64,000 nucleotides of DNA from Bacteroidetes bacterium GWF2_35_48 (GTDB taxonomy: Bacteria > Bacteroidota > Bacteroidia > Bacteroidales > GWF2-35-48). Under the pieces are notes generated by a model. That model was not told the DNA's origin. It searched no databases and saw only the letters and a program-made list of their open reading frames with translations. This document shows, piece by piece, positions 1 to 64,000 of the stretch. Made by a program: the position numbers and the translations under genes. The DNA lies in the NCBI GenBank assembly GCA_001769125.1, contig MEOG01000100.1, forward strand, positions 62,001-126,000. Reading direction: 5' to 3'. Position 1 is the first letter of the stretch; every line of letters starts with the position of its first letter.

Positions 1-822
1 AAAATCATTTTTATTTAATTGGAAAAATTCTTTACAGGGAATAAATTTTTCTTCACAGTGCGATACCTTTGTTTTATTCATGGGACACACATTCTGACAA
101 ATGTCACAGCCAAAAATCTGATTCTGCAATTTTCCTTTTAAAAAATGTGGAATTTCGTTTTTATTTTCAATTGTAAGATAGGATATACATTTGTTGGCAT
201 TTAACAGAAACGGTGCTTCCAATGCACCTGCAGGGCAAGCGTCAATGCACTTAGTACAATTACCGCATTGATTTGTTTCAGAGAAATCATAATCAAGTTC
301 AACATCAAGAAAAAGCTCTGAAATAAAAACGTAGGAGCCGAATTTTTTTGAAATCAGATTTGTGTTTTTTCCAATCCAGCCAAGACCTGATTGTTGCGCC
401 CAAAAGCGTTCAAATACTGGAGCTGTGTCAACAAAAAAGTGAGCGTTTGCACCCGTTTTCTCTTTTATTATTGCTAATAGTTTTATTGATTTTTCTTTTA
501 TCACATCGTGATAATCGTTACCCCACGCGTACTTTGCAATTTTATACGTATTTTCAGGCTGAGCTTTTTCGGTATAATAATTCAGCAAAAGAGAAACAAT
601 TGATTGTACAGATGGCTCAAGAATAAAAGGGTTGCAACGTTTTTCGATATTTTTATTCATGTAAGACATGTCTGCATGATACCCATTTTCAATCCATTTT
701 TGAAAATAAGTCTCCTGTTCTCGCAGTAATACAGGCTTAGATATGCCGCATGCAGAAAAACCGAGAGCAAGGGCTTCGGCTTTAATGGTGGTTGTTATCT
801 TATTTTTATTATAAGAAGCCAA
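1..822 (-). CDS. queG: Epoxyqueuosine reductase QueG (3' end outside window)
   Basis: QueG reduces epoxyqueuosine to queuosine in the tRNA anticodon, using cobalamin and two [4Fe-4S] clusters. The minus-strand frame is open from about 822 to the window edge (274 codons), so the C-terminus is missing. Reading it directly gives an N-terminus containing ALGFSACGIS, a first ferredoxin-like motif CGNCTKCIDACPAGAL (encoded near 233-279) and a second motif GCDICQNVCPMN (near 80-113), both diagnostic of QueG. No ATG precedes the conserved N-terminus. A TTG at 822-820 follows an in-frame TAG and overlaps the end of sufT by 14 bp, so translational coupling is likely and I chose it. Lying directly behind Fe-S assembly genes fits a double-cluster enzyme. 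Identity is secure; the start is less so. Confidence 0.9.
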   Translation of the reverse strand, partial: MASYNKNKITTTIKAEALALGFSACGISKPVLLREQETYFQKWIENGYHADMSYMNKNIEKRCNPFILEPSVQSIVSLLLNYYTEKAQPENTYKIAKYAWGNDYHDVIKEKSIKLLAIIKEKTGANAHFFVDTAPVFERFWAQQSGLGWIGKNTNLISKKFGSYVFISELFLDVELDYDFSETNQCGNCTKCIDACPAGALEAPFLLNANKCISYLTIENKNEIPHFLKGKLQNQIFGCDICQNVCPMNKTKVSHCEEKFIPCKEFFQLNKNDF

Positions 823-1126
823 GATCTAATTTTGCTTCTTCGGTCATACGATCCTGATCCCACGGAGGGTCAAAAGTTAACTGCACTTTTACCTTTTTTA
901 CGCTCGGAATTTTACCTGTCTGCTCATAAACGTCATTCAGCAAATCATCTGCCATAGGGCAATTCGGAGAAGTCATGGTCATTACTATTTCAACCTGCAT
1001 TTCTTCGTCAATTTTAATTTCATAAATTAAGCCCAGATCATAAATGTTTACAGGGATTTCAGGGTCGTGAATGTTTTTCAGGGTTTTGACAATATCGGCT
1101 TCTAAATTTAATGTTTCGTTGTTCAT
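809..1126 (-). CDS. sufT: SufT/MIP18-family (DUF59) Fe-S cluster assembly protein
   Basis: A 105-residue single-domain DUF59 protein. Visible family motifs are DPEIPVNIYDLGLIY (residues ~21-35) and MTMTSPNCPMAD (~50-61), with the conserved Cys in the second. Members act in maturation of Fe-S proteins (SufT, and PaaD-like or eukaryotic MIP18 relatives), probably helping transfer clusters to target proteins. The gene lies between sufE and queG on the same strand. Its stop overlaps the presumed TTG start of queG, suggesting co-expression. The length is normal for a stand-alone family member. The name SufT follows from the sufE neighbour; a PaaD-like role is less likely because no phenylacetate genes are present. 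Confidence 0.88.
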   Translation of the reverse strand: MNNETLNLEADIVKTLKNIHDPEIPVNIYDLGLIYEIKIDEEMQVEIVMTMTSPNCPMADDLLNDVYEQTGKIPSVKKVKVQLTFDPPWDQDRMTEEAKLDLGFL

Positions 1127-1177
1127 GCGAGAAAACAGTTTTTTATTATTATAATATATGATATTGACGTGAAGTCA

Positions 1178-1306
1178 GGGTTGCAGGTTGCAAGTTGCAG
1201 GTTTGACCGTAGACTTAGCGGAGTCCTCAAGGTTGCAGGTATTTATGCGTAAAAATTTTACCAATATTATCCATATACCAGATTAACCTGCAACCTGCAA
1301 CATATT
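1178..1306. repeat. Inverted GGTTGCA heptamer array
   Basis: Between sufE and sufT lies a head-on pair of heptad-type arrays. GGTTGCAGGTTGCAAGTTG occurs near 1180, another GGTTGCAGGT near 1230, and the complementary AACCTGCAACCTGCAAC near 1287. The arms could form a long hairpin in RNA or DNA. The same unit recurs at about 4774, 42466, 58899 and 63311. The linked bases near 1202-1213 (TGACCGTAGACT) match, in reverse, a segment next to the 42.4-kb copy, so this is a composite dispersed module rather than simple sequence. Confidence 0.75.
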
Positions 1307-1331
1307 TCATAGATATTTCTAATTCCCTTCT

Positions 1332-1754
1332 TCACTTCATTTTTGCCTTATAAGCCAGCGCATACATTTTCAGTTGCTTAATCATTGCAACAAGTCCGTT
1401 GGAGCGTGTAGGAGAAAGATTTTCCTTTAATCCTATTTTATCAATAAAATAAAGCTCTGTATTTAAAATTTCTACAGGCGTATGATTTGTATAAACTTTA
1501 ATTAATAAAGCCACGATTCCTTTTGTTATGATCGCATCACTATCTGCAGAAAAAAGTATTTTACCATCCTGAACTTCTGCATTCAGCCATACCTGCGACT
1601 GACAGCCCTGAATGAGGTTTTCAGGCTTTTTAAATTCCTCGCTTATCGGCGGTACACTATTCCCCAATTCAATAAGATACGAATACTTTTCCATCCAGTC
1701 TTCAAACACAGAAAACTCTTCAATTATTTCGTCCTGTATTGCATTTATTTCCAT
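1332..1754 (-). CDS. sufE: SufE-type cysteine desulfuration protein
   Basis: SufE accepts persulfide sulfur from the cysteine desulfurase SufS and passes it to the SufBCD scaffold. The 140-residue product has the usual SufE length and the active-site motif NLIQGCQSQVWL (catalytic Cys at about residue 51). It also has the downstream conserved block DSDAIITKGIVALLI and the helical segment LSPTRSNGLVAMIKQLK. No sufS, sufB, sufC or sufD lies in the window, so the gene is separated from the main suf cluster. It sits upstream of sufT and queG on the same strand, with a repeat-filled 205-bp gap that may separate transcripts. Identity is secure. Confidence 0.93.
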   Translation of the reverse strand: MEINAIQDEIIEEFSVFEDWMEKYSYLIELGNSVPPISEEFKKPENLIQGCQSQVWLNAEVQDGKILFSADSDAIITKGIVALLIKVYTNHTPVEILNTELYFIDKIGLKENLSPTRSNGLVAMIKQLKMYALAYKAKMK

Positions 1755-1996
1755 AATTCATTTTTAAAAGAAACAAATTTACAGAATGTTTTTGAAATTA
1801 TGGCAGAGATTGAAATGTATCATATTTGTTGGAGGTAAAAAGTTTTTTACCACGAAGCTGCCTGACCTGAAAGGCAAGCAGATGGCTTTAATGAGAGTGG
1901 TGGTTTAAATGTGAGCCCAAGCTTTCTCTATTTGTCATTAAAAACTGGCGATCTTCAATAAGAGAAATATAAAGCAACACTTAAATTATCTGAAAT

Positions 1997-2341
1997 TTAT
2001 TTCATGTTTTCATTATAAAAAGTGTTAATAATTATATTGTCTAGTTCAGATTCGCTGATATTTTCCAATTCGCTTTTTGAATAAATGTATATTAAGGTCA
2101 GTTCGTTTTCATTAAATTGTAAATAGGTAATAAGTCTGTAACCCGCACTTTTCCCTTTGTTATTATCAGTATTTTTAATTCTTGCTTTATATAGGTTATG
2201 TCCTAATGATATACCCAAATCTTTAATCTCTTCAATATTATCAAGGAATTCATCAATATCGGATTCAATATTCCTGTATTTCTTAACAAGTTTTTTTACA
2301 AGCTTGTAGAAATAATCAGTTTTTTCAACCTTGAATTTAAG
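1997..2341 (-). CDS. HigB/RelE-family toxin, no canonical start codon
   Basis: The frame encodes about 114 residues resembling RelE/HigB-type mRNA interferases. It begins KFKVEKTDYFYKLVKKLVKKY and continues through LGHNLYKARIKN, GKSAGYRLITYL and LIYIYSKSELENIS, which are conserved in this family. The expected N-terminal Met position, directly before KFKVEK, is a CTT codon at 2341-2339, and an in-frame TAA lies just upstream. The first standard initiator in frame is a TTG at 2218, which would delete the first third of the fold. The toxin may therefore be inactive, use a non-standard start, or be produced by frameshifting from the antitoxin, whose last codons it overlaps. The antitoxin gene lies immediately upstream. 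Confidence 0.7.
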   Translation of the reverse strand, partial: LKFKVEKTDYFYKLVKKLVKKYRNIESDIDEFLDNIEEIKDLGISLGHNLYKARIKNTDNNKGKSAGYRLITYLQFNENELTLIYIYSKSELENISESELDNIIINTFYNENMK

Positions 2342-2549
2342 CGTTTTTTAAAGTTATCTTTTTGTTTTTCCACGAAGAAACATTACCCTCTTTTAAATCT
2401 TTAAAGGATTTTGAAATTTCACTCTGGAATTCCAATATCTGTTTTTCGGTATTAATTTTTTCGATGTGAATAAAATCTAATTGTTTTAAAAAGTTTATCA
2501 AAGATCGAGCTTTGCTCTCGTTTGTAATATTTATAATCAGTTGTTGCAT
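2337..2549 (-). CDS. Antitoxin of the HigB/RelE-type pair
   Basis: A 70-residue protein starting MQQLIINITNESKARSLINF. This N-terminal beta strand plus helix is typical of small Bacteroidota antitoxins that pair with RelE/HigB toxins. It ends in a charged tail (SSWKNKKITLKNA) that would wrap the toxin. I chose the ATG at 2549 rather than a TTG eight codons upstream because the conserved strand begins at MQQLI. The stop TAA at 2337 overlaps the start of the toxin frame, the usual arrangement for a coupled pair. Antitoxins of this type normally repress their own promoter; no clear operator was recognised. The family assignment rests mainly on context. Confidence 0.65.
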   Translation of the reverse strand: MQQLIINITNESKARSLINFLKQLDFIHIEKINTEKQILEFQSEISKSFKDLKEGNVSSWKNKKITLKNA

Positions 2550-2628
2550 AACAGATTTATTAATAACAAACAAATATAATTGAAAAACATTAAATGTAAA
2601 AATATTTTACATGGATTTTGTTTTGCTT

Positions 2629-2680
2629 GTTCGCACTCGTCTACGTGTAGTGCTTTGTGGGAAGTGGACGAGTGTGCTTG
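2629..2680. repeat. Small palindromic element
   Basis: Arms GCACTCGTC and GACGAGTG(T)GC enclose about 30 nt between the toxin-antitoxin pair and the FAD dehydrogenase. It could form a hairpin. It has no U-tract, so it is not an obvious intrinsic terminator, and it may be a remnant of a repetitive element. Confidence 0.45.
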
Positions 2681-2777
2681 TTTTTAATTTATTTGTTTAG
2701 GTAAAATGAGAAAAAATGAAATCAATTCAAATTTTTGAACTGATGGTAAGTGCGTGAAAAAAAATCACTAAATTGCA

Positions 2778-4343
2778 ATGTTTATGGGACATGTTACAGA
2801 TCTTATATTATCGCCGGAAGAGGCTGCAAGCAATGATTTTATTTCTTTGGCTGCTTCAAAAATATTGGGATTTCAGGTTGCAGAAATAAAACGCCTGAAA
2901 ATAATACGAAAGTCAATTGATGCGCGGAAACGAAACATTAAAATCAATTTGCGTGTACAGGTTGTTTTACACGATGAAACAGAGCAACAGGAACAGTTTA
3001 CACTGAAATTGCAAGATGTTTCAAAAAGCAAATCTGTTATTATAATAGGAGCCGGTCCGGCAGGTCTTTTTGCTGCCATCCGATGTATTGAACTTGGCTT
3101 AAAACCTATTATTTTCGAGCGTGGGAAAAAGGTTGAAGAGCGTAAAAAAGATATTGGATTATTACATAAAACCGGGTTCTTGAATTCTGACTCCAATTAT
3201 TGTTTTGGAGAAGGAGGAGCTGGAACTTTTTCTGATGGAAAATTATACACGCGTTCAAATAAACGGGGCGATGTTGGAAGAATATTGCAGGTATTACATC
3301 TTCACGGAGCGAGTGATGAAATTTTATTCGAGGCGCATCCTCATATCGGGACAAACAAGCTTCCCGCAATAATATCCAAAATGCGTGCTACTATCGAAAG
3401 TTGCGGTGGAAATGTAAATTTCAATTCACAGGTTACAGATTTTATTATTGACAATAATCAAATACTAGGAATAAAAACAAAGCATGGGGAATCATTTTTT
3501 GCAGATGCTGTAATCCTTTCCACGGGTCATTCTGCACGTGATATTTTTGAGCTGTTAAAAAGAAAAAATATTCTGACAGAAGCGAAAGCATTTGCTATGG
3601 GCGTAAGAGTGGAGCATCCGCAACAACTCATTGATTCCATACAATATCACAAAGAAGAGCGCGGGCAATACCTGCCGGCAGCAAGCTACACACTCGCAGA
3701 GCAAGTAAATGGCAGAGGCGTTTTTTCTTTTTGCATGTGTCCGGGAGGTGTGATTGTTCCCGCTTCAACAGGGGAGGAAGAAATTGTTGTGAACGGAATG
3801 TCTTCTTCAACAAGAAACTCAGCATGGGCTAATTCAGGCATTGTTACGGAGATCAGGAATGAAGATTTTTCAGATTTTGCATCTCACGGTGCATTTGCCG
3901 GTCTGCGCTTTCAAGAATTTTTTGAAAAAAATGCATATAAAAATGCAGGAAAAGGACTAACAGCACCAGCTCAAAGACTTACAGATTTTTTATCCGGAAA
4001 AATATCCACGCATCTTATAGCATCATCCTACAATCCGGGCTTGCATAGTTCGCCCTTGCATGAGTGGATGTCCTCTTTCATTGTTAAAAGCTTAAAAGAA
4101 GGATTTAAAAAATTTGATGTGAAAATGAAAGGATTCATTTCACAGGAGGCGCTGCTTGTGGGCGTGGAGTCGAGAACATCTTCGCCAGTTCGTATTCCAC
4201 GTGATAAAGAAACATTGGAACATTTACAAATATCTGGATTTTTTCCATGTGGAGAGGGAGCCGGGTATGCGGGAGGAATTGTTTCATCAGCCATGGATGG
4301 AGAAAAATGCGCTGAAATGGTTGCCCGAAAAATTCTTTCATGA
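2778..4343 (+). CDS. FAD-dependent dehydrogenase, COG2509 family
   Basis: A 521-residue cytosolic flavoprotein. After a ~90-residue N-terminal domain (KRLKIIRKSIDARKR... INLRVQV), a Rossmann dinucleotide motif VIIIGAGPAGLFAA appears at ~88-101, followed by an acidic strand end (IIFERGKKVEER). A second conserved block, YCFGEGGAGTFSDGKLYTR, lies at ~140-158, and the C-terminal FAD-binding motif GFFPCGEGAGYAGGI at ~490-504. This layout is that of the uncharacterised COG2509 dehydrogenases found in many Bacteroidota and Clostridia. The substrate is unknown. The gene stands alone on the plus strand, with a small acidic protein 50 bp downstream that may be co-transcribed. The initiator could also be the ATG two codons later. 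Confidence 0.85.
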   Translation: MFMGHVTDLILSPEEAASNDFISLAASKILGFQVAEIKRLKIIRKSIDARKRNIKINLRVQVVLHDETEQQEQFTLKLQDVSKSKSVIIIGAGPAGLFAAIRCIELGLKPIIFERGKKVEERKKDIGLLHKTGFLNSDSNYCFGEGGAGTFSDGKLYTRSNKRGDVGRILQVLHLHGASDEILFEAHPHIGTNKLPAIISKMRATIESCGGNVNFNSQVTDFIIDNNQILGIKTKHGESFFADAVILSTGHSARDIFELLKRKNILTEAKAFAMGVRVEHPQQLIDSIQYHKEERGQYLPAASYTLAEQVNGRGVFSFCMCPGGVIVPASTGEEEIVVNGMSSSTRNSAWANSGIVTEIRNEDFSDFASHGAFAGLRFQEFFEKNAYKNAGKGLTAPAQRLTDFLSGKISTHLIASSYNPGLHSSPLHEWMSSFIVKSLKEGFKKFDVKMKGFISQEALLVGVESRTSSPVRIPRDKETLEHLQISGFFPCGEGAGYAGGIVSSAMDGEKCAEMVARKILS

Positions 4344-4392
4344 TTAAAAAAAAATTCTCATATTTGCTTCCCCAATTTTAAAAATATAAAAT

Positions 4393-4758
4393 ATGACAAA
4401 TCCGAATGATAAACCAAAGCTGGTAGTTAAGAAAAAAAATATGCAGCCTGTAATAGAATATTGCCTTGAAAATGCTGTTGAATTTGCAGTAAAGCATAAA
4501 CCGCTGCCGGATGATGAATGGGAAATCGAACTGAATATTTCTACTATAAAAAAGGCCATTCAGCTTGGAATGTTTTTAAGAGAAAACAGACTTTATCCTG
4601 TAGGAATGGAGCCGGTGGTCGTGCCTGTTCCGAAGAATAAAAAAACAACGGTTATTCCTAAAAAAGAAGAAGCTGATGTAGAAGAGAACGAAGAAGAAAC
4701 GATTCAGGAAAGTACACTTTCAAAAAGCGAACCGGAAAAAGGGAATACATTGTTTTAG
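4393..4758 (+). CDS. Small conserved hypothetical protein with acidic tail
   Basis: I do not recognise a named family. The 121-residue product has a compact N-terminal half (MQPVIEYCLENAVEFAVKHKPLPDDEWEIELNI split over ~17-49) predicted to be alpha/beta. A basic linker follows (VPVPKNKKTTVIPKK), then a strongly acidic, Ser/Thr-rich tail (EEADVEENEEETIQES). There is no signal peptide or membrane segment, so it is probably cytosolic. It starts 50 bp after the FAD dehydrogenase on the same strand and may share its transcript. Codon use and composition match the neighbours. That it is a real gene is likely; function is unknown. Confidence 0.6.
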   Translation: MTNPNDKPKLVVKKKNMQPVIEYCLENAVEFAVKHKPLPDDEWEIELNISTIKKAIQLGMFLRENRLYPVGMEPVVVPVPKNKKTTVIPKKEEADVEENEEETIQESTLSKSEPEKGNTLF

Positions 4759-4770
4759 GAATGGCTTAGA

Positions 4771-4870
4771 AGCAGATGAGTTGCAGGTTGCAGGGTGTTT
4801 GATGTTGCTGGTTGCAGGTTGGGAGTTGTTGCAGGTTGCAAGTTGCAGGGTGTTGGTTGTTGAAGTCGGG
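4771..4870. repeat. GGTTGCA heptamer array (direct)
   Basis: Several direct copies of TTGCAGGTTGCA-type units follow the small acidic-protein gene, interspersed with GTTGTTG and GTGTTTG variants. The unit is the same as at 1.2, 42.5, 58.9 and 63.3 kb. Open frames through it are repeat translations, not genes. Confidence 0.7.
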
Positions 4871-4937
4871 AGTCGGGTTATTGCAAGTTTGTTTTTAGTT
4901 TTATCAAATTTTAGAATTGAACAGGCAAGTGCGATTG

Positions 4938-5429
4938 TTATTCTTCATCATCAAAAAGGGCAGACTTATCTTTCAGGCTTTCCTCATATCCTGTGTCTGT
5001 AAGTAGGTTTTTCCACCGAGAGGATGCAACGGCAAGTTCGTCGCAACGCTGATTTTCTATATTGTCTGCATGACCTTTTACCCAGATAAATTTTACATTA
5101 TGCTTTGCATATACATCTAAAAACCGTTGCCAAAGATCCGGATTCTTTTTTTTCTTAAATCCTTTCTTTTTCCATGCAAAAACCCAGGCTTTTTCAATGG
5201 CATCCACCACGTAGCGCGAATCTGAATACACTGTAACATTGCTTCCCTGATTTTTCAGTGCTTCAAGCCCAACTATTACCCCAAGAAGTTCCATTCTGTT
5301 ATTGGTAGTAAGAACAAAGCCCTGTGATAATTCTTTTCTGTGCTGTCCGGATAGCAATACAACGCCATATCCGCCCGGTCCGGGATTTCCGCTTGCCGCT
5401 CCATCTGTATATATAAAAATTTCAGCCAT
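4938..5429 (-). CDS. rnhA: Ribonuclease HI
   Basis: RNase HI cleaves the RNA strand of RNA-DNA hybrids (R-loops, Okazaki primers). The 163-residue product starts with the canonical IYTDGAASGNPGPGGYG, carrying the first catalytic Asp. The second acid is in NNRMELLGV (Glu ~48), the third in VYSDSRYVVDAI (Asp ~70), and the C-terminal His/Asp in VKGHADNIENQRCDELA. All four active-site positions are present. A basic handle region, WKKKGFKKKKNPD, is also there. The gene follows marC with a one-base gap (stop TAA, then ATG), so the two are co-transcribed and probably coupled. Length and motifs match bacterial type 1 enzymes. Confidence 0.96.
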   Translation of the reverse strand: MAEIFIYTDGAASGNPGPGGYGVVLLSGQHRKELSQGFVLTTNNRMELLGVIVGLEALKNQGSNVTVYSDSRYVVDAIEKAWVFAWKKKGFKKKKNPDLWQRFLDVYAKHNVKFIWVKGHADNIENQRCDELAVASSRWKNLLTDTGYEESLKDKSALFDDEE

Positions 5430-5430
5430 T

Positions 5431-6015
5431 TTAATGTAATTTTCCTAAATGGATTCCTGTATTTGTTGTGAATAGTTTTATCGCAATTGCAAGTAATATG
5501 ATGCCAAAAACCTTTCGTAAAATTGCAATTCCTGTATGTCCGAGTATGCGTTCAAAAAACTTTGTAGCGCGCAAAACCACATACACAATCACGATATTTA
5601 AAACTAACGCAATTAAAAGATTCGTAGCATTGTATTCTGCCTTCAGAGATAATAAAGTAGTAATGGATCCTGCTCCTGCAACCAAGGGAAATGCAATGGG
5701 CACAATAGAAGCGTGTTTAAGCGATTCTGATTTAAAAAACTGCACGCCCAGAACCATTTCAAGAGCAATAAAAAATAAAACAAAAGAGCCTGCAATAGCA
5801 AAAGAATAGATATCAACTCCAAAAACACCCAGCAAGGGTTCTCCTATAAAAAAGAAAGCAAGAAAAATACCCAGTGCCACTAATGAAGCCATTATGGGCT
5901 TTACACCTCCGCCTTTTTCTTTAATATCAAGGATTATTGGAATTGCGCCTGTAATATCAATTACGGCAAATAAAACCATAAATGCAGAAAATATTTCACG
6001 AAAATCAAGATTCAT
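5431..6015 (-). CDS. MarC-family integral membrane protein
   Basis: A 194-residue protein of the MarC/UPF0056 family with about six predicted transmembrane helices. Visible hydrophobic spans lie at ~8-28, 42-62, 68-88, 105-125, 133-150 and 165-183. The family-typical segment FAVIDITGAIPIILDI is at ~17-32, and the second-half motif GAGSITTLLSL at ~114-124. MarC proteins were once linked to multiple antibiotic resistance, but their transport function is not established. The gene immediately precedes rnhA. Family assignment is solid; function is unknown. Confidence 0.9.
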   Translation of the reverse strand: MNLDFREIFSAFMVLFAVIDITGAIPIILDIKEKGGGVKPIMASLVALGIFLAFFFIGEPLLGVFGVDIYSFAIAGSFVLFFIALEMVLGVQFFKSESLKHASIVPIAFPLVAGAGSITTLLSLKAEYNATNLLIALVLNIVIVYVVLRATKFFERILGHTGIAILRKVFGIILLAIAIKLFTTNTGIHLGKLH

Positions 6016-6536
6016 AATTTTAAAATTTTTTAGGATGAATGCATTCCCTTCTTTCAGAAAAGATGAACAGAAAATGCGTTCTGTAAATTGATAATTATTA
6101 GAAACTGTTTTGAATTTTTTTTTCTTTTATTATTGTCTGATAAAAATAATGAAACATCTCCAATGTTTCAGGGGTAGAAATTTAAGCATTTATTTACAAT
6201 AATGTATCATCTACGATGATATGCCTGTAGGGCATATATGATTGTAAAATAAATGCCTCCACAAATGACCAAAACCTCGTACCAGCCTGCCTGTTTGCAA
6301 TTGAGCATTGGCTGGCAGGGAGGTTTCATTATTGCAGCAATATCTCATATTAAAAATTATATTTTCAAAATTCAAAACAGTTTCTTAATAAAGAGTCTTC
6401 TCAGTAAAGTATTTTTTGATACGAATAGCACTAATTGTCTCTTAAAACTAATATATTAAATTCGTGAAATTAGTGTCATATATAGGTTTTAAAGGTTTTC
6501 AGAATAGACTCAATAAACCGGATGTAATTATTTCAT
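6016..6536. other. Non-coding gap, palindrome and hairpin remnants
   Basis: No gene is supported here. The stretch holds a large imperfect palindrome (6186-6256, listed separately) and a CCTGCC...GGCAGG hairpin near 6290-6325. It also holds, near 6463-6480, a GTGAAATTAGTGTCATA segment that recurs inverted around 21764-21780. It reads as accumulated repeat debris between the marC promoter region and the peptidase terminator. Confidence 0.6.
6186..6256. repeat. Large imperfect palindrome with nested hairpins
   Basis: The outer arms GCATTTATTTACAAT (6186-6200) and ATTGTAAAATAAATGC (6241-6256) pair with one bulge. Inside are two smaller hairpins, TCATC-tac-GATGA and ATATGCC-tgta-GGGCATAT, so the single strand could fold as a three-armed structure. 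No flanking duplication was found. Confidence 0.65.
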
Positions 6537-6563
6537 AAAAAAAGGGCACGAAGCCCCTTCTTT
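6537..6563 (-). terminator. Intrinsic terminator of the S46 peptidase gene
   Basis: On the minus strand, AAGGGGC-TTCGT-GCCCTT is followed by a run of T. It lies 18 bp beyond the stop codon of the peptidase gene. Confidence 0.85.
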
Positions 6564-6580
6564 AAAATGTAAGGTATAAC

Positions 6581-8761
6581 CTAATTAACGATTTTCATTT
6601 CTTCGATCAGATTTGTAGCTCCGGCAAATTTATCAACAATAAATAATACATAGCGGATGTCGCAAATAATGGTTTTCTGCAACTCCGTTTCAAATTTTAT
6701 ATCTCCGCTCATTGCTTCCCAGTTACCATCGAAAGCTGCTCCGATAAGCTCTCCGTTAGCATTAATACAGGGGCTTCCCGAATTCCCTCCGGTAATATCA
6801 TTATTTGTTGTGAAGCAAACACGTACTAAACCATCAGCAGGGTCGGCATATCTGCCAAAATCTTTCTTTTCATACAATGCTTTTAATTTAGCGTCAACAA
6901 TAAAGTCTGGGTCTTTTGGATTTTCTTTTTCCATAATACCTTTTATTGTAGTGTAATAGTTGTAATATACAGCATCAGCAGGGAAATAATCCCCAACTTT
7001 ACCATAGGTAAGTCTTATCGAAGAATTTGCATTCGGATAAAATACTTTATCTTTTTCCATTTCCATAAGCCCTGCAACAAAAAAACGCATTCCTTTATTT
7101 AAATCGGTAGAACTGTTTGACGCACGCGCAAGCTCAATATACTTTTCAATAACAGATTGGGTTAGGATATAAGCAGGATCTTTTTCAATAACTTTAGCTG
7201 AAGGTTTTGCAAGAAAATCATTAAATCTTTTTTCATCTGTAAAAATTGATTTTTCAAAAAGCTTATCAGCGTATTTCTGATAATCACCTTTAAATTTTTT
7301 CTGAATATCTTTTAATGCAGAAAAATGAAATTCTTCAGGAACATCGAGTGCATACATTTTCAACATTTCAACAAGAACTTTTTTATCTGTTGAAGCGTTA
7401 TAATCTTTATAAAATTCTTTTGCTGTTTTCTTTAAATCCTCAATCAGCCCGTCAATAATATCTTTTTTATCGGGAGTATTTTTCAATGTATTCGCAAGGA
7501 TTGTACACTGATAAGGAGCGAGCGTTATTTCAGCGCCCTGTAGCATAGATTCGAGCATATATTCATAAGCAATACTTGTTTGCTTTTTAGAATTAAAAGC
7601 CTTTTCAATCAAATCAAAAGCTTCTCCATAAGTTTCTTTTCTTGTTTCACTGGCATTAACCCATTTATCAAATTTATTTTCCAACTCTTTTTTCTGATCA
7701 TAAACACCAAGTCTTTTTAAGCCTTTGTTTTGTCCAATGCTGTATTTCCAATAATTTGAAGACTGTGCATATTTTGAGGCATACATGATTCTTATTTTAT
7801 CATCAACCTCCATATCTTTTCTTAAAATATCGAGTTTTGCAGTACGAACTTTTATGCGAATAGGATTAGAACGCTCAATATTTTCTTCAACTTCCCACGA
7901 AGTCATGAAACGTTTTGTAGTACCGGGAAATCCGAGAATCATTGCATAGTCATCTTTTTTCACTCCTTTTAATGAAACAGGTAAAAAATGACGGGGTTTG
8001 TAGGGTAAATTATCTTTTGAATATTTTGCAGGCTTTCCATCAGGTCCCATATAGATACGAAGCATCGAAAAGTCGCCTGTATGGCGCGGCCACATCCAGT
8101 TATCTGTATCGCCACCAAATTTTCCTATTGATGATGGAGGCGCTCCAACTAAACGAATATCAAGAAATGTTTCATACACGAAAAGAAAATACTGATTGCC
8201 GTCAAACATTGGTTTCACAAAACAAGAATATCCGGTTTCCTTTCCGGCTTCCTTCTCAATTTCTTTTGCAATTTTTTTAATTTTTGAAGACCTGTCTGAT
8301 TCTGTCATTTCCGGCTTTACTTCTGCCAAAACTCTTGCTGTAACATCTTCCATCCGTATCAGAATAGATGCCGACATTTCAGCATTAGACAATTCGTCTG
8401 TTTTGGTTTTTGCCCAAAAACCATCTTTAAGATAATCGTGATCTAACGAACTATGCTGCTGTATCGCATCATACGCACAGTGATGATTCGTGAGCATCAG
8501 ACCCTGATCTGAAATTAATTCTGCAGTACAGAAAAAACCTCCTTGCTGAATATATTGTGAATTACTCAAACCAACTATTGCATCTTTAAGGCTGGCTTTG
8601 TTTATATTATAAATATCATCGGGAGTCAGGCGTAAACCCATGGCTTTCATTTTTTCATAATTTTTCCCTATCAGAGAAAGCAGCCACATCCCCTCATCTG
8701 CCTTAATGTTTACATTAAAGGCGATTAAAAAACTGATTACTAAAACGCTTATCTTTTTCAT
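6581..8761 (-). CDS. S46-family dipeptidyl-peptidase, DPP7-like
   Basis: A secreted or periplasmic serine exopeptidase that removes dipeptides from oligopeptide N-termini, typical of protein-degrading Bacteroidota. The 726-residue product has a signal peptide (cleavage after about residue 21). The catalytic His motif TNHHCAYDAI is at 91-100, the Asp motif GGDTDNWMWPRHTGDF lies around residue 210-230, and the nucleophile motif TGGNSGSP has Ser at ~661. This matches S46 (DPP7/DPP11) length and order. The residue thought to set P1 preference lies in AAFDGNWE (Gly ~679). From family knowledge, Gly goes with hydrophobic P1 (DPP7) and Arg with Asp/Glu (DPP11), so DPP7-type specificity is inferred. 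It is a single-gene unit with its own terminator. Confidence 0.93.
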   Translation of the reverse strand: MKKISVLVISFLIAFNVNIKADEGMWLLSLIGKNYEKMKAMGLRLTPDDIYNINKASLKDAIVGLSNSQYIQQGGFFCTAELISDQGLMLTNHHCAYDAIQQHSSLDHDYLKDGFWAKTKTDELSNAEMSASILIRMEDVTARVLAEVKPEMTESDRSSKIKKIAKEIEKEAGKETGYSCFVKPMFDGNQYFLFVYETFLDIRLVGAPPSSIGKFGGDTDNWMWPRHTGDFSMLRIYMGPDGKPAKYSKDNLPYKPRHFLPVSLKGVKKDDYAMILGFPGTTKRFMTSWEVEENIERSNPIRIKVRTAKLDILRKDMEVDDKIRIMYASKYAQSSNYWKYSIGQNKGLKRLGVYDQKKELENKFDKWVNASETRKETYGEAFDLIEKAFNSKKQTSIAYEYMLESMLQGAEITLAPYQCTILANTLKNTPDKKDIIDGLIEDLKKTAKEFYKDYNASTDKKVLVEMLKMYALDVPEEFHFSALKDIQKKFKGDYQKYADKLFEKSIFTDEKRFNDFLAKPSAKVIEKDPAYILTQSVIEKYIELARASNSSTDLNKGMRFFVAGLMEMEKDKVFYPNANSSIRLTYGKVGDYFPADAVYYNYYTTIKGIMEKENPKDPDFIVDAKLKALYEKKDFGRYADPADGLVRVCFTTNNDITGGNSGSPCINANGELIGAAFDGNWEAMSGDIKFETELQKTIICDIRYVLFIVDKFAGATNLIEEMKIVN

Positions 8762-8810
8762 TTTTCAAATTTTTATTATGTACAAAGAAAAAAATTTATA
8801 AATGCAATTA

Positions 8811-8818
8811 CAAATTTA
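8811..8818 (-). promoter_or_regulatory. Possible -7 box of the S46 peptidase promoter
   Basis: Minus-strand TAAATTTG matches the Bacteroidetes -7 consensus TAnnTTTG about 50 bp upstream of the start codon. No convincing -33 TTG was found at the usual spacing. Confidence 0.4.
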
Positions 8819-8916
8819 ATCTATCTTTTTATTCTATTATTATGAAATCGGTCAAATATTCATATTCATCGGTCAAATTGAGTTTTTATTTTTTTTCAAT
8901 TTTAAAATGTATTCTT

Positions 8917-9057
8917 GAGTCAACTCCGAAAAAATACTCCCGCTGATTACGCTGATTAACGCAGATAAATCTCATTTTGATTATCAGTTAATTACATCTG
9001 CGGAAATCTGCGATATCTGCGGGAAAAATATAAAAAGATACTTTTCGGAGGAGACTC
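8917..9057. mobile_element. MITE-like element, 141 bp, with 6-bp target duplication
   Basis: Terminal inverted repeats start GAGTCaaCTCCGAAAA at the left and GAGTCtcCTCCGAAAA (reverse complement) at the right. The pairing continues inward through CCCGC and ATCTGCG blocks, so almost the whole element is palindromic. It is flanked by direct repeats ATTCTT at 8911-8916 and 9058-9063, the expected trace of transposition. There is no coding capacity. The rest of the 8.8-9.3 kb gap shows no gene. Confidence 0.75.
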
Positions 9058-9308
9058 ATTCTTGAATTATTTGCCGTACTCAGGATGGATTGCCACTGAA
9101 CTGCCTTGTGGATTTTACTTATGTATAATGACATACAGGTTAGGCATATTTACATTTATTATCATAGATTTGAATTTTTTGTAAATTTTCCCCTACGCTC
9201 AATGCAGCCCTGAAGTTTCTTTGAGTGTAGAGAGCAAGGATATGATGATATTTCTCATGGATAAACCCGGTTTTGTGAAAAAAAAGATTCGATATGAAAA
9301 AATCAGAC

Positions 9309-9316
9309 TAAATTTG
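9309..9316 (+). promoter_or_regulatory. Possible -7 box of the moeA promoter
   Basis: TAAATTTG lies about 24 bp upstream of the moeA ATG and fits the TAnnTTTG consensus. The -33 element is weak. Confidence 0.45.
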
Positions 9317-9339
9317 CATTTTTGGAAAAATTTTGAAAA

Positions 9340-10515
9340 ATGATACCTTTTGAAAAAGCCCTTGATATTGTAATTTCGTCTGCACGGGAATTAACAAATG
9401 AACGTATTCCGATGATAAATGCATCAGGCAGAATACTGGCAGAAGATGTGATTTCGGATACAGACATGCCTCCCTTTCATAAATCTGCAGTTGATGGATT
9501 CGCTTGTAAAAAGTGCGATATCAGAATGCCCCTTGAAGTTATTGAAACAATTGCTGCCGGAAAAATTCCTGAAAAAAAAATTGAATCCGGACAGTGTTCA
9601 AAAATAATGACCGGAGCCATGTTGCCTGACGGAGCCGATTGTGTAGTAATGGTAGAATTCAGTGAACGCAATTCTGAAAATAAAGTGGTTTTTTCTATCA
9701 AAGAAACATCTGATAATATTTGTTACAAAGGGGAAGATGTAAAAAAAGAAATGACTGTATTAAAAAAAGGTACACGAATAACACCCGCTCATATAGCAGT
9801 AATGGCTTCTGTTGGTTGTACAAATCCGCTTGTATCCAGAAAACCAAATGTAGCAATTCTTACTACCGGAGATGAGCTGATTGAGCCATCTGAACCAATT
9901 TCAGGTGCGCAGATTAGAAACAGCAATGCTTATCAGTTAATAGCGCAGGCAGAAAAATGCAATGTCAATACGAACTATTGCGGTATTGTTTCAGATATTG
10001 AATCCGTTCTTGAAAAAGAAATTGAAAAAGCGCATCAGCAAAACGATGTTATTCTTTTAACCGGTGGCGTCTCTATGGGAGACTTTGATTTTGTACCTGC
10101 AATTTTAAAAAAACTTGGCTTTGATATTCTTTTTCACAGCATCGCCGTACAACCCGGGAAACCGACTCTTTTTGCTAAAAAAGGAAACGTATTTTGTTTT
10201 GGTCTTCCGGGAAATCCGGTTTCCTCTTTTTTACAATTTGAGCTTTTAGTAAAACCATTGCTTTTAAAATTATCAGGAAACCAATATCAGCCCTTGAATT
10301 TAAAATTACCCCTTGCAGAAAATTTCTCCCGCAGAAGGACAGAAAGACTTGCAATTGTGCCGGTAATCATAAATAATGAAAGTAAAATAATTCAACCAGA
10401 CTATCATGGTTCAGCGCATATTCATGCACTAACAGAAGCGAACGCGATGATGTTTGTTCCGGTTGGAGTTTCGTCAATTAATAAAGGAGAACTTGTGCAT
10501 GTTAGACCCTTATAA
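9340..10515 (+). CDS. moeA: Molybdopterin molybdotransferase MoeA
   Basis: MoeA inserts molybdate into adenylated molybdopterin to form molybdenum cofactor. The 391-residue product shows the N-terminal family motif DTDMPPFHKSAVDGFA (~41-56) and GAMLPDGADCVVMVE (~92-106). The MoCF-type domain follows, with AILTTGDEL, ISGAQIRNSN and the glycine-rich LTGGVSMGDFDFV (~240-252). The proline-rich FCFGLPGNPVSSFLQFE is at ~287-303 and a C-terminal domain IV completes the protein. The length is normal. It overlaps moaA by 17 bp and they form an operon. No other Moco genes (moaC, moaE, mogA) or molybdoenzymes are in the window. Confidence 0.95.
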   Translation: MIPFEKALDIVISSARELTNERIPMINASGRILAEDVISDTDMPPFHKSAVDGFACKKCDIRMPLEVIETIAAGKIPEKKIESGQCSKIMTGAMLPDGADCVVMVEFSERNSENKVVFSIKETSDNICYKGEDVKKEMTVLKKGTRITPAHIAVMASVGCTNPLVSRKPNVAILTTGDELIEPSEPISGAQIRNSNAYQLIAQAEKCNVNTNYCGIVSDIESVLEKEIEKAHQQNDVILLTGGVSMGDFDFVPAILKKLGFDILFHSIAVQPGKPTLFAKKGNVFCFGLPGNPVSSFLQFELLVKPLLLKLSGNQYQPLNLKLPLAENFSRRRTERLAIVPVIINNESKIIQPDYHGSAHIHALTEANAMMFVPVGVSSINKGELVHVRPL

Positions 10516-11299
10516 CAGAAATATAAATTATCTGCGCATTTCAGTTACCGACCGATGCAACCTTCGTTGCCAATACTGTATGCCGGAAGAAGGTGTTAAA
10601 CGTTTTAGGCACGAAGACATTATTTCATTTGAAGAAATTGTTGAAGTTGTTAAAGTGGGTGTTTCTTTCGGAATTAATAAGATTCGAATTACAGGAGGAG
10701 AGCCTCTGGTGAGAAAAGGCATTGTTAATCTTGTCGAAATGTTATTTGAAATAAATGGAATTGAAGAACTGACAATGACAAGCAATGCTGTTTTATTAGA
10801 TAAATTCGCACTCCCTCTTAAAAATGCCGGACTTATGCGTATCAATATCAGTCTTGATACCTTAGACCCTGAAAAATATAAAGAAATTACCAGAGGCGGA
10901 AATATTGAAGATGTACTAAGAGGTATCGAAGCGGCAAAAAATGCAGGACTTACTCCAATTAAATTAAATTGCGTTGTACATCAATCTTCACAGGAAGAAG
11001 ATGCGCAAATGGTAAAAGAATTCGCTGAAAAAAATAATTTTTCAGTTCGTTTTATCCACCAGATGCAGCTTGACAAAGGCGATTTTTCCATTGTGGAAGG
11101 AGGAGATGGTGGCAATTGCGCGCAGTGCAATCGTTTACGACTGACAGCAAATGGATTTATTAAGCCCTGCCTTTTTAGTAATATCGGATATTCAATAAGA
11201 GAACACGACATTGAAAGTGTTTTCAGAAAAGCAATCGCTGAAAAACCCGCATGCGGAACAGTTAACACGAAAGGCGATTTTTATAATATTGGGGGATGA
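10499..11299 (+). CDS. moaA: GTP 3',8-cyclase MoaA, short form
   Basis: MoaA is the radical-SAM enzyme that starts molybdenum cofactor synthesis from GTP. The start is the ATG at 10499, preceded by AAAGGAG inside the end of moeA. The N-terminal cluster Cys are C20, C24 and C27 (TDRCNLRCQYC), the SAM motif is ITGGEPLVRK, and the C-terminal cluster CAQC...C is at ~207, 210 and 224. The protein ends in the conserved Gly-Gly tail (YNIGG). At 266 residues it is about 50-60 shorter than typical MoaA. The segment between VRFIHQM and the second cluster is reduced to about 20 residues. All catalytic Cys are kept, so it may be a compact functional form, or a divergent paralog. Confidence 0.88.
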   Translation: MLDPYNRNINYLRISVTDRCNLRCQYCMPEEGVKRFRHEDIISFEEIVEVVKVGVSFGINKIRITGGEPLVRKGIVNLVEMLFEINGIEELTMTSNAVLLDKFALPLKNAGLMRINISLDTLDPEKYKEITRGGNIEDVLRGIEAAKNAGLTPIKLNCVVHQSSQEEDAQMVKEFAEKNNFSVRFIHQMQLDKGDFSIVEGGDGGNCAQCNRLRLTANGFIKPCLFSNIGYSIREHDIESVFRKAIAEKPACGTVNTKGDFYNIGG

Positions 11300-11456
11300 G
11301 TTGATTTGAAGATAAGTTCTGAGTTCCGAGTTCCGGGTTCCGAGTTTTCGCAGGTTGAGCGGTAATCGAACGAGACTGTATATGGTGTCAACAGTAATTA
11401 AAAGCTTGTCCTGTCAAAAATAATGTTTGCTTATGAAACAAAAAAAGCTGTACCTG

Positions 11457-11514
11457 TTTGTACGAAAATAACATATAAAGTACAACTTTGTTGTTACATG
11501 GGTATACGTACAAA
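11457..11514. repeat. Imperfect hairpin before the GTTAGC site
   Basis: Arms TTTGTACG (11457-11464) and CGTACAAA (11507-11514) enclose a second pair, TAACA and TGTTA. It lies a few bases before the GTTAGC at 11518 and could be part of the cassette boundary or an operator for the RhuM-Fic gene. Confidence 0.5.
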
Positions 11515-11517
11515 GGA

Positions 11518-11532
11518 GTTAGCGAGCATTAA
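11518..11532 (+). repeat. Left copy of GTTAGCGAGC inverted repeat flanking RhuM-Fic
   Basis: GTTAGCGAGCATTAA here is the near-perfect reverse complement of 12569-12583 (TTAACGCTCGCTAAC), on the far side of the RhuM-Fic gene. The pair bounds the gene like cassette core sites. Confidence 0.65.
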
Positions 11533-11562
11533 CAGGCATTTTCTACAAATTAATAATCTTAT

Positions 11563-11570
11563 TATCTTTG
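11563..11570 (+). promoter_or_regulatory. Possible -7 box for the RhuM-Fic gene
   Basis: TATCTTTG fits TAnnTTTG and lies only 15 bp before the ATG, implying a very short leader. A promoter inside the putative cassette would let the gene be expressed wherever it lands. Confidence 0.4.
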
Positions 11571-11585
11571 AGAAAAAAACAAGTT

Positions 11586-12572
11586 ATGTCTGAAATAAAA
11601 ATATATACTACAAAAGATGGTCAAACTGAAATAGATGTAAAATTAGATAATGAGACTGTATGGCTAAATCTAATGCAATTAACTGAATTGTTTCAACGAG
11701 ATAAATCTGTAATTTCAAGACATATAACTAATTTGTATAATGAAAATGAATTAAATAGGAATTCAACTGTTGCTAAATTTGCAACAGTTCAAAAAGAAGG
11801 GTGTAGAGAGATTAAAAGAGATGTTGAATATTACAATCTCGACGTTATCATTTCCGTGGGATATAGAGTTAAATCACAACGTGGGACACAATTTAGAATA
11901 TGGGCAAATACAATATTAAAGGACTATTTAATTAAAGGTTATTCTTTAGATAAAAAGAGATTGACAAAACAAACTATACAACTAAAAGAATTACAAGAAA
12001 CAGTAAAAATTTTAGGAACAGTATTAAATTATAAAGAATTATCAAATGACGAAAGTACAGGATTATTAAAAATAATATCTGATTATGCTCATGCATTAGA
12101 TATTCTTGATAGGTATGATTACCAAACATTGGAAATAACCAATACAACAAATAAATCATTATACCGATTATCATATACTGAGGCAGTAAAACTCATTAAA
12201 AAAGCAAAAAATGTATTTGGCAATAGTAAATTATTTGGACATGAAAAAGATGATTCTTTCAAAAGTTCAATAGCTGTAATTTACCAAACGTTTGACAATG
12301 TAGACTTGTACCCAAGTGTAGAAGAAAAGGCTGCAAATTTACTTTATTTTATTACAAAAAATCATTCATTTACCGATGGTAATAAAAGAATTGCTGCGTT
12401 TATCTTTTTATATTTTTTGGAAAAGAATGAATTGTTATTTGACCAATTTGGTAAAAAGAGAATTCCTGACAATGCTTTAGTTGCATTGACTTTGATGATT
12501 GCAGTAAGCAAGTCAGAAGAGAAAGATATAATGATTAAAGTAATTGTAAATTTAATAAATCGGAATAATTAA
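11586..12572 (+). CDS. RhuM-family protein with C-terminal Fic/Doc domain
   Basis: A 328-residue two-domain protein. The N-terminal ~120 residues are RhuM-like (IKIYTTKDGQ, ETVWLNLMQLTELF, YYNLDVIISVGYRV, GTQFRIWANTILKDYL), a module resembling DNA-binding Bro/KilA-type regulators. The C-terminal domain carries the Fic/Doc motif HSFTDGNKR at ~260-268. That DGNKR form is closer to Doc than to the AMPylating HPFxxGNGR, so transfer chemistry of the Doc type (phosphorylation of a translation factor) is possible but inferred. The start is the ATG at 11586; a TTG six codons upstream is less likely. No separate antitoxin lies beside it. It is isolated from its neighbours, AT-rich and bounded by inverted sites, all suggesting transfer. 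A related RhuM N-terminus occurs at 43.2 kb. Confidence 0.88.
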   Translation: MSEIKIYTTKDGQTEIDVKLDNETVWLNLMQLTELFQRDKSVISRHITNLYNENELNRNSTVAKFATVQKEGCREIKRDVEYYNLDVIISVGYRVKSQRGTQFRIWANTILKDYLIKGYSLDKKRLTKQTIQLKELQETVKILGTVLNYKELSNDESTGLLKIISDYAHALDILDRYDYQTLEITNTTNKSLYRLSYTEAVKLIKKAKNVFGNSKLFGHEKDDSFKSSIAVIYQTFDNVDLYPSVEEKAANLLYFITKNHSFTDGNKRIAAFIFLYFLEKNELLFDQFGKKRIPDNALVALTLMIAVSKSEEKDIMIKVIVNLINRNN

Positions 12573-12577
12573 CGCTC

Positions 12578-13016
12578 GCTAACACGCAATATTTGGATTT
12601 TGCGCAAGCATCTGTTACAATTATAACGCTAAGGCTTCGCCTACCTGCTTGCAGCTACCGTGTGGACACAAATATGGCATATCTTGAAATTTTTCTTATT
12701 ATTGTAAAACCGACTCCAGAGGAGTCGAATGCCTGCCTTGCCGGTCAGGCGGGTTTATAACCCCGAGCTACGGTTATTGAGCGAAGTCGAAATAAGCTCG
12801 GAGTATAAACGAATGATAATAAAAAAGATTTTGGCGGAAAATTTGCACAATTCCTATGCTAAACCTGGCAATAAAATATAAGTATGCAAATTTTGTGACA
12901 AAATCCAGCTAAAAAAAAGATGTGTCCACACGGTAGCTGCTTGCAGACAGGCAAGTGTACGTTTTGGTAAAGTTTTATAACAGCGCAAAACCCCAACCTA
13001 TTGTGGGCACGTTAGC
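12578..13016. other. attC-like imperfect palindrome interrupted by a MITE
   Basis: The segment begins GCTAAC (12578) and ends GTTAGC (13016). The outer arms 12578-12605 and 12983-13016 pair imperfectly over about 28-34 bases, sharing GCTAAC, AATA, TTGG and TTTTGCGC blocks. Removing the inserted MITE and one target copy leaves about 147 bp. That size and layout (core, large palindrome, inverse core, directly after a gene) are those of integron attC sites. The cores differ somewhat from the GTTRRRY consensus and no integrase is in the window, so this is a resemblance rather than an identification. The 540-bp gap holds no gene. Confidence 0.5.
12654..12937. mobile_element. MITE-like element, 284 bp, with 8-bp target duplication
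   Basis: Perfect 17-bp terminal inverted repeats read GCTACCGTGTGGACACA inward (12654-12670 and complement at 12921-12937). Direct repeats TGCTTGCA at 12646-12653 and 12938-12945 flank it. The interior is non-coding and contains a CCTGCC-type hairpin and the dispersed motif TTGAGCGAAGTCGAAA (12777-12792). It is inserted in the attC-like palindrome behind the RhuM-Fic gene. The parent transposase is not in the window; 8-bp duplications are made by several IS families. Confidence 0.85.
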
Positions 13017-13115
13017 ATCAATGGGATGAAAAAACTTCATATATACGAATTATTGCGTAGTAAAATAAATGAATAACCAAAATTAAGCTTTCATTAAATT
13101 CTAAAATTATCGAAT

Positions 13116-13793
13116 ATGATATCAAAAACAATTTTAAAATTTTTGCGCAATTTAAAACAAAATAATTGCAAAGAATGGTTTGACGCAAATAAGAGTAGAT
13201 ACGAAGAAGCCAAAAAAGAGTTTGACCATTTTATTTCTTATCTGATACCGCAGATTGCAAAATTTGATAAGGATATTTCCGATGTAACATCAAAAGAATG
13301 CTTGTTCAGAATCTACAAGGATGTTCGTTTTTCCAAAGATAAAACGCCTTACAAAACACATTTCGGGGCTTATATTGCTCCGGGAGGAAGAAAAAGTCCC
13401 TTCGGCGGATATTATGTGCATATAGAACCGGGCGGAAGTTTTCTTGCAGGAGGAATCTACATGCCGGAACCAAAAATTTTAAAAGCCGTACGTGAAGAAA
13501 TTGCAGATAATATTGGCACTTTCAACAAAATCATCTTTGATAAAAAATTCAAATCAAAATTCGGAGATTTGTGGGGAGACAGCCTGAAGACAATTCCCAA
13601 AGGTTTTCCAAAAGATTTTCCATATCCTAAGCTTCTGAAATTAAAAAGTTATTGCCCGCTTGTTAATCTAAAAGATGCTGAAGTTTTAAAACCCGGTTAT
13701 CCAGCTTTTGCTATAGAAACATTCAAAGAAATATATCCCTTCAATAAATTTATAAATAAAGTAGTTCATTTTGTACTTGAAGAAAATTCTTAA
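13116..13793 (+). CDS. DUF2461 (TIGR02453-type) protein
   Basis: A 225-residue cytosolic protein of the DUF2461 family, common in Bacteroidota and of unknown function. The family pattern is clear: FLRNLKQNNCKEWFDANKSRYEEAK at the N-terminus (as two shorter blocks), then FRIYKDVRFSKDKTPYKTHF (~67-86). APGGRKSPFGGYYVHIEPG and SFLAGGIYMPEP follow. Length and order match family members. It lies 20 bp upstream of thiL on the same strand, so the pair is probably co-transcribed, although a functional link to thiamine is not known. Assignment to the family is firm. Confidence 0.9.
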   Translation: MISKTILKFLRNLKQNNCKEWFDANKSRYEEAKKEFDHFISYLIPQIAKFDKDISDVTSKECLFRIYKDVRFSKDKTPYKTHFGAYIAPGGRKSPFGGYYVHIEPGGSFLAGGIYMPEPKILKAVREEIADNIGTFNKIIFDKKFKSKFGDLWGDSLKTIPKGFPKDFPYPKLLKLKSYCPLVNLKDAEVLKPGYPAFAIETFKEIYPFNKFINKVVHFVLEENS

Positions 13794-13813
13794 TACCTGA
13801 AATAAATAAACTC

Positions 13814-14857
13814 ATGAATAAAGAAAAACAATATCTTTCAATTTCTGATCTTGGCGAATTTGGATTAATAAAACATCTGACAGAAAAAATTCAAATAAAA
13901 AATAGCAGCACAATTAAAGGAGTGGGCGATGACGCTGCCGTTATATCTTGTCCCGACAAACAACTCGTTGTTACAACAGATCTTTTGCTGGAAGGCGTGC
14001 ATTTCGATTTAATGTACACACCGCTAAAACACTTGGGTTACAAGGCAGTTGTTGTAAACCTTTCTGATGTTTATGCAATGAACGCACAACCAAAGCAAAT
14101 TACGGTTTCTGTTGGTATTTCATCCAAAATAACGTTGGATATGCTTGAAGAGTTCTACTCCGGCATTTATCTAGCCTGTGAAAAATATGGAGTTGACCTT
14201 GTAGGAGGAGACACATCTACATCGCTGACAGGATTTACAATAAGTATAACCGCAATTGGAGAAGCTGCATCTGAGGAAATTGTATACAGAAACGGCGCTC
14301 AAGAAAACGACCTTATATGTGTATCGGGAGATTTGGGAGGCGCTTACCTTGGTCTTCTTTTGCTTGAAAGAGAAAAAGAAGTTTTTAAGGTAAATCCAAA
14401 TGCACAGCCCGATTTTAAAGACCACGAATATGTTTTGGAAAGATTGCTGAAACCCGAAGCGCGAAAAGAAATTATTACCCACCTGAAAGAATTGGGAATT
14501 AAGCCTACTTCTATGATTGACATTTCAGATGGCTTGTCTTCTGAATTGATACATATCTGCCAAAATTCCCATTGCGGCTGTAAAATTTTTCTTGAAAGAA
14601 TTCCGGTTGATATTGACACCGGAAGAGTTGCCGAAATGTTCAATATTGAACCGATGACCTGCGCTTTAAATGGAGGAGAAGACTATGAATTACTTTTTAC
14701 GGTTCCGATAGAATACCATGATATCATAAGAGGAAATCTTAATTTTACTGTAATCGGACATATCACTTCTGCATCTGAAGGGATGATGGCTGTTTCTTCT
14801 TCAGGAAGCCTGATTGAGCTGAAAGCGCAGGGATGGAATGCTTTTCTGAAGCAGTAA
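13814..14857 (+). CDS. thiL: Thiamine-monophosphate kinase ThiL
   Basis: ThiL phosphorylates thiamine monophosphate to thiamine pyrophosphate with ATP, the last step of the pathway. The 347-residue protein shows the AIR-synthase-like fold motifs. These are GVGDDAAVI (~36-44), TTDLLLEGVHFD (~54-65, metal-binding Asp), NLSDVYAMNAQP (~82-93), GGDTSTS (~131-137), SMIDISDGLSSELIHI (~235-250) and NGGEDYELLFTV (~286-297). All ATP- and metal-binding acidic residues seen in the family appear to be present. A thiS gene is found far away at 63.4 kb. Transcription ends at a shared bidirectional terminator. Length and motifs are normal. Confidence 0.95.
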   Translation: MNKEKQYLSISDLGEFGLIKHLTEKIQIKNSSTIKGVGDDAAVISCPDKQLVVTTDLLLEGVHFDLMYTPLKHLGYKAVVVNLSDVYAMNAQPKQITVSVGISSKITLDMLEEFYSGIYLACEKYGVDLVGGDTSTSLTGFTISITAIGEAASEEIVYRNGAQENDLICVSGDLGGAYLGLLLLEREKEVFKVNPNAQPDFKDHEYVLERLLKPEARKEIITHLKELGIKPTSMIDISDGLSSELIHICQNSHCGCKIFLERIPVDIDTGRVAEMFNIEPMTCALNGGEDYELLFTVPIEYHDIIRGNLNFTVIGHITSASEGMMAVSSSGSLIELKAQGWNAFLKQ

Positions 14858-14903
14858 GGATTCAATGTTGATGCGTGAAGAGAATATGCTGATTTCTGAA
14901 AAC

Positions 14904-14940
14904 AAAAAAAGTGCCCGTTTGAAATTCCGGACACTTTTTT
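14904..14940. terminator. Bidirectional terminator between thiL and the acyl-CoA operon
   Basis: An A-rich tract, the stem AGTG(c/t)CCG...CCGGACACT and a T-rich tract form a hairpin usable on both strands. It lies between two convergent transcripts. Confidence 0.8.
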
Positions 14941-14962
14941 CACAAAACATTTTTCAATCAAA

Positions 14963-16111
14963 TCAGCAGCCAATATATCTTGAAATTACCAATCTTTGAA
15001 TTTCGGAAGTTCCTTCGCCAATTTGAAGCAATCGCTGATCTCTGTATAATCTTTCAATATCATAATCTTTCATCAGACCGTAACCACCATGAATCTGAAC
15101 AGCTTCATCGGCAACTTCTTTGGCAACTTCAGAACAATATAATTTTGACATTGCAGCTTCTTTAGCAAAAGGTTTATCGTGATCTTTCAGCCAACATGCT
15201 TTATACAAAAGGTTTCTGGCTAATTCGATTTTAAGAGCCATATCAGAGAGCTTAAAAGCAACAACCTGTTGTTTGCTTATTGGCTTTCCAAACTGAATCC
15301 GATCCTGAGCATACTGCATTGCCAGCTCAAAAGCACCTTGTGCCAGACCGAGCCCCATCGCTGCAATAGAAAGCCTTCCACAATCTAAAGTACTTAACAT
15401 AATTTTTGATCCCTCGCCTCTTTTTCCCAGTACATTACTTTCAGGAATTTTGCAATCATCAAAATAAAGTTCCGCTGTATTAGAAGCGCGCCACATAAGT
15501 TTGTCGTGCATTGTTTTTGCAATAAAACCAGGGGTTCCGTTTTCAACAATAATAGCGGTAAATTCTTTTTCCTTGCCATCATCACCTGAAACAGTTTGAA
15601 TTGTAGACCCTATGGTAATTTCTGAAGATGCATTTGTAATAAAGATTTTGGAGCCATTGATAATCCAATTTCCATCTTCAAGTTTAGCAACGGTTTTTGA
15701 ATTTCTTGAGTCAGAGCCTGCATTGGGTTCAGTAAGACCAAAACCCCATAATTTTTTTCCGGTACAAAGAATAGGCAGATATTTTCTTTTCTGCTCTTCA
15801 TTGCCAAAATAATAAATCGGGTTCATGCCGAGAGAGTTCCCGGCAGCAACAGTAGCAGCCTGCGAACTGTCAATCCGGGCCAATTCTTCAACTGCAATAA
15901 TATAAGAAAGGTAATCCATACCTTGTCCTCCGTAGTCTGGTGACACAACAAGTCCAAACAGACCGATTTCTCCCATTTTGTGTGTTAATTCTACGGAAAA
16001 TTGCTGTTTATCGTCGAGTTCTTTAGCTATAGGCTTAATTTCTCTTTCTGCAAAATCTCTTACAGATTCTCTGATAAGCTGATGTTGTTCGTTTAATAAG
16101 GGATGATACAT
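14963..16111 (-). CDS. Acyl-CoA dehydrogenase
   Basis: A 382-residue FAD-dependent acyl-CoA dehydrogenase, the last gene of the leucine-type operon. Visible motifs are WGFGLTEPNAGSDSRN (~122-137), NGSKIFITNASSE (~151-163), DRIQFGKPISKQQVVAFKL, QIHGGYGLMKDYDIERLYRDQ and the C-terminal QIGEGTSEIQ. The Glu of that last motif (~366) is the catalytic base in short/medium-chain and butyryl-CoA types. Isovaleryl-CoA dehydrogenases usually have Gly or Ala there and take the base from elsewhere. Context argues for isovaleryl-CoA as substrate, but the residue pattern argues for a more general short-chain enzyme, so I leave the substrate open. An electron-transfer flavoprotein is not encoded nearby. Confidence 0.92.
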   Translation of the reverse strand: MYHPLLNEQHQLIRESVRDFAEREIKPIAKELDDKQQFSVELTHKMGEIGLFGLVVSPDYGGQGMDYLSYIIAVEELARIDSSQAATVAAGNSLGMNPIYYFGNEEQKRKYLPILCTGKKLWGFGLTEPNAGSDSRNSKTVAKLEDGNWIINGSKIFITNASSEITIGSTIQTVSGDDGKEKEFTAIIVENGTPGFIAKTMHDKLMWRASNTAELYFDDCKIPESNVLGKRGEGSKIMLSTLDCGRLSIAAMGLGLAQGAFELAMQYAQDRIQFGKPISKQQVVAFKLSDMALKIELARNLLYKACWLKDHDKPFAKEAAMSKLYCSEVAKEVADEAVQIHGGYGLMKDYDIERLYRDQRLLQIGEGTSEIQRLVISRYIGC

Positions 16112-16198
16112 AATTTATTTAATTTAAGTTATTACATGAGTATTACTTTCTGATTGTTGAGTTTAAGCATCACGAAACGCCTGCAAAACAATCCGTTA

Positions 16199-17209
16199 TT
16201 ATTTTTTCCCACTAAGAGATTTAGGAATTCTGCCGTTTTTGATAGATTCAGAGCGAAGTCTGCGTCCTGTGATTCTTTCGACCATATTTCCTATTTCCAG
16301 AATTTTATCAATATTAAGACCTGTGTCAATTCCCATTTCATCCATCATTACTACCATATCTTCTGTAGAAACCAATCCTACAATATTCGGATCTTTATAA
16401 TAATAAGAACCAGTACCGGAAACAGGAACTCCGCTTACAAAATTAGCCGGCTGACCGCCAATACCACCCATTGTTGATTCATAATTTGTCATACCGGCAT
16501 TCAGAGCTGCTAAAACATTAGCAAGCCCCCATCCTCTTGTTGTATGAAAATGAACAATGTGTTTTTCAGGTGTTGGAATTGCATCAAGGAGCATGGAAAA
16601 ATAATCATACACTCTGTCGGGAGAAGCAGAACCATCGTGGTCGGCATGTTCAACATCGCTGGCGCCAATATCAAACCATCTTTTTGTAAACTCAATTGCC
16701 TTTTTCATTTCTGTCGGGCCTTCAAGAGGACAACCCCAGATTGTACTAACCGTACCATTGACTTTAATTCCGGCATCACGAGCATCTTTAATGCACTTTT
16801 CACTCATTTTCCAATACTCTTCCAAAGAAAGTCCTGAATTTTTTTTATGATGCGACTCGCTGGTAGAAACCATCAGTAAAATTCTGTCAGGACCAAAACC
16901 TTCTTTTTTAGCTTGTATTGCTCTTTCTACTGCTTTTTCACGTATTGTAACTGAGGTAATGCAAACATCATTAATCAGGTGCGCTATTTTCTTGCTGTTT
17001 CTTACTCTTTTCATCAGTTCGTCTGCATCTTTAAACTGTGGCATTCCGCTGGGATTCCCGAAATTTGTGGTTTCAATATGTTTAAATCCGGCAAGTATAA
17101 GCTGCTCTGCAAGCCATACTTTGGCATCGGTTGGGATAAAGAGTTCTTCGTGCTGAAATCCGTCTCTGACAGTTATATCTCCAATTGTAACTTTTTTCGG
17201 ATAATTCAT
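16199..17209 (-). CDS. DRE-TIM lyase related to HMG-CoA lyase, no catalytic Cys loop
   Basis: A 336-residue TIM-barrel protein of the HMG-CoA lyase/LeuA-like superfamily. The N-terminal motif GDITVRDGFQHEE carries the metal-binding Asp and Arg, and the metal-binding HFHTTRGWGLAN is at ~219-230. In genuine HMG-CoA lyases a loop GGCPxAxGASGN supplies a catalytic Cys. Here the aligned loop reads MGGIGGQPANFVSG with no Cys. The same operon already encodes a canonical HMG-CoA lyase (18662-19549), so this paralog probably acts on a different substrate or in another step. It lies between the acyl-CoA dehydrogenase and scoB genes. Superfamily is certain, reaction unknown. Confidence 0.82.
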   Translation of the reverse strand: MNYPKKVTIGDITVRDGFQHEELFIPTDAKVWLAEQLILAGFKHIETTNFGNPSGMPQFKDADELMKRVRNSKKIAHLINDVCITSVTIREKAVERAIQAKKEGFGPDRILLMVSTSESHHKKNSGLSLEEYWKMSEKCIKDARDAGIKVNGTVSTIWGCPLEGPTEMKKAIEFTKRWFDIGASDVEHADHDGSASPDRVYDYFSMLLDAIPTPEKHIVHFHTTRGWGLANVLAALNAGMTNYESTMGGIGGQPANFVSGVPVSGTGSYYYKDPNIVGLVSTEDMVVMMDEMGIDTGLNIDKILEIGNMVERITGRRLRSESIKNGRIPKSLSGKK

Positions 17210-17261
17210 AATTATATAGATTTAGTTAGTATTACAAATATAAAATTTTGCGCCGGTTTTT

Positions 17262-17921
17262 TTAAGAAAATTTCATTTCAGGAATATCCCCTTCAATAAC
17301 AAGCACGCCTTCGGTGGCTTTTTTAATTTCCTCAACAGATACACCCGGAGCGCGCTCTATAAGCTTAAAGCCATCAGATGTAACATCTACTACTGCAAGC
17401 TCTGTTACAATTCTCTTAACGCATTTAACGCCGGTAAGGGGAAGGGTGCATTTTTTCAGCAGTTTGGATTTTCCTTCCTTGTCTGTATGCTGCATGGCAA
17501 CAATGATGTACTTTGCAGCAGCCACAAGATCCATGGCTCCTCCCATTCCTTTAACAAGTTTTCCCGGAACTTTCCAGCTTGCAATATCGCCGGTTTCTGA
17601 TACTTCAAAAGCGCCTAATACAGTAAGGTCTACATGACCGCCGCGTATCATTGCAAAGCTTGTTGCCGAATCGAAAAATGCTGCGCCGGGGGTGGCTGTT
17701 ACGGTTTGCTTGCCCGCGTTAATTAAATCTGCATCCACATTTTCTTTTGTCGGAAAAGGACCGATACCAAGCAAGCCATTTTCTGATTGCAGAATTACCT
17801 GCATGCCTTGCGGAATATAATTTGCAACAAGAGTCGGAATTCCAATTCCGAGATTAACGTAATAACCGTCTTTTAATTCCTGCGCAATTCTTTTTACTAT
17901 GCCTATTTTATCTAATGCCAT
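17262..17921 (-). CDS. scoB: 3-oxoacid CoA-transferase, subunit B
   Basis: The beta subunit of a succinyl-CoA:acetoacetate-type CoA-transferase, which activates acetoacetate to acetoacetyl-CoA. The catalytic Glu is in the motif QSENGLLG (~45-52), and [21 protein letters not shown] and [10 protein letters not shown] are typical of the subunit. I chose the ATG at 17921 (MALDKIG) because it matches family N-termini. A GTG 14 codons upstream overlaps the stop of the A subunit and would add an unrelated basic stretch. It is 219 residues long, as expected. It sits after scoA and next to HMG-CoA lyase, the source of acetoacetate in leucine breakdown. Confidence 0.92.
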
Positions 17922-17955
17922 AAGATTCTTTTTTGGGGTTAAATACAATATTTTT

Positions 17956-18648
17956 TTAATCACGTGTTGTTACAAATTCAATTTTCTTCTGATAGTTTAC
18001 ACCCTGAAAAATTCGTTGAACATAGATCCCGGGAGTGTGTATCTGATTCGGATCAAGAGCCCCTGCGGGAACAAGTTCTTCAACTTCTGCAATGGTAATT
18101 TTTCCTGCGCTTGCCATCATATTGTTAAAATTATTTGCCGTATTTCTGTAAATAAGGTTTCCGTATTCGTCGCCTTTCCATGCTTTTACTATGGCGAAAT
18201 CGGCTGTGATTCCCATTTCCAGCAAGTGCATTTTTCCGTTATACTCGCGAACTTCTTTGTTCCCCTGTACTTCGGTACCGTATCCGGCTGGTACAAAAAA
18301 AGCGGGAATACCGGCACCGCCAGCGCGAATTCTCTCTGCCAGTGTGCCCTGAGGAATCAGTTCCACCTCTAATTCACCTGCCAGCAACTGCCTTTCAAAT
18401 TCTTTGTTTTCTCCGACATAGGAAGCTATCATTTTTTTCATCTGGTGTTTTTGCAACAAAAGACCAAGCCCCCAGCCATCAATTCCAGCATTATTTGAAT
18501 AGCAGGTCAGACCTTTTATGCCCGCATCATAAATTGCCTGTATACAATTTTCAGGAATTCCGCATAATCCAAAACCACCAAATAATACCGACATATTGTC
18601 TGTCAGTCCTCGTATTGCTTCAACTGCATTTTTTACTACTTTTTGCAT
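17956..18648 (-). CDS. scoA: 3-oxoacid CoA-transferase, subunit A
   Basis: The alpha subunit that pairs with the downstream B subunit. The 230-residue protein shows the CoA-binding glycine motif [17 protein letters not shown] (~20-36) and [14 protein letters not shown]. It also shows [25 protein letters not shown] (as adjacent blocks) and [19 protein letters not shown]. Length and order match SCOT/ScoA. Its stop at 17956 lies 34 bp before the B-subunit ATG. With HMG-CoA lyase directly upstream, the likely reaction is acetoacetate plus succinyl-CoA giving acetoacetyl-CoA plus succinate, though butyrate/acetoacetate exchange cannot be excluded. Confidence 0.93.
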
Positions 18649-18661
18649 AATTTCTGTTTGA

Positions 18662-19549
18662 TTAATTATTGATTTTATCTTTAATTTGATGAGAATAAAA
18701 TTCAGAGAAAATGCCTCTGTTGGCTTTTACAGCCAGATCCAGCATATCTTTATTTATTTTGTTGCTGATTTTATTTGTGGCGCAATAATTATGAAACGCA
18801 ATAGTATCAAGATTATTCAGCAACTCATAGCCGGTCATGGGGCAACCTCCCATTCCGCTTAAAACCGTATCAAAACTTCTGCATCCAGCTTTGTAAGCAG
18901 CATCTGTTTTTTCATAAGCTGTATTTTTGCTCGTGTGTAAATGCAATCCGATTTCTATTTCCTTAAATTCTTTTACGAGCTCATACACATCTGAAATCAG
19001 CTTTGGGTTTGATTCTCCTGTAATATCAGAAAGAGTAATATGCCCGATTCCCACTTTTGAAAGAATAGAAACTTGTTCGGCAACCATTTCTGTATGATAC
19101 GGATCGCTGTATGGATTCCCAAATGCCATTGTCAGATATACCCTCAGCTTTTTTTTATTGATTTCGCACAAATTATTTATTTGTTCTACCATTATCAAAC
19201 TTTCTTCCGGTGCGCAATTGATATTCTTTTTTAAAAAAACGGGAGAAAGAGAATAAGGAAATGCAATCCAATTTATTTCCGGAAACGTCATCGCTTTTTC
19301 AGCTCCTTTAGCATTTGCAACTAAAACCATTATTTTGGTTTCAGTATTTTCGAGCCTGAGTTTTTTTAATACTTCTCCCGTATCTTTTAATTGCGGAATT
19401 GCTTTTTCTGAAACAAAACTTCCTGCATCAATAATATCAAAGCCAACTTTCAGAAGTTGGTTGATATAGGATGCTTTTATTTCGGCAGGAATATAAGCGG
19501 GCAATCCCTGTATTGCGTCTCTCGGGCTTTCGGTAATAGTAAGGCTCAT
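18662..19549 (-). CDS. Hydroxymethylglutaryl-CoA lyase
   Basis: HMG-CoA lyase splits 3-hydroxy-3-methylglutaryl-CoA into acetoacetate and acetyl-CoA. The 295-residue product starts [16 protein letters not shown], which has the conserved Arg-Asp metal/catalytic pair. It contains [12 protein letters not shown], the metal-binding HLHTSK and the catalytic Cys loop [13 protein letters not shown] chose the ATG at 19549; a TTG five codons upstream overlaps the preceding gene and extends beyond the conserved start. It follows the carboxyltransferase-biotin gene by 7 bp and precedes scoA, consistent with a linear pathway operon. Unlike its paralog at 16.2 kb, all key residues are present. Confidence 0.93.
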
Positions 19550-19556
19550 GAATTTA

Positions 19557-21740
19557 TTATGCAATATCTTCCAGTTCCACTAAAAGAAAATTTCCAGTTA
19601 CCATCTGATTCAGGTTGACATGAATTTTTTTAACAACAGAATCTTTTTTTGCTACCAGATTGTTTTCCATTTTCATGGCATCAACAACAATAACAACATC
19701 GCCCTTTTTCACCTTGTCGCCTTCTTTAACATTTAATTTGAAAATTTTTCCGGGAATAGGAGAATACAAATTATTTGCTGCAGCAGAAACAATTCCGGTT
19801 TCACTATCTTCTAAATCTGATTTTTCAAAAAGCATGTCGTTTCTGCTCATCAGAAACTCCTGCCCATTGATAAGGACTTTGAACGAACCGTCTTTTTCTG
19901 CGCTTACTGATGCAAACAATTTTTTCCCGTTCACGCTGATGTCAATTTCTCCCTCGTTAAGATATTCTATTTTTGCATTAATTATTTCGCCACCAATTTG
20001 TATTTCGTAATTACCATTTTTTGAACACGCGTAAGAAATTTCAATATCTTTTGAATTGTAACGGACAACAACATTCAATATATTTCTCCAGAAACCAATT
20101 GTATTCCATACATTATTTTCAGGATTGGAATGTTCAATAACCGATTTGGGTTTATAATTGAGAGAATACAATAAGAAAGCGGCAATTGCTTCGCTTTCAT
20201 TTGCTTTTTCCTTAGGATAAGCACTTCTATTCGGGCTTTGTTTTTCTTTCATTTTAAAGAATGATTTTTTTTCTGAATTTTGATTTTTTGCATTTTCAAT
20301 TTCTTCTTCAAACCGGGTTTTTGCAGCACCGGATTTGTAGTCTCTGTATTGGGCTTCGTGCATGGCAAATTCGAAAAGTTCTTCATTGTCCCGACCGAAA
20401 TCCCAATTATTTTCGATCATTTCTTTTCTGTATTTTTCAAGAACATCGGGATAAGCATCCTGAGGTACGCCTGTATAAAATTCTTTACCGGAATTTTTGG
20501 CAAGGGCTATTATTTCAGGTGCAAGTGTACCGGGCAAGGTGCCTGATTTTCCGAGAATCATATCCCATGTGTTGTTGTCCATCATAGAATAGCGTTCTTC
20601 GCCTTTAACAAGTTGCAGAATATTCAGAAGCGCTACATTTTTCACATACTGGCTGAAGGGTGTAACCAGAGGCGGATATCCCAATTTCGGCCATATAAAT
20701 TTTACTTCGTCAAATAATTTCACAAGCAGGTCGTCTTCGCTTAATTCATGCTCTCCGTTTGCAACAAGAACAGAATTAATAACATTGTGAACCCCTTTGA
20801 GGTCTGCCATAAGGCTTCCCATCATTCCGCCGGGCAAACCTGAACCAATAAGAAGAGAAGATACAAAGCGATTTTTCGGGTCAATAAAATATCCGAGAAA
20901 ATCATCAATAAAAGATTGCGTAAGGGCTCTTGCCTCCATGTACGCGTTCATGTTGATTTCGGGAACAAGAAATCCTTCATCTTTAAGCATTTCCTGAATA
21001 GTAATAACATCAGGATGCACCATTCCCCATGACAGAGGCTCCATGGCAACATCCAGATAATCGGCTCCCGCGCGTGCAACTTCCATCATAGAAGAAACAG
21101 AAAATCCGGGACCTGAGTGTCCATGGTACTGAACAATTGTTTTCGGATATTTTTCTTTGATAGCGCGAACCAATTTCCCGAGCGTAGCAGGTCTGCCTAC
21201 ACCTGCCATATCTTTCAGGCAAATTTCATCAGCGCCGTATTCTATTGCTTTATCAACAACGCTCATGAAATATGGCACCGTGTGTACTTCAGAATGAGTA
21301 ATGCTCAAAGCAGCCTGAGAAATCATTCCCGCTTCCTTAGCATATTTTATTGACAACTCAAGATTCCGATGATCATTCAAACCGCAGAAGGAACGGGCAA
21401 TATCTACTCCCTGCGCTTTTTTTACTTTGTACATAAGTTTGCGAACATCAGCAGGAACAGGAAACATTCGGATTCCGTTCAGAGCTCTTTCGAGCATGTG
21501 GGTCTGAATTCCCGCTTCATTAAAGGGTTTTGTCCATTCACGTACTGCCGTATTCGGATTTTCTCCGTACAAAAGGTTTACCTGTTCAAAAGCCCCTCCA
21601 TTGGTTTCAATTCTCGAGAAACAGCCCATCTCCACGATGACAGGAGCAATTTTTTTCAACTGGTCTACACGTGGAACATATTTTCCAGAAGATTGCCACA
21701 TGTCTCGATATATAAGGCTAAACTTTATTTCTTTTTTCAT
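19557..21740 (-). CDS. Carboxyltransferase-BT-biotinyl fusion, transcarboxylase 5S/1.3S-like
   Basis: A 727-residue protein. Residues ~1-470 resemble the TIM-barrel carboxyltransferase of pyruvate carboxylase, oxaloacetate decarboxylase alpha and transcarboxylase 5S. The expected metal ligands are present: Asp13 (YRDMWQSSG), Lys176 (CLKDMAG, normally carbamylated), His206 and His208 (QYHGHSG). Residues ~540-640 (GFWRNILNVV, then YEIQIGGEI, INGQEF) look like the BT domain that docks biotin subunits onto acyl-CoA carboxylase beta subunits. The C-terminus is a biotinyl domain with VVDAMKMENNL (Lys690). No biotin carboxylase is present here or elsewhere in the window. It may move CO2 from an oxo-acid to biotin and on to the neighbouring MCC-beta subunit. 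The RDMWQ and RALNG motifs differ from the usual RDAHQ and RGxN, so the donor need not be pyruvate or oxaloacetate. Confidence 0.85.
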   Translation of the reverse strand: MKKEIKFSLIYRDMWQSSGKYVPRVDQLKKIAPVIVEMGCFSRIETNGGAFEQVNLLYGENPNTAVREWTKPFNEAGIQTHMLERALNGIRMFPVPADVRKLMYKVKKAQGVDIARSFCGLNDHRNLELSIKYAKEAGMISQAALSITHSEVHTVPYFMSVVDKAIEYGADEICLKDMAGVGRPATLGKLVRAIKEKYPKTIVQYHGHSGPGFSVSSMMEVARAGADYLDVAMEPLSWGMVHPDVITIQEMLKDEGFLVPEINMNAYMEARALTQSFIDDFLGYFIDPKNRFVSSLLIGSGLPGGMMGSLMADLKGVHNVINSVLVANGEHELSEDDLLVKLFDEVKFIWPKLGYPPLVTPFSQYVKNVALLNILQLVKGEERYSMMDNNTWDMILGKSGTLPGTLAPEIIALAKNSGKEFYTGVPQDAYPDVLEKYRKEMIENNWDFGRDNEELFEFAMHEAQYRDYKSGAAKTRFEEEIENAKNQNSEKKSFFKMKEKQSPNRSAYPKEKANESEAIAAFLLYSLNYKPKSVIEHSNPENNVWNTIGFWRNILNVVVRYNSKDIEISYACSKNGNYEIQIGGEIINAKIEYLNEGEIDISVNGKKLFASVSAEKDGSFKVLINGQEFLMSRNDMLFEKSDLEDSETGIVSAAANNLYSPIPGKIFKLNVKEGDKVKKGDVVIVVDAMKMENNLVAKKDSVVKKIHVNLNQMVTGNFLLVELEDIA

Positions 21741-21837
21741 TTTTCATTACAAATTTTAAATTTATGACACTAATTTCACTAATTATCAAGTAATAATATT
21801 TGTGTAATTTGTGTCTACAGTAGCTATACAAATACGA

Positions 21838-22626
21838 TTAATTTACCCAATTTGGTTTTCTTTTTTCGAGGAAAGAGGCCATTCCTTCCTGACCTTCTTT
21901 TGATGCCCTCATCTCTGCAATCGTACGCGCTGTGTAATCTATAGAGTCTTCAAAAGATAATTTATTGGAAATCGTATAAATTAACTTTTTGCAAGCAGAC
22001 ATTGCTTCCGGGCCGCTGGTCATTAATCCTTCAATTACGGATGCAACATAAGAATCGAGTTCTTCAATGGGAAGCGATTTATTTGCCAGTCTGTACCATT
22101 CGGCTTCTTTTCCGGTAAATCTTCTTCCGCTGATCATGAGTTCTCTTGAACCATATTCGCCGATTCTTTTCATAACATAGGGAGAAATCGTAGCGGGAAC
22201 AATACCCAGTTTTACTTCGCTGAACGCAAATTTTGTATCGTCGGCGCAGTACACAAAATCACAGGCAGCAAGAAGACCGTTTGCCCCGCCGATTGCAGCA
22301 CCCTGAACAATGGCGATGCTGGGTTTCCGGCACGTGTAGATTGCATTAAAACATTTCGCCAATTTCAGACTGTCCTGATAATTTTCTTCAAAACCAAAGT
22401 TTGCGATTCCCTTCATGTAGTTCAGGTCAGCGCCTGCACAAAACGATTTTCCTTTGCCGCGCAGCACTACAATTCTGACATCCTGTTCTTCATTCATGCT
22501 TTCAACGCAATCTATCAAATCTGCTATTAATTGTTGATTCATGGCATTATGCAGGTCAGGTCTGTTCATCCAGATAGTGCCAACATAATTTTTTATTTCT
22601 ATTTCAAGTGTTTCGTATATTTTCAT
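21838..22626 (-). CDS. Enoyl-CoA hydratase, probable methylglutaconyl-CoA hydratase
   Basis: A 262-residue crotonase-fold protein. The oxyanion-hole motifs are GKSFCAGADLNYMK (~60-73) and VQGAAIGGANGLLAACD (~108-124), and the catalytic-acid region is FAFSEVKLGIVPATISPYVM. The CAGADLNYM form and the position between the methylcrotonyl-CoA carboxylase beta subunit and HMG-CoA lyase point to hydration of 3-methylglutaconyl-CoA to HMG-CoA (the LiuC role). A generic enoyl-CoA hydratase remains possible on sequence alone. Codon use matches the rest of the operon. It follows the 125-bp palindrome at 22666-22790 in transcription order. Confidence 0.88.
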   Translation of the reverse strand: MKIYETLEIEIKNYVGTIWMNRPDLHNAMNQQLIADLIDCVESMNEEQDVRIVVLRGKGKSFCAGADLNYMKGIANFGFEENYQDSLKLAKCFNAIYTCRKPSIAIVQGAAIGGANGLLAACDFVYCADDTKFAFSEVKLGIVPATISPYVMKRIGEYGSRELMISGRRFTGKEAEWYRLANKSLPIEELDSYVASVIEGLMTSGPEAMSACKKLIYTISNKLSFEDSIDYTARTIAEMRASKEGQEGMASFLEKRKPNWVN

Positions 22627-22665
22627 ATATTTTTTCCCATTAATTTAATGTCTGCCAGAAAATTC

Positions 22666-22790
22666 AGTGTCAGATAAGAAAACGTCAAATTCAAGACTTT
22701 CGAAGACCTGAAAATAAAGAGTGTACTAAAGTACATGACTGTTTTTCAGGTCGAGAGTAACGCGGAAATTGGCGTTTTCTTGCTGACACT
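22666..22790. repeat. 125-bp near-continuous palindrome inside the operon
   Basis: The outer ends AGTGTCAG (22666-22673) and CTGACACT (22783-22790) begin a stem that continues through AGAAAACG/CGTTTTCT, CAAATT/AAATTGG and GACCTGAAAA/TTTTCAGGTC. It ends at TGTACT-aa-AGTACA in the middle. It starts two bases past the MCC-beta stop codon. It has the form of a small mobile palindrome, and in the mRNA would be a long duplex and candidate RNase III site. No clear target duplication was seen. Confidence 0.75.
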
Positions 22791-22792
22791 AT

Positions 22793-24400
22793 TTACATTC
22801 TGAATACGCCGTCCTGCTTGTCCGGAAACATATTATTTAAAGAAGCGGCGATTCCCATTGCAAGTACTTTTCGTGTGTCAACGGGGTCAATGATGCCGTC
22901 GTCCCATAAACGGGCTGTACTGTAGTAAGCCGATCCTTCAAAATCATATTTATCAATAATACTTTTTCTCATTTTTTCGACATCAGCTTCGGGCATTTCT
23001 TTTCCCTCTGCCCTCAACTGGTCTTGCTTGACAGTAATCAGAACTGTTGCGGCCTGCATTCCACCCATCACAGAAATTTTGCTGTTCGGCCACATAAACA
23101 TTAATCTCGGGCTGAAAGCTCTTCCTGCCATTCCATAGTTTCCTGCGCCAAAAGAGCCGCCAAATATTACGGTAAATTTCGGAACATTCGCATTGGCAAC
23201 TGCGTGAACCATTTTGGCTCCGTCTTTTGCCATTCCTTTTCTTTCGTATTCTTTTCCTACAATAAATCCGGTAATGTTCTGGAGAAAAATCAGGGGAATT
23301 TTCCGCGATGTGCAAAGTTCGATAAAGTGCGTACCTTTCAGAGCCGATTCTGAAAAAAGAACTCCGTTGTTGGCAAGAATACCTACGGGGAAGCCCATAA
23401 TCCGGGCAAAACCTGTTATAAGAGTAGAACCGTAATTTTCTTTAAACTCATGAAATTTGCTACCATCAACCATTCGCATGATGATTTCTCTGGGGTCGAG
23501 CATTTTTCTGAAATCAAGAGGCGCAATTCCATATAATTCTTCAGGGTCGTAGAAAGGTTCTTCAATAGGGGCAATGTCCAAGAGTTGCTTTGGTTTTTTA
23601 TCCATAGACTGAAAAATGTTTCTGCAAATCTGAATGGCATGCAGATCGTTTTCAGCGATGTGGTCGGCAACTCCCGATATGGATGTGTGTACTTCGGCGC
23701 CTCCGAGTTCTTCGGGAGTAACAATTTCGCCTGTTGCTCCTTTAACAAGCGGGGGACCTCCTAAGAAAATTGTTCCCTGATTTCTGATGATAATGGTTTC
23801 ATCGCTCATTGCGGGAACATACGCGCCACCGGCAGTACAAGAGCCCATAACTATTGCAATCTGGGGGATTCCCATTGACGACATTCTCGCCTGATTGTAA
23901 AAAAATCTGCCGAAATGGTCTTTATCTGGAAATACCTTATCCTGCTCGGGCAAAAAAGCGCCCCCGGAATCAACCAGATAAACACAGGGCAAATGATTTT
24001 CCATTGCTATTTCCTGTGCGCGCAAATGCTTTTTGATGGTGTATTGCATGTATGTTCCGCCTTTCACGGTAGCATCGTTTGCAATAATTACGACCTCTCT
24101 GCCGTGTATCAATCCGATACCTGTTGCAATACCTGCTGACGGAAATCCGTTTTCATACAGATTGTATGATGCAAGGGAAGATAATTCCAGAAAGGGAGTA
24201 TTCGGATCAATTAATTTATCAATTCGTTCTCTGGCAAGCAACTTACCGCGCTCTTTGTGTTTTTTTATTGCGCCGGGAGAGCCTCCTTTGGTAACGTCTT
24301 TGTGAATTTCTTTGTATTGATTTAATAATTTAAGAAATTCTTCCTTGTTCTTTTTGAACTCTTCGGAATTTGTGTCAATTTTTGATTGAAGCCTGTACAC
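22793..24400 (-). CDS. Acyl-CoA carboxylase beta subunit, methylcrotonyl-CoA type
   Basis: A 535-residue carboxyltransferase subunit. It follows methylcrotonyl/geranyl-CoA carboxylase beta subunits closely. It has ATVKGGTYMQYTIKKHLRAQ (~112-131), DSGGAFLPEQDKVFPDKDHFG (~146-166), GIPQIAIVMGSCTAGGAYVP (~178-197) and GGPPLVKGATGE. The C-terminal half has FLQNITGFIVG, FGGSFGAGNYGMAGRAF and PNSKISVMGG. It would carboxylate 3-methylcrotonyl-CoA to 3-methylglutaconyl-CoA using carboxybiotin. It is the first gene of a seven- to eight-gene minus-strand operon. The usual alpha subunit (biotin carboxylase plus biotin carrier) is absent; the only biotin carrier in the operon is the 727-residue fusion two genes downstream. 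Confidence 0.93.
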   Translation of the reverse strand: MYRLQSKIDTNSEEFKKNKEEFLKLLNQYKEIHKDVTKGGSPGAIKKHKERGKLLARERIDKLIDPNTPFLELSSLASYNLYENGFPSAGIATGIGLIHGREVVIIANDATVKGGTYMQYTIKKHLRAQEIAMENHLPCVYLVDSGGAFLPEQDKVFPDKDHFGRFFYNQARMSSMGIPQIAIVMGSCTAGGAYVPAMSDETIIIRNQGTIFLGGPPLVKGATGEIVTPEELGGAEVHTSISGVADHIAENDLHAIQICRNIFQSMDKKPKQLLDIAPIEEPFYDPEELYGIAPLDFRKMLDPREIIMRMVDGSKFHEFKENYGSTLITGFARIMGFPVGILANNGVLFSESALKGTHFIELCTSRKIPLIFLQNITGFIVGKEYERKGMAKDGAKMVHAVANANVPKFTVIFGGSFGAGNYGMAGRAFSPRLMFMWPNSKISVMGGMQAATVLITVKQDQLRAEGKEMPEADVEKMRKSIIDKYDFEGSAYYSTARLWDDGIIDPVDTRKVLAMGIAASLNNMFPDKQDGVFRM

Positions 24401-24473
24401 TTTTTTTCGTTTTATGTGATTATTAAAACCGTTTAATATTTAACTCAAGATAATTCGTTTGTAATGATATGAT

Positions 24474-24513
24474 ATTTTTCTATACAATAAAAATCTACAT
24501 AATATAGAAAAAT
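24474..24513. promoter_or_regulatory. Dyad in the leader of the leucine-type operon
   Basis: Perfect 11-bp inverted repeats, ATTTTTCTATA and TATAGAAAAAT, are separated by 18 bp. They lie between a possible -7 box (24550-24557) and the MCC-beta start. They may act as an operator or leader hairpin; no regulator gene is adjacent. Confidence 0.45.
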
Positions 24514-24549
24514 CAACAAAAACAGGTTTTCTCTTCCATTGTATAATTG

Positions 24550-24557
24550 CAAATATA
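24550..24557 (-). promoter_or_regulatory. Possible -7 box for the leucine-type operon
   Basis: Minus-strand TATATTTG fits TAnnTTTG and lies about 150 bp upstream of the first gene. The -33 match is poor, so this is tentative. Confidence 0.35.
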
Positions 24558-24599
24558 AACGAAAAAAAAAGATTTCAAAATTTTGAATATAACTGATTT

Positions 24600-24740
24600 A
24601 ACGATTTAAAGCATTGTTTTACATCAACTTTTTTGTGAAAACGGGAGATAAAGATGGATTATGGACCTGCCTGCTTGACGCAGTCTGGCAGGTTAAAGAT
24701 TAAGGAGTAGGATTAAGGATTAAGGAGTAGGATGAGAAAC
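24600..24740. repeat. Hairpin and short tandem repeat in the 24.4-24.75 kb gap
   Basis: The gap holds a hairpin with arms ACCTGCC/GGCAGGT (about 24663-24691) and a short tandem array of ATTAAGGAGTAGG units (about 24697-24733). No gene is seen. Confidence 0.55.
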
Positions 24741-24749
24741 AGCGCAGGC

Positions 24750-25973
24750 TTATCTACAATTCTTTTTCAACTGCTCGTCTGCTCCAGGAAATTTCAATGC
24801 TGCTGCTTTTTTGAAATCAGAGCAGGCTCCTTTTTCATTCTTCAAAAACATTCTGCACAAAGCGCGGTTATTGTAAGCTTCTGCATTTTTTGGGTCAAGG
24901 TCGAGTGCTTGATTATAATCTGTTTCAGCAGAAAGATATGATTTGTTCATGAAAAAATTATTTCCACGCGCAACAAGATACTGTGCGCTTTTAGGGTTTA
25001 GCAGAATTATTTTATTGTATAATAATTGCGCTTCGTTATATTCTTTTTTCTCATACAGCAAGCCTGAATAAATATACAATGCTTCTTCATCATCCGGCAA
25101 ATATTTCAGATACATTTTAAAATCTGCAATTGCTTCGGAAAACATTTTATTGTCTGCTTCCGCCCTAGCTTTTTCTTTTAATAAATGAAGATTGGCAGGA
25201 TTTAGCTGGAGCGCTGATTCATACTCTTTCAAGGCAAGTTTTATCTTTTTATTTTTTTTATAAATATCGCCGCGTAGCTGAAGATATCCTGCATTAGATG
25301 GATTCTTCGTTATCGCTTTATTTATATTTGTAATTGCAGAGGCATTATCGCCCATTGCCATAAGCGCTTTGGCGTATAGAAAAAATAGTTGCGCACTGTT
25401 TTGATTCTTTTCATCTGCAATATTTAAAGCTTCAATTGCTTTTTCCGGTTTACCGGAAGACAGGAAGTAATCGGCCTCTGATAGCAAATTTTCAGACTCA
25501 GTATACCAATCTTTTTTCCATAAATTTTTCCATTCAGCCGATAAATACAAATTTGAAAAAGCTTCATCTGTTTTTAAAATACGTTGCGGTGTTTTATTTT
25601 CAGTTAAAAGATGCTTTTCCAGATAAAAAACAGCTTTTCCCTTTTCATTCATTAATGCATAACATCTTGCCAATGGATAAAGAGAATTATTATTATTCAT
25701 GCTTTCTGCTTTCAGAAAATCTGATAGAGCGTTTTCGTAGTCTTCAAGCAACAGGTAAGCGTTTCCTCTTTTTAAATATAATTCAGCGTCATGGCTGTTC
25801 TGTGTAATAGCATCAGAAAAATATTCAACAGCGCTTAAATAATTTTTATTTAATAAAGAAGCTGAAGCTTTCATCATGTTCTCTCTCATGTCCTGCGCCT
25901 GAACATTATTTAGGACAGCAAACATAAATGCCGGAATCAGTAATAAATTAATATGTTTTAAATATTTTCTCAT
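24750..25973 (-). CDS. Exported TPR-repeat protein
   Basis: A 407-residue protein with an N-terminal signal peptide (hydrophobic LLLIPAFMFAVLNN, cleavage after QAQ, ~27). It has about eight tetratricopeptide repeats, for example YLKRGNAYLLLEDYENALSDFLKA, GYLQLRGDIYKKNKKIKLALKEY and AYNNRALCRMFLKNEKGACSDF (given as family patterns). TPR arrays bind partner proteins; no enzymatic domain is present. Its start overlaps the stop of the upstream surface protein by 4 bp (ATGA), so the two are translationally coupled. That pairing suggests a periplasmic or outer-membrane partner of the T9SS cargo, although the link is inferred from position only. Confidence 0.88.
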   Translation of the reverse strand: MRKYLKHINLLLIPAFMFAVLNNVQAQDMRENMMKASASLLNKNYLSAVEYFSDAITQNSHDAELYLKRGNAYLLLEDYENALSDFLKAESMNNNNSLYPLARCYALMNEKGKAVFYLEKHLLTENKTPQRILKTDEAFSNLYLSAEWKNLWKKDWYTESENLLSEADYFLSSGKPEKAIEALNIADEKNQNSAQLFFLYAKALMAMGDNASAITNINKAITKNPSNAGYLQLRGDIYKKNKKIKLALKEYESALQLNPANLHLLKEKARAEADNKMFSEAIADFKMYLKYLPDDEEALYIYSGLLYEKKEYNEAQLLYNKIILLNPKSAQYLVARGNNFFMNKSYLSAETDYNQALDLDPKNAEAYNNRALCRMFLKNEKGACSDFKKAAALKFPGADEQLKKNCR

Positions 25974-28576
25974 TTTAGTTTGGTTCCTGCATCTTCAGCC
26001 ATGACCTGTACGAAGCCTGTAATTGTCCTGTGTTCAAGGCCTGTCAGCCGTTTTTCATATACATCGCATACATAATAATAAACCCCGCTGGAAACCCTTC
26101 GTTTGTTTTCTGCATTTCTACCATCCCATTTTATTTGCGGATCGTCTGTTGAAAAAACAAGCATCCCCCAGCGGTTATAAATCTTCATATCTACTTTTTC
26201 GACAAAATAAGATTCTACAGGGACAAAAAGATCGTTGATTCCATCATCATTAGGAGTGAAAATATTCGGGAGTTTATAGAACGAACAATTATCAATACAA
26301 ATTTTTAGTGATTTCGGACTTTCATTTAAAAATGAATCAACAGCAGTTATATGATAACATCCCGCCATTGTCGAGGAAGGGTAATGTTCCCACGAGGTTT
26401 TCCATGCAGGCTGAATGTTTTTTATTAAAACAGGTTCAACATCCATCAGGGGCGAATAATAAATGTTGTATGAAATCACATCGTCAGCACAACTGCTATT
26501 AGGATTAGTCCATGATAATTCATTCCTGAGGCTGTCGCAAACAGATACCACCTGTAATTCCGGAGTGCATGGAGGAGATGTGTCTGCAGGAGCGATGCAT
26601 GTAATTTGCGAAAAATTAATAATCGGATCAACAAATCCACCTGTGGGATACATTCCCGAGCTTTTTATTTTATAACAAAATAATTTTTCGTTTGCCAGAC
26701 CGGAGTCCACGTATAAATGATTTTCAGTAAAACCGATTGAGTCAAAATTTAAAGTTAATTCATTTTGTCTGTAAATAGTATATGTTAAATTGTGCCATGG
26801 AATATTTTTTTTAATATTCAAAATTATTTTGTTATCGTCGGGGACAGGGTCGGCAAACACAGAGGAAGCAATACCTGGCGCTCCAATCAAAAAACGTTTA
26901 CCGGTACTGTCATTGTATAGTTCTATTTTATAAGAAATCGGGGTTGATTTTGTATTAATAAGCGTATCAACATAGGTAGTATCTTCAAGATGATCAAGCG
27001 AGTCAATCAGAGCGAGATTTGTACCCCATAAATCAAAAGAACGATAAATTAAATATTTATACGGACCGTTCGGATTTGAAGGCAGTGTGTCTAATTCTGT
27101 GGGTTTTGCCCAGGCAAGATATACAGAGCCGTTGAGAGAATCTGTATTATTAATGCTTACGTTTGTAATAACGGGTATGCCACGAATAAGGTCAGAGCAC
27201 ACTTCAACAGAAGAATATCCTTCAGCGCCGTCAGCAAAACATGCAGTAACGCGGTAACAGTAATTATAGCCCTGCATCAGCCCGAGTCCAATGTTATTGT
27301 CAATAAATGTTGTATTATGCAATCCTTCCATTTCAGCGATTAACTTAAATCCAGTAGAAAAAGGAACTCCGGTCTGGCAAACATCCGGAACGAAATCGGA
27401 GGAGCCTGTTTTTCTATAAACTTTATAACCTTTTACATTGTCGCAATTACTAACATCCCAATGAACAGCAATGGAATTGTTGGTTGGTGTAAGCTGTAAG
27501 TTTTTAGGAGCAGGTCCGATTATATAAATATTAACATTTTTCTGGCTGACGAGTTGTAATTCTGGATTATTATCCTGCGCTTTAAAAATAACCTGATAGG
27601 GTTGTTTTCGCACGTTATAACAATTCGTCATCCATGTAAAATATGTTGAGACCGTTCCCGATCCGGTAGTGTTTTGTTCAAAATGTGCAGGGGTATTGTC
27701 AATCAAAAAAGGTCCGCCGGTTGCAGTAAGGGTAACCTGTTCGTTATCGGGGTCGCTGGCAGAAACCAAAAAGTGCAGCACAGAATCTGCTTCAATACAG
27801 TATTTATCCTGAATAACTAAAACAGGTGGATTATTATTCACATCATAAACATCAATTTGCATATCGCGTTCAATTTTTCCAATACGCACACCGTTTCTCC
27901 ACTCTTCGATAAACATTGCAACATTGTATACGCCATCTTGCACGGGGGTGTCCCAAACCAGATCGCCTGTAATTTCATTTACATAAAAAGCATTGCTTGT
28001 TTGCGGAAAAGTGTATCCGGGAATTTCCTGTCCATTTTCTCCTGTACATTGCGTAAGTTTATACGAAAGACTGTCGCCATCGGGGTCAAAAGCTCCGGGG
28101 TTGTGAATAAAAAGCTTCCCAACTGCCGCTTTATCAATTGGTGGGGTTGTGAGAACAGGGGTATTGTTAAATCCAATATCATCAGAAATGCGCATTATGG
28201 TTTTAATGGAAAATACAACATTTACAGAATTGGGAATGTTTTGTACGCCTAAATTTCTGTTTGGATCTTCCACAACAAGAACATAAGTGCCTGGACCGGG
28301 GAATGTATGAATTCCTATGTATTTATTCCTTTTGTAATAATTTGGAAGAAACACAATTTCTGAACGAGGAATAACAGACTGCGTGTCATCTCCCCATTGA
28401 ATTTCAATATCGCGTCTGTCAGCAGCGCTTAACGAATTGGTGTAAATCAGAATCGTAACTTCGTAAGTCATATCCGAAATCTGCCGATACGTAATTTCTC
28501 CTGCCCTGTTATGCGTTGCATACGTAAGGGAAAATGAAATAAAGAAAAGGAAATATGTAAATAATATTTTTTTCAA
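25970..28576 (-). CDS. Large secreted protein with gliding-type (type B) T9SS C-terminal domain
   Basis: An 868-residue exported protein with a signal peptide (cleavage after YAT/A region, ~21). The N-terminal part has cadherin/PKD-like beta-sandwich segments (DPDGDSLSYKLT, ASDPDNEQVTLTATGG). The middle has fibronectin type III-like modules (LQLTPTNNSIAVHWDVSNC, GYKVYRKTG, CYRVTACFADG). The C-terminal ~90 residues match the gliding motility-associated domain. They contain PNIFTPNDDGINDLFVP, VDMKIYNRWGMLVF, KWDGRN, and end with a tyrosine-rich YYYVCDVYEKRL and TGFVQV. Such proteins are exported by type IX secretion and anchored or released at the cell surface. Cargo role (adhesion, matrix) is unknown. 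A TPR gene is coupled downstream. Confidence 0.9.
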   Translation of the reverse strand: MKKILFTYFLFFISFSLTYATHNRAGEITYRQISDMTYEVTILIYTNSLSAADRRDIEIQWGDDTQSVIPRSEIVFLPNYYKRNKYIGIHTFPGPGTYVLVVEDPNRNLGVQNIPNSVNVVFSIKTIMRISDDIGFNNTPVLTTPPIDKAAVGKLFIHNPGAFDPDGDSLSYKLTQCTGENGQEIPGYTFPQTSNAFYVNEITGDLVWDTPVQDGVYNVAMFIEEWRNGVRIGKIERDMQIDVYDVNNNPPVLVIQDKYCIEADSVLHFLVSASDPDNEQVTLTATGGPFLIDNTPAHFEQNTTGSGTVSTYFTWMTNCYNVRKQPYQVIFKAQDNNPELQLVSQKNVNIYIIGPAPKNLQLTPTNNSIAVHWDVSNCDNVKGYKVYRKTGSSDFVPDVCQTGVPFSTGFKLIAEMEGLHNTTFIDNNIGLGLMQGYNYCYRVTACFADGAEGYSSVEVCSDLIRGIPVITNVSINNTDSLNGSVYLAWAKPTELDTLPSNPNGPYKYLIYRSFDLWGTNLALIDSLDHLEDTTYVDTLINTKSTPISYKIELYNDSTGKRFLIGAPGIASSVFADPVPDDNKIILNIKKNIPWHNLTYTIYRQNELTLNFDSIGFTENHLYVDSGLANEKLFCYKIKSSGMYPTGGFVDPIINFSQITCIAPADTSPPCTPELQVVSVCDSLRNELSWTNPNSSCADDVISYNIYYSPLMDVEPVLIKNIQPAWKTSWEHYPSSTMAGCYHITAVDSFLNESPKSLKICIDNCSFYKLPNIFTPNDDGINDLFVPVESYFVEKVDMKIYNRWGMLVFSTDDPQIKWDGRNAENKRRVSSGVYYYVCDVYEKRLTGLEHRTITGFVQVMAEDAGTKLK

Positions 28577-28674
28577 TTGTGTTATATTTCAGATTTAGGG
28601 TAATTGAGCTTGGGGTTGCTGAGCAGAGCCAAAGCATCGAAATTAACCTGTAACTTTAAATTATTTTGTAATTA

Positions 28675-28920
28675 GGGTCTGCTGAAAATCACAAAACGTA
28701 TTTGATATTAAATGATTAGAATATGTTATTCTTATAACAAGTGCAAGATAAAATAAATGATTCATTAAAAATCCTTGCACCTTCTTTTTATAATTTTATA
28801 TTTTTGTTTTGTTAGTCTGTCGCATACCATCTTCTTTGTTGCCTGCGACTCGAAGTATTATTATACATCTTCGTCTTGTCGCCTCGAATCTGGCATACGA
28901 CAGACTTTTTCAGCAGACCC
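28675..28920. mobile_element. MITE-like element, 246 bp, flanked by TA
   Basis: Perfect 14-bp terminal inverted repeats, GGGTCTGCTGAAAA and TTTTCAGCAGACCC, are flanked by TA at 28673-28674 and 28921-28922. The right half carries a second long inverted repeat running from AGTCTGTCG to CGACAGACT, with GCGAC/GTCGC and CGAAG/CTTCG blocks. It has no coding capacity. TA duplication recalls IS630/Tc1-like or IS5-type insertion. The rest of the 28.58-29.06 kb gap holds no gene. Confidence 0.8.
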
Positions 28921-29010
28921 TATTTAAAAAAAGAACTTGCTAAATAAATTTAAACGTTATTTTTCTACATTTATTGAGTAATAAATAAAATATAAAGATA
29001 GTAAAAAATA

Positions 29011-29040
29011 AAAAAGAGGACGAAAAATTCGTCCTCTTTT
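29011..29040 (-). terminator. Terminator of the RRM protein gene
   Basis: A perfect stem AAAAGAGGACGAA...TTCGTCCTCTTTT with a T-rich end lies 25 bp past the stop codon. Confidence 0.88.
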
Positions 29041-29064
29041 GTGTGATAGATAAAAAATCTTTTA

Positions 29065-29319
29065 TTATTCTTCTTCTTTCCGGGGATGCGCTTTGTGAAC
29101 TTTCAGCGCTCTTCCCTGAAATTCTTTTCCGTTCATGGCTTCGATTGCTCTTTCAGCTTCTTCCTCATTATCCATTTCAATGAACCCGTAGCCTTTAGAT
29201 TTTTTAGTCACTTTGTCTTTAATGATTTTCACTGAACTGATAGTCCCAAATTCAGCAAATGCAGCTTGAAGATCGTCTTCCCTTAGTTTGTAGGAGACAT
29301 TACCAATGTAAATTGTCAT
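29065..29319 (-). CDS. RRM-domain RNA-binding protein
   Basis: An 84-residue single RNA-recognition-motif protein. RNP2 is IYIGNV (~3-8) and RNP1 is KGYGFIEM (~42-49). A short basic/acidic tail (HKAHPRKEEE) follows. These small RRM proteins are common in Bacteroidota and bind single-stranded RNA as post-transcriptional regulators, a role shown for related proteins in gut Bacteroides. The gene is a single unit with its own terminator and a ~260-bp AT-rich upstream region. Start at the ATG of MTIYIGN is unambiguous. Which RNAs it binds cannot be told from the sequence. Confidence 0.94.
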   Translation of the reverse strand: MTIYIGNVSYKLREDDLQAAFAEFGTISSVKIIKDKVTKKSKGYGFIEMDNEEEAERAIEAMNGKEFQGRALKVHKAHPRKEEE

Positions 29320-29579
29320 AATGATAGATTTGTGATTAATAAAAATATAAAAATATACAATAATTTAAAAATTACCAAAAAAAAATAAAAATTTCTTATT
29401 TAAGTGTGTTTTTTATATATTAAATATAAATTTGTATGTTTCTGATATTTTAGAAAAAATGGCAATATATTTGCATAAATAATTTTTTTATTACTGCCTT
29501 TTCACGCATAATGAATTAAAATTAACAACACACAAATCAGTCTGTAATATATTTAAAATATATAAAAACATGGGTAGAA

Positions 29580-31478
29580 ATGGTGCTTATTAAAAAAAAT
29601 ACTCCAAGCTGGATCGTTTTTGCTTTTGATATTTTCATTTGTATAGTATCTCTTACACTCGCCTATTTGCTACGGTTTAATTTTTATTTACCTGAAATTT
29701 ATAAAGAACCGCTGTTTTTCTCTTTTCCATTTGTCATTTTCATTCGTGCTCTGAGTTTTTATATTGGGAAAACTTATACCGGTATAGTGCGTTACACCAG
29801 CACAAAAGACGCAGAACGCATTGTAATTGTAGTTATGTTTGGTAGTGCTGTATTTGTTTTGGGAAATATTATCAGTTATTTTTTCATTACAAATAAGTTT
29901 ATTATTCCCTTATCTGTGTTAATGATAGATTTCTTTATTACTGTTTTCACAATGACATTTTCGCGTCTTTTGCTTAAAACAGTATATCTGGAATACAATT
30001 ATCCCAAGAAACACAGGGCAAATGTTTTGATTTACGGTACTGACGAGCAGGGTCTTATAACAAAAAGGACTCTTGACAGTGATTTGGGAAGAAATCATTC
30101 TGTTATTGCATTTCTTGACAGTTCTAACCGTAATGTAGGCAAAAAAATTGAAGGCATTCCGATTTACAACAGCAATAATCTTGAAAGCATTCTTCAGAAA
30201 CATGTTATTTCAAAGCTTATTTTTTCAAAAAAACACATTGGCTCTACGCGTAAAAAAGAAATTGTAGAAATTTGCCTTAATAATAATGTAGAAGTTCTTA
30301 CAATTCCGGATGTCAATAAATGGATTAACGGAGAATTAAGTTTCAACCAGATAAAAAACATTCGTATTGAAGATCTTCTTGAACGCGACCCGATTTGTCT
30401 TGATGTTGTTCAAATCAGAAAACAATTACTAAATAGAGTTATTCTTGTAACCGGAGCTGCCGGAAGCATTGGGAGTGAAATTGTCAGACAAATTACAAAT
30501 TATAATCCCAAAAAAATTATTCTTGTTGATCAGGCGGAATCTCCCCTTTACGATATAGAAATGGAGCTGAAAGAAGCATATAATTTTCACAATTTTGAAC
30601 CCATTATCGGAGATGTAACAAACAGTGAAAAAATGGAATTTATTTTCAAGAAATTTCAGCCCAATTTCGTATTTCATGCTGCTGCTTACAAACATGTCCC
30701 CATGATGGAAAACCACCCGGCAGAAGCAATACATACAAATGTATACGGGACAAAAATTATTGCGGATTTATCTGCAAAATACAATATCAGTAAGTTTGTG
30801 ATGATTTCAACAGATAAGGCTGTTAATCCCACGAATGTTATGGGAGCATCAAAAAGAATTGCAGAAATATACACACAGTCGCTCAACAACCACACAGAAA
30901 CAAGCTTTATCACTACACGTTTTGGAAATGTTCTTGGCTCTACGGGTTCGGTAATTCCTCGTTTCAGAAAGCAAATTGAAAACAGGGGTCCTGTTACTGT
31001 TACGCACCCTGATGTTACGCGATTTTTCATGACCATAAAAGAAGCATGTGAGTTGGTTCTTAATGCAAGCGCAATGGGAAAAGGTGGCGAAATATTCATC
31101 TTTGATATGGGAAAACCCGTAAAAATTGTGGATCTTGCTAAAAAGATGATTCGCCTCTCCGGTCTCGAAATAGGAAAAGATATTAATCTTGTTTTTACAG
31201 GATTAAGACCCGGAGAAAAACTTTACGAAGAATTATTAAATGATAATGAAAACAACCTTCCTACGCCTCATTCAGAAATTATGATTGCCAAGGTAAGAGA
31301 ATATTTATTTAATGATGTTTCGGAGTCTCTTTCCCAGTTGATTACTGTTGCAAAAGACAACCAAGAATTTGAAATTGTAAAACTAATGAAAAAAATTGTT
31401 CCAGAATACATCAGCAACAACAGTATGTTTGAAGAACTTGACGAGACTTTCAGCATTCAGGAAACAGAAAACAAATAA
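29580..31478 (+). CDS. Nucleoside-diphosphate-sugar dehydratase, CapD/WbpM/PglF-like
   Basis: A 632-residue membrane-anchored enzyme. Four hydrophobic segments occupy the first ~130 residues. A first Rossmann-like region (VLIYGTDEQGLITKR, ~148-162) is followed by the catalytic SDR domain with VTGAAGSIGSEIVRQ (~284-298). The active-site block KFVMISTDKAVNPTNVMGASKR, given here in two parts as STDKAV and PTNVMGASKR, has Met in place of the usual Tyr. Asp-Lys catalysis of this kind is typical of UDP-GlcNAc 4,6-dehydratases. The C-terminal TGLRPGEKLYEELL is also conserved. It makes a keto-deoxy sugar for surface polysaccharide or glycoprotein. No other glycan genes are adjacent, which is unusual. 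Confidence 0.92.
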   Translation: MVLIKKNTPSWIVFAFDIFICIVSLTLAYLLRFNFYLPEIYKEPLFFSFPFVIFIRALSFYIGKTYTGIVRYTSTKDAERIVIVVMFGSAVFVLGNIISYFFITNKFIIPLSVLMIDFFITVFTMTFSRLLLKTVYLEYNYPKKHRANVLIYGTDEQGLITKRTLDSDLGRNHSVIAFLDSSNRNVGKKIEGIPIYNSNNLESILQKHVISKLIFSKKHIGSTRKKEIVEICLNNNVEVLTIPDVNKWINGELSFNQIKNIRIEDLLERDPICLDVVQIRKQLLNRVILVTGAAGSIGSEIVRQITNYNPKKIILVDQAESPLYDIEMELKEAYNFHNFEPIIGDVTNSEKMEFIFKKFQPNFVFHAAAYKHVPMMENHPAEAIHTNVYGTKIIADLSAKYNISKFVMISTDKAVNPTNVMGASKRIAEIYTQSLNNHTETSFITTRFGNVLGSTGSVIPRFRKQIENRGPVTVTHPDVTRFFMTIKEACELVLNASAMGKGGEIFIFDMGKPVKIVDLAKKMIRLSGLEIGKDINLVFTGLRPGEKLYEELLNDNENNLPTPHSEIMIAKVREYLFNDVSESLSQLITVAKDNQEFEIVKLMKKIVPEYISNNSMFEELDETFSIQETENK

Positions 31479-31516
31479 AATAGCGCAAGCTTATTCATTA
31501 AGGCTTTATTACAAAC

Positions 31517-31554
31517 AAAAAACGCCAATTTGTATATACAAACCGGCATTTTTT
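31517..31554. terminator. Bidirectional terminator between convergent genes
   Basis: A-rich and T-rich tracts flank a GCC...GGC stem with a TTTGTATATACAAA palindromic core, between the dehydratase and the SpoIIE sensor. Confidence 0.72.
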
Positions 31555-31571
31555 AATATCAGAAAATATTT

Positions 31572-34500
31572 TTATACTCCCGGAAAACGTAATCCTATCA
31601 CAAGAATATCGTCAAGTTGTTTGCGAGATCCTTTCCACTCTTCAATGGTTTTATCAAGAAGAACGTGTTGGTCACACATAGGTAAATTTTGATTTTCAGA
31701 TAATAATTTTCCAAAACGGTTTACCATAAATTTCTTATTGTCTGCGCCACCGAACTGATCCTGATATCCATCTGAAAACATATAAAGAGTTAACGGTTTA
31801 TCAAGAGGAAAAACATTGTCTGTAAATTCAATATTAGGATTATTCGCAAACATTCCACCAATAGAAAAAATATCTCCCTCAACAGAGCTCAGGGTATTAT
31901 CCCGAACAGCAAAAGCAGCATGACCAGCCAGTGCAAGTGTTGCTGTTTTTTTCACTGTGTCAACACAACAAATTGAAATATCCATACCGTCATCCTGCGA
32001 ATCTTCGCCTTCTTTACCCTGTGTAAGAGAGAAAGAAATACCCTTATTTAACTCAAGTAAAATAGCAGAAGGTACATCCACTTTTTTATTTACGACAATT
32101 TCATTCAGCAATGTATTTCCAATCATACTCATAAAAGCGCCCGGCACACCATGACCTGTGCAATCTACAGCCGCAACAAACCATTTATCTCCCAACTGTG
32201 CATACCAGTAGAAGTCTCCAGAAACAATATCTTTTGGTTTAAAGAGGATAAATGAATCCGGCAATGCTGTATAAATGAGGCTTTGTCTTGGCAAAATAGC
32301 TTCCTGTATACGTTTTGCATAATTAATACTATCCATTATCTGGATGTTCTTTGTTTCGAGTTTTTTATTGAATTCCTTCAACTGCTCGCTCTGTGCTTTT
32401 ATTTCTTCATTCTGCTGTTTAATTTCTTCTTCCGCAAGCTTGATTTGTGTAATATTTGAATCAATAGCAACTAATTTAATTACCTTACCACTAGCATCGG
32501 CAATTGGAGTAAGCGTTGTTTGTGTCCATATTTTATTACCGGCAGCATCAAAGGTAAATGTATCATAAGATACGGTAATTTTATTTTCAATACAAGAGAG
32601 GAATAAATCTTTAGCATCTGAACTGTTGCTTGTGTCAATAAAATTGTCGCCTTTTTGCTGAATGAGCTGTTCGAGGGTAATACCAAAAAGCCGTTCAAAG
32701 CCTGCATTTACCCACTCAAAACGACCTTCTCCATCCATTATAATAACAGCATTGCTTGTTTCACGGGCAACAATGGAGAGTTTTTCCAATTCAATATTGA
32801 TTTCTTCAAGCTGGTCTCTTTGAGCGGTAATTTCTTCTTTCTGCTGCCTGATTTCTTCGTTTTGCTGCGCAAGTAATTTATTACTTTTCTTAATTTGTTT
32901 GTATTGCCTGAAAAGTAAAAATGAAAATATAATCACAATCAGAAACCCTAATACAAATGCAAATATCAGAATGCGTTGCTTTTGATTCACTTCTTCCTGT
33001 CGTTGAATTTCTACATCTCGCAGCTCAATTTCTTTCAAATTCTGTTCGTCTTTTAGCATTGAAAGCATTGTTTGTGCCGTAAGTTTTGCCTTCAATTTCT
33101 CAATCTGAAGATCATTTTCTACCTTGGCTTGAATTTCCGACAACTGTCCTTCATCGTCTTCAATAAATTTTGCATCTACATATAATTTATAATGTTCATA
33201 CGCTTTCTGAAAATCTTTTTTATCATAATAAATAGCAGACATGGATTTATAGTTTTTCCCAAGCGCTTCCTGATATTTTATTTGTTTAGCAAGCTCAACA
33301 CTTTTGTTGAAATTTTCAAGGGCTTTTTCATATTTTTTCTGATCTTTAAAAATATTCCCTAGGTTGTACAATGCGCTAATCTGCCCTTTTTCATCAGAAA
33401 CAGCTTTAGCCGTTTTTAATGTATTGTTGTAATAATCTTCTGCCTTGACAAAATCATTCATTTTATAATAATTGTTCCCAAGGTTGTTATAGGTTTTAAA
33501 CAAACCCGTTTTATCATTCAACTCCTCAAAAATTTTCTGCGCTTTTTCGTGACTCTGTATAGATTTTTTATAATCTCCTTTTTTATGATAAGCAACCCCA
33601 AGGTTATTATAATTCGTTGCCTGCCCTTTTATATCTTTTGAACCAATATCAATTTTTAAAGACTTTTCGTAATTTTCGATGGCTTTCTGCGCATCTTGTT
33701 TTGCGAGGTAAATATCTCCGATATTGCTTAAAGCGTCTGACTGCCCCTTCTGATCTCCCATATCATTTTTAAGGTCGACCAGTTTTTCATAAGCCTTGAG
33801 CGCATCATCTGTTCTGTATGTATAATTATAAAGATTGGCCATATTTCCGAGGATATTGGCGGTTTCATCTTTTTGATTCAGTTCCTCTGTAATTTTTAGG
33901 GCTTTTTCATAACAGTCAAGGGTATTTTCGTAATTTCCCATTTCCATGTGAACCTTTGCCTCTTTGCTTAAAATTTTTGCAACATTTTTTTTATCTCCAA
34001 GCTCTTCGGTTACTTTGACAGCCTGAGAATAATATTTAACGGCCTCATCGTTTGTTTTGTTTGAGCGGTATAAGTTACCGATACTATCTAAAATAGCAGC
34101 AATAGATCTGCGATTATTATCTTTTTCAAAAACACGAAGTTCTTTTTTATAAGATTCTATTTTGAGAATATTTTCTTTTTCTTGAGTGGGGCTAGGCTTT
34201 TCAATATCTTCCCCATCGCCGGCTAAATCAGAGCCTCCATTTTGAACATTTTCGATAGATTGAAGTTTTGCAATTGCGGCGGAATCATTTTCTTTATAAA
34301 GTAAAGCAATTTCCACAGATTTTTTTGCAGCATTGTATTTTTTTGCTGCTAAATCTTTCTCTGCTTTGTCCATTGCTTTCTTATAACCCTGTTCAGGCGA
34401 ATCTTTAATTTTATTTTTTACGCCAGCAATTTTTTCCGCAGCAGTAGGATCTTTCGGAAGAATTTTTTTTGCTTCAGAATACAATAACCATGCTTCTTCG

Positions 34501-35102
34501 TATTGTTTTTTTGCTAAAAGCTTGTCACCTTCTTTTATTTTTTTACTAACATCTGCTTTTTTTAATTCTGTAACTTTTCCTTTTACCTCGTCAATTTTTG
34601 CTGCCATTGTTTTTGAGTAGGTCTCGTCAATTTTAAAGTCGTCTTTTTTATCAACCCATTCGACGCTTATAACGGGCTCGTTCAATGCAACAGCATCTAT
34701 TCCTGCATGAGATTCAAGCATATTTATTACAGGCTTCACAGACCACCAAGAGTCGCCTTTGAGTTTTTTCTCGGGAATATGTGAATTTACTTTTATTTTT
34801 TGAGAAATATAGCCAGATTTAGATATTTCAATAATATAATTTTTCTGAAAGTCGAGGTCAAAACTAAATTTTCCATCGGTTGCCGTTACCAGAGATTTTA
34901 TTTTATTGTTATCTGAATAAAGCGTGGCTGTAACATCTTTAAATTTCTGCCCATCTTTATTCACAATTCCTATAATCCGAAGCGTTACATCCACTTTCTG
35001 GTCTGCTTCTTTTTGGGCAAAAGTCGTGTTATTAAAAAGTGAAAAGATTAAAACTGCTGCAATTACACTCTTTGTAATAAATTGGTTTAAGATATGTTTC
35101 AT
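31572..35102 (-). CDS. TPR-PAS-SpoIIE phosphatase sensor, long form
   Basis: A 1176-residue sensor with a signal peptide (1-~29) and a carboxypeptidase-regulatory-like beta domain (~38-110). A helical region (~165-280) and about nine TPRs (~315-660) follow. Next come a transmembrane helix (ILIFAFVLGFLIVIIFSFLLF, ~728-748 region) and coiled coil (QQNEEIRQQKEEITAQ). A PAS domain (NAVIIMDGEGRFEWVNAGFERLFG) and a C-terminal PP2C/SpoIIE phosphatase complete it. Phosphatase metal motifs are SGDFYW, VDCTGHGVPGAFMS, DDGMDIS, MFSDGYQDQFGG and DDILVIG. It would read a periplasmic or membrane signal and dephosphorylate a cytosolic Ser/Thr-phosphorylated partner. A SiaC-like protein encoded divergently next door is the obvious candidate. 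A shorter paralog lies at 35.7 kb. Confidence 0.93.
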   Translation of the reverse strand: MKHILNQFITKSVIAAVLIFSLFNNTTFAQKEADQKVDVTLRIIGIVNKDGQKFKDVTATLYSDNNKIKSLVTATDGKFSFDLDFQKNYIIEISKSGYISQKIKVNSHIPEKKLKGDSWWSVKPVINMLESHAGIDAVALNEPVISVEWVDKKDDFKIDETYSKTMAAKIDEVKGKVTELKKADVSKKIKEGDKLLAKKQYEEAWLLYSEAKKILPKDPTAAEKIAGVKNKIKDSPEQGYKKAMDKAEKDLAAKKYNAAKKSVEIALLYKENDSAAIAKLQSIENVQNGGSDLAGDGEDIEKPSPTQEKENILKIESYKKELRVFEKDNNRRSIAAILDSIGNLYRSNKTNDEAVKYYSQAVKVTEELGDKKNVAKILSKEAKVHMEMGNYENTLDCYEKALKITEELNQKDETANILGNMANLYNYTYRTDDALKAYEKLVDLKNDMGDQKGQSDALSNIGDIYLAKQDAQKAIENYEKSLKIDIGSKDIKGQATNYNNLGVAYHKKGDYKKSIQSHEKAQKIFEELNDKTGLFKTYNNLGNNYYKMNDFVKAEDYYNNTLKTAKAVSDEKGQISALYNLGNIFKDQKKYEKALENFNKSVELAKQIKYQEALGKNYKSMSAIYYDKKDFQKAYEHYKLYVDAKFIEDDEGQLSEIQAKVENDLQIEKLKAKLTAQTMLSMLKDEQNLKEIELRDVEIQRQEEVNQKQRILIFAFVLGFLIVIIFSFLLFRQYKQIKKSNKLLAQQNEEIRQQKEEITAQRDQLEEINIELEKLSIVARETSNAVIIMDGEGRFEWVNAGFERLFGITLEQLIQQKGDNFIDTSNSSDAKDLFLSCIENKITVSYDTFTFDAAGNKIWTQTTLTPIADASGKVIKLVAIDSNITQIKLAEEEIKQQNEEIKAQSEQLKEFNKKLETKNIQIMDSINYAKRIQEAILPRQSLIYTALPDSFILFKPKDIVSGDFYWYAQLGDKWFVAAVDCTGHGVPGAFMSMIGNTLLNEIVVNKKVDVPSAILLELNKGISFSLTQGKEGEDSQDDGMDISICCVDTVKKTATLALAGHAAFAVRDNTLSSVEGDIFSIGGMFANNPNIEFTDNVFPLDKPLTLYMFSDGYQDQFGGADNKKFMVNRFGKLLSENQNLPMCDQHVLLDKTIEEWKGSRKQLDDILVIGLRFPGV

Positions 35103-35315
35103 TGTTGTATGATGAAATTAAATTTAATAAACCTGTAAATATAATGTTTTAGGCAAATAAACATCAAAAATCATCAACAAATTTTATTAACTTTTTTATT
35201 AAAATGAAGATATTATGAATTTATTTTAGCAAAAAATTTTCACAATTAAAAGATATTGTTTTATTTTGTGAAATTCATTAAGGATGAAATTCGGTAAGAG
35301 AAATTAATTTTATTT

Positions 35316-35687
35316 ATGGAACCACTCTATTTAGAAGCTACGAAAGATACCCCTGAAGTGGTCCTTGACCCTGGTAAGAATATTTTCAGGATTTCACAAA
35401 GGTCATTGCCTGAAAATGCGAATAAATTTTATCAACCTATTATAGAATGGATTAGCTTTTTTTCTGATGCTCCACAAGGAGATATTTATTTTGACTTCAT
35501 GCTTGATTATATAAATACGAGCTCTTCAAAACAAATTACCAAAATACTGCTCCTTCTTGAATATATGGCAAACAAAGTAAAAATTACTATTCGCTGGCAC
35601 TACAGAAGAGATGATAAAGACATGCTTCTTACCGGAGAAAGATTTGCCAAGTTAATTAAAGTTAATTTTGAGTTTTTCGAAATGTAA
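35316..35687 (+). CDS. SiaC-like (DUF1987) regulatory phosphoprotein
   Basis: A 123-residue cytosolic protein of the DUF1987 family, whose member SiaC in Pseudomonas is phosphorylated by SiaB and dephosphorylated by the PP2C phosphatase SiaA. Visible motifs are PEVVLDPGKNIFRISQRSLPEN (as VVLDPG and ISGRS-like ISQRS), FYQPIIEWI, FDFMLDYINTSSSKQITKI and WHYRRDDKDML. The Thr of NTSS (~68) matches the SiaC phosphorylation region. The gene is the only plus-strand gene between two minus-strand SpoIIE phosphatases, so a partner-switch module is likely. No SiaB-type kinase is recognised in the window. The downstream target, a cyclase in Pseudomonas, is unknown here. Confidence 0.87.
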   Translation: MEPLYLEATKDTPEVVLDPGKNIFRISQRSLPENANKFYQPIIEWISFFSDAPQGDIYFDFMLDYINTSSSKQITKILLLLEYMANKVKITIRWHYRRDDKDMLLTGERFAKLIKVNFEFFEM

Positions 35688-35727
35688 TTTTAATCCCACT
35701 CCGAAAATCTTGTTTTTCGCCACAAAA

Positions 35728-38220
35728 TCACAATCTGATTCCTGCAACCAGAATATCATCTACCTGCTGTTCTTCTTTTTTCCAGACATCTAAAGCCTCC
35801 TGCAATTTTTGAGGTATTTCCGCCATAGGCATCGTTCTGTTTTCAAATAACAAGGACTGAAAGCGATCTGATGAAAATTTTCGTAACTCAGGCCCACCGA
35901 ACTGATCTTTGAAACCGTCTGAAAACATAAACAATACAGAACCGGGAGTATATGTGTATTTTGCACTTGTAAACGCCTTGTCTAGTCTTTGTGTAAGCAT
36001 TTCTCCGATAGAATAAATATCTCCTTCAATTTCTTTACATTCTTCACCATATATCATATAGGCAGAATGATTTGCCAGAGAAATCTCAATCTCGTGTTTT
36101 TCTCTATCAATACAGCAAACCGTAATATCCATGCCATCTTCCTGATGTGTGACGATGTCGCTGCCCTTATTAAGCCCTTGAATAACCTTACTGTTCAATT
36201 CATTCATAATATCGGCAGGCGAAGAAATTTTCATTTCATAAATTATTGCATTCAGCAAAGTATTTCCTATCATGCTCATAAATCCACCCGGAACGCCATG
36301 CCCCGTACAGTCTGCTATTGCAACATAAATTTTACCCTGCAATTCTCCAACCCAATAAAAATCACCGCTAACAATATCGCGCGGTTTGTAAAACAAAAAG
36401 TAGTCTGAAAATTTCGATGATATATATTTTGCTGAAGGAAGAATTGCCTCCTGAATTGTTTTTGCATAGTTGATACTGTCTGTTATCAATAGATTTTTCT
36501 CTTCAAGTTCGTTGTTCTTTGCGCGGATTTCTTCTTCTGCTTTTTTAATCTCTGTTATATCTGTATCTATTGCAACAATTTTAACAACCTCGTTGGTTTC
36601 ATTTAAAACAGGAGTTAAAGATGTCTGTGTCCAGATTTTAATTCCCTGACTGGTTTTAGTCGGGGTTTCATAAGAAACTGTTTTTTTATCACCCACACAA
36701 AGATTTAAAATATCTGCAATATCTTTCCTGCCGCTAAAAGCCCTGAGATTTCCCAAATTATTCTGCCGCATTGTTTCTAAATCATATCCGTAGAGCCTTG
36801 TGAAGCTATCATTTGTCCATTCAAAATCAGCATTTGCACCCATAATCATTACCACATTTGTTGTTTTACTGGCCACTATAGATAATTTTGCAAGTTCTAC
36901 TGCTTGAATTTCTATCTGATGTTTCTGCTTTTTTATTTCTTCATTTTGTGCGAATAGCTGATTATATGCCTTTTTCTTCAATGAAAATTGTTTCCACAGC
37001 AACAGAGAAAAAATTATCACAATAATAAGAACAGCAATAGCAAAATAAATAAATTGCTGCTGCCGCTTTACCTGCTCTTGCTCTTGAATAAGCTCTGCCT
37101 CTGTTTTTTTCTTTTCCTGATGGAGGGTGGTAATTTTTTCTTTATCAACTTTTGATTCTGCTTCTTTAATGGAAATAATTTCTTCTTTTTGTCCTATTAA
37201 TTGTTCCTTTTCTTTTAATGCATATTCTTTATTAATATTTTCTTTTTGGAATTGGTCGGCAATATTTTCAATATTTTTAATTTTTTCGAGATCCTGTTGT
37301 TTCATGTTTTTTTCGAGGTCTGTAACAGCGCCGGTTTTTTTATCTTTATTAGTAGTTACTGCTTCAATATCTTTATTAAGTTCCTTAACAAGATTATTGA
37401 GGCCACTGTTTTTTGCAGTAGTAAGCCCTTTATTCAGATTATCGAGCGCAGAATTAAAATCGCCATATCCCTGATAGTAATAACCAAGACTTTGATAACA
37501 TATTACAATTCCCTCTTTATTATTAATTCCTTCATGTACCGATAGTGCTTTTTTTGTCCACTCTATAGCTTTTAACCAATTTTTTTTGCAGGAAAATGCA
37601 AGCCCTATATTTTCGTAAGAATTCGCCATGGCATTTTTATCATTCAATGCCTCTGCGGCTTTTTGCGCTTTCGTATAACTTTCCATTGCCTTATCGCAAT
37701 CGCCTTTTCCCCTGTAACTTTCTCCCAAAAAATTCGCTGTTGAAGCATATTCGCTTGTATTAACATTACCAAGAATATCAAGCAACCGGGAATAAGCTTT
37801 AATTGCTTTATCATATTTTCCGGCGCGGTAATTACAATATCCGGTATTTGTAAGTATTACGTTTAACCCATTTTTGCTGCCTGTTTCATCTGCAATCTGA
37901 AGCGCATTGCCAAAATAATCGGCTGCTTTTGAAAAAGAATTTGATGAAGTAAGAGCAATTCCTCCATATAAATAGCCCGACAATTCATCGTTTTTATTTC
38001 CTGTGCTTTTACCCTGTTCAATTGCTTTATTTGCATATTCGAGACTTTTATTCGGATTTGACTTTCTCAATGTATATGCAAGTTTTGCAAGGATAGCACC
38101 TTTTTCTGCATTGGATGCGCTTTCAAGCTTGGCTTCTAGCTCAGCGGCAGTCTGTGCGAATATCTGTTGTGCAGAAACAAATAAAATAAATATAAATGAA
38201 AGTAATAATGCCTTTCTCAT
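35728..38220 (-). CDS. TPR-PAS-SpoIIE phosphatase sensor, short form
   Basis: An 830-residue paralog of the 31.6-35.1 kb sensor. It has a signal peptide (cleavage after FAQ, ~23) and about six TPRs (~60-290). A coiled coil, a transmembrane helix (FIYFAIAVLIIVIIFSLLLW, ~393-412) and another coiled coil follow. It ends with PAS (NVVMIMGANADFEWTNDSF) and the PP2C/SpoIIE domain, with SGDFYW, ADCTGHGVPGGFMS, EDGMDITVC, MFSDGFKDQFGG and DDILVAGIRL. It lacks the N-terminal beta domain of the longer paralog. The gene ends 40 bp from the siaC-like gene, with which it converges. Probable substrate and logic are as for the paralog; two inputs could feed one SiaC-like output. Confidence 0.93.
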   Translation of the reverse strand: MRKALLLSFIFILFVSAQQIFAQTAAELEAKLESASNAEKGAILAKLAYTLRKSNPNKSLEYANKAIEQGKSTGNKNDELSGYLYGGIALTSSNSFSKAADYFGNALQIADETGSKNGLNVILTNTGYCNYRAGKYDKAIKAYSRLLDILGNVNTSEYASTANFLGESYRGKGDCDKAMESYTKAQKAAEALNDKNAMANSYENIGLAFSCKKNWLKAIEWTKKALSVHEGINNKEGIVICYQSLGYYYQGYGDFNSALDNLNKGLTTAKNSGLNNLVKELNKDIEAVTTNKDKKTGAVTDLEKNMKQQDLEKIKNIENIADQFQKENINKEYALKEKEQLIGQKEEIISIKEAESKVDKEKITTLHQEKKKTEAELIQEQEQVKRQQQFIYFAIAVLIIVIIFSLLLWKQFSLKKKAYNQLFAQNEEIKKQKHQIEIQAVELAKLSIVASKTTNVVMIMGANADFEWTNDSFTRLYGYDLETMRQNNLGNLRAFSGRKDIADILNLCVGDKKTVSYETPTKTSQGIKIWTQTSLTPVLNETNEVVKIVAIDTDITEIKKAEEEIRAKNNELEEKNLLITDSINYAKTIQEAILPSAKYISSKFSDYFLFYKPRDIVSGDFYWVGELQGKIYVAIADCTGHGVPGGFMSMIGNTLLNAIIYEMKISSPADIMNELNSKVIQGLNKGSDIVTHQEDGMDITVCCIDREKHEIEISLANHSAYMIYGEECKEIEGDIYSIGEMLTQRLDKAFTSAKYTYTPGSVLFMFSDGFKDQFGGPELRKFSSDRFQSLLFENRTMPMAEIPQKLQEALDVWKKEEQQVDDILVAGIRL

Positions 38221-38242
38221 AAACGATAATTTTTAATCTTTT

Positions 38243-38250
38243 CAAAAATA
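38243..38250 (-). promoter_or_regulatory. Possible -7 box for the short SpoIIE sensor
   Basis: Minus-strand TATTTTTG fits TAnnTTTG about 23 bp upstream of the start codon. Confidence 0.4.
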
Positions 38251-38453
38251 CAAATATGAAATTGAATTTCCCAAAGTTTAAGATGGATTATTAATTTTAT
38301 ACTTTTTAAAAACCTATTGCTTCTTAAATTGAATCTTCTCCAAAAATGATTTTTTTGCGAATCCGCTAAAAATAATTTGTTGTTTTAATTTTGTTTATCA
38401 ATATTTTATAATTTTAACGTTTTATTTTCTTTTTAAGTATTAAAAGGCAAAGG

Positions 38454-38478
38454 GCACATTTCGACAAGCTCAATGTGC
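38454..38478. repeat. Hairpin with dispersed TTTCGACAAGCTCA motif
   Basis: Arms GCACATT and AATGTGC enclose a TCGACAAGCTC loop. It belongs to the dispersed motif family seen at 12777, 42503 and 44050. The remainder of the 38.22-38.62 kb gap is AT-rich with no gene. Confidence 0.55.
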
Positions 38479-38623
38479 GAAAGGGAAAAGGGAATTAGTA
38501 ATGGCAAAAATTTAACATACAAATATCAGCGTTATTAACAAACCCACTTTTGACTTTGACTTTTTTTAACTTTTGACTTAAAATTTGCATTGAAACAAAA
38601 GAAATTTATTGCATAAAGCGACA

Positions 38624-41600
38624 ATGAACATTCAAGGATTGAGCCTGAAAAAAAAGAACAACATCTATATTCTGTTGATAGGATCTCTATTTCTATTGTT
38701 TCTTGGAATTGTTTTTGACAATAAAACGAATACATCTCTAAAAAGCACTGAAATTAATGTTACCGGGTTTAAAAGGAGTCTATTTAAAAAAGAAGCTGCT
38801 TTAAACACATTTCTTGATTCTTTAGTGAGTCAAACAAAAAACAATTCATCATGGGAAATAATACAGCAAAAGTATCCCGATTTCAGAGACTATTTATATG
38901 ACAAGGGATTTGGTGTATTTATATATGAAAGCGACAGCCTTGTTTTCTGGTCTGATAATACCATTCCTGTTATTCACAAATATTCCGGTTCAACATTTTC
39001 CAATAAAATTGTTTTTCTGCAAAACTCATGGTACAAAGTTTTACATAAAACGCAGACAGAACCTAACAGGATAATTATTGGTCTGATTCTCATCAAACGA
39101 AAATTTCAGTATGAAAATGAATTTTTGAAAAATGAATTTCATGAAGATTTTAAATTATCTCCTTCCATTGATATTAAAATTGACTCTGTCATTAAAAAAA
39201 CAGAAATCAGAGATGCCAGTAACAATTATTTGTTTTCATTGGTTGCCGGACAAGAAAAGGTCATTAGCTCCTCCTTGTTTTTTTCATCTCTGTTATTCTT
39301 AGTTACAGGTTTTTTGTCGCTGCTTATTTTATTTTTAAAAATTCATTCAATACAAGCTAAAAAGAACAAAACGGCTATATTGTGGACAGGAATTTTCGCT
39401 GTAATTTTATTGTTTTTAAGACTGATAATGATAGAATATAAAATTCCGTTTTGCCTATATTCTCTTGATTTATTCGATCCTCAATATTATGCGCAATCTT
39501 ATTTGTTTTCTTCCTTAGGTGATTTCTTTCTTAATGCAGCACTTGTTTTCTTTGTAGTATATCTTCTTTATAAAACACCTTTGCCACTTACTCTTAAAAA
39601 CAAATCAAAATGGATAACAAAGGCATTTTTATTTTCGATGCTTTTGATACTAATTATATTTTTTGTAGTTAATCACAATTTATTTGACAGCCTGATTTTA
39701 AATTCAAGCATCCCTTTTGATGTACACAGAGTTTTCGACCTCAATATTTTCAGCTTTATCGGATTTTTCATCATTGCCTTTCTGTTCGGGGCGTTTATTC
39801 TTTTAACAGATAAAATAATATGTATTTTCAAAGATATTTTCTCCTATAAACAATTCCTCATCTGCTTTTTTATCCTGATTGTTCTTAGCGCACCGGTATT
39901 TTATTTCTTCGGATCATTTATTGCCAAAATTTATCCTGTCAGCTTTTTAATAATTATTGTTGCGGTACTTTCATTTATTCGGTATAAAGATATGCATTAC
40001 AGCTATTTTCTTATACTTCTCCTTGTTTTTCTTGCATCCGTATACATTGTTTTTTTTGTTTCTCTTACCTCCTTTGAAAAAGAAAGAGAAGTACGTAAGG
40101 TTCATGTTGTAAATCTTGCTAACGAACGCGACCTTGTTGCAGAACTTCTACTTCAGGAGATTCATCCGAAAATTACTACCGATAAAGCTGTAAAAAATTA
40201 CCTACATTACCCTTACACGTATCAAAAAGAAATAAAAGATTATTTACAGAAAGAATATTTCAAAGGATTTTGGTCGAAATACAACCTACGCATTTATGTG
40301 TGCAGCACGAGAGACAGTCTTTTTAATATAGAACCCGATTCAAAAATGAGTCACTGTTTTACTTTTTTCGGAGATGTTATTGAAAAATACGGCGTGCCGG
40401 TTCCTAAAACAAATTTTTATTTTTTAGATAATATTAATGGTCGTATCAATTATCTCGGTGTTATTAAATTTAAAATATATGCTACCAGTCAGCGTGTAAC
40501 TCTTTATGTAGAACTGGCATCAAAGCTTATTACGGAAGAGCTCGGATATCCTGAACTTTTATTAGATAAAAAATTATCAAAAAAATCCAATATTCAGGAA
40601 TATTCTTACGCAAAATACCGGAATGCCCAGTTGCTGTCTCAAACCGGAAACTACAGATATAATCTGACGTCAAACATATACACCAATGGTAAAGAAGAGT
40701 TCAAATTCATCAATCTTGATGACGAATACAACCATCTTGTTTACAATGCCGATAAAAACAACACCATTATTCTCAGCAGACCGCAATACAAAATTGTTGA
40801 TGTTTTTACTTCGCTTTCATACATTTTCGTTTTCTTTTTTATTATCACTTCTCTTATTTTGCTAATTACAAATTTTAAAAATGGAATCCGGACGTTTAAC
40901 TTTTCCCTACAGAATAAAGTACAATTATCAATGATAATGCTTTTACTCTTGTCTATGTTTCTAATCGGAAGTGTTATTGTTTTATACAATATCCGACAAT
41001 ATAATGAAAAAAATCAGGAGAATATTCGTGAAAAAATTCAAAGTGTGGTAAAAGAGCTGGAAACAAATATAGGAAGCGAATTTGAATTATCGCCCAAGCA
41101 AAGAAATTATATTAATTCCGTTTTACTCAAACTTTCAGATATTTTTAATGCCGACATCAATCTTTTTGACACAAAGGGAAATCTTATCGGGACATCAAGA
41201 ACAGAAATTTTCGAAAAGGGATTGGTTGGAACCCGTATGAATATGGATGCTTTCAGGCAGTTAATGATCTTTAGAAACGCAGAATATATTCATACGGAAA
41301 GCATAGGAAATCTTCATTTCCAGTCAGCTTATGTCCCTTTTCATAATAACAATGGAAAACTTTTAGCATACCTTAATTTACCATATTTCACGAAGCAAAC
41401 AACATTAAAAAAAGAGTTGCTCTCTTTTGTTGCAACAATAATAAACATATATGTAATTTTAATGCTTCTCTCAATAATCATAACGGTTTTCATTTCAAAT
41501 AAACTAACGCAGCCATTGAGCCTTATTCAGCGAAAACTGAGAGAAACAACCCTTGGAAGAAAAAATGAGCAGATTGAATATAAAGGTAAAGATGAAATCG

Positions 41601-42370
41601 GAAACCTTGTGAAAGAATACAACAGGATGGTGGAAGAATTAGCGCAGAGCGCATCTTTACTTGCAAAATCTGAAAGAGAAAGCGCGTGGAGAGAAATGGC
41701 AAAACAGATAGCGCATGAAATTAAAAATCCTCTTACGCCGATGAAACTTTCTATTCAATATTTACAGCGTGTGTGGAAAGATAACAAACCCGAAAAAGAA
41801 GCAGTAATGGAAAAAGTTACACGCACGCTGATTGAGCAAATAGACACACTTTCTGCTATTGCAACAGAGTTTTCAAATTTTGCGAAAATGCCTAAAGCGG
41901 TAAATGAAAAACTTAATATTGTTCAGATTATTAAAACCTCTGTTCAGCTTTTTCAGGGAACAGAAAATATTTCAATAGCATTAAATCTGAATATGTATGA
42001 AGAGATATTTGTTTATGCAGATAAAGAACAGATGCTGCGGATTTTTACAAACCTTATTAAAAATGCAATACAGGCTATTCCAGATAACAAAAAGGGAGAA
42101 ATAATAATTGAACTTGAATTATCAGAAAAAACGGTTATTATAAAAGTGAAAGACAATGGTTCAGGAATTCCCGAAGAAATGAAAAATAAAATTTTTGAAC
42201 CCAATTTCACTACCAAAACAAGCGGAATGGGATTGGGATTAAGCATTGTGAAAAGCATTCTCGAAAATATGAAAGGAACAATTTTTTTTACTACAGAACT
42301 AACAAAAGGAACTTGTTTTATTATAAGCATCCCGGTTTATTCAGAAGATGAAGCAGAGGGAAACGAATAA
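38624..42370 (+). CDS. Very large NtrY-like membrane histidine kinase
   Basis: A 1248-residue sensor kinase. The ATG at 38624 (MNIQGLSLKKKNN) directly precedes the first membrane helix and is preferred over a TTG at 38609. The N-terminal half alternates extracytoplasmic domains with about eight hydrophobic helices. A second sensor domain (~750-930) is followed by a membrane helix and a HAMP domain (NKLTQPLSLIQRKLRE). The HisKA box is AKQIAHEIKNPLTPMKL (phospho-His in AHEIKNP). The ATPase has NLIKNAIQAI (N box), VKDNGSGIPEE (G1), FTTKTSGMGLGLSI (F/G2). The C-terminal architecture resembles NtrY. No response regulator gene is adjacent, so its partner is elsewhere. The membrane-embedded sensor part is unusually large. 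Confidence 0.92.
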   Translation: MNIQGLSLKKKNNIYILLIGSLFLLFLGIVFDNKTNTSLKSTEINVTGFKRSLFKKEAALNTFLDSLVSQTKNNSSWEIIQQKYPDFRDYLYDKGFGVFIYESDSLVFWSDNTIPVIHKYSGSTFSNKIVFLQNSWYKVLHKTQTEPNRIIIGLILIKRKFQYENEFLKNEFHEDFKLSPSIDIKIDSVIKKTEIRDASNNYLFSLVAGQEKVISSSLFFSSLLFLVTGFLSLLILFLKIHSIQAKKNKTAILWTGIFAVILLFLRLIMIEYKIPFCLYSLDLFDPQYYAQSYLFSSLGDFFLNAALVFFVVYLLYKTPLPLTLKNKSKWITKAFLFSMLLILIIFFVVNHNLFDSLILNSSIPFDVHRVFDLNIFSFIGFFIIAFLFGAFILLTDKIICIFKDIFSYKQFLICFFILIVLSAPVFYFFGSFIAKIYPVSFLIIIVAVLSFIRYKDMHYSYFLILLLVFLASVYIVFFVSLTSFEKEREVRKVHVVNLANERDLVAELLLQEIHPKITTDKAVKNYLHYPYTYQKEIKDYLQKEYFKGFWSKYNLRIYVCSTRDSLFNIEPDSKMSHCFTFFGDVIEKYGVPVPKTNFYFLDNINGRINYLGVIKFKIYATSQRVTLYVELASKLITEELGYPELLLDKKLSKKSNIQEYSYAKYRNAQLLSQTGNYRYNLTSNIYTNGKEEFKFINLDDEYNHLVYNADKNNTIILSRPQYKIVDVFTSLSYIFVFFFIITSLILLITNFKNGIRTFNFSLQNKVQLSMIMLLLLSMFLIGSVIVLYNIRQYNEKNQENIREKIQSVVKELETNIGSEFELSPKQRNYINSVLLKLSDIFNADINLFDTKGNLIGTSRTEIFEKGLVGTRMNMDAFRQLMIFRNAEYIHTESIGNLHFQSAYVPFHNNNGKLLAYLNLPYFTKQTTLKKELLSFVATIINIYVILMLLSIIITVFISNKLTQPLSLIQRKLRETTLGRKNEQIEYKGKDEIGNLVKEYNRMVEELAQSASLLAKSERESAWREMAKQIAHEIKNPLTPMKLSIQYLQRVWKDNKPEKEAVMEKVTRTLIEQIDTLSAIATEFSNFAKMPKAVNEKLNIVQIIKTSVQLFQGTENISIALNLNMYEEIFVYADKEQMLRIFTNLIKNAIQAIPDNKKGEIIIELELSEKTVIIKVKDNGSGIPEEMKNKIFEPNFTTKTSGMGLGLSIVKSILENMKGTIFFTTELTKGTCFIISIPVYSEDEAEGNE

Positions 42371-42374
42371 GATC

Positions 42375-42540
42375 AAACACCCTGTATCCTTGACTTCGAA
42401 TCCCTGCCTACCCTGCCTCGCCGGCAGGCAGGCGGACAGGCAGGCGCTCAGTCTACGGTTAAATCTGCAACCTGCAACCCTCCCAACCTGCAACCTGATA
42501 AGTTGAGCGAAGTCGAAACTTGCAACCCTCTCCCAAAAAG
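42375..42540. repeat. Composite repeat: GC-rich hairpin, CTGCAAC heptamers, TTGAGCGAAGTCGAAA
   Basis: The stretch after the kinase holds a GC-rich CCTGCC/GGCAGG segment (~42405-42445), then AGTCTACGGTTAAA, then inverted heptamer units CTGCAACCTGCAACC. The motif TTGAGCGAAGTCGAAA (42503-42518) follows and is identical to one inside the 12.65-kb MITE. Parts match the 1.2-kb repeat in reverse. Confidence 0.7.
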
Positions 42541-42569
42541 AATAAATGCCACGAATTAAACCGACTATA

Positions 42570-42599
42570 TTGCCAAATAAAATTAATACATTAAATTTG
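42570..42599 (+). promoter_or_regulatory. apt promoter
   Basis: TTG (42570-42572), a 19-bp spacer and TAAATTTG (42592-42599) fit the Bacteroidetes sigma-70 promoter pattern well. They lie 21 bp before the apt ATG. Confidence 0.6.
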
Positions 42600-42620
42600 T
42601 AAAAAACAATTTCTAATATT

Positions 42621-43142
42621 ATGAATCTTAAAGAAAAAATCCGCACTGTTCCCGATTGGCCGAGCAAAGGCATTATGTTCCGGGATATTACTACTCTTAT
42701 TCAGGACTCGGATGCTTTCCGTGAGACCTGCGACCAGTTATACGAAAGATACAAAGACATGGACATTGACAAAATTGCCGGCATTGATGCTCGTGGTTTT
42801 ATTTTTGGCTCCGTACTTTCCTATAAAATGGATATTGGCTTTATCCCTGTTAGAAAAAAAGGGAAACTACCTTTCAAAACAATTGAGGAGAGCTACTCCC
42901 TTGAATACGGCACCAATACAATAGAAATCCATGAAGACTCTATTGAAAAAGGAGACAAGGTGCTTATTGTTGACGATCTAATTGCTACAGGAGGAACCGT
43001 GAAAGCCGCGATTAATTTGGTGGAGAAACTCGGCGGAGAAGTCGTGGAATGCGCCTTTGTGATTGAACTTCCTGACTTGCACGGTCGCGAAAAATTGAAA
43101 GGATATACTATTTTTTCTTTAGTGCAGTTTGAAGGAGAATAA
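42621..43142 (+). CDS. apt: Adenine phosphoribosyltransferase
   Basis: Apt salvages adenine to AMP with PRPP. The 173-residue product shows the family N-terminus IRTVPDWPSKGIMFRDITTL (~7-26), GIDARGFIFGS (~54-64), VRKKGKLPFKT and the PRPP loop VLIVDDLIATGGTVKAA (~114-130). It ends with AFVIELPDLHGREKL. All expected motifs are present and the length is normal. The gene has its own promoter and is followed after 23 bp by the RhuM-type gene, which may be read through. Housekeeping role; nothing unusual in the coding sequence. Confidence 0.96.
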   Translation: MNLKEKIRTVPDWPSKGIMFRDITTLIQDSDAFRETCDQLYERYKDMDIDKIAGIDARGFIFGSVLSYKMDIGFIPVRKKGKLPFKTIEESYSLEYGTNTIEIHEDSIEKGDKVLIVDDLIATGGTVKAAINLVEKLGGEVVECAFVIELPDLHGREKLKGYTIFSLVQFEGE

Positions 43143-43165
43143 AGGGAGCAATTTTATTTTTTTGC

Positions 43166-44101
43166 ATGAAAGACGAAATAATCATATATCAAACAGATGC
43201 AAAATCTGCCCGCTTAGAGGTAAGAATTGAGGAGGAAACTGTTTGGCTTACTCAGGCACAAATGGCAGAGCTGTTTCAGACTTCGTCACAAAATGTTACC
43301 ATTCATATTGGTAATGTGTACAAAGAGTATGAACTACAAGAAGATGGAACTTGTAAGGATTACTTACATGTTCAAAAGGAAGGCAACAGAAATGTTAAGC
43401 GAATAGTAAAATTATATAATCTTGATGTTATTATTTCTGTTGGTTACCGGGTAAAATCCATTCGGGGTACCCAATTCCGTATCTGGGCAAATAAAATTCT
43501 GAAAGAATACCTGCTGAAAGGTTATGCCGTAAACAACCGCATTGACAGATTGGAGCACGATGTTCACAATATTAAAAATAAACTTGGCGAAATAGATTTT
43601 CAGATACATACAAGCTTACTCCCTCAAGAAGGCATTTTTTTCGACGGTCAGATATTCGATGCTTATGTTTTTGCTTCAGGGCTGATAAAATCTGCAAAAA
43701 AATCCATAATTTTAATTGACAATTATGTGGATGAAAGTATTCTCAATCTGCTCTCAAAACGCAATACAAAAGTAACCGCATGTATTTATACTTCTAAAAT
43801 AAACGAACAATTTAAATTAGATTTGCAAAAACATAATCAACAATACCCGGAGGTTCAAGTAAAATTGTTTACGCAATCGCACGACAGATTTTTAATACTT
43901 GACCTAAAGGAAATTTATCATATTGGCGCATCTCTAAAAGATTTAGGACGCAGGTGGTTCGCTTTTTCAAAAATAAAAATGAATGCGGATGATATAATAA
44001 AACGTTTAAAAAATAAATCACATAATCGGCATGTAAATACGTTGCATGCTTCGACTCCGCTCAGCACAGGCGCAACGTATCAACAAATAAATAGTAAATA
44101 A
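43166..44101 (+). CDS. RhuM-family protein with PLD-like C-terminal domain
   Basis: A 311-residue protein. The N-terminal ~120 residues are a RhuM module (ETVWLTQAQMAELFQTSS, VQKEGNRNVKR, YNLDVIISVGYRVKS, GTQFRIWANKILKEYL) similar to the 11.6-kb protein. A short coiled linker follows (RIDRLEHDVHNIKNKLGE). The C-terminal domain has FDAYVFASGLIKSAKKSIILIDNYVDES (in blocks), SHDRFLILD and YHIGASLKDLGRRWFAFSK, which recall phospholipase D-like nuclease folds. Only one HxK/HxR-like motif is seen, so activity is doubtful. The last ~20 codons are translated from a dispersed inverted-repeat element (44039-44078). RhuM proteins are of unclear function, originally noted near Salmonella virulence genes. 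It sits between two housekeeping genes. Confidence 0.85.
   Translation: MKDEIIIYQTDAKSARLEVRIEEETVWLTQAQMAELFQTSSQNVTIHIGNVYKEYELQEDGTCKDYLHVQKEGNRNVKRIVKLYNLDVIISVGYRVKSIRGTQFRIWANKILKEYLLKGYAVNNRIDRLEHDVHNIKNKLGEIDFQIHTSLLPQEGIFFDGQIFDAYVFASGLIKSAKKSIILIDNYVDESILNLLSKRNTKVTACIYTSKINEQFKLDLQKHNQQYPEVQVKLFTQSHDRFLILDLKEIYHIGASLKDLGRRWFAFSKIKMNADDIIKRLKNKSHNRHVNTLHASTPLSTGATYQQINSK
44039..44078. repeat. Inverted-repeat element within the RhuM-PLD C-terminus
   Basis: Arms ACGTTGC (44039-44045) and GCAACGT (44072-44078) enclose TTCGACTCCGCTCA, a variant of the dispersed motif. The element supplies the last codons of the RhuM protein and most likely replaced the original C-terminus. Confidence 0.65.
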
Positions 44102-44108
44102 TAAAACC

Positions 44109-45098
44109 ATGGAATTTAAACCTCTCAACCTCAATCCGAAAGAAAAAAAAGATGTTTTTAATCAGACAGCAGAAAAAGTTAAATGCCTCATCATTGGATC
44201 CGGTCCTGCCGGCTACACGGCTGCTATTTATGCTGCTCGCGCCAACTTGTCGCCTGTTCTTTATGAAGGTTTGCAACCCGGCGGTCAGCTTACTACCACA
44301 ACAGAAGTTGACAATTTTCCGGGATATCCTAATGGCATCACAGGTCCTGAGCTGATGGAAGATTTACGTAAACAGGCAGCGCGTTTCGGTACAGATATAC
44401 GTATGGGACTTGCCACTGCTGCAGACCTTTCTAAAGCACCCCATAAAATTGTTATTGACGACGAAAAACTTATTGAAGCAGATGCTTTGATAATTGCAAC
44501 AGGTGCTACAGCAAAATATCTCGGGCTGGAATCTGAAAACCGGTTTAAGGGAATGGGAGTTTCTGCCTGCGCTACCTGTGATGGATTTTTCTATCGTAAA
44601 AAAGATGTTGCTGTTGTTGGTGGTGGAGATACTGCCTGCGAGGAAGCCACATATCTCTCGGGAATCTGCAATAAAGTGTATCTTATTGTAAGAAAAAATT
44701 ATCTTCGTGCCTCAAAAGCAATGCAGGAGCGAGTTACGAGAACTCCCAATATTGAAGTTTTGTTTGAACATAATACGCATGAAATTGTCGGTAACGATTC
44801 AGGCGTTAACGGAGCTATTCTTAAAAACAAAAACAACGAAGATGTAAAAATTGACATTACCGGGTTTTTTATTGCAATCGGGCATCAACCGAATTCGGGT
44901 ATTTTTAAAGCATTTATTGAAACAGACGAAACCGGTTACATTAAAACAATTCCCGGCACAAGTAAAACAACAGTCGAAGGCGTTTTCGCGTGCGGCGATG
45001 TGCAAGACCCTCATTACAGACAAGCCATTACTGCTGCAGGAAGCGGTTGTATGGCGGCATTAGACACAGAAAGATATCTTGGTTCTAAAACAATTTAA
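44109..45098 (+). CDS. trxB: Thioredoxin-disulfide reductase
   Basis: TrxB transfers electrons from NADPH through FAD and a redox disulfide to thioredoxin. The 329-residue product has an FAD motif CLIIGSGPAGYTAAIYAARA (~26-45) and the redox-active CATC in GVSACATCDGFFYR (~150-163). The NADPH motif VAVVGGGDTACEEATYL is at ~167-183 and the second FAD motif VEGVFACGDVQDPHYRQ at ~290-306. An N-terminal extension of ~20 residues (EFKPLNLNPKEKKDVFNQTAE) precedes the core. It follows the RhuM gene by 7 bp and precedes the abortive-infection gene by 10 bp. That tight packing may be incidental. Confidence 0.96.
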   Translation: MEFKPLNLNPKEKKDVFNQTAEKVKCLIIGSGPAGYTAAIYAARANLSPVLYEGLQPGGQLTTTTEVDNFPGYPNGITGPELMEDLRKQAARFGTDIRMGLATAADLSKAPHKIVIDDEKLIEADALIIATGATAKYLGLESENRFKGMGVSACATCDGFFYRKKDVAVVGGGDTACEEATYLSGICNKVYLIVRKNYLRASKAMQERVTRTPNIEVLFEHNTHEIVGNDSGVNGAILKNKNNEDVKIDITGFFIAIGHQPNSGIFKAFIETDETGYIKTIPGTSKTTVEGVFACGDVQDPHYRQAITAAGSGCMAALDTERYLGSKTI

Positions 45099-45108
45099 AA
45101 CTAAATAT

Positions 45109-46005
45109 ATGAAAGATTTTTCGCAAGACAATATTGATTTTAAGAAAATCATTAATGATGAAAAAAAGATTAACAAAGATGTTACACATCTTGCAACAAC
45201 AGTATCTCTTTTTACAAAATTTGCATGGACATTAATTATTCTGGGAGTGCTGGCAGGGGCATTTGCGCTTGCGGATAAACTTTTTCTGAATGAGTTTTCT
45301 AATATTTCCGGAATAATGGCTTGGGCAGTGCTCTGTTTCTGGGTTCTGGCAGGTTTGTTTTTTATCTACACCTCCTTTTTAAGCCAAAAACAACAAATTC
45401 TCATGACCCATATTGAAACAAAATTCAATGAAATTGAACTTAAAACAACACACATTGAACACGAAGTTTTAAAAGCACGTTTTGAAGAACTGCACGACAG
45501 TGTGAAGCAGGAACGATTTGAAAGTACGTTCTTTCAGCTTCTGAGTGTTCAGAATGTTATTGTAAATTCATTAGAAATTACGAAAAACAATGAAAACAAT
45601 GAGTCTGTAAGTGTTAAAGGTCGCGACAGTTTCACTGTTTTATTTCAGAAATTTCTTCAAAAAGCAAGATTCGTTTATGACTCCGACTTTAATAAAATCA
45701 TGTCTCATTACGAAGAATTTTATAATGAAAATCATGCTGAACTAGGGCATTATTTCGGAAACTTATATCATATTATTAAATTTGTGGATACATCTGCAAT
45801 TGCAGACAAAGAAAAGTACATAAATTTTGTCAGAGCTCAGCTTTCTGGGTATGAATTAGGACTGCTGTTTTACAATTGCCTTAGCAAATTCGGAAAAGAG
45901 AGCTTCAAGCCTTTGGTTGAAAAATATGGACTTTTCAAAAATATTCCGAAAACAATTATTATTGATCCATCGCATCCTAAAATGTTTGAACCATCAGCAT
46001 TTTAA
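45109..46005 (+). CDS. Putative phage abortive-infection protein (AbiC-like)
   Basis: A 298-residue protein with two adjacent N-terminal transmembrane helices (~29-52 and ~62-85) and a cytosolic helical C-terminal domain. The domain contains RFESTFFQLLSVQNVIVNSL, GRDSFTVLFQKF, ELGHYFGNLYHIIKFVD and RAQLSGYELGLLFYNCLS, matching the Pfam putative phage abortive infection family (putAbiC). I use the ATG at 45109 (MKDFSQ), 10 bp after the trxB stop. An upstream in-frame start would overlap trxB. Family members are thought to act as membrane-linked antiphage effectors, but the mechanism is not known. No second defence gene is adjacent, apart from the RhuM gene before trxB. Confidence 0.82.
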   Translation: MKDFSQDNIDFKKIINDEKKINKDVTHLATTVSLFTKFAWTLIILGVLAGAFALADKLFLNEFSNISGIMAWAVLCFWVLAGLFFIYTSFLSQKQQILMTHIETKFNEIELKTTHIEHEVLKARFEELHDSVKQERFESTFFQLLSVQNVIVNSLEITKNNENNESVSVKGRDSFTVLFQKFLQKARFVYDSDFNKIMSHYEEFYNENHAELGHYFGNLYHIIKFVDTSAIADKEKYINFVRAQLSGYELGLLFYNCLSKFGKESFKPLVEKYGLFKNIPKTIIIDPSHPKMFEPSAF

Positions 46006-46031
46006 AAAAAGAGGCGTAAAGCCTCTTTTTT
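46004..46031. terminator. Bidirectional terminator between AbiC-like gene and fumC
   Basis: AAAAAAGAGGC-gtaaa-GCCTCTTTTTT is a perfect stem with A and T tracts between convergent genes. Confidence 0.9.
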
Positions 46032-46032
46032 A

Positions 46033-47424
46033 TTACAAGTCTCCAATCATTTTTCGGGGATCTACCCATTGTGTGAATTGCTCATCAGTTACCAGCCCTA
46101 ATTCAATAGCTGCCTGACGTAGTGTTTTATTTTCCTTATGCGCTTTCTTGGCAATTTTTGCTGCATTTTCATAGCCAATATGTGTATTCAGCGCAGTTAC
46201 AAGCATAAGTGAGTTTTCAAGATTTTTTTCTATTACAGGATAATTTGGTTCTATTCCTATAGCGCAGTTATCATTAAAAGAAACACAGGCGTCTCCCAGC
46301 AAGCGTGCAGCCATTAAAAAATTAAAAATCATTACAGGCTTGAACACATTTAATTCATAATGTCCGTGCATACCTCCTACAGTGATCGCAGCATCGCACC
46401 CGATTACCTGCGCGCAAACCATTGTCAACGCCTCTACCTGTGTCGGGTTTACTTTCCCCGGCATGATGGAAGAACCCGGTTCATTTTCAGGAATTAAAAT
46501 TTCACCGATACCGCTTCTGGGTCCTGAAGCAAGACAACGAATATCATTTGCTATTTTCATCAGGCTTACAGCAACCGTTTTTAATGCACCCGAAGCTTCT
46601 ACTACTGCATCATGCGCAGCAAGAGATTCGTATTTATTGGGAGCTGTGATAAAAGGAAGACCCGTAAGTTTTGCAATATGCTTCGCAACGAGTTCTGAAT
46701 ATCCTTTGGGTGTATTAATTCCTGTACCAACAGCTGTGCCTCCAAGAGCAAGTTCTGAAAGATGCAGTAATGAATTTTTTATAGCTGCAAGTCCATGCTC
46801 AATTTGCGAAACATATCCCGAAAACTCCTGTCCTAAGGTAAGCGGCGTTGCATCCATCCAATGCGTGCGGCCAATTTTAACCACCTGCATAAAATTCTTA
46901 GACTTTTCTGCCAGTGTTTTTTTCAGCAGTTCCAAGCCGGGATTTGTAGTTTTTAAAAGCATTTCATAAGCTGCAATGTGCATGGCTGTTGGAAATGTAT
47001 CATTCGATGATTGCGATTTATTTACATCATCATTCGGGTGAATAAACGGCTTTCCCTCACCCAACTTATTTCCCTGAAGTACATGCGAACGATTAGAGAT
47101 TACTTCATTCACATTCATGTTACTCTGAGTACCCGAACCGGTCTGCCACACAACCAAAGGAAACTGATCATCAAGCTTTCCCTCGTAAATTTCATCACAA
47201 ACCTGACAAATCAAATCTGCTTTTTCTTTCGTTAAAACATTAAGATCTAAATTTGTTAATGCTGCCGCCTTCTTCAAAATAGCAAATGCTTTTATGATTT
47301 CTTTAGGCATTAATTGACCGCCTATTTTAAAATTATTGATAGAACGCTGTGTTTGCGCTCCCCAGTATTTGTCAACGGGAACCTGAACTTCTCCCATCGT
47401 ATCTTTTTCTATTCTGTATTCCAT
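46033..47424 (-). CDS. fumC: Fumarate hydratase class II
   Basis: FumC interconverts fumarate and malate without an Fe-S cluster. The 463-residue protein begins [16 protein letters not shown]. It carries [15 protein letters not shown] (~97-111), [14 protein letters not shown] (~138-151), [20 protein letters not shown] (~183-202) and the fumarase/aspartase signature [11 protein letters not shown] (~316-326). I chose the ATG at 47424; the frame extends 15 codons upstream but into non-conserved sequence. Length and motifs are normal. It is a single-gene unit with a convergent terminator. It could supply malate/oxaloacetate, the possible donor for the 15-24 kb operon, but that is only a metabolic suggestion. 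Confidence 0.95.
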
Positions 47425-47669
47425 AAATAACCAATTTTGGATTAATAAATAATAACGGTAAAAATACATTGTTTTTAAGAAAGATTGGATACAATATTAT
47501 ATGCTTTACAAAATATTACACAAAAATATTACACTTTTGCTTTAGTATATGTGATAAAAACCAAACTACAAAGAATCAGTAAGTCAAATAATTAAACAAA
47601 CACCAACTCTAAAAAGACTTTAAATTAATAAATCATTACATAAAATTTCGGTTACATTAAAAATTAGAG

Positions 47670-47677
47670 TAACTTTG
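47670..47677 (+). promoter_or_regulatory. Possible -7 box for the TonB receptor operon
   Basis: TAACTTTG matches TAnnTTTG about 40 bp before the receptor ATG. The -33 element is not clear. Confidence 0.45.
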
Positions 47678-47716
47678 TTGCCCTTTTTTATATAAAATTA
47701 TTTTGAATATATAAAT

Positions 47717-50410
47717 ATGAAGTTCAGATTTTTAATAATTGTATGTTTCTTAAGCTTTTCATCTGTCATCTATGCTCAGGTTGGAAAAGTTACCGGTCAG
47801 TTGAAAGACTCTGTTTCAGGCGTACCTTTGAAAAGAGCCGTTGTTAACCTTCACACGCAACAGAAAGCCCTTGATGAAAATGGAAGCTTTGAATTTGTTC
47901 AAATCCCTTATGGAGATTATGATTTAATAATAGAAGCTGATGGATATGAACGTTTTTCGGTTTCTGTATCCATTAACAAAGAAACAATGGATTTGGGCGC
48001 AATCCTTATCAAAGGGATGAAATCTGACGGCGCAGACAATTCAGAAGGTGTTGTATCGGTACAGGATCTTGAAGACGAAAATAAAGATCAGAATATTTCC
48101 GGTCCCTTACATTCTTCAACGGATGTTTTTGTTTCCAATTCCGGCTACACGCTTGGCGTTGGAGGTTTCCGTATCCGCGGGTATGACTCAGAAAATTCGA
48201 TGGTATATTTCAACGGGGTTTCTGTAAACAACGCATTGACAGGTAGAGCTGTATGGGGAGAATGGGGAGGCTTGAATGATGCTACCCGTTTTAAAGATAT
48301 TACCCCAGGACTTTCTCCTGCAAGTTTTACATTTGGCGATATTGGAGGAGCCACAAATATTGACACCCGTCCTTCAAAACAGCGCAAACAAACCAAAATC
48401 TCTTATGCTGTATCCAACAAAACATATACAAACCGTGTAATGGCAACCTATTCAACAGGACTGCTTGAAAATGGCTGGGCTTTTACTGTAAGTGGTTCCC
48501 GTCGCTGGGGCAATGGAGGTTTTGTTGAGGGCACTTTTTACGATGCGTGGGCTTACTTTATGGGCATTGAAAAGAAACTAAATACAAATCACAGCCTTGC
48601 TATTACCTGTTTTGCTGCCCCATCAAAACGCGGAATGCAAAGCAGTTCTACACAAGAAACGTACGATCTTGTCGGAACAAATTTTTACAATCCGAATTGG
48701 GGGTTCCAAAACGGTGAAAGAAGAAATGCACGCGTTAAAAATATAAACGAACCTTATGTAATTCTTAACCACTACTGGATCATAAATTCAAAATTAAAAA
48801 TTAACACGGCTGCAAATTACACTTTCGGAAGAAGCGGAAGTACTTCTTTAAACTGGTACAATGCCGCAGACCCACGCCCGGATTATTACCGTTATCTTCC
48901 CAGCTATCAGGAAGACCCAATTGTTGCAGCCGCTGTTGCCGAAGCATGGCAAACAGACATCTCTGTCAGACAACTAAATTGGGACAGGCTGTACCAGATT
49001 AATTATCTCAGCAAGCTTGAAGGAGGTCAGTCGAAATATATTATTGAAGAACGAAGAATGGATTATTCTCAATTTAACCTTAATTCAAATTTCGATTACG
49101 AATATAACGAAAACATAACTATTAACGGGGGTGTTGAAGCCAAAGCATACAAAGGATTTTTCTTTAAAACAATTGAAGATCTTCTTGGCGGTGATTATTG
49201 GGTAGATGTTGACCAGTTTGCAGAACGCGATTTTCAGGCTGACACTATTTTATTACAAAACGATTTAAATAATCCAAACCGTATAGTTAAAGAAGGTGAT
49301 AAATTCGGATACGATTATACATCCAATATAAACTATGAAAACCTTTGGATGCAAGGTGTTTTCTCATATCCTAAATTCGATTTTTTCACGGCTGCTTCTG
49401 TTAATTCTACACAATTCTGGCGTACAGGAAATATGAAAAACGGTAGGTTTCCTGAAAATTCTTTTGGGAAATCTGAAACAAAAAAATTCTATAATTTTGG
49501 ATTAAAAGAGGGATTTACCTACAAACTTACAGGCAGACATTTTTTCCTTTTAACTGTTGGCTACAATACGCAAGCTCCCTTGTTTAAAAATTCAATGGTA
49601 TCGCCACGTATCCGAAATGACTTTATTCCCGGACTTACCGATGAAAAAGTTTTCAGCTCTGAAATAAGTTATCTGATACGCCACCCTAAAATCAAAGCCA
49701 GATTTACCGCTTACCAGTCTATGTTTTGGGATCAGAATGAAATCAACAGCTTTTACCACGATGTTCTCAGAACGTATGTAAATTATATCATGACCGGAAT
49801 TAATAAAACACATCAGGGACTTGAACTCGGTGTGGAATATAAAGCAACATCAACCCTTGCTGTTACTTGTATTGCAGCGGTTGGAAATTATCGTTACACA
49901 TCCAGGCCAAATGCATTAATTGTTGTTGACAATGGCTCTGTTCCTGATACAACCGAAGTTGTTTACCTGAAAAATTTCTTTATCAGCGGTACACCCCAAG
50001 CAGCAGGTTCGATAGGATTGAAGTACAATCACCCGAAATACTGGTTTGCAAGCATCAATGCAAGTATGTTTGATGGAATCTATTTAGATGTTAATCCTGA
50101 ACGCAGAACATCTATTGCTGTGGATGGCTTGCTTCCCGGCGATCCTTTAATTAGCACTGTAATTGAACAGAAGAGAATGACCGGACAGTTTACCATGGAC
50201 GCTTCAGTAGGCAAATCATGGAAATACAAAGACTACTTTATCAACCTGAATGCAAGTGTTACAAATCTGCTCGACAATCAAAAACTTGTTACAAATGGTT
50301 ATGAACAGATGCGTTTCGATTTTGAAACAAAAAATATAGACAAGTTCCCACCAAAACTTTTTTATGCTTTTGGAAGAACATTTTATATTGGTTTAAGTGT
50401 TAAGTTTTAA
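47717..50410 (+). CDS. TonB-dependent outer-membrane receptor with carboxypeptidase-like N-domain
   Basis: An 897-residue outer-membrane protein with a signal peptide (MKFRFLIIVCFLSFSSVIYAQ). A carboxypeptidase D regulatory-like domain follows (~22-95: GKVTGQLKDSVSGVPLKRAV). The plug domain (~110-220) has GVGGFRIRGYDSENSMVYFNGVSV, given here as GGFRIRGYD and VYFNGVSVN. A long beta-barrel ends in an aromatic-terminated strand (TFYIGLSVKF). This architecture is that of Bacteroidota nutrient receptors. There is no SusD gene; instead two DUF5689 lipoprotein genes follow with 7- and 9-bp gaps, so they form an operon. The substrate is not evident from the sequence. Confidence 0.92.
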   Translation: MKFRFLIIVCFLSFSSVIYAQVGKVTGQLKDSVSGVPLKRAVVNLHTQQKALDENGSFEFVQIPYGDYDLIIEADGYERFSVSVSINKETMDLGAILIKGMKSDGADNSEGVVSVQDLEDENKDQNISGPLHSSTDVFVSNSGYTLGVGGFRIRGYDSENSMVYFNGVSVNNALTGRAVWGEWGGLNDATRFKDITPGLSPASFTFGDIGGATNIDTRPSKQRKQTKISYAVSNKTYTNRVMATYSTGLLENGWAFTVSGSRRWGNGGFVEGTFYDAWAYFMGIEKKLNTNHSLAITCFAAPSKRGMQSSSTQETYDLVGTNFYNPNWGFQNGERRNARVKNINEPYVILNHYWIINSKLKINTAANYTFGRSGSTSLNWYNAADPRPDYYRYLPSYQEDPIVAAAVAEAWQTDISVRQLNWDRLYQINYLSKLEGGQSKYIIEERRMDYSQFNLNSNFDYEYNENITINGGVEAKAYKGFFFKTIEDLLGGDYWVDVDQFAERDFQADTILLQNDLNNPNRIVKEGDKFGYDYTSNINYENLWMQGVFSYPKFDFFTAASVNSTQFWRTGNMKNGRFPENSFGKSETKKFYNFGLKEGFTYKLTGRHFFLLTVGYNTQAPLFKNSMVSPRIRNDFIPGLTDEKVFSSEISYLIRHPKIKARFTAYQSMFWDQNEINSFYHDVLRTYVNYIMTGINKTHQGLELGVEYKATSTLAVTCIAAVGNYRYTSRPNALIVVDNGSVPDTTEVVYLKNFFISGTPQAAGSIGLKYNHPKYWFASINASMFDGIYLDVNPERRTSIAVDGLLPGDPLISTVIEQKRMTGQFTMDASVGKSWKYKDYFINLNASVTNLLDNQKLVTNGYEQMRFDFETKNIDKFPPKLFYAFGRTFYIGLSVKF

Positions 50411-50417
50411 TTGAAAA

Positions 50418-51284
50418 ATGAAAAGAAAATTGAATATGAAAACTAAAATAATATACATAATATCAGCATTGTTATTAATTTCTGCTGTGATTTTTACGGA
50501 GAGTTGTACAAAAAAAGATTTTGATGTACCACCATTGTACACCGATTTCGAAATGCCTGCTGGTGCTACCATCATTTCCATTGACTCTCTCAAGCGTTTG
50601 CATAATGCGGCATCAACTAGTCTTGACACTGTGAAAAATTTTAATTACATACATGGTACTGTTATCAGCAATGATTCCTGCGGAAATGTATATAAATACC
50701 TTTCTATTCAGGATACTTCCGGTGCTATTTTTCTAAAAATTGAAAATGATGCTTTGTATAAAATGTACAGACCCGGACAAAAAGTTTATGTAAAATGTAA
50801 AGACCTCGTTCTTGGTAGTCGCTATATTAGCAGCAGTGGAAATCCACATACTATACCCACACAGCTAGGATATCAAAGTGGAACAGTTGTTGGAACTATT
50901 CTCGATTTAATAAAAAGTAAATATATTTTTAAAGACAGTCTGCCAAATGTTAATTTAATACCACAACCCCTAGTATTTACAGCTTTTAATCAATTAGATG
51001 CTGCAACTCTGTGTGGAAAGCTTATAACAATAAAAAATGTTCACATTGACCCAGAAACATATGGGTCACTCTATAATGCAGGAAACGCAGCTCCAGTAAG
51101 AAAACTTGTTGACTCAACAGGAATAGACTATAGCTTATATACCTCACCGTATGCTTGCTTTGCCCTTGATACAATGCCAACAGGGAATATCGATGTTACC
51201 TGTATTTTATCAACCTATGACGGTGAGTTCCAATTTGTAATAAGGACGACAAAAGATATTGTACCTCATACTAATGCTAAATAA
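50418..51284 (+). CDS. DUF5689 lipoprotein
   Basis: A 288-residue lipoprotein: the hydrophobic segment IIYIISALLLISAVIF is followed by the lipobox TESC (Cys ~30), so it is probably outer-membrane attached. The body is a DUF5689 domain with IHGTVISNDSCGNVYKYLSIQD, split as GTVISNDS and YKYLSIQDTSGAIFL, then GQKVYVKCKDLVLG. This OB-fold-like pattern is also seen in secreted nuclease-associated domains. The start could be the ATG at 50436 (MKTKIIY), which has a better-spaced purine tract. It lies between the TonB receptor and a longer paralog and probably acts as the surface component of the uptake system. Ligand unknown. Confidence 0.82.
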   Translation: MKRKLNMKTKIIYIISALLLISAVIFTESCTKKDFDVPPLYTDFEMPAGATIISIDSLKRLHNAASTSLDTVKNFNYIHGTVISNDSCGNVYKYLSIQDTSGAIFLKIENDALYKMYRPGQKVYVKCKDLVLGSRYISSSGNPHTIPTQLGYQSGTVVGTILDLIKSKYIFKDSLPNVNLIPQPLVFTAFNQLDAATLCGKLITIKNVHIDPETYGSLYNAGNAAPVRKLVDSTGIDYSLYTSPYACFALDTMPTGNIDVTCILSTYDGEFQFVIRTTKDIVPHTNAK

Positions 51285-51293
51285 AACCCGAAT

Positions 51294-52661
51294 ATGAAAA
51301 AAATATTAAATCCACAATTATTTATTTTATCAGCTATAGTCTTGACAATGGTGTTAAGCGGTTGCGTGAAACAAGATTATAAAAATCCTGACATGCTCGT
51401 CCCAGAATTTCCAGAGACAGCAAACATTACCATTGCAAACCTGATCGGCTTAAATTCGGATGTAGACTCACTTTTTCCAATAACAGGCGACACAATCATC
51501 GAAGGAGTTGTTACCGGAAATGATGAATCGGGAAACATTTATAAATACATGGTGATACAGGATGAAACTGCTGGTATTATTATCAATGTTGATATTTCTG
51601 ATTATTACAATGAATACAAAATAGGGCAACGTGTTTTCGTAAAATGCAAAGGTCTTGTTTTTGGATATTATGGTGGATCTCCACAATTAGGGATGCCTTA
51701 TTATGATGGTGGATGGAAAGTTGGAAGAATACCTGCCGTATATTTAAAAAACCATCTTTTTAGAGACAGTCTGCTAGGACCTGCCATAACACCTAAAATA
51801 ATGGCAAACTTTAACGATATATCACTAGCGCATCCGGGTGATAAAAATAAGCTTGTCACTTTTACCAATGTTTCGTTTCCAGATGCTGGCAAATCGTATT
51901 CTGAAAAATACGAAACTACAGACAGACCGCTTAAAGACTATACTGGTGCAGAAATAATAGTTCGTACAAGCAATTATGCTGATTTTGCTTTGGATATTCT
52001 ACCTGCCGGTAAAGGTAAGATTACAGGGATTTTAGGTTATTACAATTCCACTTACCAATTGATTATTCGCGACATAAATGAAGTAACAGATTTTAAAATT
52101 GATACAAATCCTGAACCCGACACAATTGGAACTGCATTTCCGTTTATATCAGGAATGCCTCTTAACACACTGACGGAGTACTTTAACAGTGCTGTAACAA
52201 ATGTTGATGTTTCTATTCCTCATTGGACCAATACCGCTACGATGGGATCAAGAAAATGGAGAGGAAAAGTTTTCGGAAGCGAAAAATATATTCAGGCAAC
52301 AACCTATGGTGCTTCAGATATTAATAATATTTGCTGGTTGATTTCTCCGGCTATTTATTTTTCATCCAATAAAACCCTTTCTTTTAAATCTGCAATTAGT
52401 TACTGGAATCATACAAATCTTTCTGGTCTTACTGTTTGGATATTATACAATTTTGATGGTCATTCAGGAGTCTGGAAAAAAATAGATGCAACACTGGCTA
52501 ACCAGAACAATGCAAATTATTCATGGGTTTCATCCGGAAACATTGACCTTTCACAATATCTTCCAGCCGGATATAATGGAGATGTTTACATCGGATTCAG
52601 GGCAGTTGGTTCTTCAACACAAACAACAACCTTCCAGTTGGATGATGTAGTTGTTCAATAA
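51294..52661 (+). CDS. DUF5689 lipoprotein with C-terminal jelly-roll domain
   Basis: A 455-residue lipoprotein with signal peptide and lipobox VLSGC (Cys ~24). Residues ~35-270 are a DUF5689 domain similar to the preceding gene product (EGVVTGNDESGNIYKYMVIQD in blocks, GQRVFVKCKGLVFGYYGG). Residues ~285-455 form a beta-rich module with RKWRGKVFGSEKYIQAT, CWLISPAIYFSSNKTLSFKSA, GDVYIGFRAVGSS and TTTFQLDDVVVQ, resembling choice-of-anchor/DUF5017-type jelly rolls. Two paralogous lipoproteins behind one receptor suggest a multi-part binding complex. The gene is 9 bp after its paralog and 68 bp before the PKD adhesin. Confidence 0.83.
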   Translation: MKKILNPQLFILSAIVLTMVLSGCVKQDYKNPDMLVPEFPETANITIANLIGLNSDVDSLFPITGDTIIEGVVTGNDESGNIYKYMVIQDETAGIIINVDISDYYNEYKIGQRVFVKCKGLVFGYYGGSPQLGMPYYDGGWKVGRIPAVYLKNHLFRDSLLGPAITPKIMANFNDISLAHPGDKNKLVTFTNVSFPDAGKSYSEKYETTDRPLKDYTGAEIIVRTSNYADFALDILPAGKGKITGILGYYNSTYQLIIRDINEVTDFKIDTNPEPDTIGTAFPFISGMPLNTLTEYFNSAVTNVDVSIPHWTNTATMGSRKWRGKVFGSEKYIQATTYGASDINNICWLISPAIYFSSNKTLSFKSAISYWNHTNLSGLTVWILYNFDGHSGVWKKIDATLANQNNANYSWVSSGNIDLSQYLPAGYNGDVYIGFRAVGSSTQTTTFQLDDVVVQ

Positions 52662-52729
52662 TTTAAAAATAGCAAGTAAATAATAAATTTTATCTGAATA
52701 AATTCTGCAAAAATTAAATGAATATTATT

Positions 52730-55700
52730 ATGAAAAAAAATCTATTAATTAGCATTTTCCTGATGCTTACAGTATTTTCGGTTTTTGCAAACAATAATTT
52801 TTTAATCGGGAGTGTAACGAAAAAAGCACCTAAAGCTACTCCTGTTATTACTTGGTCAAACCCAACAGATATTGTTTACGGAACACCGCTCAGCTCAACA
52901 CAATTAAATGCGACAGCTGATGTTCCGGGAACATTTGTTTACACACCGGCTCTGGGTACAATATTGAATGCAGATGCAAGCCACGACTTGGTTGTGGACT
53001 TCACTCCTGATGATCTGATAAATTATACAGCAACAAGCATGACTGTTCAAATTACAGTTACACAAGCACTGCTTACTGTTACTGCTGAGAATAAAAGCAA
53101 AACATACGGAGCTGCCAACCCGGCATTAACTTTTACTTATAGTGGATTTGTCAATAGTGAAGATTCTACAGTACTCACAACCCTTCCTATTGCTTCAACA
53201 TCTGTTAACGAAACTACTGTTACTGGAAATTATGCAGGTGTGATTACTATATCTGGTGGTGTTGATGAAAATTATTCTTTCATCTACATCGCAGGTGATT
53301 TTGATGTTACAAAGGCAAGTCTTACAGTTACGGCAACAGATACTTCGAGATTATGCAGCGAAGCAAATCCTGTTTACGTATTCACCTACGCCGGATTTGT
53401 AAACGGTGATGACAGCAATGATCTGAGCACACTTCCCACGATAACCTGCGATGCACTTCCCACAAGCCCTGCAGGCAATTACACAATTACTGTAAGTGGA
53501 GGTATTGATGAAAATTATGACTTTTTTTATATCAATGGTACACTGACAATATTAGACACTGTAAACCCTGTGGCTGTCTGCACCGACATCAATGTTTACC
53601 TTGACAGTACCGGAAATGTTTCTATTCTTGCAACGGATATTAATAATGGCTCTTCTGATAATTGCAACATTGCATCCATGACAGTTACTCCCAATTCATT
53701 TGATTGTGCCGATGTTGGAGCCAATACAGTTACTCTGACTGTAACTGATGATGCAAATAATACGAACACCTGCACTGCTGTTGTAACTGTTATAGATACA
53801 TTAATTCCGGTTGCATCCTTTACTTATGCAATAGACAGCATGACTGTCACCTTTACAAACACATCTGTTAATGGATATACATATAAATGGCTATTCGGAG
53901 ATGAATTTTTTCACAACTGGATACTGGCAACAAATGGGCAAGACCAAGTACATACCTATTCTGAAGAAGGAATTTATACCGTGGAAATGGTCGTTACAAG
54001 CCCCTGTGGAACTACAGATACAATAGCCATTGATGTTTCACTCACATGCCCGGTTCCGGCATCTGTGGCTTCTTTTACTTACACTATTGATAGCATGACT
54101 GTTACTTTTTCAAATACCTCAACGAACGGAGATAGTTATCAGTGGTTATTTGGAGATGAAATTATTCACAACTGGCTTTTAGCTGCAACAGATATAAATC
54201 CTGCTCATACTTATGGAGAAGTAGGTAATTTCACTGCTGAAATGGTTGCAACAAATATATGCGGGATTACAGACACCTTTTCAGTTGTAATTGCACTTAC
54301 ATGCCCAGTTCCTGATCCTATCGCAACTTTTACATACACAATTGACAGCATGACCGTCTCTTTCACAAATGCATCATCAAACGGTGCTTCTTACCAATGG
54401 TTATTTGGAGATGAGATTACCCATAGCTGGTTTTTAGCATCTAATGATACAAACCCTATTCACACCTATACAGAATATGGAACATTTACAGTAGAAATGG
54501 TGGCAACAAATATCTGCGGAATTACAGATACGTTTAATGTTGTTATTACATTGGATTGCCCTGTTCCTGCTCCAGATGCATCATTTACTTTTTCTATTGA
54601 CAGTACGACTGTTTCGTTCACAAATACATCTACAAACGGAGCCTCGTTCCAATGGCTTTTTGGCGATGAAATAACTCACAACTGGCTTTTAGCAGCAACA
54701 GACACAAACCCTGCACATACCTATCAAAACTACGGAACTTTTAATGTAGAGATGGTGGTAACAAATATCTGCGGAGTTACAGATACTTTTGTAAATATTG
54801 TTACTCTAACCTGTCCCTATCCGGCACCTGTGGCTTCATTTACGTATGCTATTGACAGCACAACTGTAAATTTCACAAACACATCCGTAAACAGCAATAC
54901 ATACCAATGGTTATTTGGTGATGAAATTATCCACAACTGGCTTTTGGCAGCAACAGATACAAATCCTTCTCATATCTATGCCAATTATGACACATTTACG
55001 GTTGAAATGGTTGCAACAAATTTATGCGGTATAACAGATACAGTAGCAGTTGATATCACATTAACCTGCCCCTATCCGGCACCTGTGGCTTCATTTACCT
55101 ATGCAATTGACAGCACAACTGTAAATTTCACAAACACATCTGTAAACAGCAACACCTACCAATGGTTATTTGGTGATGAAATAATCCATAACTGGCTCTT
55201 AGCCGCAACAGATACAAATCCTTCTCATATCTATGCCAATTATGGCACATTTACGGTTGAAATGGTTGCAACAAATTTATGCGGCATTACAGATACAGTA
55301 GCAGTTGATATCACATTAACCTGCCCCTATCCGGCACCTGTGGCTTCATTTACCTATGCAATTGACAGCACGACTGTAAATTTCACAAACACCTCTGTAA
55401 ACAGCAACACCTACCAATGGTTATTTGGTGATGAAATAGTTCACAACTGGTTCCTTGCAGTACCTGATACTAATCCAACTCACACCTATTCAGGTTATGA
55501 AACATTTACGGTTGAAATGGTTGCAACAAATTTATGTGGTATAACAGATACCGTAACAGTTGATATCACTTTGGTTTGTCCATATACCAATCTTCCTGTT
55601 GCATCATTCCTGTATATGCAGGACAGCCTTACGGTTTCATTTATGAATACATCAACAGATGCAGATAACTACATCTGGTATTTTGGAGATGAAGCAATAA

Positions 55701-56842
55701 TTCTTCCTCCTCCTCTTGGTGGAAATACAGAAGAAAACCCAAGTCATACTTATGCAAGCGATACAATTTATACAGTTACACTCATTGCTTCTAATAGTTG
55801 TGGTTACACAGACACACTGTATTACATAATTGACCTGAACTGCAATGCAAATGCACCGGTTGCGCTTTTTAATTATACAAACAATAATTTTACAGTTTCC
55901 TTTGCCAATAATTCTTCGGACGCTGTTGCATACAAATGGTTTTTTGGAGATGAAATCTTACCCGCAGATGGAGATACTAGCAGTAACCCGGTACACGCGT
56001 ATCAAAGTGCAGGCACATATAATGCTGTTCTGATTGCTTACAATCAATGCGGAGTTACAGACACATTAACAACATCTGTATGCGTTGCTCTTAATCCTGT
56101 AGCTGAATTCACAAATGAAACAGATAATCTTTCCATCGGGCTAAGAAACGAATCAACTAATGCTGTATCTTATACCTGGTATTTTGGCGATGGAGAAACG
56201 TCTACAATCTTTGAACCCATACACACGTATGCTTTCTATGGCACTTATGCAATTTCCCTTGTGGCAGCAAACACATGCGGAATTACAGATTCGGTAAGTA
56301 CTACTGTAACCATTGTTTGCCCGGGAACCATGCCTGTATCATCATTTAATTATTCCCGCACTGGTATGACTCTTACTTTTAATAACACATCTACGAATGC
56401 AGCCTCATATAAATGGTTGTTTGGAGATGAATCATCTGCCACCTGGGATAATGCAACCTCAGGTCAGCATCAGACACACACGTATACACAGTTTGGAACT
56501 TATTTCGTATTAATGACTGCACTTAATGAATGTGGAGGAGACACAACAGGTGCGCATATTATGATAACCTCTGTTGAATCCAGTGAGAATGTAATCATGA
56601 TGATCTGTTACCCAAATCCCGCACAAGAGATGGTAACTATTGCAATTGAAAATGTAACATTCAATAAAGCAAATATTGTGGTTAATGATATGTTGGGTCG
56701 CACCATTCATTTCGAGGAAATTCCGGATACTTCAGGTACTTTCAAAAAGAGCCTTGATGTGAGTAATTGGGCAAAAGGAATCTACTATTTAAAAATTAAT
56801 AATAATGAAACGACCTTTGTCAGTCGAATAATTGTTCAATAA
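52730..56842 (+). CDS. PKD-repeat surface protein with MBG domains and T9SS type A sorting domain
   Basis: A ~1370-residue secreted protein. After a signal peptide (MKKNLLISIFLMLTVFSVFA) come Ig-like/MBG modules (~30-270; KSKTYGAANPALTFTYSGFV) and a HYR-like module (~275-360). About eleven PKD repeats, each with a core like YQWLFGDE...HTY, follow. The C-terminal ~75 residues are a type A T9SS sorting domain (CYPNPAQEMVTI, GRTIHFEE, GIYYLKI, SRIIVQ). The start at 52730 is four codons inside an earlier ATG and fits the signal peptide. Three consecutive PKD units near 54.8-55.6 kb are almost identical at the DNA level with a 255-bp period. Likely a surface adhesin or glycan-binding protein; function beyond that is unknown. 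Confidence 0.92.
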   Translation: MKKNLLISIFLMLTVFSVFANNNFLIGSVTKKAPKATPVITWSNPTDIVYGTPLSSTQLNATADVPGTFVYTPALGTILNADASHDLVVDFTPDDLINYTATSMTVQITVTQALLTVTAENKSKTYGAANPALTFTYSGFVNSEDSTVLTTLPIASTSVNETTVTGNYAGVITISGGVDENYSFIYIAGDFDVTKASLTVTATDTSRLCSEANPVYVFTYAGFVNGDDSNDLSTLPTITCDALPTSPAGNYTITVSGGIDENYDFFYINGTLTILDTVNPVAVCTDINVYLDSTGNVSILATDINNGSSDNCNIASMTVTPNSFDCADVGANTVTLTVTDDANNTNTCTAVVTVIDTLIPVASFTYAIDSMTVTFTNTSVNGYTYKWLFGDEFFHNWILATNGQDQVHTYSEEGIYTVEMVVTSPCGTTDTIAIDVSLTCPVPASVASFTYTIDSMTVTFSNTSTNGDSYQWLFGDEIIHNWLLAATDINPAHTYGEVGNFTAEMVATNICGITDTFSVVIALTCPVPDPIATFTYTIDSMTVSFTNASSNGASYQWLFGDEITHSWFLASNDTNPIHTYTEYGTFTVEMVATNICGITDTFNVVITLDCPVPAPDASFTFSIDSTTVSFTNTSTNGASFQWLFGDEITHNWLLAATDTNPAHTYQNYGTFNVEMVVTNICGVTDTFVNIVTLTCPYPAPVASFTYAIDSTTVNFTNTSVNSNTYQWLFGDEIIHNWLLAATDTNPSHIYANYDTFTVEMVATNLCGITDTVAVDITLTCPYPAPVASFTYAIDSTTVNFTNTSVNSNTYQWLFGDEIIHNWLLAATDTNPSHIYANYGTFTVEMVATNLCGITDTVAVDITLTCPYPAPVASFTYAIDSTTVNFTNTSVNSNTYQWLFGDEIVHNWFLAVPDTNPTHTYSGYETFTVEMVATNLCGITDTVTVDITLVCPYTNLPVASFLYMQDSLTVSFMNTSTDADNYIWYFGDEAIILPPPLGGNTEENPSHTYASDTIYTVTLIASNSCGYTDTLYYIIDLNCNANAPVALFNYTNNNFTVSFANNSSDAVAYKWFFGDEILPADGDTSSNPVHAYQSAGTYNAVLIAYNQCGVTDTLTTSVCVALNPVAEFTNETDNLSIGLRNESTNAVSYTWYFGDGETSTIFEPIHTYAFYGTYAISLVAANTCGITDSVSTTVTIVCPGTMPVSSFNYSRTGMTLTFNNTSTNAASYKWLFGDESSATWDNATSGQHQTHTYTQFGTYFVLMTALNECGGDTTGAHIMITSVESSENVIMMICYPNPAQEMVTIAIENVTFNKANIVVNDMLGRTIHFEEIPDTSGTFKKSLDVSNWAKGIYYLKINNNETTFVSRIIVQ
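54811..55575 (+). repeat. Three near-identical 255-bp PKD-coding tandem repeats
   Basis: Units begin at the CCGGCACCTGTGGCTTCATT block at 54821, 55076 and 55331, exactly 255 bp (85 codons) apart, and differ at few positions. Upstream units (from ~53.8 kb) are more diverged, so these three arose by recent in-frame duplication. Confidence 0.88.
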
Positions 56843-56875
56843 TAATTTACTCAAAATTTTGCATGAAAAAAATGC

Positions 56876-58864
56876 TTATTTCTTAATAAATTTTCCTGAA
56901 AATATTTTTGCTGAAAAACGAATGGAGTAATAATATAATCCGGGAGTTAAATTAGCAACATTGAAAAGCAAAGAATTGCCGGTTATTATTTCCGGCTTTT
57001 TTTTCAGTTTTTTTCCTGATGTATCATAGAAAATTATATCTGAAATTTCCTGAATTATTTCTGGAAAAGAAATGCTTAATAAATCAATTACAGGATTGGG
57101 GTGCACAGAAATTTTATCTGCATTTTTTGTAACAGCAGTTTGACCAACCATAAAGCCCGGCAATACATTCACTTGCTTGATTGCTTCAACATTAAAACTG
57201 TCGGGAAGATCGCAATAAAGAGCCAGCTTTAAATCGTATGTCCCTGAAGCAAGCCCATGCGTGTTCCAGATTCCGAGTACGTCCTGTTCTACTTCATTGA
57301 ACACGTCCGGCTGAATCTGAGTCCAGTTCTGCTCTGTTGTTTTCTTGTAATACATTCTGTAAAAAGAAAAATCCATCAGGTTACTTTGACTGGTTTTATT
57401 GATCCATGCAGAGCCTTTGATAGTAACAAACGTGTCTGTATAACAATTTTGCGCTTGCGAGATGTTAGCCATCCAGACACAGGATTTATCATAAGCAATG
57501 GGGTTCTCCGGTAGCGAATTCTGAACACAAATAAGAATAGAGCTTCCAAGAGCACTGGCTGTTCCGTTTGTTAAAGCAGAATAAGCAAAAAGATGAATTC
57601 CGTTTTTTTCACTTCGTACACTTGTTGTTGCAGAAGAAAATCCTGTTATTACAAAAGCTGTATCTGTAGCAAATAAATATCCACCACTGCCATCAACCAT
57701 AATGTTCTGGCTTGTTACACCGGAGCTACCCATTGCGCCTATTTCTCCGAGTATACACCCTGAAACATTCAGATAAGATTGTTCCATTGGATAAAGACTC
57801 CAGGTGCGAACCGATGAATTTATAAAGCGTAGATTTCTATCTGAAAGCGAGGTTGTGAAATCGCTGTATTGGGAATTGTTTACAAGCCCGTTGACCTGAA
57901 TAGTGTCTGCTCCAGTAAACCACAATCCAACAGCTCGTATTTCAGAATTTGAAATAACCACGTCCGAATTTCGTTCCGGCATCAACCCCCACATTACATC
58001 TGTACAGGCATTTAAAGAAATACTGTATGCAATACCATTCACTCCTGAAATGGTTTCATCCATGAAATAATTTACAGCACTAACACCTGATGGAAAGGCA
58101 TATTGAAAAGATGCACCTTCGGGAATGTGATGCCACAGCAATACGGTATTTGCATTTTGAAAATCAAGATTTGCATTATCTGTAATTACAAACTCTCCAG
58201 CCTGATTGATGGTGTCAATAACATAAGCAGCATTACCAGACAAACCATTTGTTGTGAAGCCGATGTTCGTAATGTTTATCAATTCTATTTTGGCAGAATC
58301 TGTTACAATAAGATTGTGTGAAAGTCCGCTGTGGTCAATAGTTGTGTTGCTGTATTTTATTTGTGCATTTAATCCTGCAAAAAGCAATCGCTGGTAGAAA
58401 TATTGCTGTGGAATATACAGAAATGAAGAATCTGCTTCAAGTCGCGCGTGTTCTCCCCATACGTAAATATCGCCCAGAATTGTTGCATTAGCATTCTGAA
58501 ATTTTAAAAATCCGCTTTGCACGATAAATATCGGACCCTCATGAAACCAGCTACCGGTAATAAGAAGCGTGTCTGAGATCATAAGTGTATCGGCACTTTT
58601 TTGAGTAGCAAATAATTGCTTTGGTAAAAAATTTTTCGTTTGTTTTTGTAAAATTTGGCGGACACCTGTCAGACATGCGGAGGGTTGCAAATTATAGACA
58701 GGTAGTGATTTTGACGCTGCTTGTTTCGAGAAATTTTCACAGGTCTTACTTATTTGCTGTTTTGTTTTTTCAGAAATTTGTTGTGAAAATACATTGCCGG
58801 TATGGAGCAAAAACGGAATAAAAAAAAAGAAAAGAATACTATTTAGTAAATGCTTTTGGTTCAT
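56876..58864 (-). CDS. Secreted beta-rich protein with T9SS type A sorting domain
   Basis: A 662-residue exported protein with a signal peptide (hydrophobic ILFFFFIPFLLHTG, cleavage after FSQ, ~28). The central ~450 residues are beta-strand rich with repeated DTLMISDTLLITGSWF, AQIKYSNTTIDHSG, ADTIQVNGLVNN and SSVRTW patterns, suggesting a right-handed beta-helix or similar. A beta-sandwich precedes the C-terminus. The end has VHPNPVIDLLSISF, YDTSGKKLKK, LTPGLYYYSI and SGKFIKK, a type A sorting domain. No catalytic motif was recognised. It converges with the PKD protein and is likely another surface cargo. Confidence 0.87.
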   Translation of the reverse strand: MNQKHLLNSILFFFFIPFLLHTGNVFSQQISEKTKQQISKTCENFSKQAASKSLPVYNLQPSACLTGVRQILQKQTKNFLPKQLFATQKSADTLMISDTLLITGSWFHEGPIFIVQSGFLKFQNANATILGDIYVWGEHARLEADSSFLYIPQQYFYQRLLFAGLNAQIKYSNTTIDHSGLSHNLIVTDSAKIELINITNIGFTTNGLSGNAAYVIDTINQAGEFVITDNANLDFQNANTVLLWHHIPEGASFQYAFPSGVSAVNYFMDETISGVNGIAYSISLNACTDVMWGLMPERNSDVVISNSEIRAVGLWFTGADTIQVNGLVNNSQYSDFTTSLSDRNLRFINSSVRTWSLYPMEQSYLNVSGCILGEIGAMGSSGVTSQNIMVDGSGGYLFATDTAFVITGFSSATTSVRSEKNGIHLFAYSALTNGTASALGSSILICVQNSLPENPIAYDKSCVWMANISQAQNCYTDTFVTIKGSAWINKTSQSNLMDFSFYRMYYKKTTEQNWTQIQPDVFNEVEQDVLGIWNTHGLASGTYDLKLALYCDLPDSFNVEAIKQVNVLPGFMVGQTAVTKNADKISVHPNPVIDLLSISFPEIIQEISDIIFYDTSGKKLKKKPEIITGNSLLFNVANLTPGLYYYSIRFSAKIFSGKFIKK

Positions 58865-58894
58865 AATTGGTAATTTTTTTTTTAATTATATTTT

Positions 58895-58970
58895 TTTGTT
58901 GCAGGTTACGGGTTGCAGGTATTAACCATAAATATTGATGTACGTTTTGTTACAACCAACCTGCAACTTT
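58895..58970. repeat. Inverted GGTTGCA heptamer element
   Basis: GTTGCAGGTTACGGGTTGCAGG near 58899 (given as two units of GGTTGCAGG type) is mirrored by AACCTGCAAC near 58959, forming a hairpin between two minus-strand genes. Confidence 0.65.
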
Positions 58971-58988
58971 TTTATTTAGTCATGTATA

Positions 58989-59366
58989 TTATAAGTTGAT
59001 ATTCCTTTCAATAATTTTCTCAACATCATCTTCTCCGGATTTTGAAAGAAAAATATATTTTTTGTTCTCAAAAAAAGGGTGCAAAGGAGCAAGTGAAAGT
59101 ACGGTCTCGTCTTCGTACCTGCCGTATTTTGATGACCTTCCATGAAAAACAATATATTCATTTCTCTTGGTAATTCTTCCTCCTCCCTGAATAGAAATGT
59201 GTATTCCTTTTTTTAAATATTTTTTTTTTGCAACAGCAAATATCTCATCGTGCATATTGGGTAAATTGAAATCAAAAAATACTTCAAAAGCCTTGCCTGT
59301 TTTGACATTTGAAAGCACAACAAATTTCAGGTCGCGCAAAAAAGTATTTAATGTGTTTTCATCCAT
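58989..59366 (-). CDS. Conserved hypothetical protein
   Basis: I do not recognise the family. The 125-residue product has no signal peptide or membrane helix. It is predicted alpha/beta, with LKFVVLSNVKTGKAFEVFFDF (~13-33, given as LSNVKTGKAFEVF), HISIQGGGRITKRNEYIVFHG around the middle (key GGGRIT and FHGRSSKYGR) and a C-terminal helix (EDDVEKIIERN). It lies 33 bp downstream of the methyltransferase-like gene on the same strand, so the two may be co-transcribed. Composition is like the neighbours. Real gene likely, function unknown. Confidence 0.6.
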   Translation of the reverse strand: MDENTLNTFLRDLKFVVLSNVKTGKAFEVFFDFNLPNMHDEIFAVAKKKYLKKGIHISIQGGGRITKRNEYIVFHGRSSKYGRYEDETVLSLAPLHPFFENKKYIFLSKSGEDDVEKIIERNINL

Positions 59367-59399
59367 AATTATAAAAGATTGATAAATTAAAATTGGATA

Positions 59400-60176
59400 T
59401 TATACATTTACGGCAATAACATTAAAAATTGTTTTTTTATTTTTATGATAATTGCCTGATAAATCGAATTCCCATTGCCATTTTTGAACGGTGTCATTTT
59501 CCGGAATGGAAATATGGACAAGGTTTTTTTTAACAATGTTGTTCTCTTTTTCAGAAATAATTTCTTCTTCAAAATCAGTAATCAAACAGGCTTTTCCTTT
59601 GGGAAGCGAATCCAGATGGGCATTTTGAACCAGCATTCGAAATTCCATTAATTCTGATTCAGAATAAACTTCATGTTCTAAAAGATAATCGCAGGGAATA
59701 ATGTCTAACTGATTTAAAATGTTTAATGAAATATACATATCGAAATTTGCTGCATACTGAAACCCTTTTATCTGAAAGGCAGAAAAACTTTTCTTTTCAC
59801 TGGTTCTTTTATACTGTGTTGAAGCCACGAAAGCCTCTTCTGCTGCCCCTCCTGATATATCCATTTCTTCAAAAAAAATATTTTTATATTTCCGGCACTT
59901 CTGTCTTATTTCACGGGGATGAAAAATATCAAAAAGAGTAACTGTTTTAAAATGTTCGGATAATTCTTTTATCGGAAGATCAAGCAGCCAGCCACTGCCG
60001 AGCACAGCCACTGAATTATTTTTATAACGAGAAATAGAATCAAGAATATATTTTTTTGTTTGAGCTAAATGTTTATCCCAGCCTTCTTGCTCCCTGTAAT
60101 AGCGCTCAAGAATGCCTTCTTGGTCGGTGTAGTAACCAAGTTCTTCGAAGAGTTTATTTTTTTTCCGGAAAAACAT
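59400..60176 (-). CDS. Methyltransferase-like conserved hypothetical protein
   Basis: A 258-residue cytosolic protein with features of a class I SAM-dependent methyltransferase. A glycine-containing first motif, NSVAVLGSGWLLDLPI (~54-69), is followed by an acidic strand end (TVTLFDIFHPRE, ~78-89). A post-motif region follows, with DMYISLNILNQLDIIP (~147-162). The N-terminal helix ERYYREQEGWDKHLAQTKKYI is family-like. No substrate can be proposed and SAM binding is inferred from the motif pattern only. It is followed by a hypothetical gene and preceded by the AAA/DUF4143 gene in the same orientation. Confidence 0.65.
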   Translation of the reverse strand: MFFRKKNKLFEELGYYTDQEGILERYYREQEGWDKHLAQTKKYILDSISRYKNNSVAVLGSGWLLDLPIKELSEHFKTVTLFDIFHPREIRQKCRKYKNIFFEEMDISGGAAEEAFVASTQYKRTSEKKSFSAFQIKGFQYAANFDMYISLNILNQLDIIPCDYLLEHEVYSESELMEFRMLVQNAHLDSLPKGKACLITDFEEEIISEKENNIVKKNLVHISIPENDTVQKWQWEFDLSGNYHKNKKTIFNVIAVNV

Positions 60177-60258
60177 AATGATACAAAGATAAGCGAAAGC
60201 TGTATTTTATAAAATTAATAATCTGGTGATGTTTTTGTCGGAATATTTTGGGCTAACA

Positions 60259-61512
60259 TTAATAACCTAACGAAGATAATGAAATTACGTTTATACCGTC
60301 CTGACGAGTATAGCTAATGCCTGTTCCGGTAATTATATTTAGTGATTTGGGTTGCTCTACTTTTTTTTCATCTAATAATGAAACAAATTTCTTCAAGCTT
60401 GCCGCTGCATGTTCAATTTGACCTGTACCAAGTTTTATTTCAAAAGCGCACCAATCTCCGTTGTGTTTTTGCACAATAGCATCAACTTCCAAACCACTTG
60501 AATCGTTATAATGATAAACTTTTGCATCGTTTGCTTGCGCATATACACGAAGTTCGTGGGTGGCAAGCGACTCAAATAAAAAACCTGTAAACTTAATGTC
60601 ATTAAGTAATGATTCTTTGTCAACCCCCAAGGCAGCCACTGCAAGTGAAACATCTGCAAAATGGCGTTTCGGTGATTTTCGCATCGAAGAAGAAGAACGT
60701 ATGTGTGTGTTCCAAACCGGTTGATTTTCTGTTATCATCAGTCTGTCAAGCGTATCGAGGTAATCGTATATGGTGGGACGTGAAATGCTCTTGTAATCTT
60801 TGTCTTGTATATCAGATTCTATTGTTGTTATATCTACCATTGTTGCTGTATTTCTAGCCAGCGAACGAAGCAAATTCCTTACTTTTGAAGGATCGCGTTT
60901 AGTATTAGAAACACGACTTATATCTACCTCAGCAAGTAAATCAATATACGCACGATTCAAATCAATTGCCTGACTCAAATTTTTGTTTATTAACGCAGGA
61001 AATCCACCTGTAATTATACGCTCAATAATAAACTCCAATTCTGTAGGTTCGTCATGAAAATTAATTTTTTCTTTTTTAAAAAAATTGCTCAAACTCCCTT
61101 TGCCAGAAGAAAAGCCTAATTCTTGCCAACTCATTGTTCGCATATCAAGGGTTGTAAATCTACCTGCTCCTGAGTGGATTTTAATATTTTCAGAGGGATT
61201 TGCTGAACCGGTAAGAATAAATTGTGCTGTTTCCCTGCGTTTGTCTATCTCATGTCGAATATAGTTCCAAATTTTAGGATACTCCTGCCATTCGTCTATA
61301 AGACGTGGTGTCTTCCCCAGTAATAATCGTTGTGGCACAGTATCAATTAAAAAAGGAACCTGCTCGTCTTGGTCTAATTCCAAAATACTACCTGCAAACT
61401 GCTTAGCAGATTCGGTTTTACCGCAGGCTTTTATTCCTCGAATAAGCAAAGCTCCTGCCGACTCCAATTTTCTTTGCAACTCTCTATCAGATATCCTATT
61501 AACGTATTTCAT
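60259..61512 (-). CDS. AAA ATPase with DUF4143 C-terminal domain
   Basis: A 417-residue AAA_14-DUF4143 protein. Walker A is RGIKACGKTESA (~25-36), Walker B PRLIDEWQE (~69-77) and the sensor FILTGSANP (~98-106). A winged-helix-like region (SRPTIYDYLDTLDRLM) follows. The DUF4143 end has the nuclease-like FESLATHELRVYAQ, GLEVDAIVQ and CAFEIKLG (D...E.K pattern of the PD-(D/E)xK type). These proteins are numerous in Bacteroidota and of unknown role, perhaps defence or selfish. Three direct 23-bp repeats upstream (61555-61615) suggest autoregulation. The Bacteroidetes -7 box TATCTTTG (minus strand, 61539-61546) lies close to the start. Confidence 0.87.
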   Translation of the reverse strand: MKYVNRISDRELQRKLESAGALLIRGIKACGKTESAKQFAGSILELDQDEQVPFLIDTVPQRLLLGKTPRLIDEWQEYPKIWNYIRHEIDKRRETAQFILTGSANPSENIKIHSGAGRFTTLDMRTMSWQELGFSSGKGSLSNFFKKEKINFHDEPTELEFIIERIITGGFPALINKNLSQAIDLNRAYIDLLAEVDISRVSNTKRDPSKVRNLLRSLARNTATMVDITTIESDIQDKDYKSISRPTIYDYLDTLDRLMITENQPVWNTHIRSSSSMRKSPKRHFADVSLAVAALGVDKESLLNDIKFTGFLFESLATHELRVYAQANDAKVYHYNDSSGLEVDAIVQKHNGDWCAFEIKLGTGQIEHAAASLKKFVSLLDEKKVEQPKSLNIITGTGISYTRQDGINVISLSSLGY

Positions 61513-61538
61513 GATATTTTCTTTACTATATTAAAGCG

Positions 61539-61546
61539 CAAAGATA
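61539..61546 (-). promoter_or_regulatory. -7 box of the AAA/DUF4143 gene
   Basis: Minus-strand TATCTTTG fits TAnnTTTG, 27 bp before the start codon. The 23-bp direct repeats lie directly upstream of it, over the -33 region. Confidence 0.5.
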
Positions 61547-61554
61547 TATATTAT

Positions 61555-61615
61555 TTTACAGAATTTGAAAGTTTCACTTTACAGATTTTGAGAGTTTCAC
61601 TTTACAGATTTTGAA
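61555..61615. repeat. Three 23-bp direct repeats upstream of the AAA/DUF4143 gene
   Basis: Units start with TTTACAGA at 61555, 61578 and 61601 (the last partial). The complete ones contain the small palindrome AAAGTTTCACTTT or its AGAGTTTCAC variant. The strict 23-bp (about two helical turns) period next to a promoter is typical of operator arrays. Confidence 0.75.
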
Positions 61616-61718
61616 AATTTAGCACTGCAAAAAGTCATAATTTTTGCATTTCTCGTAGACATAAAAGCTTAGAAAAACGCATACATGCTGTGGTATGTGT
61701 TTATCGTAGAAAAATCTG

Positions 61719-62552
61719 TTATTCCTGTTCTTTGCTACGTAAAGAGTCATTTTCTTTTTTCATCCAGCCCGGCATAAAGCGTTTTTCATCCATTTGGCTA
61801 AGCACACTGTTTCGTACTTTTTTAAATAGTTCTGAAGCGAAAATAAAATCATTCAGTTCTTCGCATGTACTTTGAAATATCTCATGTCTTGTGCCTTCCC
61901 ATGCTTTTTTCCCCTGATAGATAAAAATTATTTTTTCTCCGATTTCCATCACGGAGTTCATATCGTGGGTATTGATGATTGTTGTAATGTTATACTCTTC
62001 CGTAATTTCCTTTATTAATTGATCAATAACAAGCGAGGTTTTAGGATCGAGACCGGAATTGGGTTCGTCGAAAAATAAATATTTTGGATTTAAAACAATA
62101 GCCCGCGCAATGGCTGTTCTTTTCTGCATACCCCCGCTTATTTCAGCAGGAAAAAGCTTCTCAACATTTTTCAGATTTACCCTGTCTAAGCAGAAACGGG
62201 TGCGTTCTAATTTTTCTTTCCTTGTTTTATTGGTAAACATATCAAGGGGGAACATAATGTTTTCAAGAATAGTAAGAGAATCAAATAAAGCACCTCCCTG
62301 AAACACCATTCCTATTTCCTGACGCAGTTTCTTTTTCTGACGCGTTTTCATATCGGAATAAGGTTCGCAATCGAAAATTATTTCTCCTTTATCTGCCTCA
62401 TGAAGCCCGACAATAGTTTTCAGCAAAACTGTTTTCCCTGAGCCGCTCTGACCGATAATAAGATTGGTTTTTCCCTTATCGAATTTTGCAGAAACATCAA
62501 ACAAAACCTGTTTGTCAGCAAATGATTTTGATATGTTTTCAACTTCAATCAT
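61719..62552 (-). CDS. mlaF: MlaF-like ABC transporter ATP-binding protein
   Basis: The 277-residue ATPase has Walker A GQSGSGKTVLLK (~33-44), the Q loop MVFQGGALFDSLTILENIMFP, signature EISGGMQKRTAIARAI (~137-152), Walker B YLFFDEPNSGLDP and the H loop IINTHDMNS. The ALFDSLT and SGGMQKR forms are typical of the Mla/Mce phospholipid-transport ATPases. With the permease it should move lipids between inner and outer membrane. The start overlaps the stop of the permease by 4 bp. The MlaD-type substrate-binding gene is not adjacent in the window, so it may lie elsewhere or be missing. Confidence 0.9.
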   Translation of the reverse strand: MIEVENISKSFADKQVLFDVSAKFDKGKTNLIIGQSGSGKTVLLKTIVGLHEADKGEIIFDCEPYSDMKTRQKKKLRQEIGMVFQGGALFDSLTILENIMFPLDMFTNKTRKEKLERTRFCLDRVNLKNVEKLFPAEISGGMQKRTAIARAIVLNPKYLFFDEPNSGLDPKTSLVIDQLIKEITEEYNITTIINTHDMNSVMEIGEKIIFIYQGKKAWEGTRHEIFQSTCEELNDFIFASELFKKVRNSVLSQMDEKRFMPGWMKKENDSLRSKEQE

Positions 62553-63289
62553 GTAAGCAATATCTGGGTTAAAAGGTAACTGATAAACAGTATTAATATG
62601 CTGCTCATCACAACAGCTTTTGTGCTTGCACGACCCACTTCCAGCGAGCCTCCATAAGCATAATAACCATAATAGCTGGAAACGGATGCTATAATAAAAG
62701 CAAAAAACTCCACTTTAATAAGTGCATAAATAATATCATAAACGCGAAACTGAATCTGTAAGCCGTAAATATAATCACTTGGTGCTGTTAAACCACCGAG
62801 AACACCTGCAAGATAGCCTCCTCCCAATCCGATTACCATACTTAGAATTGTTAAAAATGGAAAAATAAATAAAGCTGCAACAATTTTAGGCTGTATAAGG
62901 TACGAAGCAGAATTAACGCCCATTGTTTCGAGTGCGTCAATCTGCTCAGATATTCTCATGGTGCCAATTTCAGAAGCAATACGCGAACCTACTTTCCCTG
63001 CCAGAATAAGACACATAAATGAAGATGAAAATTCAAGAACAATAGATTGCCGGGCAGTAAAGCCAATGAGGTATTTCGGAATCAGCGGGGAATCGGTGCT
63101 TAGCGCCGCCTGAATAACAACTTCTGCGCCCATGAAAATAGAAATTATAGAAATGATGCCCAGCGACTGAATCCCTATATCATCAATTTCTTTGAATGTT
63201 TGCCTTATGAACACGCCAAATTTCTCCGGTCGGGCAAATACCCGTATCAGCAAACTGAAATAACGCCCTATGTGAAAGAAAAAGCCCAT
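62549..63289 (-). CDS. mlaE: MlaE-like ABC transporter permease
   Basis: A 246-residue permease with about five to six membrane helices. Family motifs include FKEIDDIGIQSLGIISIISIF (N-terminal helix region, in part), EVVIQAALS, and REPVL-region equivalent FMCLILAGKVGSRIASEIGTMRISEQIDALE, seen as AGKVGSRIASEIGTM and EQIDALETMG. The C-terminal FFAFIIASVSSYYGY and VGRASTKAVVMSS are conserved. It is the first gene of the mlaEF pair. The pair is flanked upstream by a perfect repeat hairpin and thiS. No MlaD, MlaC or MlaB homolog is seen. Confidence 0.9.
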   Translation of the reverse strand: MGFFFHIGRYFSLLIRVFARPEKFGVFIRQTFKEIDDIGIQSLGIISIISIFMGAEVVIQAALSTDSPLIPKYLIGFTARQSIVLEFSSSFMCLILAGKVGSRIASEIGTMRISEQIDALETMGVNSASYLIQPKIVAALFIFPFLTILSMVIGLGGGYLAGVLGGLTAPSDYIYGLQIQFRVYDIIYALIKVEFFAFIIASVSSYYGYYAYGGSLEVGRASTKAVVMSSILILFISYLLTQILLT

Positions 63290-63310
63290 TAATAGTGATT
63301 ACAATATTTT

Positions 63311-63360
63311 ATGTTGCAAGTTGCAAGTTGCAGGTTCATGCAACCTGCAACCTGCAACAT
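63311..63360. repeat. Near-perfect hairpin of GGTTGCA heptamers
   Basis: ATGTTGCAAGTTGCAAGTTG runs into its complement AACCTGCAACCTGCAACAT, with two mismatches in the stem. It lies between thiS and mlaE, both on the minus strand, and could end thiS transcription although it has no long T tract. Confidence 0.75.
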
Positions 63361-63420
63361 TTTATACTACGTTTAAAAAAATCAATTACAAAGATGTATA
63401 TTTTATCTGTTTAAAAAAAC

Positions 63421-63624
63421 TCAACCCCCGCTCATTAAATGAATAATCTTCAAATCATCGCCATCTTTAACGAAAGTTGTATCATATTCTATCTTTTGAA
63501 TAATCTGATTATTTAGTTTTATAACTAAAAGTTTAAATGTGTACTTTTTTATCTGAAGAATTTCAGAAATAGAGAGCTGTTCCTGTTCAAAAATTTCCGG
63601 ATTATTATTGAGTGTAATATGCAT
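63421..63624 (-). CDS. thiS: Sulfur carrier protein ThiS
   Basis: ThiS carries sulfur as a C-terminal thiocarboxylate for thiazole synthesis. The real protein is 67 residues, starting at the ATG at 63624 (MHITLNNNPEIF). The open frame extends 42 codons upstream but with non-conserved, basic-hydrophobic sequence, so I reject that start. It has the ubiquitin-like beta-grasp pattern (LNNNPEIFEQEQLSISEILQ, LVIKLNNQII, DDLKIIHLMSGG) and the essential Gly-Gly C-terminus. ThiG, ThiF and ThiH are not nearby, and thiL is 48 kb away, so the pathway is dispersed. No TPP riboswitch was found upstream. Confidence 0.82.
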   Translation of the reverse strand: MHITLNNNPEIFEQEQLSISEILQIKKYTFKLLVIKLNNQIIQKIEYDTTFVKDGDDLKIIHLMSGG

Positions 63625-63860
63625 AAATACATTTTTAGACAAAAATAGAGAAAAAGTCGAAGTAGGGTCTGAATTGTTTATAAAAAATCGGCAAATAAAA
63701 ATTTTATAAATTATATAACGTAGAGACAAAGACGAAATAACCATTTTCAATGCTCCTTCCTGCTTCTTGTAACCAGATATTTTTTAAATCGTTAAGGTTC
63801 TAAAACAAAATTCCGTTTATTTTAATAAATTTGCCCGCGAAATAAATTTTGTATAAAAAA

Positions 63861-64000
63861 ATGACCCAAAAAATAAAAGTTGCCTTGCTGTTGTTTGCCG
63901 CACTTTGTATTATATCTATTCTTCTTTATTTGAAAAACACAAGCAGCACATTGCCCAAAGAACTAAGAGATTTTGCTGTTGAAGATACTGCCGGTATAAG
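63861..64000 (+). CDS. DUF4340-like exported protein, 5' end only
   Basis: The gene is cut by the window edge after 46 codons. It starts MTQKIKVALLLF with one hydrophobic helix (~6-23), a signal anchor or signal peptide. Then comes the segment LPKELRDFAVEDTAGI, which resembles the N-terminus of Bacteroidota DUF4340 proteins. It is divergent from thiS. Only the start can be described; assignment is tentative. Confidence 0.6.
   Translation, partial: MTQKIKVALLLFAALCIISILLYLKNTSSTLPKELRDFAVEDTAGI

Follow-up and report, generated by a model that had tools for sequence, protein, structure and literature searches.

A probable ATP-independent 3-methylcrotonyl-CoA carboxytransferase in a leucine-degradation operon of Bacteroidales

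How can 3-methylcrotonyl-CoA be carboxylated by an operon of the leucine-degradation type that encodes a carboxyltransferase and a biotin carrier and holds no biotin carboxylase? The question is raised by a locus of Bacteroidetes bacterium GWF2_35_48, which was analyzed in a stretch of 64,000 nucleotides (the window; its source is called the window genome, G000). The sequence-only reading of this DNA had proposed that a transcarboxylase stands here in place of the ATP-dependent methylcrotonyl-CoA carboxylase (MCC), and the evidence summarized below supports that proposal on sequence grounds, through an exchange of genes in one operon slot and through docking and biotinyl domains of the MCC-alpha kind.

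Gene content of the operon

The operon consists of eight genes, all on the minus strand, from 24400 to 14963, and they were found at the coordinates which that reading had given. The products matched the families Carboxyl_trans, ECH_1, PYC_OADA plus Biotin_lipoyl, HMGL-like (two proteins), CoA_trans (A and B) and acyl-CoA dehydrogenase, and are arranged as follows.

22793..24400, minus strand: MCC-beta carboxyltransferase, 535 aa (PF01039, E 1.4e-148), the expected acceptor site for 3-methylcrotonyl-CoA
21838..22626, minus strand: enoyl-CoA hydratase (ECH) family protein, 262 aa (ECH_1, E 9.8e-52)
19557..21740, minus strand: FUS, a chimeric carboxyltransferase-BT-biotinyl protein, 727 aa (domain matches, alignments and models)
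18662..19564, minus strand: HMG-CoA lyase-like protein 1, 300 aa (GGCP cysteine kept)
17956..18648, minus strand: 3-oxoacid CoA-transferase subunit A, 230 aa (TIGR02429, 239.6 bits, cut-off 128.5)
17262..17963, minus strand: 3-oxoacid CoA-transferase subunit B, 233 aa (TIGR02428, 329 bits, cut-off 243.55)
16199..17209, minus strand: HMG-CoA lyase-like protein 2, 336 aa (Gln replaces the GGCP cysteine of the lyase)
14963..16111, minus strand: acyl-CoA dehydrogenase, 382 aa (family match)

Compared with solved structures, the first gene product matched human MCC-beta at E 1e-210, Pseudomonas MCC-beta at 1.5e-205 and Propionibacterium 12S at 1e-75. An identity as PCC-beta or 12S was rejected on these values (1e-205 or better for MCC-beta versus 1e-75 for 12S). 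Its best structure match is 9tps, which is labelled PCC-beta, and the sister entry 9tqc, with an identical chain, is titled MCC.

All gene families of liu-type leucine degradation (acyl-CoA dehydrogenase, MCC, methylglutaconyl-CoA hydratase and HMG-CoA lyase) are represented, the specificities of the dehydrogenase and the hydratase being assigned from context. Thus, the ECH protein, whose gene lies between MCCB and either FUS or, in relatives, MCC-alpha, is probably methylglutaconyl-CoA hydratase, and the dehydrogenase is, from context only, probably an isovaleryl-CoA dehydrogenase; among named solved structures, short-chain types outscored isovaleryl-CoA dehydrogenases in matching it. Both HMG-CoA lyase-like proteins score below the PRK05692 cut-off. 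The second of them, a gene that the sequence-only reading had not listed, is of uncertain function and is unexplained by the transcarboxylase model.

Composition of the FUS protein

As had been claimed, domain matches show the operon to lack a biotin carboxylase and its biotinyl domain to be fused to a PYC_OADA-type carboxyltransferase; FUS itself carries no biotin carboxylase domain in this search. Three parts were delimited, the central one being an addition to the earlier reading.

20283..21740, minus strand: FUS residues 1-486, 5S/PycB/OadA-type carboxyltransferase domain (catalytic residues kept; fold comparison)
19833..20201, minus strand: FUS residues 514-636, MCC-alpha-type BT (docking) domain with W545 (sequence and fold match)
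19560..19775, minus strand: FUS residues 656-727, biotinyl domain, AMKMEN with Lys690, codon 19671-19673 (PF00364, E 1.1e-14)

Judged by alignment, FUS residues 504-727 are the BT and biotinyl domains of MCC-alpha. The segment 501-727 matched the C-terminus of MCC-alpha starting just past the biotin carboxylase domain (35% identity at E 1.8e-37 for the best of 27), while the best competing matches were an ACC BCCP at 5.8e-18 and 1.3S at 3e-11. With the biotinyl part taken out, the BT regions of 28/28 FUS proteins still matched the MCC-alpha BT, with E values of 3e-10 to 5e-34 for the best hits, and hhalign aligned the two BT domains at 99.9% (E 1.6e-31). In a model of FUS 501-727, residues 514-636 (model residues 14-136) superposed on the human MCC-alpha BT domain in 8j99 with a Z of 12.8 and an rmsd of 2.9 over 117 aligned residues, a fold that is not independent of MCC-alpha because the input alignment included MCC-alpha rows. 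The motif W545-x2-IG-x-WR was invariant in 16 FUS rows and also in a joint alignment of 6 FUS and 6 MCC-alpha rows, and K690, the MKM lysine and predicted biotinylation site, was likewise invariant in the 16 rows.

In the carboxyltransferase domain, R12, D13, Q16, R85, N88, K176, H206, H208 and T360 were invariant across 16 aligned rows, and we take K176, H206, H208, R12, D13, Q16, R85 and T360 to be the 5S/PC-type active-site residues, with the metal/carbamyl-Lys site. The modelled domain came nearest in fold to 5S (1rqb/1s3h), at a Z of 32.2 that OadA and PC equalled and with 24% identity to 5S in the structural alignment; across the FUS subfamily, identity to the characterised 5S, OadA and PycB proteins is only ~20-30%. 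Confidence in the two FUS models is moderate, with a pLDDT of 73 for the first, which is low at residues 85-92, and of 77 for the second. Compared with the window's FUS, relatives show 76-86% identity in the carboxyltransferase part and 33-61% in the remainder. Since its active-site residues are kept and it is better conserved than the rest, this domain does not look like a relic. In a tree, the FUS carboxyltransferase domains formed one group (29 rows, SH-aLRT 91) nested in Bacteroidota 5S-like proteins.

Biotin carboxylases and the MCC-alpha slot

The window genome, a draft assembly of 142 contigs, is 98.14% complete. Its search with TIGR00514 yielded two weak matches only (best E 4.7e-4) and no biotin carboxylase. 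Three matches to PF02786 (best E 7.9e-9) all lay above that domain's low cut-off, and each was rejected as a biotin carboxylase, being a D-Ala-D-Ala ligase, a cyanophycin-synthetase-like protein and another ATP-grasp ligase. No biotin carboxylase was therefore found in this genome and hence no MCC-alpha, the outcome of the genome-wide search that the sequence-only reading had suggested. OadB/MmdB (OAD_beta) was not found there either. The genome does hold a biotin protein ligase, a 12S-like gene elsewhere, and a 5S-like short form (G000:C24) that adjoins 12S-like and 1.3S-like genes. Its carB also seems to be missing.

Among 393 sampled genomes of the order, the fused protein was present in 32: 28 copies are full length, three are split at contig ends and one, in G070, is without ~28 residues of the carboxyltransferase barrel. 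ECH lies immediately upstream of FUS in 24/27 other loci read. The fused form is thus not a product of chance, given this recurrence and this neighbour. The gene order is MCCB-ECH-FUS in 23 of the 27 other FUS loci and MCCB-ECH-MCCA in 26 of the 34 loci read from relatives without FUS. FUS occupies the operon slot that MCC-alpha holds in relatives, as the proposed comparison of gene order revealed, and a search of all 32 FUS genomes found MCC-alpha in none.

No biotin carboxylase was found in 5/32 FUS genomes versus 0/128 MCCB genomes without FUS. The five are the window genome, G147 and G034 (one genus), G013, and G286, which is 91% complete and whose congener G201 has the enzyme. In G013 (99% complete), the biotinyl-type matches were FUS and a 461-aa E2-like frame only, so that FUS is the one biotin carrier found there, and MCCB was the sole carboxyltransferase found. 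The other 27 FUS genomes each hold one biotin carboxylase gene, unbroken and above the family cut-off in 26 and in two pieces with stops in G152; with G152 excluded, at least two such genes occurred in 0/31 FUS genomes versus 111/128 MCCB genomes without FUS. The MCCB tree separates the partners of FUS and of MCC-alpha imperfectly: four f101 genomes without FUS fall within the FUS half, two of which (G285 and G101) have an MCC-alpha at a distance of a few kb, and the same half contains, on a long branch, G138 and G282, for which no partner was seen.

Proposed reaction, alternatives and known systems

Taken on its sequences, the operon likely encodes a leucine-degradation route with a biotin-dependent 3-methylcrotonyl-CoA carboxytransferase, in which FUS would dock on MCC-beta and CO2 would pass from a keto acid without ATP. 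Transfer, not ATP, probably drives the carboxylation, because the ATP-using part appears to be replaced by a domain of the type that draws CO2 from a keto acid such as oxaloacetate. FUS would have arisen when the biotin carboxylase domain of an MCC-alpha was swapped for a 5S-like carboxyltransferase domain, with the BT and biotinyl domains retained. The BT domain would dock on the MCC-beta core in the MCC-alpha fashion; the carboxyltransferase may then move CO2 from a keto acid, most likely oxaloacetate (leaving pyruvate), to the biotin on Lys690; and the charged biotin would swing into the MCC-beta active site, where CO2 would be passed to 3-methylcrotonyl-CoA to give 3-methylglutaconyl-CoA with no ATP used. 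Hydratase, HMG-CoA lyase and CoA-transferase would complete the pathway.

A separate AccC-type biotin carboxylase encoded elsewhere in the genome could instead charge FUS, in which case ATP would still be spent at this step and the 5S-like domain would contribute a second activity, that of a pyruvate carboxylase. A genomic partner of this kind had been named as evidence that would count against a transcarboxylase; none was found in the window genome, and 27 of the 32 FUS genomes keep one gene (26 above the cut-off) that could in principle serve. The enzyme was, however, found in none of the five genomes listed above, it lies on a different contig from FUS in 27/27 carriers, and in 6/6 clusters read it belongs to its own AccC-BCCP-CT set. 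Moreover, FUS is without the exact domain that MCC-alpha uses, and we regard such charging as quite unlikely. It is also unlikely that the enzyme runs in reverse, decarboxylating 3-methylglutaconyl-CoA to 3-methylcrotonyl-CoA while pyruvate takes up the CO2, and so supplying a fermenting cell with isovaleryl-CoA for branched lipids or with isovalerate. Transcarboxylases are reversible and the short-chain preference of the dehydrogenase matches fits this direction, but HMG-CoA lyase with 3-oxoacid CoA-transferase is a catabolic set, and relatives have MCC-alpha in the FUS slot.

A reading of FUS as a standard pyruvate carboxylase subunit B or oxaloacetate decarboxylase alpha, placed in the operon by accident, seems very improbable. 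A PYC_OADA domain is present and the former is the top NCBIfam model (PRK09282), yet the scores fall far under the curated cut-offs (283.8 bits of 402, and 257 of 756.5 for oadA), neither PycA nor OadB was found in the window genome, and the FUS C-terminus is of the MCC-alpha BT type. We give hardly any credence to a normal MCC whose biotin carboxylase is simply absent from the assembly: the genome is a draft of many contigs in which carB seems missing too, but FUS sits in the MCC-alpha position and MCC-alpha was found in none of the 32 FUS genomes.

If the proposed carboxytransferase is correct, it would be the first transcarboxylase for 3-methylcrotonyl-CoA as far as our literature searches, which found no description of one, can tell. 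It would represent a natural conversion of an ATP-dependent into an ATP-free carboxylase by exchange of the biotin-charging domain only, with the docking domain kept, and would suggest leucine degradation in these Bacteroidales without ATP cost at the carboxylation step. A modularity rule for biotin enzymes, that charging and docking are separable, would become testable, and synthetic biology could use FUS as a template for carboxylases that save ATP. Across the order, no biotin carboxylase was detected in 130/326 good genomes, which raises the wider question of their malonyl-CoA source. It is possible, and we suggest it tentatively, that biotin carboxylation in these bacteria proceeds without any biotin carboxylase, with keto acids such as oxaloacetate as the CO2 currency through the 5S-like family and FUS as a natural one-step conversion by charging-domain exchange; in genomes with FabD and no acetyl-CoA carboxylase, even the malonyl-CoA for fatty-acid synthesis may come from transfer of this sort, by 5S-like, 12S-like and 1.3S-like proteins or by a lone carboxyltransferase that has a small carrier of its own.

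Among the closest known systems, the Bacteroidota 5S-like short forms (mostly ~580-640 aa; Prevotella, Hoylesella, Paludibacter and G000:C24) show ~60-80% identity to FUS over the carboxyltransferase domain. Unlike FUS, they show no BT domain, and their C-terminal biotinyl-like domain is mostly without the MKM lysine, in a test that did not count the lysine kept by L112, L120, L124, L139 and L146, which read EAMKV. With pyruvate carboxylase subunit B and oxaloacetate decarboxylase alpha, FUS shares the carboxyltransferase fold, the catalytic residues and a C-terminal biotinyl domain; it differs in its MCC-alpha-type central domain, in its neighbour MCC-beta and in that no biotin carboxylase subunit or OadB was found. 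The likeness to the Propionibacterium methylmalonyl-CoA carboxytransferase (12S, 5S, 1.3S) drawn by the sequence-only reading stands for the 5S-type domain, the MKM-lysine carrier and a PF01039 acyl-CoA carboxyltransferase; a biotin carboxylase was found neither in the window genome nor in four further FUS genomes, and one is present in the other 27. The likeness fails for the acyl-CoA subunit, which is MCC-beta and not 12S, with 3-methylcrotonyl-CoA as the expected acceptor; in addition, the 5S-like and carrier parts form a single chain here, bearing an MCC-alpha-type BT domain that probably docks. With MCC (EC 6.4.1.4), the system shares the beta subunit, the BT and biotinyl domains and the operon setting, and it differs in that FUS has a 5S-like carboxyltransferase domain where the MCC alpha subunit has its biotin carboxylase domain.

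Operon and domain architecture of the fusion

The operon lies in the window (G000:C100:62001-126000) of a 5.98-Mb draft genome, G000, which comprises 142 contigs and is 98.14% complete. It encodes the beta subunit of 3-methylcrotonyl-CoA carboxylase (MCC) and FUS, a 727-aa fusion of a 5S-like carboxyltransferase with an MCC-alpha-type BT domain and a biotinyl domain, and the main reading is that these two would form an ATP-free 3-methylcrotonyl-CoA transcarboxylase.

Genes of the window operon in transcription order (family matches, with E values for MCC-beta)
24400-22793, minus strand: MCC-beta, first in transcription order (human MCC-beta, E 1e-210; Pseudomonas, 1.5e-205; Propionibacterium 12S, 1e-75)
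22626-21838, minus strand: enoyl-CoA hydratase family protein (ECH)
21740-19557, minus strand: FUS, 727 aa
19564-18662, minus strand: HMG-lyase-like protein 1
18648-17956, minus strand: 3-oxoacid CoA-transferase A
17963-17262, minus strand: 3-oxoacid CoA-transferase B
17209-16199, minus strand: HMG-lyase-like protein 2
16111-14963, minus strand: acyl-CoA dehydrogenase

In HMG-lyase-like protein 2 (16199-17209), GGQP replaces the GGCP of HMG-CoA lyase; its copies share 76-89% identity between the loci in which they were seen, and it is present in MCC-alpha operons too (L198, L206, L210).

FUS residues 1-486 form a carboxyltransferase domain of the 5S/PycB/OadA family, whose nearest solved relatives by sequence were PycB (5ks8, E 1e-42) and 5S (E 3e-36), and whose nearest fold was 5S (1rqb/1s3h, Z 32.2), tied with OadA (2nx9, 31.8) and PycB (5ks8, 31.8). 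We take the metal- and keto-acid-binding residues of 5S and pyruvate carboxylase to be the Arg, Asp and Gln of RDxxQ, the LLRG Arg, the carbamyl-Lys, HxH and the LVTP Thr. Their counterparts in FUS are R12, D13, Q16, R85, K176, H206, H208 and T360, all invariant in 16 aligned FUS rows. The LLRG Arg of 5S was paired with E84 in a plain HMMER alignment and, via a gap, with R85 in a profile alignment, which also paired the Asn with N88; the R85/N88 pairing was adopted over E84, in a region where the whole-chain model is weak (pLDDT <50 at 85-92). Relatives are 76-86% identical to the window FUS in the carboxyltransferase part and 33-61% in the C-terminal part, and this stronger conservation argues, at the sequence level, for a working carboxyltransferase domain.

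Residues 504-727 differ from the usual PycB tail and match the MCC-alpha C-terminus, starting directly after the biotin carboxylase domain; the best match among 27 MCC-alpha proteins was 35% identical over 225 columns (E 1.8e-37). Three divergent MCC-alpha proteins (L188, L190, L196) were matched by the window FUS over the biotinyl domain only, and matches to acetyl-CoA carboxylase BCCPs took in the biotinyl domain and also some of the BT barrel. With the biotinyl domain removed, the match to MCC-alpha persisted in 28/28 FUS proteins (best hits E 3e-10 to 5e-34), and a profile comparison of this remainder with MCC-alpha gave 99.9%. In a model of the C-terminal part (pLDDT 77), whose alignment included MCC-alpha rows, residues 514-636 superposed on the BT domain of human MCC-alpha (8j99) with Z 12.8 and rmsd 2.9 over 117 residues. 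A whole-chain model built from FUS rows alone placed one helix (515-528) and eight strands (556-633) in this region, which is the BT layout given for geranyl-CoA carboxylase in PMC4673880. The same paper describes a BT hook, lying between the helix and strand 1 of the BT domain, that touches the beta subunit via a mostly conserved Trp buried there. In our models, W545 sits in the corresponding loop of FUS. It is invariant in the 16 FUS rows and in a chosen set of 12 (6/28 FUS and 6/27 MCC-alpha, excluding the most divergent MCC-alpha proteins, L188, L190, L196 and L207). Alignments of FUS to solved MCC chains did not settle which residue matches W545, and we infer from the models that it may be the equivalent of the hook Trp. 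Judged from its sequence, FUS is a domain swap, in which the MCC-alpha-like docking and carrier parts appear to have been kept and the charging part exchanged.

The MCC-alpha slot across genomes

In a sample of 393 genomes from one order, probably Bacteroidales, MCC-beta was found in 160 (E <= 1e-150) and FUS in 32, being full length in 28 and split by contig ends in G179, G201 and G286; the copy in G070 is missing ~28 barrel residues, which counts against the transcarboxylase reading. Among the 31 other FUS genomes, the FUS locus was read in all but G187, G201, G286 and G179, giving 27 loci. In 24 of these 27 the gene immediately upstream of FUS is ECH, and the order MCCB-ECH-FUS holds in 23, the exceptions being L069, L072, L082 and L038, the last on a contig that begins at ECH; gaps of ~0.6-1.2 kb separate MCCB and ECH in L063, L067, L081 and L086. 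Among the 128 MCCB genomes without FUS, 34 loci were read, hand-picked across families with long contigs and hence non-random, and 26 of them showed MCCB-ECH-MCCA, in which MCC-alpha is 638-737 aa long. MCC-alpha lies some kb off in L217 and L219, and none was seen within the stretch read at the other six (L194, L199, L202, L208, L213, L216); for L199 it was found just past the stretch (L228). At L208 (genome G282) and L202 (G138), MCCB-ECH-acyl-CoA dehydrogenase stands beside genes that by eye resemble the mevalonate pathway, with neither MCC-alpha nor FUS in the stretch read.

A phylum search with the BT-biotinyl part in a thin sample of 395 genomes returned only the window's genome and one weak match (a 689-aa frame, 33%). 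Among the matches listed in a scan of genome contigs were a full-length fusion (L106), two cut by contig ends (L123, L143), short forms (Bacteroidota 5S-like proteins) and distant PycB/OadA-type relatives.

A tree built from 80 carboxyltransferase domains grouped the 29 FUS rows together (SH-aLRT 91, below the 95 mark), nested inside the Bacteroidota short forms, and for 28 FUS rows the BT-biotinyl parts too formed one group (support 90). A branch with support 100 divided the MCCB tree by partner, FUS or MCC-alpha; the f101 genomes are the exception. These fall on the FUS side, two with MCC-alpha a few kb away (G285, G101) and two with none within the stretch read (G200, G348); f101 raises the number of partner-label changes from 1 to 2, in a count that left out 8/63 rows without a partner gene in the stretch. 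The left-out rows include L225 (G098, with FUS on another contig) and L220 (G180, FUS not found). The FUS side further includes G138 and G282, placed on a long branch, with no partner seen in the stretch. These sequences would be most simply explained if FUS had arisen once, when a short-form gene recombined with an MCC-alpha gene.

Biotin carboxylase and alternative partners

No biotin carboxylase was found in G000 in whole-genome searches with an accC model and PF02786. The accC model gave two weak matches (best E 4.7e-4, C20:23732, a 434-aa frame), and the three PF02786 matches, all above the domain cut-off, were rejected as a D-Ala-D-Ala ligase, a cyanophycin-synthetase-like protein and another ATP-grasp ligase. 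A whole-genome search also returned neither a carB-like match of usual strength nor a strong CPSase-domain match, unlike in the congener G001, which has a 1077-aa frame of CPSase-domain type. carB thus seems absent from G000, by draft gap or real loss; genes may therefore be missing from the draft, and the case rests on the genome set. An assembly gap was rejected as the main explanation for the missing biotin carboxylase, since many genomes have FUS in the place of MCC-alpha, and MCC-alpha was found in 0/32 FUS genomes.

Counted at E <= 1e-70, biotin carboxylase numbered 0 in 5 of the 32 FUS genomes and 1 in 26, with G152 having a single broken gene in two pieces, and 0 in none, 1 in 17, 2 in 98 and 3 in 13 of the 128 MCCB genomes without FUS; as the genomes are related, Fisher values on these counts are not independent tests. 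At the same threshold, none was found in 130 of the 326 order genomes with completeness of 90% or more and contamination no higher than 5%. The retention of one such gene in 27/32 FUS carriers counts against the transcarboxylase reading. The 26 single copies have frames of 503-539 aa, and are thus AccC-like, not MCC-alpha. In all 27 carriers the gene is on a different contig from FUS; its absence beside FUS rests on these contig places, the loci having been compared with operon proteins only. Its own BCCP and carboxyltransferase accompanied it in 6/6 clusters read. In G152, the closest relative having this operon, accC (C172, L221 476-4178) is in two overlapping frames with stops, next to stop-free BCCP and carboxyltransferase frames, and is either a broken gene or an assembly error. 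The sharpest case is G013 (99% complete, 700 contigs), where MCCB was the sole carboxyltransferase found, whole-genome searches found no biotin carboxylase and no OAD_beta, and the biotinyl-type matches were FUS and a 461-aa E2-like frame only.

A Na+-pump decarboxylase with an OadB/MmdB partner was likewise rejected: OAD_beta was not found in five of the ten FUS carriers tested (G000, G013, G286, G076, G152), and, present in the other five, it adjoins 12S-like and 1.3S-like genes, not FUS, in the one cluster read (L224).

G000 has a biotin protein ligase and three PF01039 carboxyltransferases, on C24 (12S-like), on C50 and in the operon (MCC-beta). Its better-scoring biotinyl-type matches were FUS, the C24 1.3S-like carrier, the C50 carrier (~110 aa) and the C24 short form; the remaining three were weak. 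A second set with the transcarboxylase part list lies on C24 (L088 8783-12954).

Proteins of the C24 set
5S-like, 589 aa (short form; C-terminal biotinyl-like domain without the MKM lysine)
12S-like carboxyltransferase, 519 aa
1.3S-like carrier, 143 aa

Downstream of it (L088 14959-18999) is a 1347-aa open frame, by eye presumably Cas9-like. On C50 (L222 8240-10200), a small biotinyl carrier (~106-110 aa) follows a lone acyl-CoA carboxyltransferase of 514 aa, with no biotin carboxylase seen in the stretch. FabD is present in G000, where no acetyl-CoA carboxylase parts that could supply malonyl-CoA were found.

Proposed reaction and comparison with known systems

Under the transcarboxylase reading, a keto acid and 3-methylcrotonyl-CoA would yield the decarboxylated keto acid and 3-methylglutaconyl-CoA, with no ATP. 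Oxaloacetate would be the likeliest donor, because the pyruvate/oxaloacetate-holding residues are kept, and the direction is suggested by the catabolic gene set of the operon. We know of no assay of a FUS-MCCB transcarboxylase, and titles and abstract openings in the open-licence PMC literature searched held no description of a 3-methylcrotonyl-CoA transcarboxylase. The FUS system would work like the Propionibacterium transcarboxylase but is a different enzyme: its acceptor subunit is MCC-beta, and a single chain, FUS, combines the roles of 5S and 1.3S and also carries an MCC-type BT domain. In contrast to MCC, FUS is without a biotin carboxylase domain, and hence the system is not MCC.
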